This document shows positions 1-45,819 of a stretch of DNA of 45,819 nucleotides, one piece after another (position 1 is the first letter of the stretch; each line of letters opens with the position of its first letter). Made by a program: the position numbers and the translations under genes. Source of the DNA: Candidatus Cloacimonadota bacterium (lineage in GTDB: Bacteria; Cloacimonadota; Cloacimonadia; Cloacimonadales; WRIO01). Under the pieces are notes generated by a model, which was not told where the DNA came from, ran no database searches, and saw only the letters and a list, made by a program, of their open reading frames with translations. The stretch is from positions 1 through 45,819 of the forward strand of contig JAKPKU010000023.1 of assembly GCA_029553545.1 (NCBI GenBank), written 5' to 3'.

Positions 1-221
1 TAAGCGGTAGCTTATAAATAGAGGCCACCTTTAACATTAATGCCACATGCGGTATTAGCTCAAGTTTCCCTGAGTTATCCCCCGCTTAAAGGCAGATACC
101 CACGCGTTACTCACCCGTTTGCCACTCTCAATATACCCGAAGGTATAAATCTCGTACGACTTGCATGCCTAATCCATTCCGCCAGCGTTCGTCCTGAGCC
201 AGGATCAAACTCTCCGTAATC
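1..221 (-). rRNA. rrs: 16S ribosomal RNA, 5' end (partial)
   Basis: On the minus strand the sequence at 215-181 reads GGAGAGTTTGATCCTGGCTC, continuing into the universal 'CAGGACGAACGCTGGC' start of bacterial 16S rRNA. The conserved 'GGGTGAGTAACGCGTGGGTA' region follows at about 115-95. The gene runs off the left edge, so only about the first 220 nt are present. The mature 5' end is estimated at about 218-222 by comparison with other 16S genes and is not exact. Short open frames over this region are not genes. Confidence 0.97.
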
Positions 222-345
222 ACTTAAAAAAATTGTATTCGACTTGCTGTCACTCACTTCTATTCTTCTGTTCAAGATCACTGATGAACGTTTCATTCAT
301 CATTTAGTCACTATTTACACTCATCAGTTAAAACTGATATGGCTC

Positions 346-373
346 AATTTATAAACTACGCTTTTTTTGTCAA
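346..373 (-). promoter_or_regulatory. Probable rRNA promoter
   Basis: On the minus strand a perfect TTGACA (-35, at 373-368) is followed after 16 nt by TAAATT, or after 14 nt by TATAAA, as the -10. It lies about 125 nt upstream of the 16S 5' end. The leader also holds a small hairpin (GATGAA...TTCATC, near 285-303). The rest of 222-573 is very AT-rich and I see no gene in it. Confidence 0.55.
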
Positions 374-573
374 TAATAATCTTTATTTATTTGTTTATTT
401 TCTTTTTTTATTATTTCTTATTCACTGAATTTCAATAAGTTAAACTATCAAAAATAAATTGAAATATTGGGATTATGTTCTACATTTTTCACTTCTGCTG
501 GGTACCATAATACATTTTTTGCCCTAAAAATGTGTTTTTTTGCTTATTATAGATTTTCTTCTGACAAATCACC

Positions 574-1047
574 CTACTCTTCGCTGTTGATCAGCTTATA
601 GAGGTATTTCGAGAGTATAAAAAGGCTAATTAATGAGATGAACAATAAGAAATAGTCTGTCATGTTTTTTAAATATACCGCTAATAAAAAAAATATAATG
701 ATAGTAATATTAATAAGTATATTGGGTAAGATCTGTTTGATCATCATTTGCAAGAAAGATAGTGAAAGAATCACAAGAACAGCTGCTAAAGCTACTACTA
801 TCAGCACATCTAATAATGGGAATACAACTTTGTACCAAAAGATAACTGTAGTATCTTCTTTTATCATAGATCTTGCAATAGCTTGCTCTTCTTTTGACAT
901 ACCTTCCATAACTGCATCATCATCAAGCATTGTGCCCTTTTGCTCATAATATAATCTAACATGATTGTTTACCTTATCTATCTTTCCAAAAGCAAAAATA
1001 GCCAAAACCAAACTAATGGTAATTATTATTAAGCGTTTTCGATTCAA
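574..1047 (-). CDS. Small membrane protein of unknown function
   Basis: 157 residues starting at TTG (1047) behind GGAGG. I do not recognise a family. An N-terminal hydrophobic segment (about residues 5-22) is followed by a charged, probably extracytoplasmic stretch (about 25-70, rich in D/E/K). Three further hydrophobic segments follow (about 72-100, 106-125 and 130-150). This gives about four membrane spans with a short charged tail. It is transcribed toward the rRNA genes and stands alone, with a 590-nt gap upstream. Coding is supported by the ribosome binding site, the length and the coherent membrane topology. An opposite-strand open frame at 662-949 is judged a shadow. Confidence 0.6.
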   Translation of the reverse strand: MNRKRLIIITISLVLAIFAFGKIDKVNNHVRLYYEQKGTMLDDDAVMEGMSKEEQAIARSMIKEDTTVIFWYKVVFPLLDVLIVVALAAVLVILSLSFLQMMIKQILPNILINITIIIFFLLAVYLKNMTDYFLLFISLISLFILSKYLYKLINSEE

Positions 1048-1263
1048 TTAGCCTCCATATATATAATAATAATTTAACATAGACATATTATAAGAAGAAA
1101 GTCAACAAAAAAAATACTACCTAACAGCTTTTTTCTTAAATTAGAAAAAAAGAAGGTATCGTGTAAAATAACTAATCTCCAAATATCAAACCGAGCAAAA
1201 GCCAATTCTAAAAAAACATATAAAAAAACAACTCATTATCTTTCTCTGCAAAATCCTCAATAA

Positions 1264-1341
1264 ATCTCCTTTACATACCCTTTCGATTCCTATAAGATTA
1301 CCTTGCATTCTCCAAGATAGTAAGGGGAATGTAAAGGAGAT
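1264..1341 (-). repeat. Intergenic dispersed repeat, copy A, with 13-bp terminal inverted repeats
   Basis: The element is bounded by perfect 13-bp inverted repeats, ATCTCCTTTACAT at 1264-1276 and ATGTAAAGGAGAT at 1329-1341. Read on the minus strand its interior (ACATTCCCC, CTATCTTGGAGAATG, then GTATGTAAAGGAGA) aligns without gaps to copy B at 22237-22311, with about 80% identity by eye over some 72 nt. It lies in the 590-nt gap between the membrane protein and tyrS. No open frame is apparent inside it. It may be a folded RNA, a MITE-like element or a protein-binding site. Confidence 0.7.
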
Positions 1342-1534
1342 CACTTAGATATATCACTGATAAATAATCATATACAATAATTAATGGAAAATAAGTGAAA
1401 AGTGTGAAAAATAGGATACGATAATAGCATTATTTGTTTTTTTTGTTCTCTTTAATATTAAAAATGGGGTGTTTTTCAAGCTTTTTTTACAGGTTAACTG
1501 TATTCTCTGTGAAATTGTCTTAGGTATCTCATTG

Positions 1535-1564
1535 TTGATTGTTTTTTGGTATACTTTTTATAAT
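1535..1564 (+). promoter_or_regulatory. Probable tyrS promoter
   Basis: TTGATT (1535-1540), an 18-nt spacer and TATAAT (1559-1564) lie 72 nt upstream of the tyrS ATG. A second, weaker candidate has TTGACA at about 1577. I see no T-box specifier or antiterminator structure. The rest of the 1048-1635 gap holds only repeat copy A and AT-rich sequence. Confidence 0.55.
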
Positions 1565-1635
1565 ACAAAAAATAGTTTGACAAATAAGATATATTAATCA
1601 ATATTGACTTGTGATCTAATAAATAGGAGTAAAAA

Positions 1636-2841
1636 ATGCTAAATTTCGCAGAACAATTAAAGTTAATTAAAAAGGGTACAGAGGAAATCACGCCTCTTGA
1701 TGAGTTAATTAAAAAGGTAGAAAAATCGATAAAAACAGGAAAGCCTTTAAGGGTAAAATACGGTATAGATCCTACTGGATCAGATGTTCATATTGGGCAT
1801 TTGGTACCTATTAGAAAGATGCGTGAATTTCAAGATATGGGTCATATAGGAGTGATTATTATTGGTGATACAACCGCACAAATCGGAGACCCAACAGGTA
1901 GAGATGAATCGAGACCACCACTTTCTAAAGAACAAGTTATCCAAAATAGTGAAAGATATATGGAGCAGCTTTTTACAGTATTAGATAGAGATAAAACCGA
2001 GATTAGGTATCAGTCTGAGTGGTTTAGCAAGCTTAATCTATTGGATATTATAAATATCTTTTCCAACTTTACTTTGGCACAATTTATGGCACATGATACT
2101 TTCAGAAAGCGTTTTGACGATGGTAGCCCACTATTTATGAATGAGATGATATACCCTATATTACAAGGTTATGACTCAGTAGCGATTGATGCTGATATTG
2201 AGCTTGGTGCAACTGAGCAAAAGTTTAATATTCTCTTTGGTCGGGATATGCAAAAGCTCTATAATAAAGAATTGCAAGTGGCAATACTCTCGCCGATCTT
2301 ATTGGGGACCTGTGGTACACGTAAGATGGGGAAATCCTTTAATAATTATATTGCTGTGTTCGATACGTCAACAGATAAATATGGCAAAGTGATGTCTATA
2401 CCCGACAGTTTGATCATGAATTATTTTAATTATGCCACAAAAGTTGACCCTGATGAGATTGAAAAGATCAAAGAAGAGCTTGTTTCAGGGGTAAATCCTA
2501 AGTTCATAAAACAAAGATTAGCAAGAGAAATCGTCTCACTTTATCATGGTGAAGAAGAAGCATTGAAGGCTGAAGAAGAGTTTAATAGAGTATTTAGTCA
2601 AAAAGAATTACCAACAGAAATTGACAGTTATCTTTGTTCTGAGAGCCCCATTTGGATAATAAAACTCTTGACCGATGCAAAGCTCTGCGCCAGCAGTAGT
2701 GAAGCCAGAAGAATGATTAAACAAGGCGCTGTAAGTATCGATAATGCTAAGATAAGTGATGAAAATTTACAGCTGGACATAGAGGATGGTGCTATTATCA
2801 AAGTCGGTAAACGACGCTTTATAAAACTACAAAGAGGCTAA
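1636..2841 (+). CDS. tyrS: Tyrosyl-tRNA synthetase
   Basis: 401 residues; cytoplasmic class I synthetase charging tRNA-Tyr with tyrosine. Visible signatures are the nucleotide-binding HIGH at residues 52-55 (VHIGHLVP), GDTTAQIGDPTGR near 78-90, the tyrosine-binding stretch YPILQGYDSVAIDADIELG (about 170-190), and KMGKS (230-234), a variant of KMSKS. An S4 RNA-binding domain closes the protein (about 335-400, with SSSEARRMIKQGAVSID). The length suits the roughly 400-residue TyrRS group. The ATG at 1636 follows TAGGAG. The M50 protease gene begins 2 nt after the stop, so the two are probably co-transcribed. Confidence 0.97.
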   Translation: MLNFAEQLKLIKKGTEEITPLDELIKKVEKSIKTGKPLRVKYGIDPTGSDVHIGHLVPIRKMREFQDMGHIGVIIIGDTTAQIGDPTGRDESRPPLSKEQVIQNSERYMEQLFTVLDRDKTEIRYQSEWFSKLNLLDIINIFSNFTLAQFMAHDTFRKRFDDGSPLFMNEMIYPILQGYDSVAIDADIELGATEQKFNILFGRDMQKLYNKELQVAILSPILLGTCGTRKMGKSFNNYIAVFDTSTDKYGKVMSIPDSLIMNYFNYATKVDPDEIEKIKEELVSGVNPKFIKQRLAREIVSLYHGEEEALKAEEEFNRVFSQKELPTEIDSYLCSESPIWIIKLLTDAKLCASSSEARRMIKQGAVSIDNAKISDENLQLDIEDGAIIKVGKRRFIKLQRG

Positions 2842-2842
2842 A

Positions 2843-3496
2843 ATGGACTTCACCAGCATTGCAATACAAATAGTGGTGGTTGTCATGGCGATAACTATCC
2901 ACGAGTATTCTCACGCATTGAGTGCTTTTTGGCTTGGTGATGATACTGCGAAAAATGCAGGTAGGCTCAGTCTAAACCCCATTTCTCACCTTGATCCAAT
3001 TGGTGCTTTGATGCTCTTAATTGTGCATATCGGTTGGGCAAAACCTGTGCCTATTAACCCATATAGATTTAAAAATATGAAGACAGGTACTGCTCTCACT
3101 GCAGCAGCCGGACCTGCCTCAAACTTTATTATGGCAATTATCTTTGCACTGTGTTTACGTTTATTTGGAAGTTTTAGCTATAATCCATTGACTGTTAGCA
3201 GCTTTCAAGTTAGCATGATAGGCATAGTCGGTAAATTTCTTTTTTATGCAGTTTTGATAAACCTCGCTTTGGGTTTATTTAACCTGATTCCTTTGCCACC
3301 ATTGGACGGTTCGAAGATTTTAGGTGGTTTTTTGAGTGATGAAATGTACTTTAAATACACGGCAAAAGAAAAGCAAGGTGCAATTATCTTGATGATCGTC
3401 ATGGCTGTGTCATTTCTTTTTAAAATACCTATACTTTCAATGCTGATCAATAGACCATTGATGTATTTGACAAAGTTACTATTGGGTAATATATAA
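2843..3496 (+). CDS. Site-2-type zinc metalloprotease, M50 family (YwhC-like)
   Basis: 217 residues with five or six membrane segments. The zinc-binding HEYSH motif (HExxH, H20-H24) sits in the first helix. The third zinc ligand is expected from the conserved IPLPPLDG near 155-162. GWAKPVPINPYRF (about 64-76) is also typical of this minimal M50 subfamily, which lacks PDZ and CBS domains. Members cleave substrates within the membrane. The substrate is unknown here. It is tightly spaced after tyrS and 18 nt before the glutamine synthetase gene. Confidence 0.9.
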   Translation: MDFTSIAIQIVVVVMAITIHEYSHALSAFWLGDDTAKNAGRLSLNPISHLDPIGALMLLIVHIGWAKPVPINPYRFKNMKTGTALTAAAGPASNFIMAIIFALCLRLFGSFSYNPLTVSSFQVSMIGIVGKFLFYAVLINLALGLFNLIPLPPLDGSKILGGFLSDEMYFKYTAKEKQGAIILMIVMAVSFLFKIPILSMLINRPLMYLTKLLLGNI

Positions 3497-3514
3497 TGAA
3501 ATAGGAGGAAACAA

Positions 3515-4930
3515 ATGGATATCCAAGAATTGAAAATGCTAATCGAAGAGAATGATGTAAGAACAATTGACTTGAAATATTGTGGACTTTTGGGTCAATG
3601 GTATCATATCACGATGCCTATTAAGAGACTTGACCATATTCTAAAATATGGAGTATGTTTGGACAATAATCAACAGATACCAACAATCGGTAATGAGGAG
3701 CTTGTACTCATACCAGATATTGATACTGCATCAATTGACGAGACACAAGATGTGCCAATCTTAACGATACTTTGCTCAATTCATGATGGGAAATCATGCA
3801 TAGGTGCAAAAGGCGATCCACGAAGCATAGCAGTCAGAGCAAGGGAATATCTTGTTGCAACTGGTATTGCTGATGAGATTTGTTGGATACCAGAGATGAA
3901 ATTTTATATCTTTGATGAGGCAAACTTTTATAATTCGAAGTTTAGTTCTGCTTATCAATTCACCTCCACAGAAAACAAGTATTGCTTACCAGAGGGCTAT
4001 GATGATGGTATTGCGACATCTAATCAAGATATAAATGGCAGAAATATCAATACTCCTTTTGATAGCAACTTTGTCATCAGACAAGAAATAGTTGATAATC
4101 TCGAAAACAATAAGGTTGAAATCCGCTACCATAACCATGAAGAGGGGCTTACAGGTCAACAGAGAATCATGCCTGAACTGATGCCTTTAGTAAAAGCAGC
4201 AGATTCTGTTTTATTGATTAAAGATATCGCACGTCAATTAGCTTCAGAATATGGTGCATCAGTGACTTTTATGCCCAAACCAATCTACAATGAGCCTGGT
4301 AATGGTTTGCATTTTCATGTTCAATTGAGACAAAATGGTGAGAACTTATTTTATGAAAAAGGCAGATATGCTGACTTATCTCACATAGCATTATACTTTA
4401 TCGGCGGGATATTGCATCACGGACGCTCTTTAGCAGCTTTTACAAATCCAAGTACTAACTCATATAAACGACTTTTACAAGACTCAAATGAGCCTGTTAA
4501 GCTATTTTATGGTTTTGCTAATCGCGAAGCAGCTGTCAGCGTACCTAAGGATGCTTATACACCAGAAGAAAAGAGAATTGAGATCAAAATTGGTGATGCT
4601 TCATCCAATCCATATCTTGCAATGAGTGCGATACTTATGGCTGGCTTAGATGGCATTAAAAATCAAATACATCCAAATGAGCTGGGATATGGACCTTATG
4701 AAGATGATATTAGAAGCTGGCCAAAGGCTATGCAAGACGCTCTAAAAGCAATGCCCACAAGTCTCGAAGAAGCACTTGTCGCTCTCAAGCAAGACTTCCA
4801 ATACTTATTAGCAGGCGACGTATTTAGCAAAGAATTCATTAATATTTGGATTGAACAAAAAATGAGCGAAGTCGATGCTATAAATCATCGTCCACATCCT
4901 TATGAGATGAGCTTATACTATAATTTATAA
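3515..4930 (+). CDS. glnA: Glutamine synthetase, class I
   Basis: 471 residues. The enzyme makes glutamine from glutamate, ammonia and ATP in the cytoplasm. The N-terminal beta-Grasp region is followed by the catalytic domain with EICWIPEMKFYIFD (E-x-E metal-ligand region, about 125-138), NKVEIRYHNHEEG (about 199-211), FMPKP...GNGLHFHVQL (about 250-271, usual form KP...GNGMHxHxS) and NREAAVSVP (about 338-346). RIEIKIGDASSNPYLAMSAIL (from about 355) is the standard RxExRxPD/xxNPYLaxAA region with changed residues. I do not see the classic adenylylation-site sequence, so GlnE-type control is doubtful. A strong SD (AGGAGG) precedes the ATG and a terminator follows. Confidence 0.93.
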   Translation: MDIQELKMLIEENDVRTIDLKYCGLLGQWYHITMPIKRLDHILKYGVCLDNNQQIPTIGNEELVLIPDIDTASIDETQDVPILTILCSIHDGKSCIGAKGDPRSIAVRAREYLVATGIADEICWIPEMKFYIFDEANFYNSKFSSAYQFTSTENKYCLPEGYDDGIATSNQDINGRNINTPFDSNFVIRQEIVDNLENNKVEIRYHNHEEGLTGQQRIMPELMPLVKAADSVLLIKDIARQLASEYGASVTFMPKPIYNEPGNGLHFHVQLRQNGENLFYEKGRYADLSHIALYFIGGILHHGRSLAAFTNPSTNSYKRLLQDSNEPVKLFYGFANREAAVSVPKDAYTPEEKRIEIKIGDASSNPYLAMSAILMAGLDGIKNQIHPNELGYGPYEDDIRSWPKAMQDALKAMPTSLEEALVALKQDFQYLLAGDVFSKEFINIWIEQKMSEVDAINHRPHPYEMSLYYNL

Positions 4931-4939
4931 TAGATTGAG

Positions 4940-4966
4940 AGAGGTACGCAAGTACCTCTTTTTTTT
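4940..4966 (+). terminator. Rho-independent terminator after glnA
   Basis: AGAGGTAC, a GCAA loop and GTACCTCT form a perfect 8-bp stem followed by a run of nine T. It ends the tyrS-M50-glnA transcript. Confidence 0.92.
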
Positions 4967-4979
4967 ATAATTAAGACAA

Positions 4980-5762
4980 ATGCAATACGATCCAATAAAA
5001 AATATCTTTGCTAAGATGATTGATAGAAGTAAAATCGCAAGAAACTGCTTCTATCGCTTACTTGACATACTGATTTTGAGACAATGGTATATCAAAGACC
5101 ATATTAAAGTGTTATTCAATAAAAATGACAACTTTGTTTTTTACGATGCTGGTGCTGGGTTTTGTCAATATACCGACTTTATTTTAAAACATTATAAACA
5201 ATCAAAAATTGTAGCAATGGACTTGAAATCAGATTATTTATCCTCTTATGAGCGATCATTAAATACAGAACAATTAAGCCGAATTGATATTTTTGAAGGT
5301 GACCTGCAAACCTTTGTCAGCCCAATAAAGGCAGACTTAGTCATTGCTATTGATATACTTGAGCATATTGAAAATGACCGAGCAGTATTGGCAAACTTTT
5401 ACCAAGGTATGAAAAGCGGGGGGATACTTATCATCTCCACACCAAGCAACCTTGATGAAGCTGCAGCATTCACTGCTGAACATGTGAGACCTGGCTATAG
5501 TAAAGACGAGCTTGAAGATAAAGTAAGTAGAGCAGGCTTTAAAATCTTGACTTTATACTATTCATATGGCAAATACGGCAAGACTTATTGGCTATTAGGC
5601 ATGAAGATTCCCTTAAAATTACTCGCACTTTCAAGACTTTTTTTATTACTTTTACCTATCTATTTTTTCTTTATTATACCACTAAATCTCGTGTTTATGA
5701 CGCTTGATACAGTAAATTACAATAAAAAAGGAAATGGCATTATTTGCATAGTTCAAAAATAA
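4980..5762 (+). CDS. SAM-dependent class I methyltransferase with a C-terminal membrane segment
   Basis: 260 residues. The Rossmann-fold methyltransferase signature is VFYDAGAGFCQYTDF (motif I, about 52-66), an acidic end of strand 2 (VAMDLKSDYL), EGDL near 102, ADLVIAIDILEHIEND (motif IV region, about 118-133) and GGILIISTPS (about 147-156). Residues about 208-250 are strongly hydrophobic and probably anchor the protein to the membrane, as in some lipid or quinone methyltransferases. The substrate cannot be told from sequence. It follows the glnA terminator by 13 nt with only a poor ribosome binding site, so its promoter must lie within or before the terminator. Confidence 0.85.
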   Translation: MQYDPIKNIFAKMIDRSKIARNCFYRLLDILILRQWYIKDHIKVLFNKNDNFVFYDAGAGFCQYTDFILKHYKQSKIVAMDLKSDYLSSYERSLNTEQLSRIDIFEGDLQTFVSPIKADLVIAIDILEHIENDRAVLANFYQGMKSGGILIISTPSNLDEAAAFTAEHVRPGYSKDELEDKVSRAGFKILTLYYSYGKYGKTYWLLGMKIPLKLLALSRLFLLLLPIYFFFIIPLNLVFMTLDTVNYNKKGNGIICIVQK

Positions 5763-5765
5763 TAC

Positions 5766-5794
5766 TTGCAATGCCATTAATTTTCTGTTATAAT
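5766..5794 (+). promoter_or_regulatory. Sigma-70-type promoter for the outer-membrane protein gene
   Basis: TTGCAA (5766-5771), a 17-nt spacer and a perfect TATAAT (5789-5794) lie 32 nt before the ATG at 5827. Confidence 0.75.
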
Positions 5795-5826
5795 TTAATC
5801 ACTAATAAAAAGATATGGAGGTATCT

Positions 5827-6771
5827 ATGAAAAAACATCTAATTACTCTTACCCTATTGCTCTTTGTAGCAAGCATGTTAATGGCAGAAACAGTTGAAGA
5901 AAAACTGCAGAAATTTGGACAAGATAGCGCAGAAGGCTTTATTCAACCTTTTGTAAATGCATTTGGTAACAATCTTAATAGTGGCTTTTTTAATACAGCA
6001 AAGGTGTTGAAGCCCTTTAGATTCCAGTTAAATGTCAATATGACTGCCTCCTTAGTACCTGATGCAGATAAGACCTTTATGGTAAATAATCCATTTATTA
6101 ATGACGCATTTAATCCCTATAATGAAGCGACGATTGAGAGTTCTACAATCTTTGGTAAAGATGGTGGTGTCTTTACACCAAGATCTGAATTATCAGGATT
6201 TGTTGATGAATTAGCTATGCCTGGTGGATTAAATCTCGAGATGATGCCATTTGCAGTCCCACAGTTTTCAATGGGTTTACCTTTAGGAAACGAAGTCTTA
6301 GTTAGATATTTCCCAAAGATGGAAATCAATAAAGACATCGGTGAATTTACTTTTTATGGCATTGGCTTAAAGCATAGCATATCTCAATATATTCCATTCT
6401 TCCCTCTGGATGTTGCTGTACAAGGTGTATATCAAAAGATGGAAGTTGGTGAACTGATTACCATCGATGCCCTTGCCTATAATGCTGAAGTCAGTAAAAG
6501 CTTTATGATTTTCACTTTATATGGTGGCATTGGCTTTGAAGATACTAATTTTAAAGCCGAATACTCTTTTGAAAAAGAAGTGTTTGACCCAAATAACCCT
6601 GCAGAAACAACTACTGAATTAATCCCTGTCAAACTTGAACTCGCTTCTGACAATTCAATGAAAGCTACAGTCGGCTTACGCATGACTCTTTTGCCATTTA
6701 TTAAAGTCTATGGAGATTACAATATGGCAAATTATGAGAGCGTAAATGCAGGTTTAGCTATTGGGTTCTAA
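5827..6771 (+). CDS. Predicted outer-membrane protein (DUF6588-like)
   Basis: 314 residues from the ATG at 5827, chosen because GGAGG sits 5 nt upstream; a longer frame starts at 5815 but overlaps that site. A Sec signal peptide (MKKHLITLTLLLFVASMLMA, cleavage before ETVEE) is clear. The mature start, with DSAEGFIQPFVNAFGNNLNSG then FNTAKVLKPFRFQLNVN, resembles DUF6588 proteins of Bacteroidetes and relatives (recalled, not searched). Alternating hydrophobic strands and the final 'NYESVNAGLAIGF', ending in Phe, are typical of a small outer-membrane beta-barrel. Function is unknown. It has its own promoter and is monocistronic. Confidence 0.75.
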   Translation: MKKHLITLTLLLFVASMLMAETVEEKLQKFGQDSAEGFIQPFVNAFGNNLNSGFFNTAKVLKPFRFQLNVNMTASLVPDADKTFMVNNPFINDAFNPYNEATIESSTIFGKDGGVFTPRSELSGFVDELAMPGGLNLEMMPFAVPQFSMGLPLGNEVLVRYFPKMEINKDIGEFTFYGIGLKHSISQYIPFFPLDVAVQGVYQKMEVGELITIDALAYNAEVSKSFMIFTLYGGIGFEDTNFKAEYSFEKEVFDPNNPAETTTELIPVKLELASDNSMKATVGLRMTLLPFIKVYGDYNMANYESVNAGLAIGF

Positions 6772-6788
6772 CAATTTATAAGAATTAT

Positions 6789-6838
6789 GGCTCAATTTAT
6801 GTTTATAAATAAAACTATTTTTAAACATTTTTTGAGCC
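6789..6838 (+). terminator. Long stem-loop after the outer-membrane protein gene
   Basis: GGCTCAA...TTGAGCC encloses an inner pair ATGTTTA...TAAACAT, giving two 7-bp helices separated by a T/T internal loop. A run of six T lies inside the 3' arm and no clear T-tract follows. It is probably a terminator or mRNA 3'-end stabiliser for the gene ending at 6771. Confidence 0.5.
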
Positions 6839-6908
6839 CTTAATTTACCTTATGACAATACATTACCTTCTTTATCAAAATATATTTTATAAAAAAGTAA
6901 AATTTCTG

Positions 6909-6937
6909 TTGACAAGAAGGTTCCATATTGCTTAAAT
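6909..6937 (+). promoter_or_regulatory. Promoter of the HU gene
   Basis: Perfect TTGACA (6909-6914), a 17-nt spacer and TTAAAT (6932-6937) lie 27 nt before the HU ATG. Confidence 0.7.
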
Positions 6938-6964
6938 TGCATAAAATTTATAGTGGAGGTAGAT

Positions 6965-7246
6965 ATGACCCGTGATGAAATGATCACAAAGATCGCAAAG
7001 AATGCAGAAATCACAAAGAAAGCTGCAACAAATGCACTTAATTCTGTTTTAGAAGGTATCACAGAAGCACTTCAAGCTGGACAATCAATCACTTTTGTTG
7101 GTTTTGGAACTTTTAAAGTTTCTCAAAGACAAGCTCGTAAAGGTATCAACCCACAAACTAAAAAAGCTATCGATATCCCAGCTACAACTGTTCCTACTTT
7201 TAAAGCAGGAAGCAAACTCAAAGAAGCTGTGAAGTCTGCAAAGTAA
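6965..7246 (+). CDS. hup: HU-family DNA-binding protein
   Basis: 93 residues from the ATG at 6965, which has GGAGG 5 nt upstream. The GTG at 6953 overlaps the ribosome binding site and is not the start. HU binds and bends DNA as a dimer and helps organise the nucleoid. The family signature GFGTFKVSQRQARKGINPQT sits at about residues 46-65, followed by the IPATTVPTFKAGSKLK arm and C-terminal helix. The length is standard. It has its own promoter and terminator, so it is a single-gene unit. Confidence 0.97.
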   Translation: MTRDEMITKIAKNAEITKKAATNALNSVLEGITEALQAGQSITFVGFGTFKVSQRQARKGINPQTKKAIDIPATTVPTFKAGSKLKEAVKSAK

Positions 7247-7263
7247 TTTGACTTGAAACGATT

Positions 7264-7298
7264 AAAGCGACTGTCAATTAACAGTCGCTTTTTTTATT
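7264..7298 (+). terminator. Rho-independent terminator after hup
   Basis: AAAGCGACTGT and ACAGTCGCTTT form an 11-bp stem with a 6-nt loop, followed by a T run. Confidence 0.95.
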
Positions 7299-7373
7299 GT
7301 TAATAAAAAATTCTTATTGACTAAAAAAGCTACAATTTTAGCTTTGTAATAATAAAAAAGGAGGTATTAGACT

Positions 7374-8399
7374 ATGATTATAGTATGGCTGTTTATCTCT
7401 TTTATTATTATTCTAACTTTGGGCTTATTTCTCAATTTAAAACCTGGCAAAGCCTCACATACACGCTTCTCATTCGTCATTGCCTGCAAAAATGAAGCTG
7501 ATAATCTTCCTGGACTGTTTTCTTCATTAGAAAAGATTAGTTATCCAGAAAAAGACTTTGAGATTATCTTGGTTGACGATAATTCAACTGATAATACTTT
7601 TATAATGATGCAAGAATTCGCTTTGAAAAAGGCAAGCTACCACGCACTGAGGCTGGACCACCCCCATCAAGGTAAGAAGATGGCTATCACAAAAGGTATC
7701 GAATTCGCAATGTTTCCTTATATTATTTTAACTGATGCAGATTGTTTAGCCCCCGTAACAGTGCTCGAGACTATTTCAAAGTATATTGACCCCAATAAGC
7801 AAATAGATATGCTGATTGGTTATTCACCAGAGATCAATAATAGCCTATTTCGTAAGTTTGTCTACCTCATTACTGCAAGCTTTTACGCCTCAACAACTGG
7901 CTTGAGAATGCCATTTAGCTGCACAGGTAGATTATTAGTTGTCAAAAAAGCAAGCTTCATTGCTGTCAATGGCTACAAAGGCTTTGAAGATCGTGTGTCA
8001 GGTGATGACAAGCTACTTTTAAATAAATTTATTAAACATAATAAGAAGATTAGATACATGTATCAACCCGCTATGGAAACGCTTCCCGTTGCAAAAGAGA
8101 TACTAAAACAACAAGATTTGAGACGATTTGGGAAGTTTACTATGAACAGTCTTTTTTGGCAAATAATTAGTGTATTACTTGGGCTTGCTTTATTGTTAAT
8201 GCCTTATTTTATATACAAATATTCACTGTGGAGAGATATATTAATACTATACATTGTATCGTGCCTTTATCTCTTTATCTCTGCCAGAAAGCACCATGCA
8301 GCATTTCATCCCATTAATTTACTAATCATCGTCATCTATCCTTATTATCTGATTATCAAGTCTATACATGGCATATTTAAGAGGTGGACATGGAAATAA
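7374..8399 (+). CDS. Membrane glycosyltransferase, family GT2
   Basis: 341 residues. A single N-terminal membrane helix (about 2-22) leads into a GT-A catalytic domain: FSFVIACKNEADNLPGLFSSL (about 32-52), EIILVDDNSTDNT (nucleotide-sugar-binding DD, about 62-74), and LTDADC as the DxD metal site (about 122-127). GYKGFEDRVSGDDKLLLNK (about 202-220) corresponds to the acceptor-site ED/GDD region. Two or three C-terminal membrane helices follow (about 260-330). Such enzymes add sugars to lipid or polymer carriers at the inner membrane. It overlaps the next gene by 10 nt, indicating coupled translation. The substrate is not readable. Confidence 0.88.
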   Translation: MIIVWLFISFIIILTLGLFLNLKPGKASHTRFSFVIACKNEADNLPGLFSSLEKISYPEKDFEIILVDDNSTDNTFIMMQEFALKKASYHALRLDHPHQGKKMAITKGIEFAMFPYIILTDADCLAPVTVLETISKYIDPNKQIDMLIGYSPEINNSLFRKFVYLITASFYASTTGLRMPFSCTGRLLVVKKASFIAVNGYKGFEDRVSGDDKLLLNKFIKHNKKIRYMYQPAMETLPVAKEILKQQDLRRFGKFTMNSLFWQIISVLLGLALLLMPYFIYKYSLWRDILILYIVSCLYLFISARKHHAAFHPINLLIIVIYPYYLIIKSIHGIFKRWTWK

Positions 8400-9289
8400 A
8401 GAAAAAACTGCCCGATTATTATCATAAACATAAAGAGCAGGTTAAGAAATTGAGCTTTGTTTTTAAGTTAATCTTTTCAATTGCCTTGCTTTATTTTCTC
8501 TTTACTAAGGTGTCATTTAAAGATACAATAAGCCATCTGATAGCATTACCTTTGAGCATCGTATTTTTACTAATAGTAAGCTCATATCTCAAATTTTATA
8601 TTCAGATGCGAAACTGGAAGAGCCTGTTAAAGATCGATCCAAAGGTAAATATCAAAAAAGGAGATATCTTTCGAACTCACACTTTGGGCTTGCTCTTCAA
8701 GCTTATAATACCAGGGGGGCACGGATCATTTGGTAAGATGTTCTATTTGAAACAAATATCAAAGAAGTCTGCCTTTTTTATCATACTCTTGGAAAAGATG
8801 TTTCAGACATGGATAGTTTGGGTGGCAGGCTTGTTTGCCTGTGAATACTACTTTAAAGCTCATAATATCGTGTTTTTCACCTTATTCTTGATTAGCATAT
8901 TCATACCACTCTTCATTCCTTATGTCTTCAAAAAAGCAAGTTCTGAGAGGAAATGGAGGAGGTATAGACGATTAGTATTACCTTTAATGATATCTCAAAT
9001 TGTCTATCTATTACTCACTTTTTATCAGTACTATATTATTCTTTCATTTGAGCATGATGTAAGTATTTTTGACCTTGTTATCAAAGTTTCTCTGGTCTTA
9101 TTTGCTACACTCATACCTATATCTTATAGCGGTTTAGGGATCAGAGAGTCAGCGTCTGTTTACTTATTTGCTCAGTCTAATATTAATGCAGAGACAGCAA
9201 TAGCCTGTTCTTTGATAATCTTTTTCTTCAATTCTGTTTTACCAGCATTACCGAGCTTATTCTATTTTTATAAAGAGAAGAAAAACTAA
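8390..9289 (+). CDS. UPF0104 / lysylphosphatidylglycerol-synthase-type integral membrane protein
   Basis: 299 residues from the ATG at 8390 (GAGGTG upstream). The GTG at 8384 overlaps the ribosome binding site. It has about seven membrane spans. The motifs IPGGHGSFGK (about 101-110) and PISYSGLGIRESASVYLF (near 240-258) match the LPG_synthase_TM family, whose members act as lipid flippases or transferases or are uncharacterised partners of glycosyltransferases. No aminoacyl-transferase domain follows, so it is the transmembrane module alone. Its gene lies inside a stop-start-overlapping chain with the GT2 and TSUP genes, suggesting a joint envelope-lipid role. Confidence 0.82.
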   Translation: MEIKKKLPDYYHKHKEQVKKLSFVFKLIFSIALLYFLFTKVSFKDTISHLIALPLSIVFLLIVSSYLKFYIQMRNWKSLLKIDPKVNIKKGDIFRTHTLGLLFKLIIPGGHGSFGKMFYLKQISKKSAFFIILLEKMFQTWIVWVAGLFACEYYFKAHNIVFFTLFLISIFIPLFIPYVFKKASSERKWRRYRRLVLPLMISQIVYLLLTFYQYYIILSFEHDVSIFDLVIKVSLVLFATLIPISYSGLGIRESASVYLFAQSNINAETAIACSLIIFFFNSVLPALPSLFYFYKEKKN

Positions 9290-10059
9290 TGGATGTTCAA
9301 GTTACCTATCATATGTTTTTAATCATTCTGCCCTTAGTCTTTTTGGGTGGAGCGATCGATGCAATTGCAGGCGGAGGCGGGCTTATCTCATTGCCAGCTT
9401 ACTTAATTGCAGGCTTGCCTACCCATATTGCTTTAGGCAATAATAAATTCTCTTCCTGTTGGGGCAGTATATTGTCAACTTTACGCTTTTTTAAGCATGG
9501 TATGATTGATGTTCGAGTAGCTCTATTTAGTGTTGTTTTTGCACTTTTTGGGAGCTATACAGGCACCAAGACGGTACTTCTGATTAATGCAGACTTTTTG
9601 CGCTATATCTTAGTATTTCTATTACCTATCATCACAGTGTTTAGTCTATTAAAGAAAAATGTTGGCATAGAGAATAATTCAAATAGCTTTAGCCTCGGCA
9701 AAAGAATGCTTATCTCAGCTATAAGTGCACTATTGATCGGATTTTATGATGGCTTTTTTGGTCCAGGAACAGGCACTTTCTTGATATTAATCTATACAAT
9801 GCTCCTGAAGTATGATTTTGTTACAGCAAATGGTAATGCCAAAGTAATCAACTCCAGTTCAAACATTGCAGCATTGCTTGGTTTCTTGCTTCATGGCAAG
9901 ATTCTTTTATTGATAGCTATCCCTGCGGCAATAGCAGGTATAGCAGGCAATTTATTGGGTTCTAAGCTCGTCGTAAAGCGTGGCTCGAAATTTATACGTC
10001 CAGTTTTTATTTCAGTCTTTGCTTTACTATTTTTTAAGATTATTTATGATTTAATATAG
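9289..10059 (+). CDS. TSUP (TauE/SafE) family membrane permease
   Basis: 256 residues with about eight membrane segments in two similar halves. The family marks are GGAIDAIAGGGGLISLPAYL with GLPTHIALGNNKFSS (about 20-55), and in the second half GFYDGFFGPGTGTFLILIYT with ANGNAKVINSSSN (about 155-195). The family carries small anions such as sulfite, sulfoacetate or other organosulfur and carboxylic compounds. The substrate here is unknown. The ATG overlaps the previous stop (TAATG), so translation is coupled to the UPF0104 gene. Confidence 0.9.
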   Translation: MDVQVTYHMFLIILPLVFLGGAIDAIAGGGGLISLPAYLIAGLPTHIALGNNKFSSCWGSILSTLRFFKHGMIDVRVALFSVVFALFGSYTGTKTVLLINADFLRYILVFLLPIITVFSLLKKNVGIENNSNSFSLGKRMLISAISALLIGFYDGFFGPGTGTFLILIYTMLLKYDFVTANGNAKVINSSSNIAALLGFLLHGKILLLIAIPAAIAGIAGNLLGSKLVVKRGSKFIRPVFISVFALLFFKIIYDLI

Positions 10060-10129
10060 AAAAGTTAAAGTATTGGAATAAATGTTGCATTATAATTATG
10101 AAAAATAATATCAAAAATGAGGGTTGTGA

Positions 10130-11308
10130 ATGTATGTATTAATTGTCGCTACACTGGTTTTGATCAGCAACTGGGCACTTGAATACTATCGTCATCTGCG
10201 TTATGTAAATGCAATACCTATCCGCATTCATGTCAACGGTACACGTGGTAAATCGAGCCTAACACGGCTTATTTCATCTGGTTTACGTGCAGGCAACTTG
10301 GTTACAGTTGGAAAGACAACAGGGACCTTGCCACGCATACTTTTACCAGATGGCAAAGAATCTTCAATTGTCCGATTGATGGGTGCAAATATTATCGAGC
10401 AAAAGTATATCTTTCGTTATGCCGCAAGCCTTAAGCCCGATGCAATTGTTATTGAATGTATGGCAGTTAATCCTGCTTATCAATGGATTACAGAGAGAAA
10501 ATTTGTCCGTTCAACTATTGGTGTAATCACTAATGCCAGACCAGACCACCTCGATTTGATGGGGTCAACTGTACAAAGCGTTACTATGTGTTTGTCAAAT
10601 ACTATACCCAATAAAGGCGTTTGTTTTACAGCTGAAGATGAGCAGTTTCACCTAATGAAAAGAGTCGCCAAGTCAAGAAATACAGATATCTATAAGATAC
10701 GCCCTGTTGATGTGACTGACGAAGAAATGGAAAAGTTCTCCTATATCGAACACAAAGATAATGTACAGCTCGCCTTGGCTGTATGTCAACGAGCAGGTAT
10801 TAGCCGAGAAGTTGCACTCAAAGGCATGCAAAGCTCAAACCCTGACCCTGGCGCTTTGAAAAAGTACAGTCATCAAACAAAAGATAAGAAATATACCTTT
10901 TATAATGTCTTTGCCGCTAATGACCCTTCGTCAACAGAGTTTATTTATAATATGGTGACAAAGAATTTACATGGAAATATTACCAAGATTCTTATTCTTA
11001 ATAACCGTGCTGATCGCTTTTTTAGATCTCAACAGCTGGTAGATATCTGCCATAATATTCAATATGACTATCTGATTTTAACTGGTGAGATATGTGATAA
11101 AGTCTTTAATTATGCAATGCAACAAGGTTTACCACAAGGGAAAGTCTTAGAAATAGGACAAATCCCTATGGACGACCTTTATAAGAAAATATCCAACTTA
11201 GTCAATCAAGAAGGGCATGTTATCGGTATTGGTAATATTGCTGACAAGGCTAAGTATGGCGCAAGTATAGTAAAACATTTTAAAAATAAATCTAATGGAA
11301 AGAATTAA
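10130..11308 (+). CDS. pgsB: Poly-gamma-glutamate synthase subunit PgsB/CapB
   Basis: 392 residues, close to the usual ~393. It is a membrane-bound amide ligase of the Mur-ligase-like group that joins glutamates through gamma-amide bonds using ATP. An N-terminal membrane helix (about 1-15) precedes the P-loop HVNGTRGKSSLTR (about 34-46). Further family blocks are GKTTGTLPRILLPDG (about 61-75), VIECMAVNPAYQW (about 105-117), and VGVITNARPDHLDLMG-type sequence (about 128-143). ANDPSSTEFI and LNNRADRFFRSQQLVDI follow downstream. It heads the pgsB-pgsC-pgsW cluster (9-nt gap, then overlap). A TATAAT lies at 10091-10096, but I see no good -35. Confidence 0.94.
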   Translation: MYVLIVATLVLISNWALEYYRHLRYVNAIPIRIHVNGTRGKSSLTRLISSGLRAGNLVTVGKTTGTLPRILLPDGKESSIVRLMGANIIEQKYIFRYAASLKPDAIVIECMAVNPAYQWITERKFVRSTIGVITNARPDHLDLMGSTVQSVTMCLSNTIPNKGVCFTAEDEQFHLMKRVAKSRNTDIYKIRPVDVTDEEMEKFSYIEHKDNVQLALAVCQRAGISREVALKGMQSSNPDPGALKKYSHQTKDKKYTFYNVFAANDPSSTEFIYNMVTKNLHGNITKILILNNRADRFFRSQQLVDICHNIQYDYLILTGEICDKVFNYAMQQGLPQGKVLEIGQIPMDDLYKKISNLVNQEGHVIGIGNIADKAKYGASIVKHFKNKSNGKN

Positions 11309-11317
11309 GGAGGGCGC

Positions 11318-11770
11318 GTGATTGAAGCTGCAGTTGGCTTGGGCGTTATCTTGAGCCTAATATTTTCAGAGCTACTCGGAGCCTCAGCTGGTGGTATTGT
11401 AGTCCCTGGGTATATTGCTATGTATCTGGACAAGCCATCATTCATTATTGGTACATTAATTGTAAGTTTGTTAACTTGGGGCATTATTCGTGTAATATCA
11501 TCGTTTACACTGTTATTTGGTAAAAGACGAATGGTCTTGAGTATTTTAATCGGTTTTATATTAGGTTGGTTAACACGTTTTTATTTATTTACCCCCAATC
11601 TAATGGATATTAAATTACAGTCTATTGGTTATATTATACCTGGTCTTATCGCCAACTGGTTTGAGAGACAAGGCTTTATTAAAACCTTTACCGTGATGAT
11701 TGTTGCTGCTGTTGTGGTAAGAATCACACTGGTTGTTATTTCAGGTGGGGAGGTAAACTTTAATGTATAA
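11318..11770 (+). CDS. pgsC: Poly-gamma-glutamate biosynthesis protein PgsC/CapC
   Basis: 150 residues, the standard size for this partner of PgsB. It starts with GTG behind GGAGG. It is a polytopic inner-membrane protein of about five helices. The typical opening is AAVGLGVILSLIFSELLGASAGGIVVPGYIA, where SxGGxVVPGYxA is the family mark (about 25-37). A YIIPGLIANWFERQG block follows near 108-122. It forms the membrane part of the synthase complex. The stop overlaps the pgsW start by 8 nt. Confidence 0.93.
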   Translation: MIEAAVGLGVILSLIFSELLGASAGGIVVPGYIAMYLDKPSFIIGTLIVSLLTWGIIRVISSFTLLFGKRRMVLSILIGFILGWLTRFYLFTPNLMDIKLQSIGYIIPGLIANWFERQGFIKTFTVMIVAAVVVRITLVVISGGEVNFNV

Positions 11771-12884
11771 GCCATCACTAAAGAATAACTGGTCATTGAT
11801 TGGCCTTTGTGTTTTGAGTATAGTACTATTTTACATTGTTCAAAACAGCAAAAAAGACGTTCAACAAAAATATTATGAAGAAAAGATCTTAGCTTCTAAA
11901 AATAATGAAGTCGCAATGAAAGTGCTCAAAGACGAAGTCCTCTCTCTTGGTTATATTATAGACAAATTAAACGATCCCAATGAGACTGGCTTGATAGGTA
12001 CAAGCGTCTCTTCTATTACTACCAGTCGTGGTGCATTATCTGAACGATTGGCGACCCTCAATCCCAACTTTGCAGCAGCTATGATCGACCTCCTCAAAGA
12101 ATGTGGTTTAGAAGAAGGAGACTATGTTGCTGTTGGTGTTACTGGTGCTAATCCAGGCGCTAATATTGCTATGTATATGGCTATGGAAACGCTCAAGCTC
12201 AAACCAATTATCATCGTTTCTGCTGGCTCTTCAACCTATGGTGCTAATCGTGAACTCTTTACTTGGCTCGATATGGAAACAGCATTATATGAGACAGAAA
12301 TGATTAGCTTTAAGTCAAAATATGCTACCTTAGGTGGCACAAATGATATAGGTAGAGGCTTACCTCCAGAGGGTCGTGATAATCTAATGAGAGCCATTAT
12401 TCGCAACCATGTAACGCCTCTCAATGGTGCTAACTTAAAAGAAAATGTACAATTAAGATATGACTCTTATCTTAAAGAATTGCCACCTGATACGCAATAC
12501 TCAGCTTTTATTAATTTAGGAGCAGGCGTCGGTAATGTTGGTAGTCTTGTCAATGCAAAAATTATCCCTACTGGAGTAAATAAAAAGCTCGGTGAAAAAG
12601 AATTTAAAGAGCCGGGTGTAATGATGAAATTTGCCAAAACGAATATCCCTGTTGTTCATGTGTACAATGTGATGAAGATAGTTAAAGAAAACAAACTTGA
12701 GAGCAATCCATACCCACTACCAAAAGCAGGCGAAGGAGCAATCTTCTCGAAACAGATTAATAATGTGCTTATTGCTGTGATTTGTTGGATTATTCTCTTA
12801 GGTGCAATTATTGCAGTGATTATCTTTGACCGTCATGATCGTCACTTCATGAGCAATTTAGTGGATCCAGAAGAAGATTTATAG
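11763..12884 (+). CDS. pgsW: Poly-gamma-glutamate system protein PgsW
   Basis: 373 residues. One N-terminal membrane helix (about 10-27), a large extracytoplasmic domain, and a C-terminal membrane helix (about 333-355) with a charged cytoplasmic tail. Conserved stretches include GLIGTSVSSITTSRGALSER (about 76-95), GDYVAVGVTGANPGANIAMYM (about 118-138) and IIVSAGSSTYGAN (about 149-161). This matches the family that accompanies pgsBC in many Gram-negative and thermophilic bacteria (TIGR04332, recalled, not searched). Its exact activity is not established; a role in polymer synthesis or release is inferred from linkage. Confidence 0.85.
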   Translation: MYKPSLKNNWSLIGLCVLSIVLFYIVQNSKKDVQQKYYEEKILASKNNEVAMKVLKDEVLSLGYIIDKLNDPNETGLIGTSVSSITTSRGALSERLATLNPNFAAAMIDLLKECGLEEGDYVAVGVTGANPGANIAMYMAMETLKLKPIIIVSAGSSTYGANRELFTWLDMETALYETEMISFKSKYATLGGTNDIGRGLPPEGRDNLMRAIIRNHVTPLNGANLKENVQLRYDSYLKELPPDTQYSAFINLGAGVGNVGSLVNAKIIPTGVNKKLGEKEFKEPGVMMKFAKTNIPVVHVYNVMKIVKENKLESNPYPLPKAGEGAIFSKQINNVLIAVICWIILLGAIIAVIIFDRHDRHFMSNLVDPEEDL

Positions 12885-12892
12885 AGGTGCAC

Positions 12893-13738
12893 ATGTTTAA
12901 AAATAAATCAACAAAAATTATTATATTGACTGTCCTTTTACTATTTGTACTGAGCTCTGTTGCCTATGCAAAAACAGTTATAAAGTGGAAACCTATTAGC
13001 GTAAATGAGTATTGGTCAAGAAGAATAACAAAATTTGATAGCGATGTTAATACATTCTTTTATCGTCCACTACGTTTTGAGAAGATGAACATTGACGTCA
13101 GAGGTTATGAAGAGATACAAGTCAAGGTTATCACTAAAGAGAAGACCGATCTCGTTCATTTTAATGTCTATATAAATGGTAAGGCACAAAGTTTTACTAC
13201 AAAAAACACACGTAATAATGAGAGTTTTTATTTCTTTGAACCTGTCACAATAAAGATACCAAAAGACATACAAACTTTTTCTATCTTCACTCGCAATCCC
13301 AATGCATATTTTAGAGCGTTTGGTAAAGAAGTTAAAGTCATCAAAGAAATACCAAGAACTATTGTCTTAAAAGGCGAAGCTTACAAGAGAATTGTTACTT
13401 TATTATCATCAAAAACACGCAGTGAATACTATATTGCAGACTCCTCAACCCCAGTTGTATTCACCGCTAAATACGATGGCAATTTGACTACATATATAAG
13501 ATTCTTACCTCTTGTAAAAAAGACAAAATGCAAAATCGACATCTACGTTAATAAAGTATTAGTTGATTCTCTTGAGCTCAATCAAAAAATATCAGGCGAA
13601 TATAGTGTCAATGAGCAAAAAGTATCTATAGGCAAAAAAGTAACCACAAATAATATTAAGAAGAATGACAAGATTGAGTTTAGAGTTTCTTCTTCACACG
13701 AAGTCTTGATACGCTCGATTCTCAAGACAGGAAAATAG
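12893..13738 (+). CDS. Exported protein of unknown function in the pgs cluster
   Basis: 281 residues from the ATG at 12893 (GAGGTG upstream; the GTG at 12887 overlaps it). A Sec signal peptide (hydrophobic core IIILTVLLLFVLSSVAYA, cleavage before KTVIK) is clear. The mature part is rich in beta-type alternation and basic residues (many K). I recognise no family. Two internal halves may each hold a beta-sandwich: DVRGYEEIQVKVITKEKTDL...YINGK (about 63-100) and TTYIRFLPLVKKTKCKIDIYVNK (about 200-222). It lies 8 nt after pgsW and 26 nt before the barrel gene, so a periplasmic role in handling the anionic polymer is a reasonable guess. Confidence 0.7.
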   Translation: MFKNKSTKIIILTVLLLFVLSSVAYAKTVIKWKPISVNEYWSRRITKFDSDVNTFFYRPLRFEKMNIDVRGYEEIQVKVITKEKTDLVHFNVYINGKAQSFTTKNTRNNESFYFFEPVTIKIPKDIQTFSIFTRNPNAYFRAFGKEVKVIKEIPRTIVLKGEAYKRIVTLLSSKTRSEYYIADSSTPVVFTAKYDGNLTTYIRFLPLVKKTKCKIDIYVNKVLVDSLELNQKISGEYSVNEQKVSIGKKVTTNNIKKNDKIEFRVSSSHEVLIRSILKTGK

Positions 13739-13764
13739 GATTGCTGAAAATAAGGAGAGTTCAC

Positions 13765-14790
13765 ATGAATAAATATTTTGTTTTGTTGATAGGGCTCGTG
13801 TTTGGCTGTACTATACTTCTGGCTCAAAATCTCTCTATTGATTATCAACTCAGCTATACAGACAATGCCTTTAGCCTTTCTAAACAAGATTTAGACAAGT
13901 TTGATGCCAATCAAGGGTTTTCTTATATTGAGACGAGTGATGATATAATTCAAACTATTAATCTACGGTTTTCAAATAGCTATCGGAATAAGGATTATAG
14001 AATTACACCTGCAATCAGTCTGACGAATGATGTATATCTAAATAATAGTGATAAGAATAAATTAAACTTATTGGCTGGCTTTAATAGCCGTGTCTATAAG
14101 ACTTTTATCGACTTTAGATATGGCTGGTATCCTAATAATTATACACAAAAATATCTTGATACTGATGGTACTAATAAATATGAGAAGTTTGAATATGATA
14201 AAAACCTCTATAAACTTACAGTTAAATACCCTATAACAAAGCGTCTTGATGTAGAATTGTACGGCAAATATGAAGGCTATTATCACAATAAATATTTCAC
14301 TGAGTATGATGGAGATGCACTAACAACAGGTCTTGGTTTATTTAGCAAATATCAGCCAGGCACGCTGAGTGTTTTCTATTATTTTAAGCAATTTGATAAT
14401 AATTCAGACAATGCCTATAACCAAAGGATAATTGACACGGAAAGAGACTGCTCTTATGATTCAGATGCATTTGAAGTGGAATATACTTTTCCACGCCTCT
14501 ATACAAACTATGTTGATTATTCACCTTTTTTAGGTTTTCGTATAGAAAATTCGATTTATCAAAGCAAGCATTCTCTTGAATCTGACCCTATCCATGCAAG
14601 CCGCGAAGACACTGTAATAAAAGTAAATGCAGGAACTACAATATATGTTTTCAAAAATATTAATTTTAAACTTGACGCAATTCAAGCTTTTCGTAGAGTG
14701 AGCTCAAATAATGAAAATCTGAAAAGATTAAAAAACTACGATAAGCTTCAAATTTGTGCAGGTGTTAATTATTTATTTGACTTCAAATAA
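13765..14790 (+). CDS. Predicted outer-membrane beta-barrel protein in the pgs cluster
   Basis: 341 residues from the ATG at 13765 (AAGGAG 9 nt upstream). The longer frame from 13741 is unlikely because it would start inside the preceding gene's trailer without a ribosome site. The signal peptide ends near LLAQ-NLSID. The mature protein has repeated aromatic-rich amphipathic strands of about 10 residues (for example LSIDYQLSYTDNAFSL, KTFIDFRYGWYPNNY, LDVELYGKYEGYYH, GTLSVFYYFKQFDNN) separated by D/N-rich turns. It ends in NYLFDFK, like a barrel closing strand. It may be an outer-membrane exit for the polymer, but that is inference from position. Confidence 0.72.
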   Translation: MNKYFVLLIGLVFGCTILLAQNLSIDYQLSYTDNAFSLSKQDLDKFDANQGFSYIETSDDIIQTINLRFSNSYRNKDYRITPAISLTNDVYLNNSDKNKLNLLAGFNSRVYKTFIDFRYGWYPNNYTQKYLDTDGTNKYEKFEYDKNLYKLTVKYPITKRLDVELYGKYEGYYHNKYFTEYDGDALTTGLGLFSKYQPGTLSVFYYFKQFDNNSDNAYNQRIIDTERDCSYDSDAFEVEYTFPRLYTNYVDYSPFLGFRIENSIYQSKHSLESDPIHASREDTVIKVNAGTTIYVFKNINFKLDAIQAFRRVSSNNENLKRLKNYDKLQICAGVNYLFDFK

Positions 14791-14829
14791 TATAGTTAAA
14801 TCTGCCTTTTTTTGATAAAAGGAGATAAT

Positions 14830-15114
14830 ATGATGAAAGCTCAATACGAAAAACGCATGATTCGCGAGTTCCTCGACCTTGTAGAAAATGAAAAATATGA
14901 TCTTAGAAAGTACTCACGTCCCGTCTTGGTCTACACTGTAGACGAAAACAAGATCGTTAAATATTCGATTTGGGAAGAAGATCTTTTAAGGAGATTTGGT
15001 TTAGAAAATGTGGACGGATGGGATCATGAAGAAGATGTTTTATTTTGCCCAGACTGGGTACAAGATGAAGACGAATTCGATGATGACGACGATGATGACG
15101 ATGACGATTTTTAA
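14830..15114 (+). CDS. Small acidic protein with a poly-Asp tail
   Basis: 94 residues from the ATG at 14830 (GGAG five nt upstream; ATG at 14833 is equally possible). No family recognised. The first 65 residues look like a small folded domain (KRMIREFLDLVENEKYDLRK, then VLVYTVDENKIVKYSIWEED). The C-terminus from about 72 is almost entirely D/E and ends with ten Asp and a Phe. There is no signal peptide or membrane span, so it is cytoplasmic. Coding is supported by the ribosome site, amino-acid composition and a terminator just downstream. An opposite-strand frame over the Asp codons is a shadow. Confidence 0.7.
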   Translation: MMKAQYEKRMIREFLDLVENEKYDLRKYSRPVLVYTVDENKIVKYSIWEEDLLRRFGLENVDGWDHEEDVLFCPDWVQDEDEFDDDDDDDDDDF

Positions 15115-15136
15115 TTCCTAACCATAACAAATACAC

Positions 15137-15170
15137 ACCCTGTTGAATTCTTAGTATTTGACAGGGTTTT
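15137..15170 (+). terminator. Probable terminator after the pgs cluster
   Basis: ACCCTGT and ACAGGGT form a 7-bp stem with a 17-nt loop, followed by four T. It separates the pgs cluster from the kinase operon. Confidence 0.6.
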
Positions 15171-15196
15171 AACAATTAGGGGCAAAGGGAGAAAGA

Positions 15197-16843
15197 GTGC
15201 AAATCTCAGAAATTTATAGCCATATTGAAACGCTTGAATCAATACAAAAAAAAGAAGAATTGATTCTTGCCGAATTAAAAGCAAAGCGCTATGACAATGA
15301 TTTTATGGATATGGAACCCTTTCTATTTATGCTTTTAGAATGGGAAGACAAGCTGTCAGACGAGCTGAGCCTTGCCTATGTCTACGATGGATTAAGCGCT
15401 ATAAATTTCTACAAAGATCAATATGATACATCTTTAGAATATGGTTTTAAAGCTTTGGAAATAGCTGACAGGAAGATGGATACATATTTATCTGCAGTAT
15501 GTTTACATTTGATCGGATTAATCTACTTTAGAATGGAAAATACCGAGCTGGCTGAAAAGTATTTTCTTCGCTCTGCGCATTTGTGCCCAACCTTTCCTAA
15601 TGTTCTATGCAACTTAGGCTTACTCTATTATGAACAAGGTGATATAGAAAAATCTCAATACTACATAACTGAGGGGGTTACTACCTCACAGGCTCACCAA
15701 GATAAAACGATTTCTGGTATGGGATTGTTTTACAAAGCCATCTTCGAGCATTGTAATAATGAATACTTGAAGGCTATTGAATACCTCGACAAAGCTCTGG
15801 TATTGGTAGAAACAAAGAATGATACATATCTTTTGATGTCTATTTTGATTGAAAAAGCAAGAGTTTTTCATAAACTCAAAGACAATCAAAAAGCAAAAGA
15901 AATATTGAATGAAGCTATTGGTATTAGCAATCGCTTTTCAAGACTATCATTGCTCTCAAGAGCTTACTATCAGCTTGCCAGAATTTGTAAAGATGATGGT
16001 GACTATAAATCAGCGTATGAGCACCTAAAGAGTGCAAGCAATTACGAGAACATTACCAAAACAAAAGATAAAACCACAAGATTAAGTGAAATACAATCTG
16101 AATACGAGTTGATCAATACCAATCAGGGCATGGTACAACTGATTAACCAAAACCCAAGATTGACCTCTATTGGCATTGTTTCAAGCGGTATTGTGCATGA
16201 AATAAAGCAACCTCTCTCTGCGATTAAGATCTCTTGTGAAAGCATATTATATTGGTACAAACGCAATCTGGGTGCAATACCTGACATTGTTATAGAGCAA
16301 TTAAAGGACATTTCTGTTAGCGTAAACCATGTAAACAAGATTATTGAACAAATAAGAAGTTTTTGGAAGACAGAAAGTCTTACCCGTGCTATAGAGCGCG
16401 TTGAACTCAATGAGTTTCTAACCGAAAAGATAGATACAAACAAGAATAGACTTCAATCTAAAGATGTCTTTATAGAGCTGGTCCCATCAGACACCAAGCT
16501 GTTTTCTGATATTGATAAGAATTGCTTTGAGCAGATTATCCTATATGTGATTAACATTTGCTTTATTATTCTCAGTGAAAGAAGCACTGATCAAGAGCAG
16601 AAGATCAAGATAGAGCTCAAACATAATCTTGACTTTAACACTTTAACTATTCACCTGAACCAAATTCTTGACTTACCACTTGCGCAAATATTATCTAAAG
16701 CAAGCTCAAATGATAATCTCAGTAGTTTGCTTCTTGATTTAGAGATATCGAAGTACTTCCTTAATCAATATAATGGCTATATTACCTTTAATGATGAGCC
16801 TACACCACATTTTTTGGTGGCTATTCCTGGTGAGATTGGATAG
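15197..16843 (+). CDS. TPR-domain histidine kinase homologue with intact phospho-acceptor His and degenerate ATPase
   Basis: 548 residues starting at GTG behind GGGAG. No membrane span. Residues about 1-280 hold TPR-like helical repeats (for example YYEQGDIEKSQYYITEG, YDTSLEYGFKALEIADR, GDYKSAYEHLKSASNYE). A short coiled linker leads to a HisKA-like dimerisation helix with the H-box GIVHEIKQPLSAI; the acceptor is H334. The following ATPase region is eroded: the N-box reads YVINICFII where NLLxNAxxA is expected, no DxGxG is found, and the G2 glycine motif is replaced by LSSLLLDLEIS. It should not bind ATP alone. It is a tandem paralogue of the next gene, 3 nt downstream, which shows the opposite pattern. 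Confidence 0.85.
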   Translation: MQISEIYSHIETLESIQKKEELILAELKAKRYDNDFMDMEPFLFMLLEWEDKLSDELSLAYVYDGLSAINFYKDQYDTSLEYGFKALEIADRKMDTYLSAVCLHLIGLIYFRMENTELAEKYFLRSAHLCPTFPNVLCNLGLLYYEQGDIEKSQYYITEGVTTSQAHQDKTISGMGLFYKAIFEHCNNEYLKAIEYLDKALVLVETKNDTYLLMSILIEKARVFHKLKDNQKAKEILNEAIGISNRFSRLSLLSRAYYQLARICKDDGDYKSAYEHLKSASNYENITKTKDKTTRLSEIQSEYELINTNQGMVQLINQNPRLTSIGIVSSGIVHEIKQPLSAIKISCESILYWYKRNLGAIPDIVIEQLKDISVSVNHVNKIIEQIRSFWKTESLTRAIERVELNEFLTEKIDTNKNRLQSKDVFIELVPSDTKLFSDIDKNCFEQIILYVINICFIILSERSTDQEQKIKIELKHNLDFNTLTIHLNQILDLPLAQILSKASSNDNLSSLLLDLEISKYFLNQYNGYITFNDEPTPHFLVAIPGEIG

Positions 16844-16846
16844 CAA

Positions 16847-18493
16847 ATGAAATCAACTATATTTAATATCCTCTATATCGAGCCATTTGAACGCAGGATA
16901 CTAAAGCGTTACCCTTCTATTTTAAAGTCATGGAACCTCTACAAATGGCAAGATTGCATCGATTCTACTCTTGATATCCTCAAAGAGCTCTCGCCACTCG
17001 TGCAAGATAGCTATCAGTATATTCTCTTTCGGATGATGTCATACAGTCATTATATGCTCAAGAATTTTGATGTCTCATACGACTATGCCCTACGGATACT
17101 TGAAGCCTGCTATGAGATGAAAGATAATACCCAAATTTCACGTGCTTACCTCGATTTAGCACGCATTCATAAAATGGTTGAAGATGTTCCAATTGCTATC
17201 GAATTGCTAAAAAAAGCACTACAAATCGACCCAAATAATATCATTGCTGTCTCTGAACTTTGCATATCTCATCTTGAGATTAGAGAGTTTGAGCTGGCTA
17301 AATGTAATTTGCAGAAGATTGAAGAGCTCTATCATGAACAAGATATTGAGCTTAACAAAACAGCTATCAATCTGATAAATATATACTATAATATTCAAAA
17401 AGAAGACTATAAAGTTGCAGATAAATTACTCGACGAAATAGAGAAAGATTTTTTCACTCCCGAGCTTACATTAGCAAGCCCTCTCTACTTCTTGTTAAAA
17501 GGCTTGGTTTTGTTTCATAATGGAGAATATGAAGATAGCATTGTAAAGTTGAAGAATGCTATTGATCAATCAAAAAGCTATGTGCGTAAAAATATCTTGA
17601 TCAATGCTTTAGAATTGAGAGCCGATGCTTATGAAAAGATCGGCGACTACAAAAGTGCTTACAATGATAAGTACCTCTATATTCAGCTTAGTAGTGAGTT
17701 AAGCAATAAACTATTTAACCAAAGACTCTCTATTCTAAAGAAATACTTTTATAAAAAACAGAATAAAATAAAAAACCAACAAGTCATTGAAAAGGCTGTA
17801 AGATTGAATACTGTGTCTCTGATGGCTGATAATATGATCTATGAAGTAACGCCACATCTGCATTCTATGCATTTGAATGTCGATAGCATACTCTTTCTAA
17901 ACAAACGCAATCCTGGTGTCATTCAAGGGCTTTTTTTAGAAGAAGTGAAGATGATAAAAGAATCTGTTATCAGAACTGAACAAATCATCGAGCAAATGAA
18001 AAACTACTGGAATGTCTCTGATAATAAGACTGATCAACAGATTATCGATGTAAATCAAACTATCTTAAAAGCAAAGAACATTGTGTTAAAACACCTCGAT
18101 AATGACATAAATATCAATATCAATTTGAGTAAAGACGATTTATATATTTCAGGAAATATCATACTCTTTGAGCAAATATTAACAAACCTCTTAAACAATG
18201 CTATTCAAGCATTAAGACAGGTAAATAAGCCTTACAAACAGATTATCGTTACCACAGCTCGCTGTGCTGGAAATTATATAAGTATAAAGGTCGACGACAA
18301 TGCAATTGGGTTTTTGTATGAAAACTACCCAAAAGAAGATGACTTTTTAAGCACCAGTAAGACGAGTTATGATGGTATGGGACTGGGTTTAATCATCGTT
18401 AAAAAATTCTTAGATAAGTTTAATGGGAAAATTGAGTTCTGCAACAACGAACTTGGGGGGGCAGGAATAGAATTAATCCTGCCATATAAGTAA
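16847..18493 (+). CDS. TPR-domain histidine kinase homologue with intact ATPase but no phospho-acceptor His
   Basis: 548 residues, the same length as its neighbour, and aligning gap-free to it over the HisKA region. TPR-like repeats fill about 40-290. The H-box position reads NMIYEVTPHLHSM, so the acceptor His is replaced by Tyr332. The HATPase_c domain is largely kept: N-box TNLLNNAIQAL (N451), G1 box VDDNAIGF (483-489, with Ala for the first Gly), and G2 box DGMGLGLIIVKKF (G510, G512, G514). C-terminal GGAGIELILPY is typical. It is probably able to bind ATP and phosphorylate a partner, most simply H334 of the upstream paralogue. The ribosome binding site is weak, suggesting coupling to the upstream gene. 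Confidence 0.85.
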   Translation: MKSTIFNILYIEPFERRILKRYPSILKSWNLYKWQDCIDSTLDILKELSPLVQDSYQYILFRMMSYSHYMLKNFDVSYDYALRILEACYEMKDNTQISRAYLDLARIHKMVEDVPIAIELLKKALQIDPNNIIAVSELCISHLEIREFELAKCNLQKIEELYHEQDIELNKTAINLINIYYNIQKEDYKVADKLLDEIEKDFFTPELTLASPLYFLLKGLVLFHNGEYEDSIVKLKNAIDQSKSYVRKNILINALELRADAYEKIGDYKSAYNDKYLYIQLSSELSNKLFNQRLSILKKYFYKKQNKIKNQQVIEKAVRLNTVSLMADNMIYEVTPHLHSMHLNVDSILFLNKRNPGVIQGLFLEEVKMIKESVIRTEQIIEQMKNYWNVSDNKTDQQIIDVNQTILKAKNIVLKHLDNDINININLSKDDLYISGNIILFEQILTNLLNNAIQALRQVNKPYKQIIVTTARCAGNYISIKVDDNAIGFLYENYPKEDDFLSTSKTSYDGMGLGLIIVKKFLDKFNGKIEFCNNELGGAGIELILPYK

Positions 18494-18528
18494 TCAAAAT
18501 AATGTAGATTTAAAATGGAGATTGTAAA

Positions 18529-19977
18529 ATGAAGATTTTATTGGTTGATGATGAAGATTTGAGTAGAAAAGCCATACATAACTTTTTAACAAACTATCTG
18601 GGGTTTGATGTTGACCAATTTCATGACCCAAGAATCGCTTTAGAGCATTGGCAAAAGAATAGACACCAAATTGTTATATCAGACATTAAAATGCCTGGAA
18701 TGACGGGACTTGAGCTATTAAAAGAAATAAAATCATCAGTAAATAGCGAATATACGGATGTTATTCTAATTACTGGGCATGCTGATTTACACTCTTCTAT
18801 CCAGGCACTCCGCTCTGGCGCATGGGATTATTTAATAAAACCTATTGATGTTGAAGAGCTTGCAACAGTCATCAGCAAAGCTCAAGAGCACCTTTCTCTA
18901 TTAAAAGAAAACAATGAATTAAAAAACGAATTTGACGAACAACTTACTGCCTCTACTGAAGAGATACAAAAGAAATATAAAAAACTTAGCTCAGCATACT
19001 CTGAAATAGTTGGTATTGGAAAGATCGGCGTCTTTTCTGATAATATGAAAAAAATAAAAGACTTAGCACTCAGATTCCATCAAGATAGATCCATACCTGT
19101 GCTGATTACGGGAGAAACAGGAACGGGCAAAGAGATATTTGCGCGCATGATTCACTATGGTGAAGATGTAGATACAACTCCTTTTGTCACCATAAACTGC
19201 TCGTCTATAACAAGCTCACTATTTGAAAGTGAACTATTTGGTTATGAAGGTGGATCTTTCACTGGCTCGAAGAAAACAGGCACAATTGGTAAACTGGAAA
19301 TGGCTCAGGGCGGCACTATTTTTCTCGATGAAATTGGCGATATGCCTCTACACTTACAGCCAAAACTACTACGCGTCATACAGCTCAAAGAAATGTATCG
19401 TGTCGGTGGAGTAAAGAAAATCGACCTTGATGTGCGCTTTATATGTGCTACCAATAGAGATATCCCCAAGATGATTGCTGATGGTTTATTTCGTAAGGAT
19501 TTATTTTATAGACTCAATGCTGGAAGCTTGCATATACCTGCATTAAAAGATAGAAAAGAAGATATCACACCTCTTGCTCAAATGTTTTTAAGAAATTACT
19601 CTGATGTAAAAAAAAGAAGGTTTAAGCTTATTTCAAAGGCGGCTATGACTCTTCTCGAATCATACGACTGGCCCGGTAATGTGCGTGAATTACAAAACAC
19701 TATCGAGCGTGCAACAGTACTCTATGACGATATTGAGCTCAAAGCAGTTCATATAGACTTTCTGGGTGAGATTGGCGATGAATATGCAGCCTTTAATAAA
19801 AATCAAAACCCAAATAGTATGTTAATCGATTTGCCTGAGGATGGTATAAGTTTAGAAGAGATAGAACAAGAGATTATTAAACACTTGCTAAAGAAGTTTG
19901 ATGGCAATAAATCAAAGGTCTCTGAATACCTAAATATCTCGAGAAACACTATTAGACGAAAGCTCAATGAAGTATGA
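18529..19977 (+). CDS. NtrC-family sigma-54-dependent response regulator
   Basis: 482 residues. REC domain at 1-120 with acidic pocket DDE (7-9), phospho-acceptor D52 (VISDIKMPG) and the conserved K in LIKPID (about 105). A coiled-coil linker follows (about 125-160). The AAA+ domain (about 165-395) has Walker A GETGTGKE, Walker B GGTIFLDEIGD, and the arginine-rich RFICATNRD and FRKDLFYRLN blocks. The sigma-54-contact loop reads GSFTGS (242-247) instead of GAFTGA. A Fis-type helix-turn-helix ends the protein (KFDGNKSKVSEYLNISRNTI). It lies 35 nt after the second kinase and overlaps the next gene by 4 nt. The target promoter is not known; I found no convincing -24/-12 site nearby. Confidence 0.95.
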   Translation: MKILLVDDEDLSRKAIHNFLTNYLGFDVDQFHDPRIALEHWQKNRHQIVISDIKMPGMTGLELLKEIKSSVNSEYTDVILITGHADLHSSIQALRSGAWDYLIKPIDVEELATVISKAQEHLSLLKENNELKNEFDEQLTASTEEIQKKYKKLSSAYSEIVGIGKIGVFSDNMKKIKDLALRFHQDRSIPVLITGETGTGKEIFARMIHYGEDVDTTPFVTINCSSITSSLFESELFGYEGGSFTGSKKTGTIGKLEMAQGGTIFLDEIGDMPLHLQPKLLRVIQLKEMYRVGGVKKIDLDVRFICATNRDIPKMIADGLFRKDLFYRLNAGSLHIPALKDRKEDITPLAQMFLRNYSDVKKRRFKLISKAAMTLLESYDWPGNVRELQNTIERATVLYDDIELKAVHIDFLGEIGDEYAAFNKNQNPNSMLIDLPEDGISLEEIEQEIIKHLLKKFDGNKSKVSEYLNISRNTIRRKLNEV

Positions 19978-20741
19978 GAAAACTGCTCAAGATTAGACAT
20001 TGGGTTCAACTTACCTTTTTTATAATCAGCTCTTTTCTTTTTTATTTATTTATCTCAAATACCCTCTTAATCATCCATAAATTCTGCCCCTATTCACTGA
20101 TTTGCTTTGGTACAATTAGCTTGAAACAAGGCTTTTATCTTTACCCTCTCAGCTTCTTGATTTTTGCAATACTCACCGCTCTGGTGGCATGGTTTGGAAG
20201 ATTCTTCTGCGGCTTTATCTGCTTTTTAGGCACCTATCAAGAGTACTTATACAAACTTATCCATCGTGAAACACGGCATTTTATCAAGATTGATCACAAA
20301 AAAGAAATAGTCTTTGGTTCATTGAAATACATCGTCTTCTTGGCTACCATTATCCTCTCTTTTATGGGTTTATCACGAATCTTTATGGGTTTTTGCCCTA
20401 TCGTAGCTATTGGCTGGATTAAAAGTATTGGCTTAGCTTCGATCATCATCTTGGCAATTATTACCATTGCTGGTGCGCTCATCGAGAGGTTTTGGTGTCG
20501 CTTTCTTTGCCCGTATGCAGCTCTCATGAATATCATCTCTTATCTGGGTAAAATACTCCGTATTCAAGCATTTTATATACAAATCACAAAGTCATCTTGT
20601 CTGAATTGTGGACTTTGTAACAAGGCTTGCCCTATGAATATTGATCTCACCAAAGATCCTATAATTAAAAATCCCAATTGTATTAAGTGCATGAGATGCA
20701 TTGAAGAATGCCCAACCATAGATGCAATTAATTGGAGGTAA
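19974..20741 (+). CDS. NapH/CcoG-type membrane iron-sulphur protein
   Basis: 255 residues with about five membrane helices. Two membrane-embedded Cys-x3-Cys sites, [15 protein letters not shown] (about 75-89) and [13 protein letters not shown] (about 172-184), are marks of the Fer4_5 domain of NapH, NosR and CcoG proteins. The usual CP of the first site is CF here. Two classical 4Fe-4S motifs close the protein: [12 protein letters not shown] (about 207-218) and [12 protein letters not shown] (about 235-246). Such proteins pass electrons between quinols or ferredoxins and periplasmic acceptors. The start overlaps the regulator stop (ATGA), and the exported polyferredoxin follows after 5 nt. 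Confidence 0.9.
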
Positions 20742-20746
20742 CCATC

Positions 20747-21475
20747 ATGCTGAAATATAAGCACTTAATATTATACTTTATCATTATCTCTATCACATCT
20801 TTCAGCTTTGCCTTAAAGGTCGAAAAGTTCAATATTAATATGAATAAATGTATCGGCTGCGGCTTATGTGTTCAACTTCTGGAATGCCCTACCAATGCCA
20901 TCTATTTCAAAAATGGTAAAGCTTATATTGACCAAGATAAATGCATTGACTGTGGCTTTTGTAAATATGGACTCTATGACTATCAAGGTTGCCCTGTAAA
21001 TGCTATTGAATCAACATTTATTGAAGAAAAAGAACAGTCAAATGATCAGCCAATTCTCCCAGAGAAACAAAATACTCCAATAACCCCGACAAAGCCTGAA
21101 AAGCCCACTGTACAGATAAATAAATCAAATATTGTACTACCAAACCAAAGGGAAGAAAAACTCCCACCATCTGCTTTGCAAGCTAATACTACTGACACAA
21201 GCAAGCCTGTAGCAACAAACAGTACATCTTTAGAAGAAATAGAAAAACCTGAAACAAAAACCATAGAAAAGAAGAAAATCTACTTTATCGACAAAAACAC
21301 ATGTATTGGATGCCGACTCTGCGTCAGGGTGTGTGAGTATGGAGCCATTTCAATGGTAAAAGGTAAAGCAGTTATTGATTTAGAAAAATGCCAAGCCTGT
21401 GGTACATGTTTTGAAGGTAGTAAAGAAATTAGATTCGCTGGCTGCCCTGTATCAGCTATAAAAGTTAGCGAATAG
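20747..21475 (+). CDS. Exported polyferredoxin with two 2[4Fe-4S]-like halves
   Basis: 242 residues from the ATG at 20747 (GGAGG 8 nt upstream; the TTG at 20732 overlaps it). A signal-like hydrophobic N-terminus ([16 protein letters not shown]) suggests Sec export or an anchored state. The first half holds [14 protein letters not shown] and [18 protein letters not shown], the second [16 protein letters not shown] and [20 protein letters not shown], giving sixteen Cys for four clusters. Spacings before the last Cys are 5, 9, 3 and 11 instead of the usual 3. A Pro/Thr/Lys/Asn-rich linker of about 85 residues joins the halves. It is likely the electron partner of the upstream membrane protein. 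The function is inferred. Confidence 0.85.
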
Positions 21476-21598
21476 AACTAACTTTGCACAGTAAATACAA
21501 AAATAAAAAAGTCAAATAATCAACTATAAATTTACTACTATTCTAAAAAAGTGAAAGTCTGTGGTCTTCATATAATTTCATTTACGTGAGGTTAACAG

Positions 21599-22177
21599 CT
21601 ACTCATCATTGATCAATAAGTGAGGCTTCTCCGCTTTGTTAGGCGAAGTCAGACTCTCAGCAGCTTCTGCTACACCTGCCCCTATTATTCCTTTTTCAGC
21701 TTCTTTTGGCAAAGCTTCTTTTTCTTTTACCATCTTCTGATTTCTCACAGGTAACTTCATTGTAAGACAATACAGCAGCGATTCTTTCATTAATTTATTC
21801 AGGCTATTAAACTTACTAAAAACGTTCAAAATAAAGTCAATACTCATGTTCTTAATAGCTATGTCAAATCGCCTGGAAGCCCGATAAATAAAGTAAATAA
21901 ACATACTGAAAGAAGATACGCCCTGCGTCCTCTTTTGCCTGGTATCAATCTTATAATACCTTGCATATTCACTGAAAAGAACCTTTACCTTTAGAGGCAT
22001 CTCTTGCCACAATGCACAGAGATAGGGCTGATTATTCTTGATATTTATATTTTGTGGCAATATCGCCCTCTTGACAGATTTGCGCATAATTACTACATTA
22101 TTATTTGCATAATAAGCTAAGATGCTCTCCCCTATTCGCTTAGGAAATTTATGATCACCAGACAAATATACTTTCAT
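21599..22177 (-). CDS. Hypothetical protein
   Basis: 192 residues, ATG at 22177 behind TGGAGG. I do not recognise it. Residues about 1-140 are basic and helical (KRIGESILAYYANNNVVIMRKSVKRAIL, then LWQEMPLKVKVLFSEYARYYK and FSMFIYFIYRASRRFD). The C-terminal 45 residues are rich in K, E and A (VKEKEALPKEAEKGIIGAG) and look disordered. There is no signal peptide. The composition (many R/K) suggests nucleic-acid binding, weakly. It converges on the polyferredoxin gene and stands alone. A dispersed repeat lies about 60 nt upstream of its start. Confidence 0.6.
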   Translation of the reverse strand: MKVYLSGDHKFPKRIGESILAYYANNNVVIMRKSVKRAILPQNINIKNNQPYLCALWQEMPLKVKVLFSEYARYYKIDTRQKRTQGVSSFSMFIYFIYRASRRFDIAIKNMSIDFILNVFSKFNSLNKLMKESLLYCLTMKLPVRNQKMVKEKEALPKEAEKGIIGAGVAEAAESLTSPNKAEKPHLLINDE

Positions 22178-22236
22178 TATGCCTCCATTTTTAAAATATT
22201 TCTACAAAAAACTCTACGCTTTACCATGACATTCCC

Positions 22237-22311
22237 ATGACATTCCCTTTGCTATCTTGGAGAATGAAAGGCAACCTTAAAGACATCAAAAGGGCATCCA
22301 AAGGACATTTA
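22237..22311 (+). repeat. Intergenic dispersed repeat, copy B
   Basis: It shares the core CTATCTTGGAGAATG and about 72 aligned positions with copy A (1264-1341, read on the opposite strand). The terminal inverted repeats of copy A are degraded here. Just before it, CATGACATTCC occurs twice in tandem (22225-22245). It fills much of the 280-nt gap between two minus-strand genes. Confidence 0.68.
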
Positions 22312-22410
22312 TAGCATTTTTTAAGGGTAATTAAGTTTTAATAAACACAACTATGTAAACAATATAATTAGCTTTGTATTTTTGACAACTAATATTATAA
22401 AAATTAATTA

Positions 22411-22439
22411 ATCTCAACCCCTTAGATAGGGGTCGAGAT
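22411..22439 (-). terminator. Hairpin terminator after the GT117 gene
   Basis: On the minus strand ATCTCGACCCC and GGGGTTGAGAT form an 11-bp stem (one G-T pair) with a 7-nt loop, followed by an AT-rich stretch (TAATTAATTTT). It lies 19 nt after the stop at 22458. Confidence 0.75.
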
Positions 22440-22457
22440 CATTATTGTATTTTTATT

Positions 22458-25172
22458 TTATTCTTCAGATACTGCATTATCTAAAGTAAAATTTGGATCC
22501 TTTAAATACTCAATATATTCAGCTGCATCAGGCAAATATGGGACCATCTTAACAAGAAGCTCAATGCCCTTTTCGCGTCGTTTGTAAGCCAAAGCAGACT
22601 GTGTAATAAGGCTTGCAAGGTCGCTATCCTGGGGAGTAATGTTTATTGCTTTATCAAAATATTCAAAAGCCTTGTCGACCTTTCCTGAGCGCAAGAGTGT
22701 ATAAGCAAATTGAATATAGACTTGATTATTCTTTGGGTCCAACTTCACAAGCTCTTGAACATTTTTCTCTGCTTCATTGATTTTACCAGCCTCAATATAC
22801 AGATAGTTTTGTAGCGGGATAAATCTTGCATGCTCTTGTTTTTTGACAAATGAGAGCCCCTTTTCAAAGTATTCTATAGCCTTATCATAGTCTTTTTTGT
22901 ACTGATATTGCCCAGATAGTCTCATATATGCAGCGCCATAGTTGGTAATTAGCCTTGTCATGTTATCATCTTTATAGAGCTTATCATTGAAAATGCCGCG
23001 ATATTGATATACTTCTGTGAGGTTCTTTTCAAGCCTTTGTGCATTTATATTGTCCTGAGCATCACTAACAACAACTCTATCCACCATGCCTTCATTACGT
23101 AAGTGTTTTTCAAAACCTGAAGCATCTGAACAGGTGATAGCGAAGTAAATAGGTCGCTTACCAAAGTTATCTTTAATAATTTGTATTATTGCAACGTCTT
23201 TTATGTACAATATATGGTCCTTTGGTAGGTAAAGAGGGAAATATAAATCTGAATCCTTGTTACCAATTTCAATTACAGCTTCGTTTGGTAATTTTATTGG
23301 CACAATATTGTCAATTTGCTCATCAGTTAAGTTTAATTCTACCCCTTCTTTATCTCTCAACTGCTTAATATACCACGGTGTGTTTAAAAGACTTAGATTT
23401 GCAACAGTGACATCTTTTCTTATGCCAGCACATTCTTTATTCTTATAGGCAATGGCACCTGCGATCAACTCCTTAGTTTTTTCAGTAGGATTAATTTCTG
23501 TAGCTTCGTGCACATATTCTTTAGCATAAGGGTCTCTGACTGCTTGTGCATACCAAAGTGGAAATGTATCATTATCGCCATTAGTGAAGATTATCGCATT
23601 TTCTTCGACTGAGTTCAGCAGATTTAAACCATAATCTAAAGATATCAATTCACCTGTTCGATTATGCTCGTAGAATTGACTTGCGAGATTGACAAAAGGA
23701 TAGGCTAAAAGCAAAATTAAGAGTATCGTTTGTATTGTCTTTTTGGCTTTGCTAAAGTCAAAGAGCCTTAATAATCCGACAACTCCAATTCCCATGGCTA
23801 TAGCCCAGAAGTTATAAGCAGTAACAAAGAAATAGTCACGATCGCGCACCTCAGCATTTGACAAGTTAATGACGAAAACCATTGCTATAGAAGCCATAAA
23901 GAAGAGGGCTGTAAGATAGGCAAAGCTGTGCTTATTCTTTCTAAAAGTGTGGAAAAAGCCAAGTAATCCTAAAAAGCTAACTACCAAATTAGAAAGCATT
24001 TGAAAAACTAAAACTGGAGACTTAAACCATCCAGCAACAGTCTCTACATTCATGAATTGCCATGAGAAATATCTTAAAAAATGAAATCCCATTTGTTCAG
24101 AAAAGAACGATGCTCGCCTTTCAAGAAAGCTAAAATCGCCATACTGTCTTCTCAAAATATACTCAGTGAAGAGGGATATATTGTGTGGATGCCCTTCATT
24201 GATAAAGGGTCGTGCCCCAGAGCGAACTAAGAGAAATAGGTGTGGGCTAAAACCAATTATTATTAAGATAATCATCAAGAGCCAGACCTTCTTCTCGACT
24301 AAATCTCGCATATAATAGTACATTATGACGAATAATGCTGCGCCTACAGCAAATTTATCGAGAGCAGGAACACTTACGCTTGAAGATTTTCCTATCATAT
24401 CAAACACTTTATAGATGATTAAGAGTAGAACTGTTAACCCGATTGTTTTACCCCAAAAGCTACTCTTTTTTAAATGAGGCAAGATTAATGGGTAAACAGC
24501 AATGAAAAGCAGTGCAGGTGCAACTTGTAAGGAAGTCTGATGAATACAGAATCCTAAGAATAATATGTAAATAATCACCAGTAATAAGTTTTGATGAGAG
24601 AAATCTTTCTGCTTTTTTACCCAAACAAGAGTAAGCCACACAGCAATATTTATCACGAAGGCAAGCCCAGAATAGACTTCAGCCTCTATTGAGTTCATCC
24701 AAAAAGTAAAAGAAAAGGCGGTTAAAAACGCTGCAATGATGCCACCGCTGGCTATGAAATACTTATTTTTATCAGTCATAGACAGCAATTGCACTGTTAT
24801 CAGATAGGTAAATAAAACAGCCAATGCAGAAAATAAAGATGATAAAAAGCTAATAACTGCTGCATGAGGTAACCCAAAGCCTATCATACAAAAGAAGCGA
24901 CCTAAAAGTATATAGAAGGGGTTTCCTGGTGGATGTGGTACACCTAAGATACTGCTACATGCAATGTATTCGCCAGCATCCCAAAAGGATAGTGACTTGG
25001 CATTTGTAATCATATAGATTATTAGGGTAAAAACAAAGACAAACAAGCCCAGCAATGCATTTGCACGCTTGGATAGATAATCTTGAGGTCTTAGGTCATT
25101 CTCATTAAACTCTATTTCATTTTTACCTTTTTTTAAAAGCTTTGTTTCAGGTCTCGTCATCTTTTTTGCCAT
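22458..25172 (-). CDS. DUF2723 / GT117-type membrane protein glycosyltransferase with C-terminal TPRs
   Basis: 904 residues. After a basic cytoplasmic N-terminus come about a dozen membrane helices (about 38-500). The signature SFWDAGEYIACSSILGVPHPPG (about 63-84) includes the acidic residues expected for lipid-linked-sugar transferases of the C-superfamily. GARPFINEGHPHN (about 315-327) and DRDYFF (about 432-437) are further family blocks. TNGDNDTFPLWYAQ (about 526-539) begins the soluble extracytoplasmic region. TPR repeats fill about 740-890 (YDKAIEYFEKGLSF, KNNQVYIQFAYTLLRSGKVDKAFEYFDKAI). Homologues are annotated as protein O-mannosyltransferase-like; the donor and acceptor here are unknown. 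It is 24 nt downstream of the amidohydrolase gene. Confidence 0.88.
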   Translation of the reverse strand: MAKKMTRPETKLLKKGKNEIEFNENDLRPQDYLSKRANALLGLFVFVFTLIIYMITNAKSLSFWDAGEYIACSSILGVPHPPGNPFYILLGRFFCMIGFGLPHAAVISFLSSLFSALAVLFTYLITVQLLSMTDKNKYFIASGGIIAAFLTAFSFTFWMNSIEAEVYSGLAFVINIAVWLTLVWVKKQKDFSHQNLLLVIIYILFLGFCIHQTSLQVAPALLFIAVYPLILPHLKKSSFWGKTIGLTVLLLIIYKVFDMIGKSSSVSVPALDKFAVGAALFVIMYYYMRDLVEKKVWLLMIILIIIGFSPHLFLLVRSGARPFINEGHPHNISLFTEYILRRQYGDFSFLERRASFFSEQMGFHFLRYFSWQFMNVETVAGWFKSPVLVFQMLSNLVVSFLGLLGFFHTFRKNKHSFAYLTALFFMASIAMVFVINLSNAEVRDRDYFFVTAYNFWAIAMGIGVVGLLRLFDFSKAKKTIQTILLILLLAYPFVNLASQFYEHNRTGELISLDYGLNLLNSVEENAIIFTNGDNDTFPLWYAQAVRDPYAKEYVHEATEINPTEKTKELIAGAIAYKNKECAGIRKDVTVANLSLLNTPWYIKQLRDKEGVELNLTDEQIDNIVPIKLPNEAVIEIGNKDSDLYFPLYLPKDHILYIKDVAIIQIIKDNFGKRPIYFAITCSDASGFEKHLRNEGMVDRVVVSDAQDNINAQRLEKNLTEVYQYRGIFNDKLYKDDNMTRLITNYGAAYMRLSGQYQYKKDYDKAIEYFEKGLSFVKKQEHARFIPLQNYLYIEAGKINEAEKNVQELVKLDPKNNQVYIQFAYTLLRSGKVDKAFEYFDKAINITPQDSDLASLITQSALAYKRREKGIELLVKMVPYLPDAAEYIEYLKDPNFTLDNAVSEE

Positions 25173-25196
25173 ATATTACTCCAATTTCTATATTTT

Positions 25197-26819
25197 TTAA
25201 ATGTCTTGATATACTATCTTGCCGTCAACAATAGTTAAATGACTCTTTGCTGTCAACCAAAAAGTATTATCTTGCTCTAAAAAGTTATCTATAACCATTA
25301 GATCGGCGGTATAACCTTCTTTTATAGAGCCAAGTGAATGTCCTGCCACGCCCGATATTTTTGCAGCACACTTTGTATATGCGTCAATTGCTTGCAGAAC
25401 AGATATTCTTTCTTCTGGACGCCATGTAAGGCTTTTGGGATCATTATACATCTTTCTTTCAATTGCTGAATAAATACCCTGAAATGGATTGATAGTCTCA
25501 ACAGGTGCATCAGATGAAAAGGCAAATGGTATCTGGTAATCGAGCAGCGTCTTGACTGGGTACGCCCAAGCCCATGCCTCTTTCCACACATCTTGAATGT
25601 AGGCTATATCTTCTTTCATATGAACAGGTTGCAAAGCGCAGCTTACTCCTGATTTCTTGAGCAAAGCAAAGTCTTCTTGCTTTAATGCTTGCAAGTGTTC
25701 AATACGATGATTAAGGGGCTCTGAAACTTCATGATTAAGCTTGATAAAGCACTTAATTAACTCATGGCTGCACCTATCCCCTATTGAGTGAATAGTTGAA
25801 GGAATGCCCTCTTTAGCAGCTTTGAGCATCAATTGATACAGCTCTTCAAACCTCTGACTCAAGCGCCCATAATTCAGCAGCTTTTTATCGCCTGGATATG
25901 GGTCAAACATCCATGCTGTTTTACTCCCCAAAGACCCATCCATAAAGACTTTCATACCCATTATTCTTAAAAAACTACTATAAGCTTCATCAGTGTGTTT
26001 TGAATGAAAAAGCTTAAAGTTGTTCTTCTTTTTTAATTCAATCATCTCATCTATAGCAGTGGAAGGAAAGTGCCAATAAAAGCGAAATTTCGTATCATCT
26101 TCAACCAAAGACTTATTGATCTCAAAACTATCTTGCCCCTCCATAAAATGCACGCCAGAAATACCATAAGCCCAAGCTTGTTGAATGCTTTTCTTAACAA
26201 GATCTTTCTTTTCTGAAAAGCTGTATTCTGGAATAACGTTATTAATGAGCTCCCAAGCCAGTTCCTTCAGTATGCCATTGGGCTCGCCATTGGCGTCTTT
26301 TGCAATCTCGCCACCAAGGGGGTTTTTTGTGTCTTTATTAATGCCTGCAATTTTGAGAGCCAGAGAATTGCTCCACTTAGTATGCAGGTCAAAACTATCA
26401 AAGGTGACAGGGATATCTGGGAAAACAGTGTCTAAGAGAGACTTATTTAGTAGTGCGGCATCTTTATATTTATTGATTGACCAGCCCCAACCGCGTATCC
26501 ATTTGGGTTTATTCTTTAATTCTTTACGCCATTCAATTAAAAGTGCTCGTATCTCTTCGACACTTGTTGCCTTGCTGAGATCGATATATTGCGACATCTT
26601 TGCCATCTCAAAGAAATGTGTATGTACATCGCAAAATGCAGGCAATAAGAGCTTACCCTGTAGATTTATAGCATTTTTACTATTCTGTAAGTTGAGTTTT
26701 AGACTGTTAAAATGCCCTATTGTCTGAATAGTCCCATTTTTTATAAAAAGCGCATTATGAGGGGAAATGGAGCCATCTGGACACAGTATTTTTACATTAT
26801 GTAAAAGCAATTCTTTCAT
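25197..26819 (-). CDS. YtcJ-like amidohydrolase
   Basis: 540 residues, standard for this group of zinc hydrolases of the amidohydrolase superfamily. The beta-sandwich N-terminus has LPAFCDVHTHFFEM with HxH metal ligands (about 58-71). KWIRGWGWSINKY (about 105-117) and FDSFDLHTKWSNSLAL (about 139-154) are family blocks. MKVFMDGSLGSKTAWM (about 290-305), STIHSIGDRCSHEL (later His ligand), NHRIEHLQALK and FSSDAPVETINPF (metal-binding Asp) follow. The substrate is unknown; relatives cleave amide, carbamate or cyclic C-N bonds. There is no recognisable ribosome site before the ATG, and the serA terminator ends 12 nt upstream, so expression probably relies on read-through or a leaderless transcript. 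Confidence 0.87.
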   Translation of the reverse strand: MKELLLHNVKILCPDGSISPHNALFIKNGTIQTIGHFNSLKLNLQNSKNAINLQGKLLLPAFCDVHTHFFEMAKMSQYIDLSKATSVEEIRALLIEWRKELKNKPKWIRGWGWSINKYKDAALLNKSLLDTVFPDIPVTFDSFDLHTKWSNSLALKIAGINKDTKNPLGGEIAKDANGEPNGILKELAWELINNVIPEYSFSEKKDLVKKSIQQAWAYGISGVHFMEGQDSFEINKSLVEDDTKFRFYWHFPSTAIDEMIELKKKNNFKLFHSKHTDEAYSSFLRIMGMKVFMDGSLGSKTAWMFDPYPGDKKLLNYGRLSQRFEELYQLMLKAAKEGIPSTIHSIGDRCSHELIKCFIKLNHEVSEPLNHRIEHLQALKQEDFALLKKSGVSCALQPVHMKEDIAYIQDVWKEAWAWAYPVKTLLDYQIPFAFSSDAPVETINPFQGIYSAIERKMYNDPKSLTWRPEERISVLQAIDAYTKCAAKISGVAGHSLGSIKEGYTADLMVIDNFLEQDNTFWLTAKSHLTIVDGKIVYQDI

Positions 26820-26831
26820 TATTTAAAAAAT

Positions 26832-26856
26832 AAAAAAAGAGCCCGCAAGCGGGCTC
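26832..26856 (-). terminator. Rho-independent terminator after serA
   Basis: On the minus strand GAGCCCGC and GCGGGCTC form a GC-rich stem with a tight loop, followed by seven T. It starts 13 nt after the serA stop. Confidence 0.95.
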
Positions 26857-26868
26857 AATCGGTTAATC

Positions 26869-27792
26869 TTATTTATTTACCTTAAAAGTAATATCACCTT
26901 TTTCAAAGAAGTTTACAATTTGTCTTGCAGCAGCGAGTCCTGCATTGATATTAGCTTCTTCTGTTTGTGCGCCCATTTTCTTTGGGGTAGCGAAATAACG
27001 AGGTGCAAATTGTTTCATATCTTCAGTCTTGTCACCTTCGACATCAGTAGCAAATCTGAAGTCTTTTCTTTCTGCAAATAATTTAAGGATAGAATCTTCA
27101 CAAACCACTTCTTTACGAGCAGTATTGATTAAACAAGCGCCTTCTGGCATAAGAGAAAGCAAGTCATAGTTAATTGAGTTAACTGTTTCTTTTGTTTTTG
27201 GCAAGTGTAAAGAGATATATTCACATGTTTTGTAGAGATCTTTTGCATCTTCAATCTTCTTTACTCCGTCTTTTGCCATTTTATCAGCTGGAACAAATGG
27301 ATCAAAAGCATAGACTTCCATACCAAAACCTTTTGCAATTTGTGCTACATAATAGCCGACATTACCATAAGCATGGATACCAATTTTCTTACCGCGTAAT
27401 TCAGTGCCACTTTTACCATTATAAGCGTTTCTTGCTAAGTAAACCATCATACCTAAAGCTAATTCAGCAACAGCATTTGAGTTTTGCCCTGGTGTATTCA
27501 TCGCTGTCACGCCTTTTGCAGTACAAGCTTCCAAATCGATATTGTCAAAACCTGCGCCTGCACGAACGATGATTTTGAGATTGTTTGCAGCATTGATAAC
27601 ATCACTGTTAGCCTTATCACTACGGATAATAACACCATCTACTGATTTTATTGCACTTACAAAGTCAGCGTGGTCAGTGTAGTTTTCAAGTTTAACAAGT
27701 TCGTATTTTGCATCAGCAAATACCTTTTCAATTCCGTCAACTGCTGGCTTCGCAAAAGCCTTCTCTGTAGCGAGTAAAATCTTCTTAGTCAT
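26869..27792 (-). CDS. serA: D-3-phosphoglycerate dehydrogenase (short, Lys-type)
   Basis: 307 residues, no ACT domain. It oxidises 3-phosphoglycerate with NAD as the first step of serine synthesis. Visible are VRAGAGFDNIDLEACTAKGV (about 77-96), NAVAELALGMMVYLAR (about 106-121), the nucleotide-binding loop GIHAYGNVG (about 138-146; first Gly of GxGxxG is Ala), and INTARKEVV with catalytic Arg. The usual catalytic His of TPHxGAxT is Lys: TPKKMGAQTEEANINAG (about 269-285). From memory, this Lys form (type IIIK) is typical of Bacteroidetes-type enzymes. The gene has its own promoter and a strong terminator. The adjacent amidohydrolase is on the same strand but beyond the terminator. Confidence 0.88.
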   Translation of the reverse strand: MTKKILLATEKAFAKPAVDGIEKVFADAKYELVKLENYTDHADFVSAIKSVDGVIIRSDKANSDVINAANNLKIIVRAGAGFDNIDLEACTAKGVTAMNTPGQNSNAVAELALGMMVYLARNAYNGKSGTELRGKKIGIHAYGNVGYYVAQIAKGFGMEVYAFDPFVPADKMAKDGVKKIEDAKDLYKTCEYISLHLPKTKETVNSINYDLLSLMPEGACLINTARKEVVCEDSILKLFAERKDFRFATDVEGDKTEDMKQFAPRYFATPKKMGAQTEEANINAGLAAARQIVNFFEKGDITFKVNK

Positions 27793-27824
27793 AGATAACT
27801 CCTTAAGATTATTTTTTATAATTA

Positions 27825-27853
27825 TAATTATATAGTTTATGTTTTTCTGTCAA
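27825..27853 (-). promoter_or_regulatory. serA promoter
   Basis: On the minus strand perfect TTGACA (27853-27848), a 15-17-nt spacer and TATAAT or TAATTA lie about 33 nt before the serA ATG. AAGGAG precedes the start. Confidence 0.65.
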
Positions 27854-27895
27854 TCTTTTTTTCTCTTTTTGCTAAAATCTCTTTAAAAGCACAAC

Positions 27896-30800
27896 CTACT
27901 CTATCTCAGCCATGGATGTAATCTCGCCTGACTCAGCGATTATGTCCTTTGGTTCATGATGTACAGGTATGGAAATAAAAACTATGGTGCCTTCTGATTC
28001 TTTGCTTCTTAACCAAATCTTGCCATTATGTAGTTCTGATATCCTTTTGGATATTGCCAAGCCAAGACCCAACCCGCTTGATCTATATTCCAAGTCTCCA
28101 GACCGATGAGCCAGCATATCACCAAGCTCATAAAAAGATTTAAATACATTCTCTTGCTCATATTCTGGTATACCTATACCATTATCTTGTATATAGATAA
28201 CAACAGAATCCAAGTCACCTACTTTCTCTGTTTGAAACACAGCATTTCTGACACCTATGATTATCGTGCCAAAGTCAGAAGTAAATCTAATTGCATTTTG
28301 CACAATATTGTAGACCATTAGGTGAAATGATTGCCAATCGACCATAACCTGAGGTAATTCATCTCCAGTTTCAAATCTAAAATTCATACGCCTATGCTTG
28401 CTTGTCAGCTCTGCTTCAGTAACGATTGTTGACAAAAGATCTTCCAATTTATGCTTTTCCAGCGGCAATTCCTTTATCCCATTATATCGATTGAGTGTAA
28501 TAATGTCATTAATACTCTGTCTGAGCTTATTGGTTGATTTTTCTACTTTTTTAATCAGCTCATTAGTATCCATAGTAAAGGCTTCTTTATTCTTTTTCAA
28601 CCTTGTTAGATTACTTTGCATGGTTGTCAGAGGCGTGTTTAGCTCATGCGATACGATGGCAATAAACTCATTCTTCATATTATCGAGAGTCTTCAGCTCA
28701 TTGTTTTTCTTCATCAATCTTTCATAACCTAATGCATTTTTTAAAGCATTCTCCGCAAGCATAATGAACATATTATTCACCTCTTCATCGACAAACATGT
28801 GTTCGTGACTACGCTGATAATTGTCCAAATAGAGAAATGCATAAATCTTATTCTCAATAATTATTGGTGCACAAAATAGCGAATTGATCTGGTATTGCAG
28901 GATAGATGGAGAAGTTTTGAAAATAATATCCTCAAGAATATTAGATGTATAAAGGGGGCGTCTATTCTCTTCAACATAAAGCAGTGTTGTTTTAGACATA
29001 TTTGGGAAAGACGAAATGATGTTCCTGTCGCTATCATAAGCTATTTGAAAGAGAAAATTACCAGCACTATCTTTTTTGATTAAAACTCCACGCTTTGCAT
29101 TGCTCAAAGAAATGGCATTAATCAGTATAATTATCTCAAGTCTTTTCACATCATGCACTTGAATAAAACGCTTAGATAAATTCATTACCTCTTGCATTTT
29201 TTTGATAGTCTTTTCATTATTCTCATATTCGAGCACACGTATCAATAAGGCTGAGAGCTGGATTGAAAACATTTCCATGGTATGTGTTTCGTGGTTTGTA
29301 AAGGCAAGCTCACCATTATCTTCAATTATGAGGCAACCATAGCAGGACTTTCTTAGCCACAAAGGGGCTACCATTACATGTTTACCGTCGATCGTGTCTT
29401 TTTCTACAGCCCTCTTATTGAGCGCATTGATGCAAATCTGTTGATAAGCTTCTAATTCTGTTTCTCTAATTCCAGAAGATACATAGATAGCAAAGTTTGA
29501 ATGAGACAAAAACATATCATAAGACACGCTCTTCTTGGAATAAATTATTGTATACTTTTGTGGAGCAAAGTTATCTTTAATAAACTTTTCTAATATATAG
29601 TGAATCTCATTAATAACGTCTTTTCTGAGCAAAGCAAATAGCTCTTTCTGCCAGGATTCATGGTCTTTTTTTGCACGTGGTGTCACTTGATAAAGCTGCA
29701 AATGCTGTTGTGGCGTTTGAACAGGTAATCGATAGGCAATATAGGACTTATATTCATTATCAGGAATGCCTCTTGCCATATCTTTGACCTTTGTCATGTA
29801 CTTGTTAAAATTGCTTTTGTAGAGGTTTGTTGCCTTTAGCTCTTTATAAATCTGGGTAATCAATCCTAAACAGTCAATATTTAAAATGTGATATCTGTTT
29901 TCTTCACATTTTTCATTGAGGATAATTGTCTGTCTCAGCAGACTTCGCAGTGGTGTTTCTTTTCTAAGCAGAGAGATTTGCAACTTAAGGATTTGAATGA
30001 CCGCGCCCCAATACTTAAACTGATGGGTTTCAACAAATATTTTGGCATTCTTGATATTTTCTTCTGCCTCATTGATATTATTCATTTTGAGATTACACTC
30101 TGCAAGCCTAATATAACAGATAGTTAATGCATATATACTCTTGATTTGATTGGCTGCAGCGAGTGATTTTTCAAAGTTAGCCTTAGCAAGTTGGTACTCT
30201 TTTTTATGTAGATTAATGATGCCCTTTACTTGATACAAAAACTCGTCATTATTAGTATTAGATGGCTTTAGGTTTGCGTTCAAGAACTCACTGACCTTCT
30301 CAATTTGCATTACTTCGCAGAGATAATAGATATATGTTTTATGAAATGGGGTGATACTCTTTTTCTTGTCAAAGAGCTCGAAAAGATGTTCTTTTTCAAT
30401 GAATTCAAGGTATTCTTTAAAGCTGTAAAGCTTGTTTTTTGTTGTAGCAAGATTACTCATGATAGAGTCATAAAAGTTTTTATTCTTTGAGTTTTCAGAC
30501 AACTCTCTGGCTTTCTCCAAATATGTTTCTGCGCTGATAAAATCACCAAGCTTGATATAAGCCTCGCCAAAGTTTACATTAGCCAGGGTTAGGTTTCTGA
30601 TATTATTAAGCTTTTTACTGAGGTTTTTACCTTTATTAAAGTAATCTAAGGCATTGTTTGTCATACCTTGCTTAAGATAAAAGTCACCAATATTATTGTA
30701 GATCGTTGAAAGTTGGTTTTGATTATTTATCTTTTCAGAGAGGCTTTGGGCAAGCTTATAATACTTGGATGCCTCGGTATATCTCTTTGTGTTTGAATAT

Positions 30801-33418
30801 AGGTTGCCAAGATTGCTATAAAGTGAGCTGAGTCTATTTATAATTCTTTGATCATTAGTCGCCTGTATTTTAGGCAGATACTCTTCCAAAAACTCAATAG
30901 CATCTTCTTCATTATGGAATTTTGAAATAAATAGCCCTTTCCTATCATTAAAACAGACTTCTAAATCATTAGTAAGCTGGTATTGAGAAAGTTGTTCGAT
31001 AATACTCTGTGCTTGAGCTTTTTCGCCTTTAAAAATATGTATCCACACCATGTCGAGCAAAGCAATTGTTTGCTGTTTGCCGCTTATTGCCAAATTGTAT
31101 GATTTCTGATACAATTCTAAAGCCTTCTCAAAGCTTTCGAGTCTCATATTTAAAGCAGCTAATACGAAATGATATTCAAATATATTATCCTTATTTTTTA
31201 TACTTGAAACCAAGTTATAAGCCTTTTCAATGCTTCCAGTGAGCTCAGCTTTACAGATTAATGAAAGCAGATCTGCTCGAAAATCACTCTCTCTTAATGG
31301 CGCTTTATCAGATAAGGTCAATTCCAGTATTTCATATATTTCATTAAAGGCATTATGTTGCTCATAGTCACTATTGTATAACTTGTATAACTGCCTTTTA
31401 AATAATAACAAGGATTCATAATCTTTTGTAATCAAACAGTTTAACAGCAGACCCTTGATTGTCTCTTTATCGAGATTAGCACTACTCTTATGGTATTCGA
31501 TTAGTTTATTGGAAATATCTACTTTGATAAAATCAGGGCATTCATTAAAAAAGCGCTCCTTGACCTCACGAAAGTTAAACTTATAAACGCCCCCTTCTTT
31601 ATAGAGTATCTCATTGCTAATAGCGTCTGAAAGCAGGTTATAAAGAGTTCTTTTAGAGATTTGCAACATCTCCATAATCAATTCCATATTCAGTGGCGTA
31701 TGAATACAGGAGAGTTTTTGTAGATAACGATATGATACCGCACTTAAGTGGCTCATTCGCTTATAGATAGAGTGAATTATCTTTTCTGGCAATTGATATT
31801 TTGACAGGTCAATATCAAAGTGTATTTTATCATCTGTAATCAACTTTTTATTCTCAATCAAGTCACTCAATATACCGACAATAAACTGTGGATTGCCATT
31901 TGTCCTATCCCACAATTCTTGGCTGAAGTCTTGTGTCACATCAGACCTTAATATTTTCTGCAAGTAATCATGCGTGTCAGCAGGAGTCAGCGTCTTCATC
32001 ATTATTCTCACTGCATACTTCAGTTTTTTAATCTTCTCTGGGTCATTGATGCTTACAATGATCATAACAGGCAAGTTATTGATCTCAGGGGCGATATGGT
32101 TGAGAAATTCGAGTGTATGCTCTGTTAGATGTTGCCCATTTCTAATAATAAAAATCAAAGGTTTCTCTTCTGAGAGGTTCATTAAAAACTGCTTCGAATA
32201 TTCAAAGTCTTGCATGAGATTATCTTTGGTCTCATTGAGCTTTGATGCTTCAATTTCGGACTTTTCAAGGTATATTTTTAGCTTTTCACTGATCAAAGAA
32301 GACTCAATTTGTTTTCTTTCATTACTCAAAGCAGATGAAGAAAACTCTTTTATTAGAGCAAAAAAAGGATCTCTGTTTTGGGTTGAACAGACATAATCAA
32401 AGATATAATAGTTATTATTTAAAATACTGTATTTAAAAAGTGTAAGGATATCTCCTTTACCCAATCCCTCACCACCGATTATGGTAATAAGTTTGCCATT
32501 TTTCTGTACGATATTCTCTACAAAGCCTTTCAACTGATTTGAGTATTCATTTCTCACCAAATATGAGCCATATTTAAAAAAGTTGATTGTTGCCTGTTTT
32601 TGAGTGTATAAGTATCTCTTTTTTTGTATTTTGTTTATGTATTGAATTATTGCATGACAGTTTGGAAAGCGGTCTTCCGGTTTTTTTTCTATCAACTTTA
32701 AGACAAATTTCTCAAGCTCGATAGGTATATCGGGAACGAAGTTTCTAATGAATTTAGGGAAGAAATTTTTATACTCACCTTGTATAATCTCAGAAATCTG
32801 ATCTTGCGAAAAAGGCAATGTCTGCGTTAAAATATAGTACAAAGTCACGCCCAGCGCATAGAAGTCGCTTTCAGGGCTACCGCTTTCTCCCGCATATATT
32901 TCAGGTGCGATATAGGGCAATGTACCACTAATTCTTTGTTGATTTCTTTCTGTGTCCATCTTATTAAAGCCATAATCGAGGACCTTTATCCTAATTTTTT
33001 GATCAACAATACTGTACATAATATTTTCTGGTTTAATGTCTTTATGCAGGATATTCTGATTGTGAAGAGCATCCAATGCGTAGACTATTTGAACGATTAA
33101 GTCATACAACATGCTATATTTTTGAGGGTTAAACCGAAAGTTCTTAAGATTCGTACCCTGATAAAACTCAGCTAAATAGTAAATATGAGTATCCCAATTG
33201 CCAAAATTGTAAATGTGCAGCAGATTTGGATGTCTTAGCTTGGTGATATGATGCATCGATTCAGCATTCAATTCTTCATAAAAAGCGCCTGCCTCGAGAT
33301 GATTAAACAACTTTAATGAGTAGATTTGATCTGTACGTATGTCTCTTACTTTGAATACACTTGCGTATAATCCTGTGCCTAAATTAGTTATTACTTGATA
33401 TCTGGAATCAATTATCAT
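27896..33418 (-). CDS. Giant Ser/Thr protein kinase-histidine kinase hybrid with NTPase-like, TPR and GAF regions
   Basis: 1840 residues, no membrane span. Residues 6-265 form a Hanks-type kinase: loop LGTGLYASV, K36, HKDIKPEN (D127), DYG at 148-150 in place of DFG, and GTLPYIAPE. An AAA_16-like region follows (about 290-640); its P-loop reads GGEGLGKG (315-322), lacking the final Ser/Thr, and its Walker B-like stretch IFIIRNGQHL lacks the usual acidic pair. TPR repeats run from about 760 to 1200 (for example YTEASKYYKLAQSLSEK). A GAF-like region at about 1330-1520 leads to HisKA with SHELNTPLTT (H1591) and an intact HATPase_c (IVQNAIRFT, DNGIGIPE, SGLGLGLAISKRISELHNG). Cyanobacteria and myxobacteria have similar hybrids. 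No receiver domain is present. ATG follows GGAGG. Confidence 0.93.
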   Translation of the reverse strand: MIIDSRYQVITNLGTGLYASVFKVRDIRTDQIYSLKLFNHLEAGAFYEELNAESMHHITKLRHPNLLHIYNFGNWDTHIYYLAEFYQGTNLKNFRFNPQKYSMLYDLIVQIVYALDALHNQNILHKDIKPENIMYSIVDQKIRIKVLDYGFNKMDTERNQQRISGTLPYIAPEIYAGESGSPESDFYALGVTLYYILTQTLPFSQDQISEIIQGEYKNFFPKFIRNFVPDIPIELEKFVLKLIEKKPEDRFPNCHAIIQYINKIQKKRYLYTQKQATINFFKYGSYLVRNEYSNQLKGFVENIVQKNGKLITIIGGEGLGKGDILTLFKYSILNNNYYIFDYVCSTQNRDPFFALIKEFSSSALSNERKQIESSLISEKLKIYLEKSEIEASKLNETKDNLMQDFEYSKQFLMNLSEEKPLIFIIRNGQHLTEHTLEFLNHIAPEINNLPVMIIVSINDPEKIKKLKYAVRIMMKTLTPADTHDYLQKILRSDVTQDFSQELWDRTNGNPQFIVGILSDLIENKKLITDDKIHFDIDLSKYQLPEKIIHSIYKRMSHLSAVSYRYLQKLSCIHTPLNMELIMEMLQISKRTLYNLLSDAISNEILYKEGGVYKFNFREVKERFFNECPDFIKVDISNKLIEYHKSSANLDKETIKGLLLNCLITKDYESLLLFKRQLYKLYNSDYEQHNAFNEIYEILELTLSDKAPLRESDFRADLLSLICKAELTGSIEKAYNLVSSIKNKDNIFEYHFVLAALNMRLESFEKALELYQKSYNLAISGKQQTIALLDMVWIHIFKGEKAQAQSIIEQLSQYQLTNDLEVCFNDRKGLFISKFHNEEDAIEFLEEYLPKIQATNDQRIINRLSSLYSNLGNLYSNTKRYTEASKYYKLAQSLSEKINNQNQLSTIYNNIGDFYLKQGMTNNALDYFNKGKNLSKKLNNIRNLTLANVNFGEAYIKLGDFISAETYLEKARELSENSKNKNFYDSIMSNLATTKNKLYSFKEYLEFIEKEHLFELFDKKKSITPFHKTYIYYLCEVMQIEKVSEFLNANLKPSNTNNDEFLYQVKGIINLHKKEYQLAKANFEKSLAAANQIKSIYALTICYIRLAECNLKMNNINEAEENIKNAKIFVETHQFKYWGAVIQILKLQISLLRKETPLRSLLRQTIILNEKCEENRYHILNIDCLGLITQIYKELKATNLYKSNFNKYMTKVKDMARGIPDNEYKSYIAYRLPVQTPQQHLQLYQVTPRAKKDHESWQKELFALLRKDVINEIHYILEKFIKDNFAPQKYTIIYSKKSVSYDMFLSHSNFAIYVSSGIRETELEAYQQICINALNKRAVEKDTIDGKHVMVAPLWLRKSCYGCLIIEDNGELAFTNHETHTMEMFSIQLSALLIRVLEYENNEKTIKKMQEVMNLSKRFIQVHDVKRLEIIILINAISLSNAKRGVLIKKDSAGNFLFQIAYDSDRNIISSFPNMSKTTLLYVEENRRPLYTSNILEDIIFKTSPSILQYQINSLFCAPIIIENKIYAFLYLDNYQRSHEHMFVDEEVNNMFIMLAENALKNALGYERLMKKNNELKTLDNMKNEFIAIVSHELNTPLTTMQSNLTRLKKNKEAFTMDTNELIKKVEKSTNKLRQSINDIITLNRYNGIKELPLEKHKLEDLLSTIVTEAELTSKHRRMNFRFETGDELPQVMVDWQSFHLMVYNIVQNAIRFTSDFGTIIIGVRNAVFQTEKVGDLDSVVIYIQDNGIGIPEYEQENVFKSFYELGDMLAHRSGDLEYRSSGLGLGLAISKRISELHNGKIWLRSKESEGTIVFISIPVHHEPKDIIAESGEITSMAEIE

Positions 33419-33437
33419 AAATCCTCCACTTATAGTA

Positions 33438-33465
33438 TAATAAAAAAATAAGAGATTTTTGTCAA
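33438..33465 (-). promoter_or_regulatory. Promoter of the hybrid kinase gene
   Basis: On the minus strand perfect TTGACA (33465-33460), 16 nt and TATTAT (or 19 nt and TATACT) lie about 20-45 nt before the ATG at 33418. Confidence 0.65.
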
Positions 33466-33623
33466 GAATTTAAAAGTTGATTTTTCATAATACATTATGC
33501 ATTATCACTGAATAAGTATTTTACTGCATGAAACTGGTTCTGTCGGTCAATCATAGCTGTATTGAAGTCGTTTGTCTCACCTTTACAAACTCAAATATCA
33601 TACTGGCAACCAAAAATATGTAT

Positions 33624-33738
33624 TAAAAAAAATCACCCCTAAACCCGCTCGTAGTAGGCATCTGCTGTTTTAGGTTAAAATAGTTTTCGAAAAACACCAT
33701 TTTCTAAGCCCTATATATGTAGAGGGTGATGTTTTTTT
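33624..33738. other. Structured intergenic element with T-runs on both strands
   Basis: An outer pair, ATCACCC (33632-33638) and GGGTGAT (33724-33730), encloses a hairpin CCTAAA/TTTAGG (33638-33674) and a second hairpin GTTTT/AAAAC (33683-33695). The outer pair is followed by seven T on the plus strand, and by eight T at the other end on the minus strand. It could be a small RNA, a leader of the kinase gene or a two-way terminator. The remainder of the 450-nt gap (33419-33868) has only the kinase promoter and the peroxiredoxin terminator. Confidence 0.45.
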
Positions 33739-33819
33739 ATTCAGAATTAATAATTATTTTGTCAGACTCACTGAAATGAAGATAAAAAAGGAGGCATTAT
33801 CTTAAATATTACTTTTTGT

Positions 33820-33848
33820 AAAAAAAAGCACATAGTTTCCTCTGTGCT
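33820..33848 (-). terminator. Terminator after the peroxiredoxin gene
   Basis: On the minus strand AGCACA and TGTGCT form a 6-bp stem with a 9-10-nt loop, followed by a run of T. It starts 21 nt after the peroxiredoxin stop. Confidence 0.85.
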
Positions 33849-33868
33849 AAAAAATATACTTTTTTAAA

Positions 33869-34543
33869 TTATTTGTTTAATGGCTTATGGCATAACCACC
33901 AGTCAAGGCATTGGTAACCATTCTTTTCTTGATTTTTCATTCTTTCATTAGCTGCATCTACGTCTGTTGCAGGTGGAACGATTACGTGATCGCCAAACAA
34001 TTCGCCATTAGGCCATTGTGCAGGCATAGCAACTTTGTTTTTATCAGCGATTTGCATAGCTTCGATTGCTCTTAAGATTTCGTCCATATTTCTACCGAGT
34101 TCTTGTGGGTAGTAGAATATGATTCTGATTTTACCATTACCGTCAACAATCAATACCGCTCTAACTGTGTTGGTGCCTTTGCCTGGGTGAATCAAGCCAA
34201 GTCTGCCTGCTACAGCGCCAGTATCAGCGATGATTGGGAATTGAATTTCTACGCCTAATTTCTCTTTGATCCATTCTTCCCATTTAATGTGTGAGAAAAT
34301 CTGATCTACACTCATTCCGATTAATTCGCAATTAAGCGCTTTGAACTTTTCGTATCTTGTTTGAAATGCGACAAATTCTGTGGTACATACTGGTGTGAAA
34401 TCAGCTGGATGGCTAAATAATACAAACCATTGCCCTTTGTAATCATCTGGTAATACTTTCATTCCGCGTGTTGTTTGCACTGTCATTTTTGGGAAATCGT
34501 CTCCCAATAGTGGCATCCCTGTAAATTCTTGTTTGTTTTCCAT
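33869..34543 (-). CDS. Peroxiredoxin, Prx6-like / archaeal type
   Basis: 224 residues, cytoplasmic. It reduces hydrogen and organic peroxides through the peroxidatic C53 in [19 protein letters not shown] and the long C-terminal domain ([10 protein letters not shown]-like, then [16 protein letters not shown]) match the Prx6 subfamily. Two C-terminal cysteines, C212 and C218 ([11 protein letters not shown]), correspond to those of archaeal enzymes such as Aeropyrum ThiPx, where they can form disulphides with the active Cys. GGAG lies 8-9 nt before the ATG. It is monocistronic, with its own promoter, a palindrome upstream and a terminator downstream. Confidence 0.95.
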
Positions 34544-34577
34544 TTTTTACACTCCTATCTTTAATGTCATTGTTTAT

Positions 34578-34605
34578 AATATAACAGGTTTTTTGAATAA
34601 AGCAA
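34578..34605 (-). promoter_or_regulatory. Peroxiredoxin promoter
   Basis: On the minus strand TTGCTT (34605-34600), 16 nt and TATATT (34583-34578) lie about 35 nt before the ATG. Confidence 0.55.
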
Positions 34606-34645
34606 ATACTTTTTTATATTATTTCTAATTAATCTAATAAACCCT

Positions 34646-34663
34646 TATTTAATGCATTAAATA
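34646..34663. promoter_or_regulatory. Perfect 18-bp palindrome upstream of the peroxiredoxin promoter
   Basis: TATTTAATGCATTAAATA is its own reverse complement and lies about 40 nt upstream of the -35, between the nucleoside kinase stop and the peroxiredoxin gene. It could be an operator for an oxidative-stress regulator, or an AT-rich terminator stem for the upstream operon. CC and GG flanks extend it imperfectly. Confidence 0.45.
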
Positions 34664-34675
34664 GGCTAAAAATAA

Positions 34676-36340
34676 TTAATACTTAAACACACTTTCGAAA
34701 GTAAATTCCCTCAGTATTGAATTGAGTGGAACCAAGTTGTCTTGAATATCTCTAATATGACCAAGCAATGTAATTAGATTTTGTGCGATATTATAGACAT
34801 TTGAATGCTTTTGTATTGCCAGCAATTGAGGCAAGACGTGCTTTTTTAGCACACCCAATTCATAAGTCAAGCTACTGTTGAACATAAAATCGACCGTCTC
34901 TTGAAATGGGAAGATATTCTTGTCTTCGCCCTCTCTGATTGAGTCCCAGCGCATCAATGTTTCTTCTGCAGAATAGCCACGATAGCGGAAGTCACGTGCA
35001 ATTCTTCTTAATTTACGGAAGTCAGTTGTAGCAATACGATTATGATAGTCTATATTCAATTGATTTAGGGCGCTGATATAGATTTTCATCTTATTTTCAT
35101 TTGGTATTTCTGAGGTCAAAACATCATTTATCGCATGGATGCCCTCTAATACGAGCACATTATCATCCTTTAGGGCAAGCTTTTCACCGCTTGACTCTCT
35201 TACTCCAGTAATGAAGTTGTATCGTGGTAAAACGACTTCTTCACCATTAATCAAGGCGAGTAAGTCTCTATTTAAGACGTCTAAATCCAAAGAGTAAATA
35301 CTTTCAAAATCATAGTCACCATCAGCTTTACGTGGTGTTTGTGTTCGTGGTAAGAAATAGTCATCAAGCCCGATCACCAGCGGTGTTATACCATTGACGC
35401 GTAATTGTACAGAGAGTCTTTTAGCAAATGTTGTCTTGCCAGAAGAAGACGGTCCTGCAATTAAAATAACTCTTGTTTGCTTTCTTGCCAAAACTTGATC
35501 TGCCAAAAAGGCAATTTTCTTTTCATGTAGTGCCTCTTCTGTTTGAATAAAATCGCTAATCTTATTATTCTCAATCAATTCATTTAAATCACCAATATTG
35601 TGCACTTTCAGAATATTCAGCCATTTATCATGCTCTTGATGCACAGAGAAAAGAATCTTCGGCATTTCAAACTTTCCATCTATCTCACAAGTACCATTTT
35701 TGGGGAATCTAATCACAAAGCCATTGCCGTATTTACATAATTCAAAAATGTCTAATAAACCTGTATGTGGTACCAAATTGCCTGGGTAGTAATCATAAAA
35801 TTCGCGGCAATTAAATACATCTATAGTACGGGTGTTGCCGTAATTGAGGTTTTTAATAATATCAAAGCGCTTGAAAATATTAAAGTAGTTTAGTGCTTCA
35901 CCAATAGGCATGTTTATTTTTTGAATAGGCGCCTTCATGTCTATTATTTCTTTCATTTTCTGGGTAATTGTCTTTAAATCAGACTCTTCGACTTTCTCCT
36001 GAGTGTTTTCAAGTTCACAATAAACTCCATCGCCAATAGAATGCTGCACATTAACTGTATATTTTGTGCCATATAAGAGATAAAAAGCCATGTGAAAAAG
36101 AAAAATAATAGAGTCTTGATAAATTCTATAACCCTCGGTTGTTGTTAGAGGCACAATCTCAATGCGGGTATTTTGCTCTAAGAGCTTGGCTCCCGTAACA
36201 TACTCATTATTAATCTTATAAGCCACAATCTTACAAAAGGGCAAGCTCACTTCATCCATAATCTCATTAATTGTTATAGCTTTTGCATAAGACAGACACT
36301 TTATCTGTTTGCTTTCATATGTAATATCAACCCTAATCAT
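34676..36340 (-). CDS. TGS-domain nucleoside (uridine) kinase fusion
   Basis: 554 residues from the ATG at 36340 (GGAG six nt upstream; TTG at 36352 overlaps that site). The N-terminal 70 residues look like a TGS/ubiquitin-like domain, followed by a region related to the second additional domain of threonyl-tRNA synthetase (about 75-180). The C-terminal half is a uridine-kinase-like P-loop kinase: LIAGPSSSGKTTFAKRLS (Walker A, about 290-307), VIGLDDYFLPR (substrate-binding Asp, about 321-331), DFESIYSLDLDVL, and VLVLEGIHAIND (about 397-408). It likely phosphorylates a nucleoside; the exact substrate is uncertain. It overlaps the chaN-like gene by 8 nt at the end of the yicC-rnr operon. Confidence 0.88.
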   Translation of the reverse strand: MIRVDITYESKQIKCLSYAKAITINEIMDEVSLPFCKIVAYKINNEYVTGAKLLEQNTRIEIVPLTTTEGYRIYQDSIIFLFHMAFYLLYGTKYTVNVQHSIGDGVYCELENTQEKVEESDLKTITQKMKEIIDMKAPIQKINMPIGEALNYFNIFKRFDIIKNLNYGNTRTIDVFNCREFYDYYPGNLVPHTGLLDIFELCKYGNGFVIRFPKNGTCEIDGKFEMPKILFSVHQEHDKWLNILKVHNIGDLNELIENNKISDFIQTEEALHEKKIAFLADQVLARKQTRVILIAGPSSSGKTTFAKRLSVQLRVNGITPLVIGLDDYFLPRTQTPRKADGDYDFESIYSLDLDVLNRDLLALINGEEVVLPRYNFITGVRESSGEKLALKDDNVLVLEGIHAINDVLTSEIPNENKMKIYISALNQLNIDYHNRIATTDFRKLRRIARDFRYRGYSAEETLMRWDSIREGEDKNIFPFQETVDFMFNSSLTYELGVLKKHVLPQLLAIQKHSNVYNIAQNLITLLGHIRDIQDNLVPLNSILREFTFESVFKY

Positions 36341-37214
36341 CTTGCTCTCCAAATTCTCTGTTTATGATAATTATATAATCTGCAATGGAAATATCATCTT
36401 CTTTAGATATCTCCAACTTCTCGCCCTCAGCCTTGGCTAAGGGACTAATCACAAGCGACTTATAGTTCTTATCCACACGTTCAACTGTGCCAAGCCCTGA
36501 CTGACTGTGAAAATCACCGTTAAAGTGTATCACCTTCTTCTTGGGGTTTGCCTTTAAATAATCGACGATCGACTCTGCCATGGTATCATCTTTCACGCAT
36601 TGCGCTGCAAATAGTCTATCTAAAAGCATACCATGCCCCATTTGCATATTGCCCATCAAACCGAAAAACTTGTCTTTATAGGTACCATCATCAGTATTTA
36701 CAGCACGTGCCACCCACATCTTTTCTTGAACAGACAGGCTATCCAATATCTCAAGCCCCTCCCTATTCACAAATGAAGCAATATAACGAGGCACATTTGC
36801 TGCAATTAATGGCAATTTCTTTTCCTTTGCAAACTCAACTATCGGCTTATAATCTGTAGGATAATTATCCCACGCTCTGCTACGTAGTAAAAAGTCAGAT
36901 TCCTCTATTTTGCCCATTAAAAAGTCATTGAGTATCCCTTGTGTATCTCTTTCAAACATCTCCATGGAGACGGCTATCTCATGATTATTATGATAAAACT
37001 CTCTTAAAAACTCAATCTCCAGCCAGTGCAACAGTTCATCATCATGCAATTCACCGAAGAAGATAATATCAGCTTTTTGGCATTCTTTTGCCATTTGCGA
37101 CAGCTTGACATACTTCCTTGTTTTACTATTATATATCTTATAATCATTTGTATTATAACTAAGTAACATGCTCACACAGACAATAAGAAGGCTTAAGATT
37201 AAGATCTTTCTCAT
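36333..37214 (-). CDS. ChaN-family haem-binding-type protein
   Basis: 293 residues. A signal-like N-terminus (ILILSLLIVCVSMLLSY) has a Cys but not a canonical lipobox, so lipid attachment is doubtful. The domain begins with ADIIFFGELHDDELLHWLEIEFLR (about 48-71), the ChaN/PF04187 mark, followed by VSMEMFERDTQG (about 84-95) and SRAWDNYPTDYKPIVEFA (about 118-135). HGMLLDRLFAAQCVKDDTMA and FNGDFHSQSGLG lie further on. Family members bind haem or are linked to iron uptake; the role here is unproven. It overlaps rnr by 4 nt (ATGA) and the nucleoside kinase gene by 8 nt. Confidence 0.85.
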   Translation of the reverse strand: MRKILILSLLIVCVSMLLSYNTNDYKIYNSKTRKYVKLSQMAKECQKADIIFFGELHDDELLHWLEIEFLREFYHNNHEIAVSMEMFERDTQGILNDFLMGKIEESDFLLRSRAWDNYPTDYKPIVEFAKEKKLPLIAANVPRYIASFVNREGLEILDSLSVQEKMWVARAVNTDDGTYKDKFFGLMGNMQMGHGMLLDRLFAAQCVKDDTMAESIVDYLKANPKKKVIHFNGDFHSQSGLGTVERVDKNYKSLVISPLAKAEGEKLEISKEDDISIADYIIIINREFGEQDD

Positions 37215-39415
37215 TTCTTTTTCTTCCTTTTCTTTTTATGCACTTTTGTTACAGCTTCGCATTTCAGGCTAAAGTAAATATCGTCAGTCACCATATCCAC
37301 AGACACTTCAACCTTGTCTGCCAGTTTAAATACACGTCCTCTACGCCTACCCTTCACCACCTTCAGCCGCTCATATAGCTCATAAAAGTCATCAGTTAGA
37401 CTCATGTATTTCACTATGCCTCGCACAGGCAAATCATCAAGCTCAATGACCATTGCTGAATTAGTAAAAGCTATAATGATTCCTGTGAACTCATCACCCA
37501 CCTTCTTTTTCATAAAGGCAAGCAAGGTCTTATCTTCCATAGCTCTTTCTGATTCATCTGCCAGCGCTTCTTTCTTGGTAGCAATACCTGCGTAATTAAA
37601 AACCGCAGCAGAGCTCAAATCATTCTTTCCTACTTCGTCGAGGGCTTTATGAAACTCGTATTTCTTCAGCTGAAAATGAACAATCAAGTCACACAGACGC
37701 CTAATCGGTGAGGTAAAGTGAGTATAAGTGGGAATACCTAAACCAAAGTGTGCAATATGTGCAGTAGAGTACTTCGCCTTTTTCATACTACGCAGCACCA
37801 TCCTGTCGAATACACGATGATACTCTTCAGTTGGCAGGCATTTTAGCACATTCTGCCATGTTTTATTGATATTTTCATCTACTTGAAAGCTAATTTTATG
37901 GAATTTGAGTATATCTTTTATCTTCATCAAGTCTTCATTATTCGGCTCTTCATGAATACGATAGATCGTTGTGCCAGTCAGCTTTGTCAGCCTCTTTGCC
38001 ACAAATTCATTTGCTACCAACATAAAGTTCTCGATCAAGCGATGCGAATCTGTCTCTTGACTACGCTTCAAGTCCACCAAATAGCCCTCATCATCAAAGA
38101 TATATTCCACCTCTGGCAAGTCAAAACTGAGATAGCCTTTTTGCACCCTCTTCTTGTACAATTGTTGCGACAGGAACCGCATCAAATTGAGTGTTTTAAC
38201 TATATTCTCATCCAGCCCATGCTCTTTATCTTCAAATAACAAATCTACTTCTTCATAGCTCAGTCGCGCATTAGAGCAGATCACACTCTCTTTTATATCC
38301 TGCGAAATAATCGCTCCATTATTATCAAAATCAGTTATCACTGTCACCGTCATCTTCTCTTCATCAGGGCGTAAGGAGCACATCTTATTGGATAGTGCTT
38401 CAGGCAACATCGGCAAGACCTTTTTAGGAAAATAATAGCTATTACCACGATTCAATGCCTCTTTAAAGATCTCACCATCCAGCTTGATATAGTGGGCAAG
38501 ATCAGCAATGTGAACATAGAGCCTCAACTTCCCCTCACCCAATTCCTCAAGCGAGATAGCATCGTCAAAGTCTTTAGCAGAAATCGGGTCAATAGTAAAA
38601 GTAAATATATCTCTAAAGTCACTTCTTTTGGCAATATCTGCCTCGGTAATCTTACCATCTATCGCCAGCGCCTCTTTCAAGACCTCTTCAGGAAACTCCA
38701 AAGGCAAATCAAAATCACGAATAACCGCTAATAGCTCAACTTCTGGCAAGCCACTATCACCCAAGACCTCTACTATCTTACCAGACGGCAATTGATTCAT
38801 CAGTCTATTGCCCCAGTTATCAATCTCAATAACTACTTTTTTACCCTTCAAATTGTCAGCAGCGCCACTAATTTGAAAGGGATTATGAATCTTCAAATTA
38901 TCACAAATAAAGAGCTTTTTCTTTGAGACATAATCAACAGTCCCCACAAACTTATTACTATAGCGCTCTATAATGCGCTTGATAATACCAATTCGCCTAT
39001 TTGCCTTATTCTTTATCAGCTCTACTTCTACAATATCTCGATGATAGGCATTTAGAGTATCCTCAGCCGAGATCTTGATATCAATACCATCATCCATTAT
39101 CACATAGGCAAAGGACATATTCTTAGCCAGAGATGTCGCATCAAAAGTGCCAGTCACTGTCTTTGCTTCTTTTTCTTTTAAAGCAGGCTCTTCTTTTTCT
39201 ACTATTTCTTCAATAAAATCACTACGTAATGAATACTTTTTACCAATTTTCTCAATGAATAATTCTTGCACAAGCTCATTCAAGACACTCTGAACATCAG
39301 CTTGTTCGGTCTTTCTCAGTCCAATAGACGACACGCACTGAAACGCAGTGTATGACTGATTACCATGCTTTTTAAAAAACTTTACCAAGCTCTCTTTTAT
39401 AATATTCTTATCCAA
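37211..39415 (-). CDS. rnr: Ribonuclease R
   Basis: 734 residues, starting at TTG behind GAGG. A 3'-to-5' exoribonuclease that degrades structured RNA. An N-terminal winged-helix domain (about 1-65) is followed by cold-shock-like RNA-binding domains (about 85-240), then the RNB domain with ITFTIDPISAKDFDDAISLE-type active site (catalytic Asps in DPxSAKDxDDA, about 274-284). YFPKKVLPMLPEALSNKMCSL (about 325-345) and HFTSPIRRLCDLIVH (about 563-577) are family blocks. A C-terminal S1 domain (about 625-710) ends in a very basic tail (KKRKKKK), as in RNase R. It sits 15 nt after the small membrane-protein gene. Confidence 0.95.
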   Translation of the reverse strand: MDKNIIKESLVKFFKKHGNQSYTAFQCVSSIGLRKTEQADVQSVLNELVQELFIEKIGKKYSLRSDFIEEIVEKEEPALKEKEAKTVTGTFDATSLAKNMSFAYVIMDDGIDIKISAEDTLNAYHRDIVEVELIKNKANRRIGIIKRIIERYSNKFVGTVDYVSKKKLFICDNLKIHNPFQISGAADNLKGKKVVIEIDNWGNRLMNQLPSGKIVEVLGDSGLPEVELLAVIRDFDLPLEFPEEVLKEALAIDGKITEADIAKRSDFRDIFTFTIDPISAKDFDDAISLEELGEGKLRLYVHIADLAHYIKLDGEIFKEALNRGNSYYFPKKVLPMLPEALSNKMCSLRPDEEKMTVTVITDFDNNGAIISQDIKESVICSNARLSYEEVDLLFEDKEHGLDENIVKTLNLMRFLSQQLYKKRVQKGYLSFDLPEVEYIFDDEGYLVDLKRSQETDSHRLIENFMLVANEFVAKRLTKLTGTTIYRIHEEPNNEDLMKIKDILKFHKISFQVDENINKTWQNVLKCLPTEEYHRVFDRMVLRSMKKAKYSTAHIAHFGLGIPTYTHFTSPIRRLCDLIVHFQLKKYEFHKALDEVGKNDLSSAAVFNYAGIATKKEALADESERAMEDKTLLAFMKKKVGDEFTGIIIAFTNSAMVIELDDLPVRGIVKYMSLTDDFYELYERLKVVKGRRRGRVFKLADKVEVSVDMVTDDIYFSLKCEAVTKVHKKKRKKKK

Positions 39416-39430
39416 TTATCCTCGCAAACT

Positions 39431-39877
39431 CTACAATTTAATCAATTTCTCACTCAAAAAGGCAATGATCGCCTCTCGCTCGCTCTGGTCTTTGGAAAAG
39501 CGGATTGACTGTCCACGAAAGGCATCCAGTCGCGACACCTGCTTAAATGTGCTGAGCATCAAGCCCTTTTTATCCACATAAAAACTACCATAATCAGTGT
39601 ATTTCTTCTCAACCTTCACAATAGGATAGCGGATCAGTAAATGGTGCTCATAAAACTCATACTTTGTAGAGACGAAATACGGTGCTACACCGATAAACAA
39701 AATCAGCACGCCTAATACGTAATACAGTGGTTGTTCCCAATTTACCACAGCAATATTCCACAAGATATAGCCCATAAAAAACAGGAATATCACCAGCAGT
39801 ATCGACTTGCGTGGGAAGTCCATAAAGGGAAAAGAGTTCCACTCAATTATCGGTTTATTTGTGTTATCATTCGACAT
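39431..39877 (-). CDS. Small membrane protein, possibly with a bacterial PH-like domain
   Basis: 148 residues. Two adjacent membrane helices (about 24-44 and 51-71) form a hairpin, followed by a soluble region rich in beta-type alternation (KYEFYEHHLLIRYPIVKVEKKY, then YGSFYVDKKGLMLSTF). That layout resembles small bPH-type proteins, but I cannot assign it firmly. It overlaps yicC by 11 nt and is close to rnr, so it is part of that operon. Confidence 0.75.
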   Translation of the reverse strand: MSNDNTNKPIIEWNSFPFMDFPRKSILLVIFLFFMGYILWNIAVVNWEQPLYYVLGVLILFIGVAPYFVSTKYEFYEHHLLIRYPIVKVEKKYTDYGSFYVDKKGLMLSTFKQVSRLDAFRGQSIRFSKDQSEREAIIAFLSEKLIKL

Positions 39878-40742
39878 TTTGTATCTGCTCCCTACATTTT
39901 TCTATCTCTTCTTTGATGCGTAAGATATGCTCAAAAGCTGTTGTCTCATTGTACTTTGCAGAAATCGTATTGATCTCTCTCTGCATCTCTTGAAAGATAA
40001 AGTTCAAAGACTTGCCCGCATCAATACCATCGCCGTTTAGTCTCTCTTCAAACTTATCTAAATGACTCTTTATCCTAATAATCTCTTCTGTAATATCGTT
40101 TTTATCAAAGTAAAGGGCGAGCTCCAGCATCAATCTCTTTTCCAAGTCTTCGTTGAGGCTCTCTTTTAAGAGTTGCTCGATATTATCTTTAGCATTCTCA
40201 AAACACTTTGTCTGAAACTCAGGTACTGATCTTTCTATAAAAAGCACAGATTCTTTGATCTTGAGAAAAGACTCATCAAAGAACTCTTTCATCTTCTCGC
40301 CTTCTTGCATAGCCATCAATTGATGCTTTTTCACTGCTTGCTCAGCGGTTTCTAAGAGTATCTGCAGAAAATCCTCATCATATGCGGGACTATGAAAGGT
40401 CAAGACATTTGGCTGTGAGATGATAGTTTCCAAGTCTAAAGGCGTCTCATCACCAATAATCTCTTTAGCATGTTTTAGTAGCTCTGCAAAGGCTTTCAGC
40501 TTGTTTTCATCTAATTGATAATCAGGCACGCGTTTATCGTAAAAATTGATTCTCAGGTCTGCTTTTCCGCGTCTAATATATTTTGCAACTATCTCTTTAA
40601 TTTGGTTTTCAAAGACTAATAATTCTCGTGGTGACGACATTTTCCAGTCAAAGTACTTACTATTTACAGATTTTATTTCTATTTCTATATCAAAGTCATC
40701 ATTATGAAGCTCAGCATTACCAAAACCTGTCATACTCTTCAT
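39867..40742 (-). CDS. yicC: YicC-family endoribonuclease
   Basis: 291 residues, standard length. The classic opening MKSMTGFGNAE and IEIKSVNSKYFDWKMSSPREL (about 22-42) are unmistakable. The C-terminal block GDGIDAGKSLNFIFQEMQRE then NTISAKYNE (about 235-262) is the DUF1732 mark, with KSHLDKFEERL just before it. YicC proteins are endoribonucleases that act on RNAs in stationary phase. It heads the operon yicC-membrane protein-rnr-chaN-nucleoside kinase. GAGG precedes the ATG. Co-occurrence with rnr supports an RNA-decay role. Confidence 0.95.
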   Translation of the reverse strand: MKSMTGFGNAELHNDDFDIEIEIKSVNSKYFDWKMSSPRELLVFENQIKEIVAKYIRRGKADLRINFYDKRVPDYQLDENKLKAFAELLKHAKEIIGDETPLDLETIISQPNVLTFHSPAYDEDFLQILLETAEQAVKKHQLMAMQEGEKMKEFFDESFLKIKESVLFIERSVPEFQTKCFENAKDNIEQLLKESLNEDLEKRLMLELALYFDKNDITEEIIRIKSHLDKFEERLNGDGIDAGKSLNFIFQEMQREINTISAKYNETTAFEHILRIKEEIEKCREQIQNVE

Positions 40743-40764
40743 CTTATCACCTCTTTCTCTGGCA

Positions 40765-40790
40765 TAGCTTATTTAGCAGGCAATAAGCTA
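40765..40790 (-). other. Stem-loop between tRNA-Leu and yicC
   Basis: TAGCTTATT and AATAAGCTA form a perfect 9-bp stem with an 8-nt loop. There is no T-run, so it may be a processing or attenuation structure on a tRNA-yicC transcript. Confidence 0.45.
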
Positions 40791-40795
40791 AAAGA

Positions 40796-40882
40796 TGGTG
40801 CTGAAGAGGGGACTCGAACCCCTATGAGATAACTCTCACTAGAACCTGAATCTAGCGTGTCTGCCAATTTCACCACTCCAGC
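40796..40882 (-). tRNA. tRNA-Leu (anticodon CAG)
   Basis: 87 nt on the minus strand, CCA encoded. Acceptor arms GCTGGAG and CTTCAGC pair with one G-T. The D arm has GTGGTGAAATTGGCAGACAC. The anticodon stem CTAGA/TCTAG holds the loop TTCAGGT, so the anticodon is CAG. The long variable arm (GAGAGTTATCTC) is typical of tRNA-Leu, and the T arm GGGGTTCGAGTCCCC is canonical. It precedes yicC on the same strand. Confidence 0.97.
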
Positions 40883-40987
40883 ATCTCAGTAGTATATTTT
40901 TTTTAAACAGTGTATTTTCGTCAAGTGATTTTTCTCTTGAAGCTAATTTTTCTCTAATCTTGTCTTTTAAACTCCACAATTAATGGG

Positions 40988-41947
40988 CTAAAAAACAAAG
41001 GAGCCTAAATCAAAGAGGTCCTCATCCTTTTCTGGCTGCCATGTACGCACATAAATCTTGGGATGCTCATCATCTGTAAAATCTATCATCAAAAACAAGT
41101 AGCCCTTATCTGCATAGTAGTCGCCACGCCATGTCTGCAATAATTGCACACCATAAATATTATCATTTTTGGGTGAGATAGATATGTCGATATCATCAAA
41201 GAAAACGCGTATCTGCTTATTATTTGCGAAAACCCTCTTTGTATGGCTAATATATTCAGACTTATTCTGCTTTACATACTCAACCTTTTCTGGATCAGCC
41301 AATTTGACTTCTTTGCTTGTCAAATCTGGTTCAATGACCCTACCTACGATAATCAAGGCATTATCGCTAAATACTTCATCCAAAAAAGCAATATCTTTGC
41401 GATTATAAGCGGTCCGATAGTTCTCCACAAAGTCGGTAATTATCTTCTTTTGCCGATACTCTCGCGCTGGCAATTTACTGTCCATAATCTTGCTGTACAT
41501 ATGATAGTCAAGCGCAAAACTAATATCTTCAATTTTGCCTGCAGCATTGACATTGATCACCAGTTCTGCATTCTCAACATCACCAGTGCCATTATTGACC
41601 AGGACAGGAATATTACGCAATTCAAAGTTCGCTGCTGCCTGCTTTAAGAGATTCAATTGAATAGAGCCCTCAGCACAATAAAAAGGGCTATTTTCCCAAA
41701 TACTATTGATGCGATTAATAGCCAGGGCTGTAAAACACTTGCTATCCAGGCTCAGTTTTGTTTGCCCTGCATAACTACTATTTGCCTCATTAATCAATTG
41801 CGCCACAGCGTTTTCAATCTGATTTGCCAACTCTTGATTTGACCTATATCTCACTGTCACTTCCGTACGAACTTGTGCCTGTACCATAGCAAAAACCGAC
41901 AAGAAGAGAATTATTAAAAATACTCTTATTTTAAAAACTGTATCCAT
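40988..41947 (-). CDS. Exported protein with an NTF2/SnoaL-like region
   Basis: 319 residues, ATG behind GAGGTG. The signal peptide (VFLIILFLSVFAMVQA, cleavage before QVRTEV) is clear. The middle part (about 165-200) contains IITDFVENYRTAYNRKDIAFLDEVFSDNAL-type sequence, which is typical of nuclear-transport-factor-2-like folds. The C-terminal part has VQLLQTWRGDYYADKGYLFLMIDF and ends in VRTWQPEKDEDLFDLGSF. Periplasmic or surface proteins like this occur in Bacteroidetes with unknown role. It overlaps the upstream PKD-domain gene by 22 nt, so the two are probably made together. Confidence 0.75.
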   Translation of the reverse strand: MDTVFKIRVFLIILFLSVFAMVQAQVRTEVTVRYRSNQELANQIENAVAQLINEANSSYAGQTKLSLDSKCFTALAINRINSIWENSPFYCAEGSIQLNLLKQAAANFELRNIPVLVNNGTGDVENAELVINVNAAGKIEDISFALDYHMYSKIMDSKLPAREYRQKKIITDFVENYRTAYNRKDIAFLDEVFSDNALIIVGRVIEPDLTSKEVKLADPEKVEYVKQNKSEYISHTKRVFANNKQIRVFFDDIDISISPKNDNIYGVQLLQTWRGDYYADKGYLFLMIDFTDDEHPKIYVRTWQPEKDEDLFDLGSFVF

Positions 41948-43422
41948 ATACCACCTCTCCCTTTTTTCAATATTTCACTGTCTTTCACTGCCTGCTGATC
42001 TCGCAAATCAATCCTGCCATTATCTTCAGGTGAGATTAAAGAGATAATCCTTTCGCTTTTAGCATCAAATAATAAGATATATGCTTGATCTGCATTGGCT
42101 AATTGATCTTTAGAGCCAAATATCAGCTTACCTTCATTCTTCTTTTTGCTCAGCCAGGCAATTGCCTCTCTTATCCGCTCAAAACTCAGTAGTTGATCTA
42201 TATCTGCTTGACTGGCAAATACCTGCTTAACTGTGACTTGCCTATATGCAATTTTCTCCTGCACACTGCTTTTCTTATCTTCAACTTTTGGCTTTGGCAC
42301 ACCAATTGTAACAGCCTTGGTAACAGTAAACAAATTATTAACTGTGAGGCTAATACGATAGACGCCATCTCTCGCATAAACGTATTTAGGATTTCGCTCT
42401 GCTGTTCTTGGGCTATCATCACCAAACTGCCATTCAAGAGATTTTACACTGATATTCTCGATTATTGGCTTGAGGTTTATCTCTGCCCCATCTTGTTTGA
42501 TTTCTATATCGATATTTACCAAATTACTAAAGTCTATCTCATGGTTAAAGCTGTAGCAAATAGGATATTCCTGCAAAAGCTCTTGCACCTCCTTATTCAA
42601 GTCAGCCATCTCACTATCATAATTCAAGACCATCTTTTTCTTCAGCCGCTTTTCCGAACAAAAGCCAAAGATATACAGTTCAGCTTTCCCATCAATCACC
42701 TTTTGTGCGATATCATCACCTTCAAATGCCAGCTTCACATTATTCAAGGGCACTTGAGCATTTGTTATATTAAAAGAAATAGGAAAAGCATCGGGTGTCT
42801 GTGCATTTGGCTTCTGCACCGCAGATTGAACTCGACTCTCTTGCAAATAATCATATAAAATATTATACACATAGAGGTTCAAATCAGGCTTATCATTATA
42901 GGCTATAGCCTGTGGCAACATCATAGTCAGAGTATAAATATTCAAGTATTCGGATATTACACTCTCTATCCCTATCCTCTCCTCTTTCGCCCCTGCTATT
43001 TCCATACGCTTGATCAATGCACTACTCTGCTCATCAAGCCATCTCCGATAAACCGACTTATTCAAGTAAGCAAGTACATATTGCGTCTTTTTGTCTTTAT
43101 ATGAGATAAAATTATATCCTGAGAGCTTAATCTTACTGGACATCTCAACTCGCTGTTGGGCTATTTGCTCCTGGCGGCCATTATACTCAGCCTGCACATC
43201 AGAGACATTCACCTGCACATTAGCCTGAATCTGCAAAATTAAATTAGCCAAAGCTGTCTTCTTTAACTGCTCTTCACTGACACGCTCATTTGTTCCAGCG
43301 CTACTCTCACCTATATAATATTCCTGCGAACCCTTAATCTTCAGGTAATCAGCCTTACTATCAGCAAATAAGAGGCTTGCCAAGACAACCAAAACAATTA
43401 TAATAAATAACCTTACCTTCAT
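41926..43422 (-). CDS. Exported PKD-domain protein
   Basis: 498 residues from the ATG at 43422 (GAGG five nt upstream; GTG at 43428 overlaps it). The signal peptide is LFIIIVLVVLASLLFA, before DSKAD. The next region (about 20-140: YYIGESSAGTNERVSEEQLKKTALANLILQI) resembles LPP20/FlgT-type N-terminal domains that begin with a GxGxS-x-A-like repeat. A PKD domain lies at about 320-385, shown by WQFGDDSPRTAERNPKYVYARDGVYRISLTV. The C-terminal 100 residues may be a DUF4384-like domain (QAYILLFDAKSERIISLISP). A cell-surface or periplasmic role is inferred. It is adjacent to the DGR, but no adenine-mutagenised repeat is visible in it. Confidence 0.78.
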   Translation of the reverse strand: MKVRLFIIIVLVVLASLLFADSKADYLKIKGSQEYYIGESSAGTNERVSEEQLKKTALANLILQIQANVQVNVSDVQAEYNGRQEQIAQQRVEMSSKIKLSGYNFISYKDKKTQYVLAYLNKSVYRRWLDEQSSALIKRMEIAGAKEERIGIESVISEYLNIYTLTMMLPQAIAYNDKPDLNLYVYNILYDYLQESRVQSAVQKPNAQTPDAFPISFNITNAQVPLNNVKLAFEGDDIAQKVIDGKAELYIFGFCSEKRLKKKMVLNYDSEMADLNKEVQELLQEYPICYSFNHEIDFSNLVNIDIEIKQDGAEINLKPIIENISVKSLEWQFGDDSPRTAERNPKYVYARDGVYRISLTVNNLFTVTKAVTIGVPKPKVEDKKSSVQEKIAYRQVTVKQVFASQADIDQLLSFERIREAIAWLSKKKNEGKLIFGSKDQLANADQAYILLFDAKSERIISLISPEDNGRIDLRDQQAVKDSEILKKGRGGIWIQFLK

Positions 43423-43659
43423 ATACACCTCATTACCAGTATATTTTTAGCCGCTTTTCTTGCAAGTATTTTTTTTAGAATTAATTAATGACTGCTTGCA
43501 ATCTGCTTTGTGTCAAAACAAATGTCTCTTTGTCCATAATCAAAACAATAATACAAACATTTAAACATGAGTCATAAAAGATTCTTTGCCATCCATGGAC
43601 AGGATAAAAATCCGAACAATTCTTAATACTGATGATATATCCGTAAACATATCATATCT

Positions 43660-43825
43660 GATTTTGTAGATGTGCCAAAACGCGAAGCCCAAGATTGTTG
43701 TTGCTATTGCCAGGACTATTGTTGTTGCGATTAGCCACACGGCAGTTGTTGTCATTGTTGTTCCAGCTGCCGCCACGATTAACACGGTTGGACCCACTAT
43801 TGTGATTTTTACCCCCAAATTCGTT
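43660..43825 (-). repeat. DGR template repeat (TR)
   Basis: Directly after, and overlapping the end of, the reverse transcriptase gene on the same strand. In one frame the minus strand reads NSGSNRVNRGGSWNNN, then DNNCRVANRNNN, then SPGNSNNNLGLRVLAHLQNQI and a stop. At least 17 AAC/AAT codons are present. These place adenines at the first two codon positions, the hallmark of a mutagenic-retrohoming template for a C-type-lectin-like (formylglycine-enzyme-type) variable domain. The frame has no start codon or ribosome site and is not itself a gene. Ends are approximate. The non-adenine-rich 3' part (CTTGGGCTTCGCGTTTTGGC) is where the homing-initiation sequence would be. The remainder of 43429-43660 is AT-rich with no gene. 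Confidence 0.88.
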
Positions 43826-44795
43826 CCCTGAGTTTAAAAGTATTAGCTGTTTTTATAAAGGCAAGTGTGCTATTTACACTGTTTGCCATAGCATTTTCAG
43901 TAATTCTCCCAATTTTGTATAAGTATTCTTTTTCTTTAATCTTTTTTTTCATTCGTTTGATATTTACGTTCTGCAACCTAATATAGTCTGGAAATATTCT
44001 AAAGCCCAAAAATGGTAAACCTCGATTACAATAATTTAACTGCACAGACTTTTCTTTTATCCTCAGTTTTAAAGAAGTTAATAAAAACTCCTCAAGCTCT
44101 TTAAATAGCATCTTAAGCTTATCTGAAGAGTCAGAAAATACTACTATGTCATCCATATATCGAACATGGTGATTAAATCCCTTTTCTTTAATAAAATGAT
44201 CTGCTTTATCCAGATACACATTGCCAAAAAACTGACTGCTGAGATTACCTATAGGCAAGCCGCAACTATTCTCTGTTGTATGAGTGGCTATAATCTGCTT
44301 TATTAATTGGTACATTCTTTTATCGTGGATATTATCTGCCAAAAGCTCGTTTAATACATCATGATTAATACTGTCAAAATACTTTTTTATGTCGAGCTTT
44401 AAATAATACTTATTAAATTGTGCATATTGTTGTGCACGATACACTGCCTTATGCATCCCTTTCTTCTTTCTTGTCGCATAAGAATCATCAATAAACACTC
44501 TTTCATAAATTGGCTCAATTACATTAATCAGTGCATGATGTACTATTCTATCACGAAATGCAGCGACGCTAATAGTTCTCTCTTTTGGTATGTATATTTG
44601 AAAATACTTATAGGGTGATGTTTTATAAGTATTATTAACCAGCTCTATTTTTAAACCTGCTAAGGCTGATTCACAATAAAACATAAACTTCTGATTCATT
44701 TCCTTGTGCTTTTTACCACGCAAAGCTTTTTTATATGCCTTATACAAGTTCCGCCAAGAAACCATTTCATCAAACATTGTTTTAGTTGTTTGCAT
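43809..44795 (-). CDS. Diversity-generating retroelement reverse transcriptase
   Basis: 328 residues from the ATG at 44795, downstream of GGAGG; a TTG at 44816 would overlap that site. Retroviral-type palm and fingers: RTISVAAFRDRIVHHALINV, VFIDDSYATRKKKGMHKAV, then YYLKLDIKKYFDSI (motif A). The GLPIGNLSSQFFGNVYLD block has IGxxxSQ, the DGR signature, where group II intron enzymes have QGxxxSP. The catalytic motif is YMDDIVVF. The thumb includes NRGLPFLGFRIFP. The enzyme copies the TR RNA with errors opposite adenines and the cDNA replaces a variable repeat. Its 3' end overlaps the TR, and its 5' end overlaps avd by 14 nt. Confidence 0.96.
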   Translation of the reverse strand: MQTTKTMFDEMVSWRNLYKAYKKALRGKKHKEMNQKFMFYCESALAGLKIELVNNTYKTSPYKYFQIYIPKERTISVAAFRDRIVHHALINVIEPIYERVFIDDSYATRKKKGMHKAVYRAQQYAQFNKYYLKLDIKKYFDSINHDVLNELLADNIHDKRMYQLIKQIIATHTTENSCGLPIGNLSSQFFGNVYLDKADHFIKEKGFNHHVRYMDDIVVFSDSSDKLKMLFKELEEFLLTSLKLRIKEKSVQLNYCNRGLPFLGFRIFPDYIRLQNVNIKRMKKKIKEKEYLYKIGRITENAMANSVNSTLAFIKTANTFKLRERIWG

Positions 44796-45123
44796 CACTC
44801 TTTTCCCAACCTCCAAGCATTTTCCCTGTTGTATTGATCTCTATAACTACTCTCTCCATTTGTTCATGCGACAAATAAGCTTTATCATAAGCTATACGCA
44901 TTAAGATTCTTAACTTCTCTAAATGTAAGTTTATCTTCTTAAAATAGGCTTTTTTCTCTTTTGAATAAATAAGTTCAATGATATCTTCAATTATATCAAA
45001 ACAATGATTCTGGATCCTTGTTGTCAGTACGAATCTCATCGACTTTGGGAACTTCTCGCTCACTGCCAGAATCAGGTTCAGCGATTTGTACCATTGGTTG
45101 AATATCGGATAATCCTTGTTCAT
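44782..45123 (-). CDS. avd: DGR accessory variability determinant (Avd)
   Basis: 113 residues, basic and helical. The block SEKFPKSMRFVLTTRIQNHCFDIIEDII (about 21-49) is the standard Avd / 23S-rRNA-IVP-like four-helix-bundle sequence. LEKLRILMRIAYDKAYLSHEQ and VVIEINTTGKMLGGW follow. Avd pentamers bind the reverse transcriptase and TR RNA and are needed for mutagenic retrohoming in studied elements. The first 43 codons overlap the HRDC-protein gene in another frame (128 nt), yet the FPKS motif is encoded there, so the overlap appears real. Confidence 0.93.
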   Translation of the reverse strand: MNKDYPIFNQWYKSLNLILAVSEKFPKSMRFVLTTRIQNHCFDIIEDIIELIYSKEKKAYFKKINLHLEKLRILMRIAYDKAYLSHEQMERVVIEINTTGKMLGGWEKSDANN

Positions 45124-45568
45124 TATCGCCTTCTTTAATAATCTTCAATAATTCTTCTCCATAGAGCGACATCTTATTGCCACCCATACCCTGAATTTTT
45201 GAAAGTGCATCTTTACTCATCGGTTTCTTGGTTGCAATTCTTTGAATAATGTCATTTGTTATAACAATATATAAAGGGATCCCTCTCTTTATTGCTTCTT
45301 GATGACGCCAGATCTTCAATTTATCAACCAATATTTCATCTTCAATATCTAAAGCCTCTGTAGGTGAGTCTTTAGTATCTTCCTTGATTTTACGCCGACC
45401 GCTATATGTGTCATACTCGACGACAAATGTCCAACATGGTACATCTTTTGATACAAAAAACTCTTTTCGGATGTATTTGACACGATGGGTGGCAACAAAA
45501 TTAGCCAGTTCTTCATCATCAAATTTATCATTATCAAAATCATAAGCCATGGAAAATACCTTTATCAT
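44996..45568 (-). CDS. HRDC-domain DGR accessory protein
   Basis: 190 residues from the ATG at 45568 with AAAGGAGGTG upstream; GTG/ATG at 45589 lacks a site. The opening MIKVFSMAYDFDNDKFDDEELANFV and RKEFFVSKDVPCWTFVVEY are typical of DGR-linked proteins. Residues about 95-155 form an HRDC domain (WRHQEAIKRGIPLYIVITND, RIATKKPMSKDAL, QGMGGNKMSLYGEELLKII), as in RecQ and RNase D. The last 35 residues are acidic and probably disordered. HRDC proteins are a known but poorly understood accessory group of DGRs, presumably binding nucleic acid. It is the first gene of the cassette. Confidence 0.9.
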   Translation of the reverse strand: MIKVFSMAYDFDNDKFDDEELANFVATHRVKYIRKEFFVSKDVPCWTFVVEYDTYSGRRKIKEDTKDSPTEALDIEDEILVDKLKIWRHQEAIKRGIPLYIVITNDIIQRIATKKPMSKDALSKIQGMGGNKMSLYGEELLKIIKEGDNEQGLSDIQPMVQIAEPDSGSEREVPKVDEIRTDNKDPESLF

Positions 45569-45599
45569 CAAAACACCTCCTTTATACATTTTTTGCGCG

Positions 45600-45765
45600 A
45601 CGAATTCGCTGCGGGCGCAGCAAATTCGTAAACCGCTCGATGAAATTCACTGCTCATTTTTCTTCTTTCATGACACAGAAATCCATGTCTCAGCCATGCA
45701 GTACGGTTCGCTTCGCTCACACGCTGCAATGTCTGAGACATGGATTTATGCAGACAAAGTCTGCA
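45600..45765. repeat. Cluster of three palindromes upstream of the DGR cassette
   Basis: Hairpin 1 (45600-45629): ACGAATTCGCTGCG pairs with CGCAGCAAATTCGT with one mismatch. Hairpin 2 (45681-45745): ATCCATGTCTCAG pairs perfectly with CTGAGACATGGAT, extending imperfectly inward. Hairpin 3 (45749-45765): TGCAGAC/GTCTGCA with a three-base loop, then seven T on the plus strand. The stretch is richer in G and C than its surroundings. Nothing else is visible from 45569 to the right edge apart from the HRDC ribosome site. Confidence 0.75.
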
Positions 45766-45819
45766 GTTTTTTTAAAAAGGTAAAAAGGTAAAAAAGCCAT
45801 AATGTTACTGAATTGTTCG

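Follow-up and report, generated by a model that had tools for sequence, protein, structure and literature searches.

The window, i.e. the whole stretch of 45,819 nucleotides that was analysed, is an entire contig (C16) of a source genome assembled in 268 contigs. Near its right end, a minus-strand cassette spanning 45589→43676 carries genes for an HRDC-domain accessory protein, an accessory variability determinant (Avd) and a reverse transcriptase (RT), which overlap one another (Avd overlaps both HRDC and RT) and are followed by a template repeat (TR; Table 1). All three reading frames are intact, and the true start of the HRDC gene likely lies at 45568 (MIKVF...) rather than at the first ATG. 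The RT contains the motifs IGNLSSQ and YMDD and matches PHROG_1423 (E=8e-102); its best solved relative is the PDB entry 8ub7 'Reverse transcriptase' (E=3.6e-50), which we take to be the RT (bRT) complex of the Bordetella phage BPP-1 diversity-generating retroelement (DGR). In the PHROG search, Avd also matched the family 'Avd protein of DGR'. The RT is present as a single copy in the genome, and its relatives among genome contigs are distant (32-37% identity). The initial annotation had described an RT with both motifs, an Avd, an HRDC accessory and an adenine-rich TR, all on one strand, and each of these was confirmed on the minus strand at the place given; only the extent of the TR (43660-43825) was too generous, the homology to variable repeats (VRs) being narrower. 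The cassette is a complete DGR. The next gene on the same strand, after the RNA that follows the TR, encodes a PKD-domain protein of 500 aa (41926-43428). A phage origin was also considered: blastn gave no match in phage records, and neither a relative of the RT nor a copy of the VR end was found in viral contigs.

Table 1. Features of the retroelement in the window (contig C16) and its VRs on other contigs of the same genome
Feature	Position	Strand	Evidence or remark
RTIQ*, end of the cassette-adjacent target gene (four codons plus stop)	45805..45819	-	the C166 and C75 target genes end in the same sequence
Pyrimidine-rich element TTTTTTACCTTTTTAC beyond the stop codon of the target; putative target-site component	45780..45795	-	
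Inverted repeat TGCAGAC-TTT-GTCTGCA, candidate target-site stem-loop	45749..45765	-	55 nt past the VR end
HRDC-domain accessory gene	44996..45589	-	197 aa from first ATG; Pfam HRDC E=2.9e-17
Avd (accessory variability determinant)	44782..45123	-	NCBIfam DivGenRetAVD 92.4 bits (cut-off 80); bAvd Pfam E=3.1e-19
DGR reverse transcriptase, 335 aa	43809..44816	-	Pfam RVT_1 E=2.7e-24
TR	43676..43798	-	123 nt, 35 adenines; adenine-specific comparison with C166 and C75 VRs
Structured RNA, RT-14-like (candidate spacer RNA), directly 3' of the TR	43567..43674	-	Rfam RT-14 26.9 bits, E=0.087
VR	C166:75-197		homology to TR
VR	C75:309-432		homology to TR

Read in the frame of the target, the adenines of the TR occupy codon position 1 (19) or position 2 (16) and never position 3, mostly within AAY Asn codons, and the TR ends in an adenine-free, IMH*-like tail, TCTTGGGCTTCGCGTTTTG. 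Using the TR as a query against the genome, a check proposed in the initial annotation, yielded two clear VRs. Over the 123 nt, the VR on C166 differs from the TR at adenines alone: 20 of the 35 are changed (11 to G, 7 to T and 2 to C) and none of the 88 other positions is (Fisher p=6.4e-14). The tail TCTTGGGCTTCGCGTTTTG is the same in both, and the two sequences diverge immediately beyond it. The VR on C75 is changed at 16/35 adenines and at 10/88 other positions. Matches differing at non-adenine positions had been named beforehand as evidence against a DGR; the C166 VR has no such difference, and the ten in C75 fit an old or retired VR (see below) and carry no weight against the retroelement. 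FGE paralogs on other contigs that are not targets show 21-56 non-adenine differences from the TR, the closer ones 21-27. Those on C216, C173, C3 and C228 (L018-L022, L028), with 21-27 non-adenine changes, have a mild adenine bias (p 0.0001-0.006); they could be fossil targets or only have domain constraints in common.

As had been noted from the start, no gene in the window contains a VR. The sole part of a target consists of the 15 nt that follow a VR, i.e. the minus strand of the contig opens with CGAACAATTCAGTAA, encoding RTIQ* as at the gene ends on C166 and C75. This edge sequence starts exactly where the TR/VR homology ends, so the contig end has severed the cassette-adjacent target right at its VR. 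The target had been predicted to lie either just past the right edge or elsewhere in the genome, and both alternatives were borne out, the latter by the VRs on C166 and C75 and by further target ends on C210, C268 and C166. More specifically, C268 stops at the same base as C16 and carries a truncated HRDC remnant, C210 stops within a target gene just ahead of its VR (SSSYYSSSP), and the other end of C166 holds the N-terminal part of another target gene. Counted by their 3' ends (C16, C268, C166 and C75), there would be at least four target genes, provided that all contigs represent one strain; this is a minimum estimate, as the assembly does not connect C210, C166 and C268 with target genes. 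One RT/TR pair serves several targets, namely the cassette-adjacent one and dispersed copies. Remnants of the HRDC gene start stand behind the VR flank at C268:3538-4082 (L040) and, more decayed, at C166:430-500 (L002), so the targets seem to have been spread by duplication of a unit comprising a target and the HRDC start.

The break of C16 at the edge of the VR may have nothing to do with VR diversity in the population and reflect only assembly forking within near-identical duplicated flanks (C16, C268 and C166), and we give this account an even chance. The flank of C16 is 97% identical to that of C268 over 228 nt, with the same end base, and 90% identical to that of C166, which favours forking; yet both contigs stop precisely at the limit of the TR/VR homology, a point at which diverse VRs would break the graph as well. 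The issue concerns the contig break alone, and forking is compatible with a DGR.

The target gene on C75 is complete and combines fibronectin-III repeats with an FGE-sulfatase domain (E=1.9e-47), which covers residues 272-531 of 534 in the target and has the VR in its final part. The best solved relative is the Treponema denticola variable protein 1 (TvpA, 2y3c; E=4.4e-49), in support of the C-type-lectin-like fold that had been suggested for the target. The C210 target starts with MKLRLLIIVLLAMFAFSC and the C166 target with MKIRALIIVLLAMFVVSC, both lipobox-like as judged by eye. The targets have fibronectin-III repeats in addition to their C-terminal FGE/CLec domain; they are predicted to be lipoprotein-like and are presumably displayed at the surface, where they would bind a ligand.

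Two DNA elements behind the VRs are candidate parts of the target site. The first is an inverted repeat: in C16 and C268 its 7-bp stem lies 55 nt beyond the VR, and C166 has it with one mismatch (among shuffled windows of 100 nt, 2% contain such a stem); on C75 there is no inverted repeat of >=7 bp within 200 nt of the VR. Efficient homing in BPP-1 requires an inverted repeat after the VR (PMC3240598). The second is the pyrimidine-rich element, which reads TTTTTACCTTTTTAC after the VR at each of C16, C268 and C166. A degenerate form of the pattern has five matches in the genome and none for a reversed control; three of the five stand behind VRs and two, at C42 and C148, do not, i.e. the element is enriched there, not exclusive. 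Similar elements follow the VRs of most cassette-adjacent relatives. A partly held-out test on readable VRs was mixed (L114 and L125 have the element after the VR, L120 has a weak form, and L119 and L121 stay below threshold), and part of the loci that support the element had also served to define it. None was found behind the C75 VR, nor behind the remote VRs L100, L109 and L112. Lacking this element and carrying non-adenine changes, the C75 VR fits an old or retired target, as far as a single gene can suggest. A long imperfect palindrome also lies between target and HRDC gene (45676-45750) and recurs on C268; on C166 both of its arms are altered together, from CCATGTCTCAG/CTGAGACATGG to CCATATCTCAG/CTGAGATATGG. 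A separate repeat, GGTAATTTCACTGCGTGAAATTG...TACAAATAAGGCTATTTGTATTT, is found 3' of both the C166 and the C75 targets (L002, about 590-700; L003, 1-170).

The RNA directly downstream of the TR scores below the gathering score of RT-14 (RF02921; 26.9 vs 48.1 bits), hence we call it RT-14-like and not a member, while the RNA of G012 lies above that threshold (59.4 bits). In 20 relatives, the region behind the TR has two features in common, namely a hairpin (UG-Y-NNNN...NNNN-CA, then AA) and a second stem around AGUAG...CGAA. In an alignment of trimmed segments (A1), 80% of cells pair vs 60% in shuffles, none of which reached any measure. Changes on both sides are seen in 14 of the 16 pairs, and slid structures score far lower, although this control is partly biased, the structure having been set by hand from the same sequences and then tested; the hand-setting does not account for the two-sided changes. 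RNAalifold gave nothing useful on a first, long alignment.

A covariance model built here (R1) gives 17 bits in the window (43563-43622), compared with 32-77 bits in relatives. The first parts of the window RNA are recognisable, and the second stem, i.e. the 3' AGUAG/CGAA hairpin, is unrecognisable; by its sequence it reads as a weak, partly degenerate (reduced) version, and its function could be weakened accordingly in this copy. R1 has matches in 30/125 genomes of the phylum (28 genomes within the order), and the Rfam model, at E<=0.01, in 6 of the order's 107 genomes; the latter coincide with the R1 position in relatives and have the same AGUA/GAA hairpin. Nearly all of the 30 R1 loci examined adjoin an RT or a TR. 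At L134 (G030:C2:106575), where both are missing, a VR-bearing target gene is fused to a truncated TR-downstream RNA, and this locus is the scar of a DGR lost by deletion. Another match without an RT (L150) adjoins short repeats and no TR, and G024 has two extra copies of the RNA (C45:18724 and C36:30638) besides that of its cassette.

In BPP-1, the spacer RNA that follows the TR adopts a fold, brings in bRT-Avd and provides the adenine used for priming (PMC12875486), and by analogy the RNA downstream of the TR would be the DGR spacer RNA. On balance we lean towards a broader reading in which RT-14 represents the spacer RNA behind the TR in a DGR lineage spread across the phylum, its covarying AGUAG/CGAA (bulged-G-like) hairpin would position RT-Avd, the pyrimidine-rich element would mark genes that are still rewritten, and the lineage of the window would have a reduced RNA.

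The architecture is conserved within the order. Six relatives (L076-L081) have target-HRDC-Avd-RT-TR on one contig, and each has a VR changed at 17-27 adenines and at no more than one other position (p values between 7e-9 and 2e-15); at L082, L084 and L085 the arrangement is target-Avd-RT-TR, with HRDC undetected. The RT matches of several relatives contain an internal stop codon.

We are all but certain that this is a chromosomal DGR, with an operon of target, HRDC, Avd and RT followed by the TR and a structured RNA, in which one RT/TR rewrites several FGE/CLec targets. The RNA that contains the TR would be reverse-transcribed by the RT together with Avd, with wrong bases inserted opposite its adenines. 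The resulting cDNA would then take the place of the VR in the 3'-terminal part of a target gene, and the adenine-free TCTTGGGCTTCGCGTTTTG tail (IMH) that TR and VR have in common would serve as its anchor. The ligand-facing Asn codons (AAY) of the C-terminal FGE/CLec domain would be randomised in this way. The HRDC protein, the downstream RNA and the VR-flanking elements presumably have roles in the DGR as well.

Judged by its sequences, the DGR very likely worked not long ago and probably still does. It could instead have been inactivated recently, i.e. it wrote the C166 VR not long ago and its downstream RNA has since lost the 3' hairpin and with it its function. The low R1 and RT-14 scores of the window RNA, its unrecognisable AGUAG/CGAA hairpin and the absence of the RT from one same-genus and two same-family genomes searched all speak for such a loss. 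Against it, the frames of RT, Avd and HRDC are intact, and the C166 VR matches the TR at every one of the 88 positions where the TR has no adenine, which implies a short time since the last rewrite; we therefore hold recent inactivation to be unlikely. That an ordinary RT (of a group II intron or a defence system) merely sits beside an unrelated adenine-rich repeat and paralogous genes, with FGE paralogy behind the TR/VR likeness, is refuted to the point of near impossibility by the C166 VR (no non-adenine differences vs 21-27 in the closer non-target paralogs), by an Avd equivalog match over its cut-off, by 8ub7 as the best solved relative of the RT and by the recurrence of the adenine-restricted pattern in relatives, even though the group II RT model TIGR04416 reaches 156 bits (under its cut-off of 300) and other FGE paralogs in the genome show some adenine bias.

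The prediction of a DGR with no visible target has become a checked case, with one target at the contig edge and dispersed copies elsewhere. It also calls for caution in surveys of DGRs, as an assembly can be interrupted precisely at a VR, and a DGR at a contig end that looks 'targetless' may have targets after all. Furthermore, a covarying RNA 3' of the TR gives Rfam RT-14, an orphan family, a testable function, and the R1 model detects DGRs, as well as scars of lost ones, in the phylum.

This type of DGR is already known; the additions are (i) a multi-target genome, (ii) a proposed DGR role for RT-14 and (iii) a candidate VR-flanking DNA element. Among the closest known systems, the DGRs of G012, a complete single-contig genome, and of five other genomes of the order share the target-HRDC-Avd-RT-TR order, a similar TR and the same target family, whereas their RTs are only 46-50% identical to that of the window and the RNA behind their TR is complete. 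Of the systems described so far, the DGR of Treponema denticola comes closest; it has TvpA and six further targets and an HRDC accessory (PMC4891356). There too, the HRDC gene overlaps its neighbour, a single TR/RT has several remote targets, the targets are mostly lipoproteins with an FGE/CLec fold, and some of them have excess non-adenine changes (PMC4891356). The present DGR differs in that HRDC and Avd are both present, the TR lies 3' of the RT and the targets have fibronectin-III repeats. With the BPP-1 DGR (bRT-Avd-TR, Mtd target) it shares an RT homologous to 8ub7, Avd, an IMH at the 3' end of the VR, a structured RNA 3' of the TR (PMC12875486) and possibly an inverted repeat after the VR (PMC3240598); unlike BPP-1, it has bacterial rather than phage targets, several of them, an added HRDC gene, an RT-TR instead of a TR-RT order, and a candidate inverted repeat at a greater distance (55 nt), whose loop is TTT in place of GRNA. 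The likeness to Rfam RT-14 (RF02921) lies in the position directly after the TR and, in the relatives, in the AGUA/GAA hairpin.
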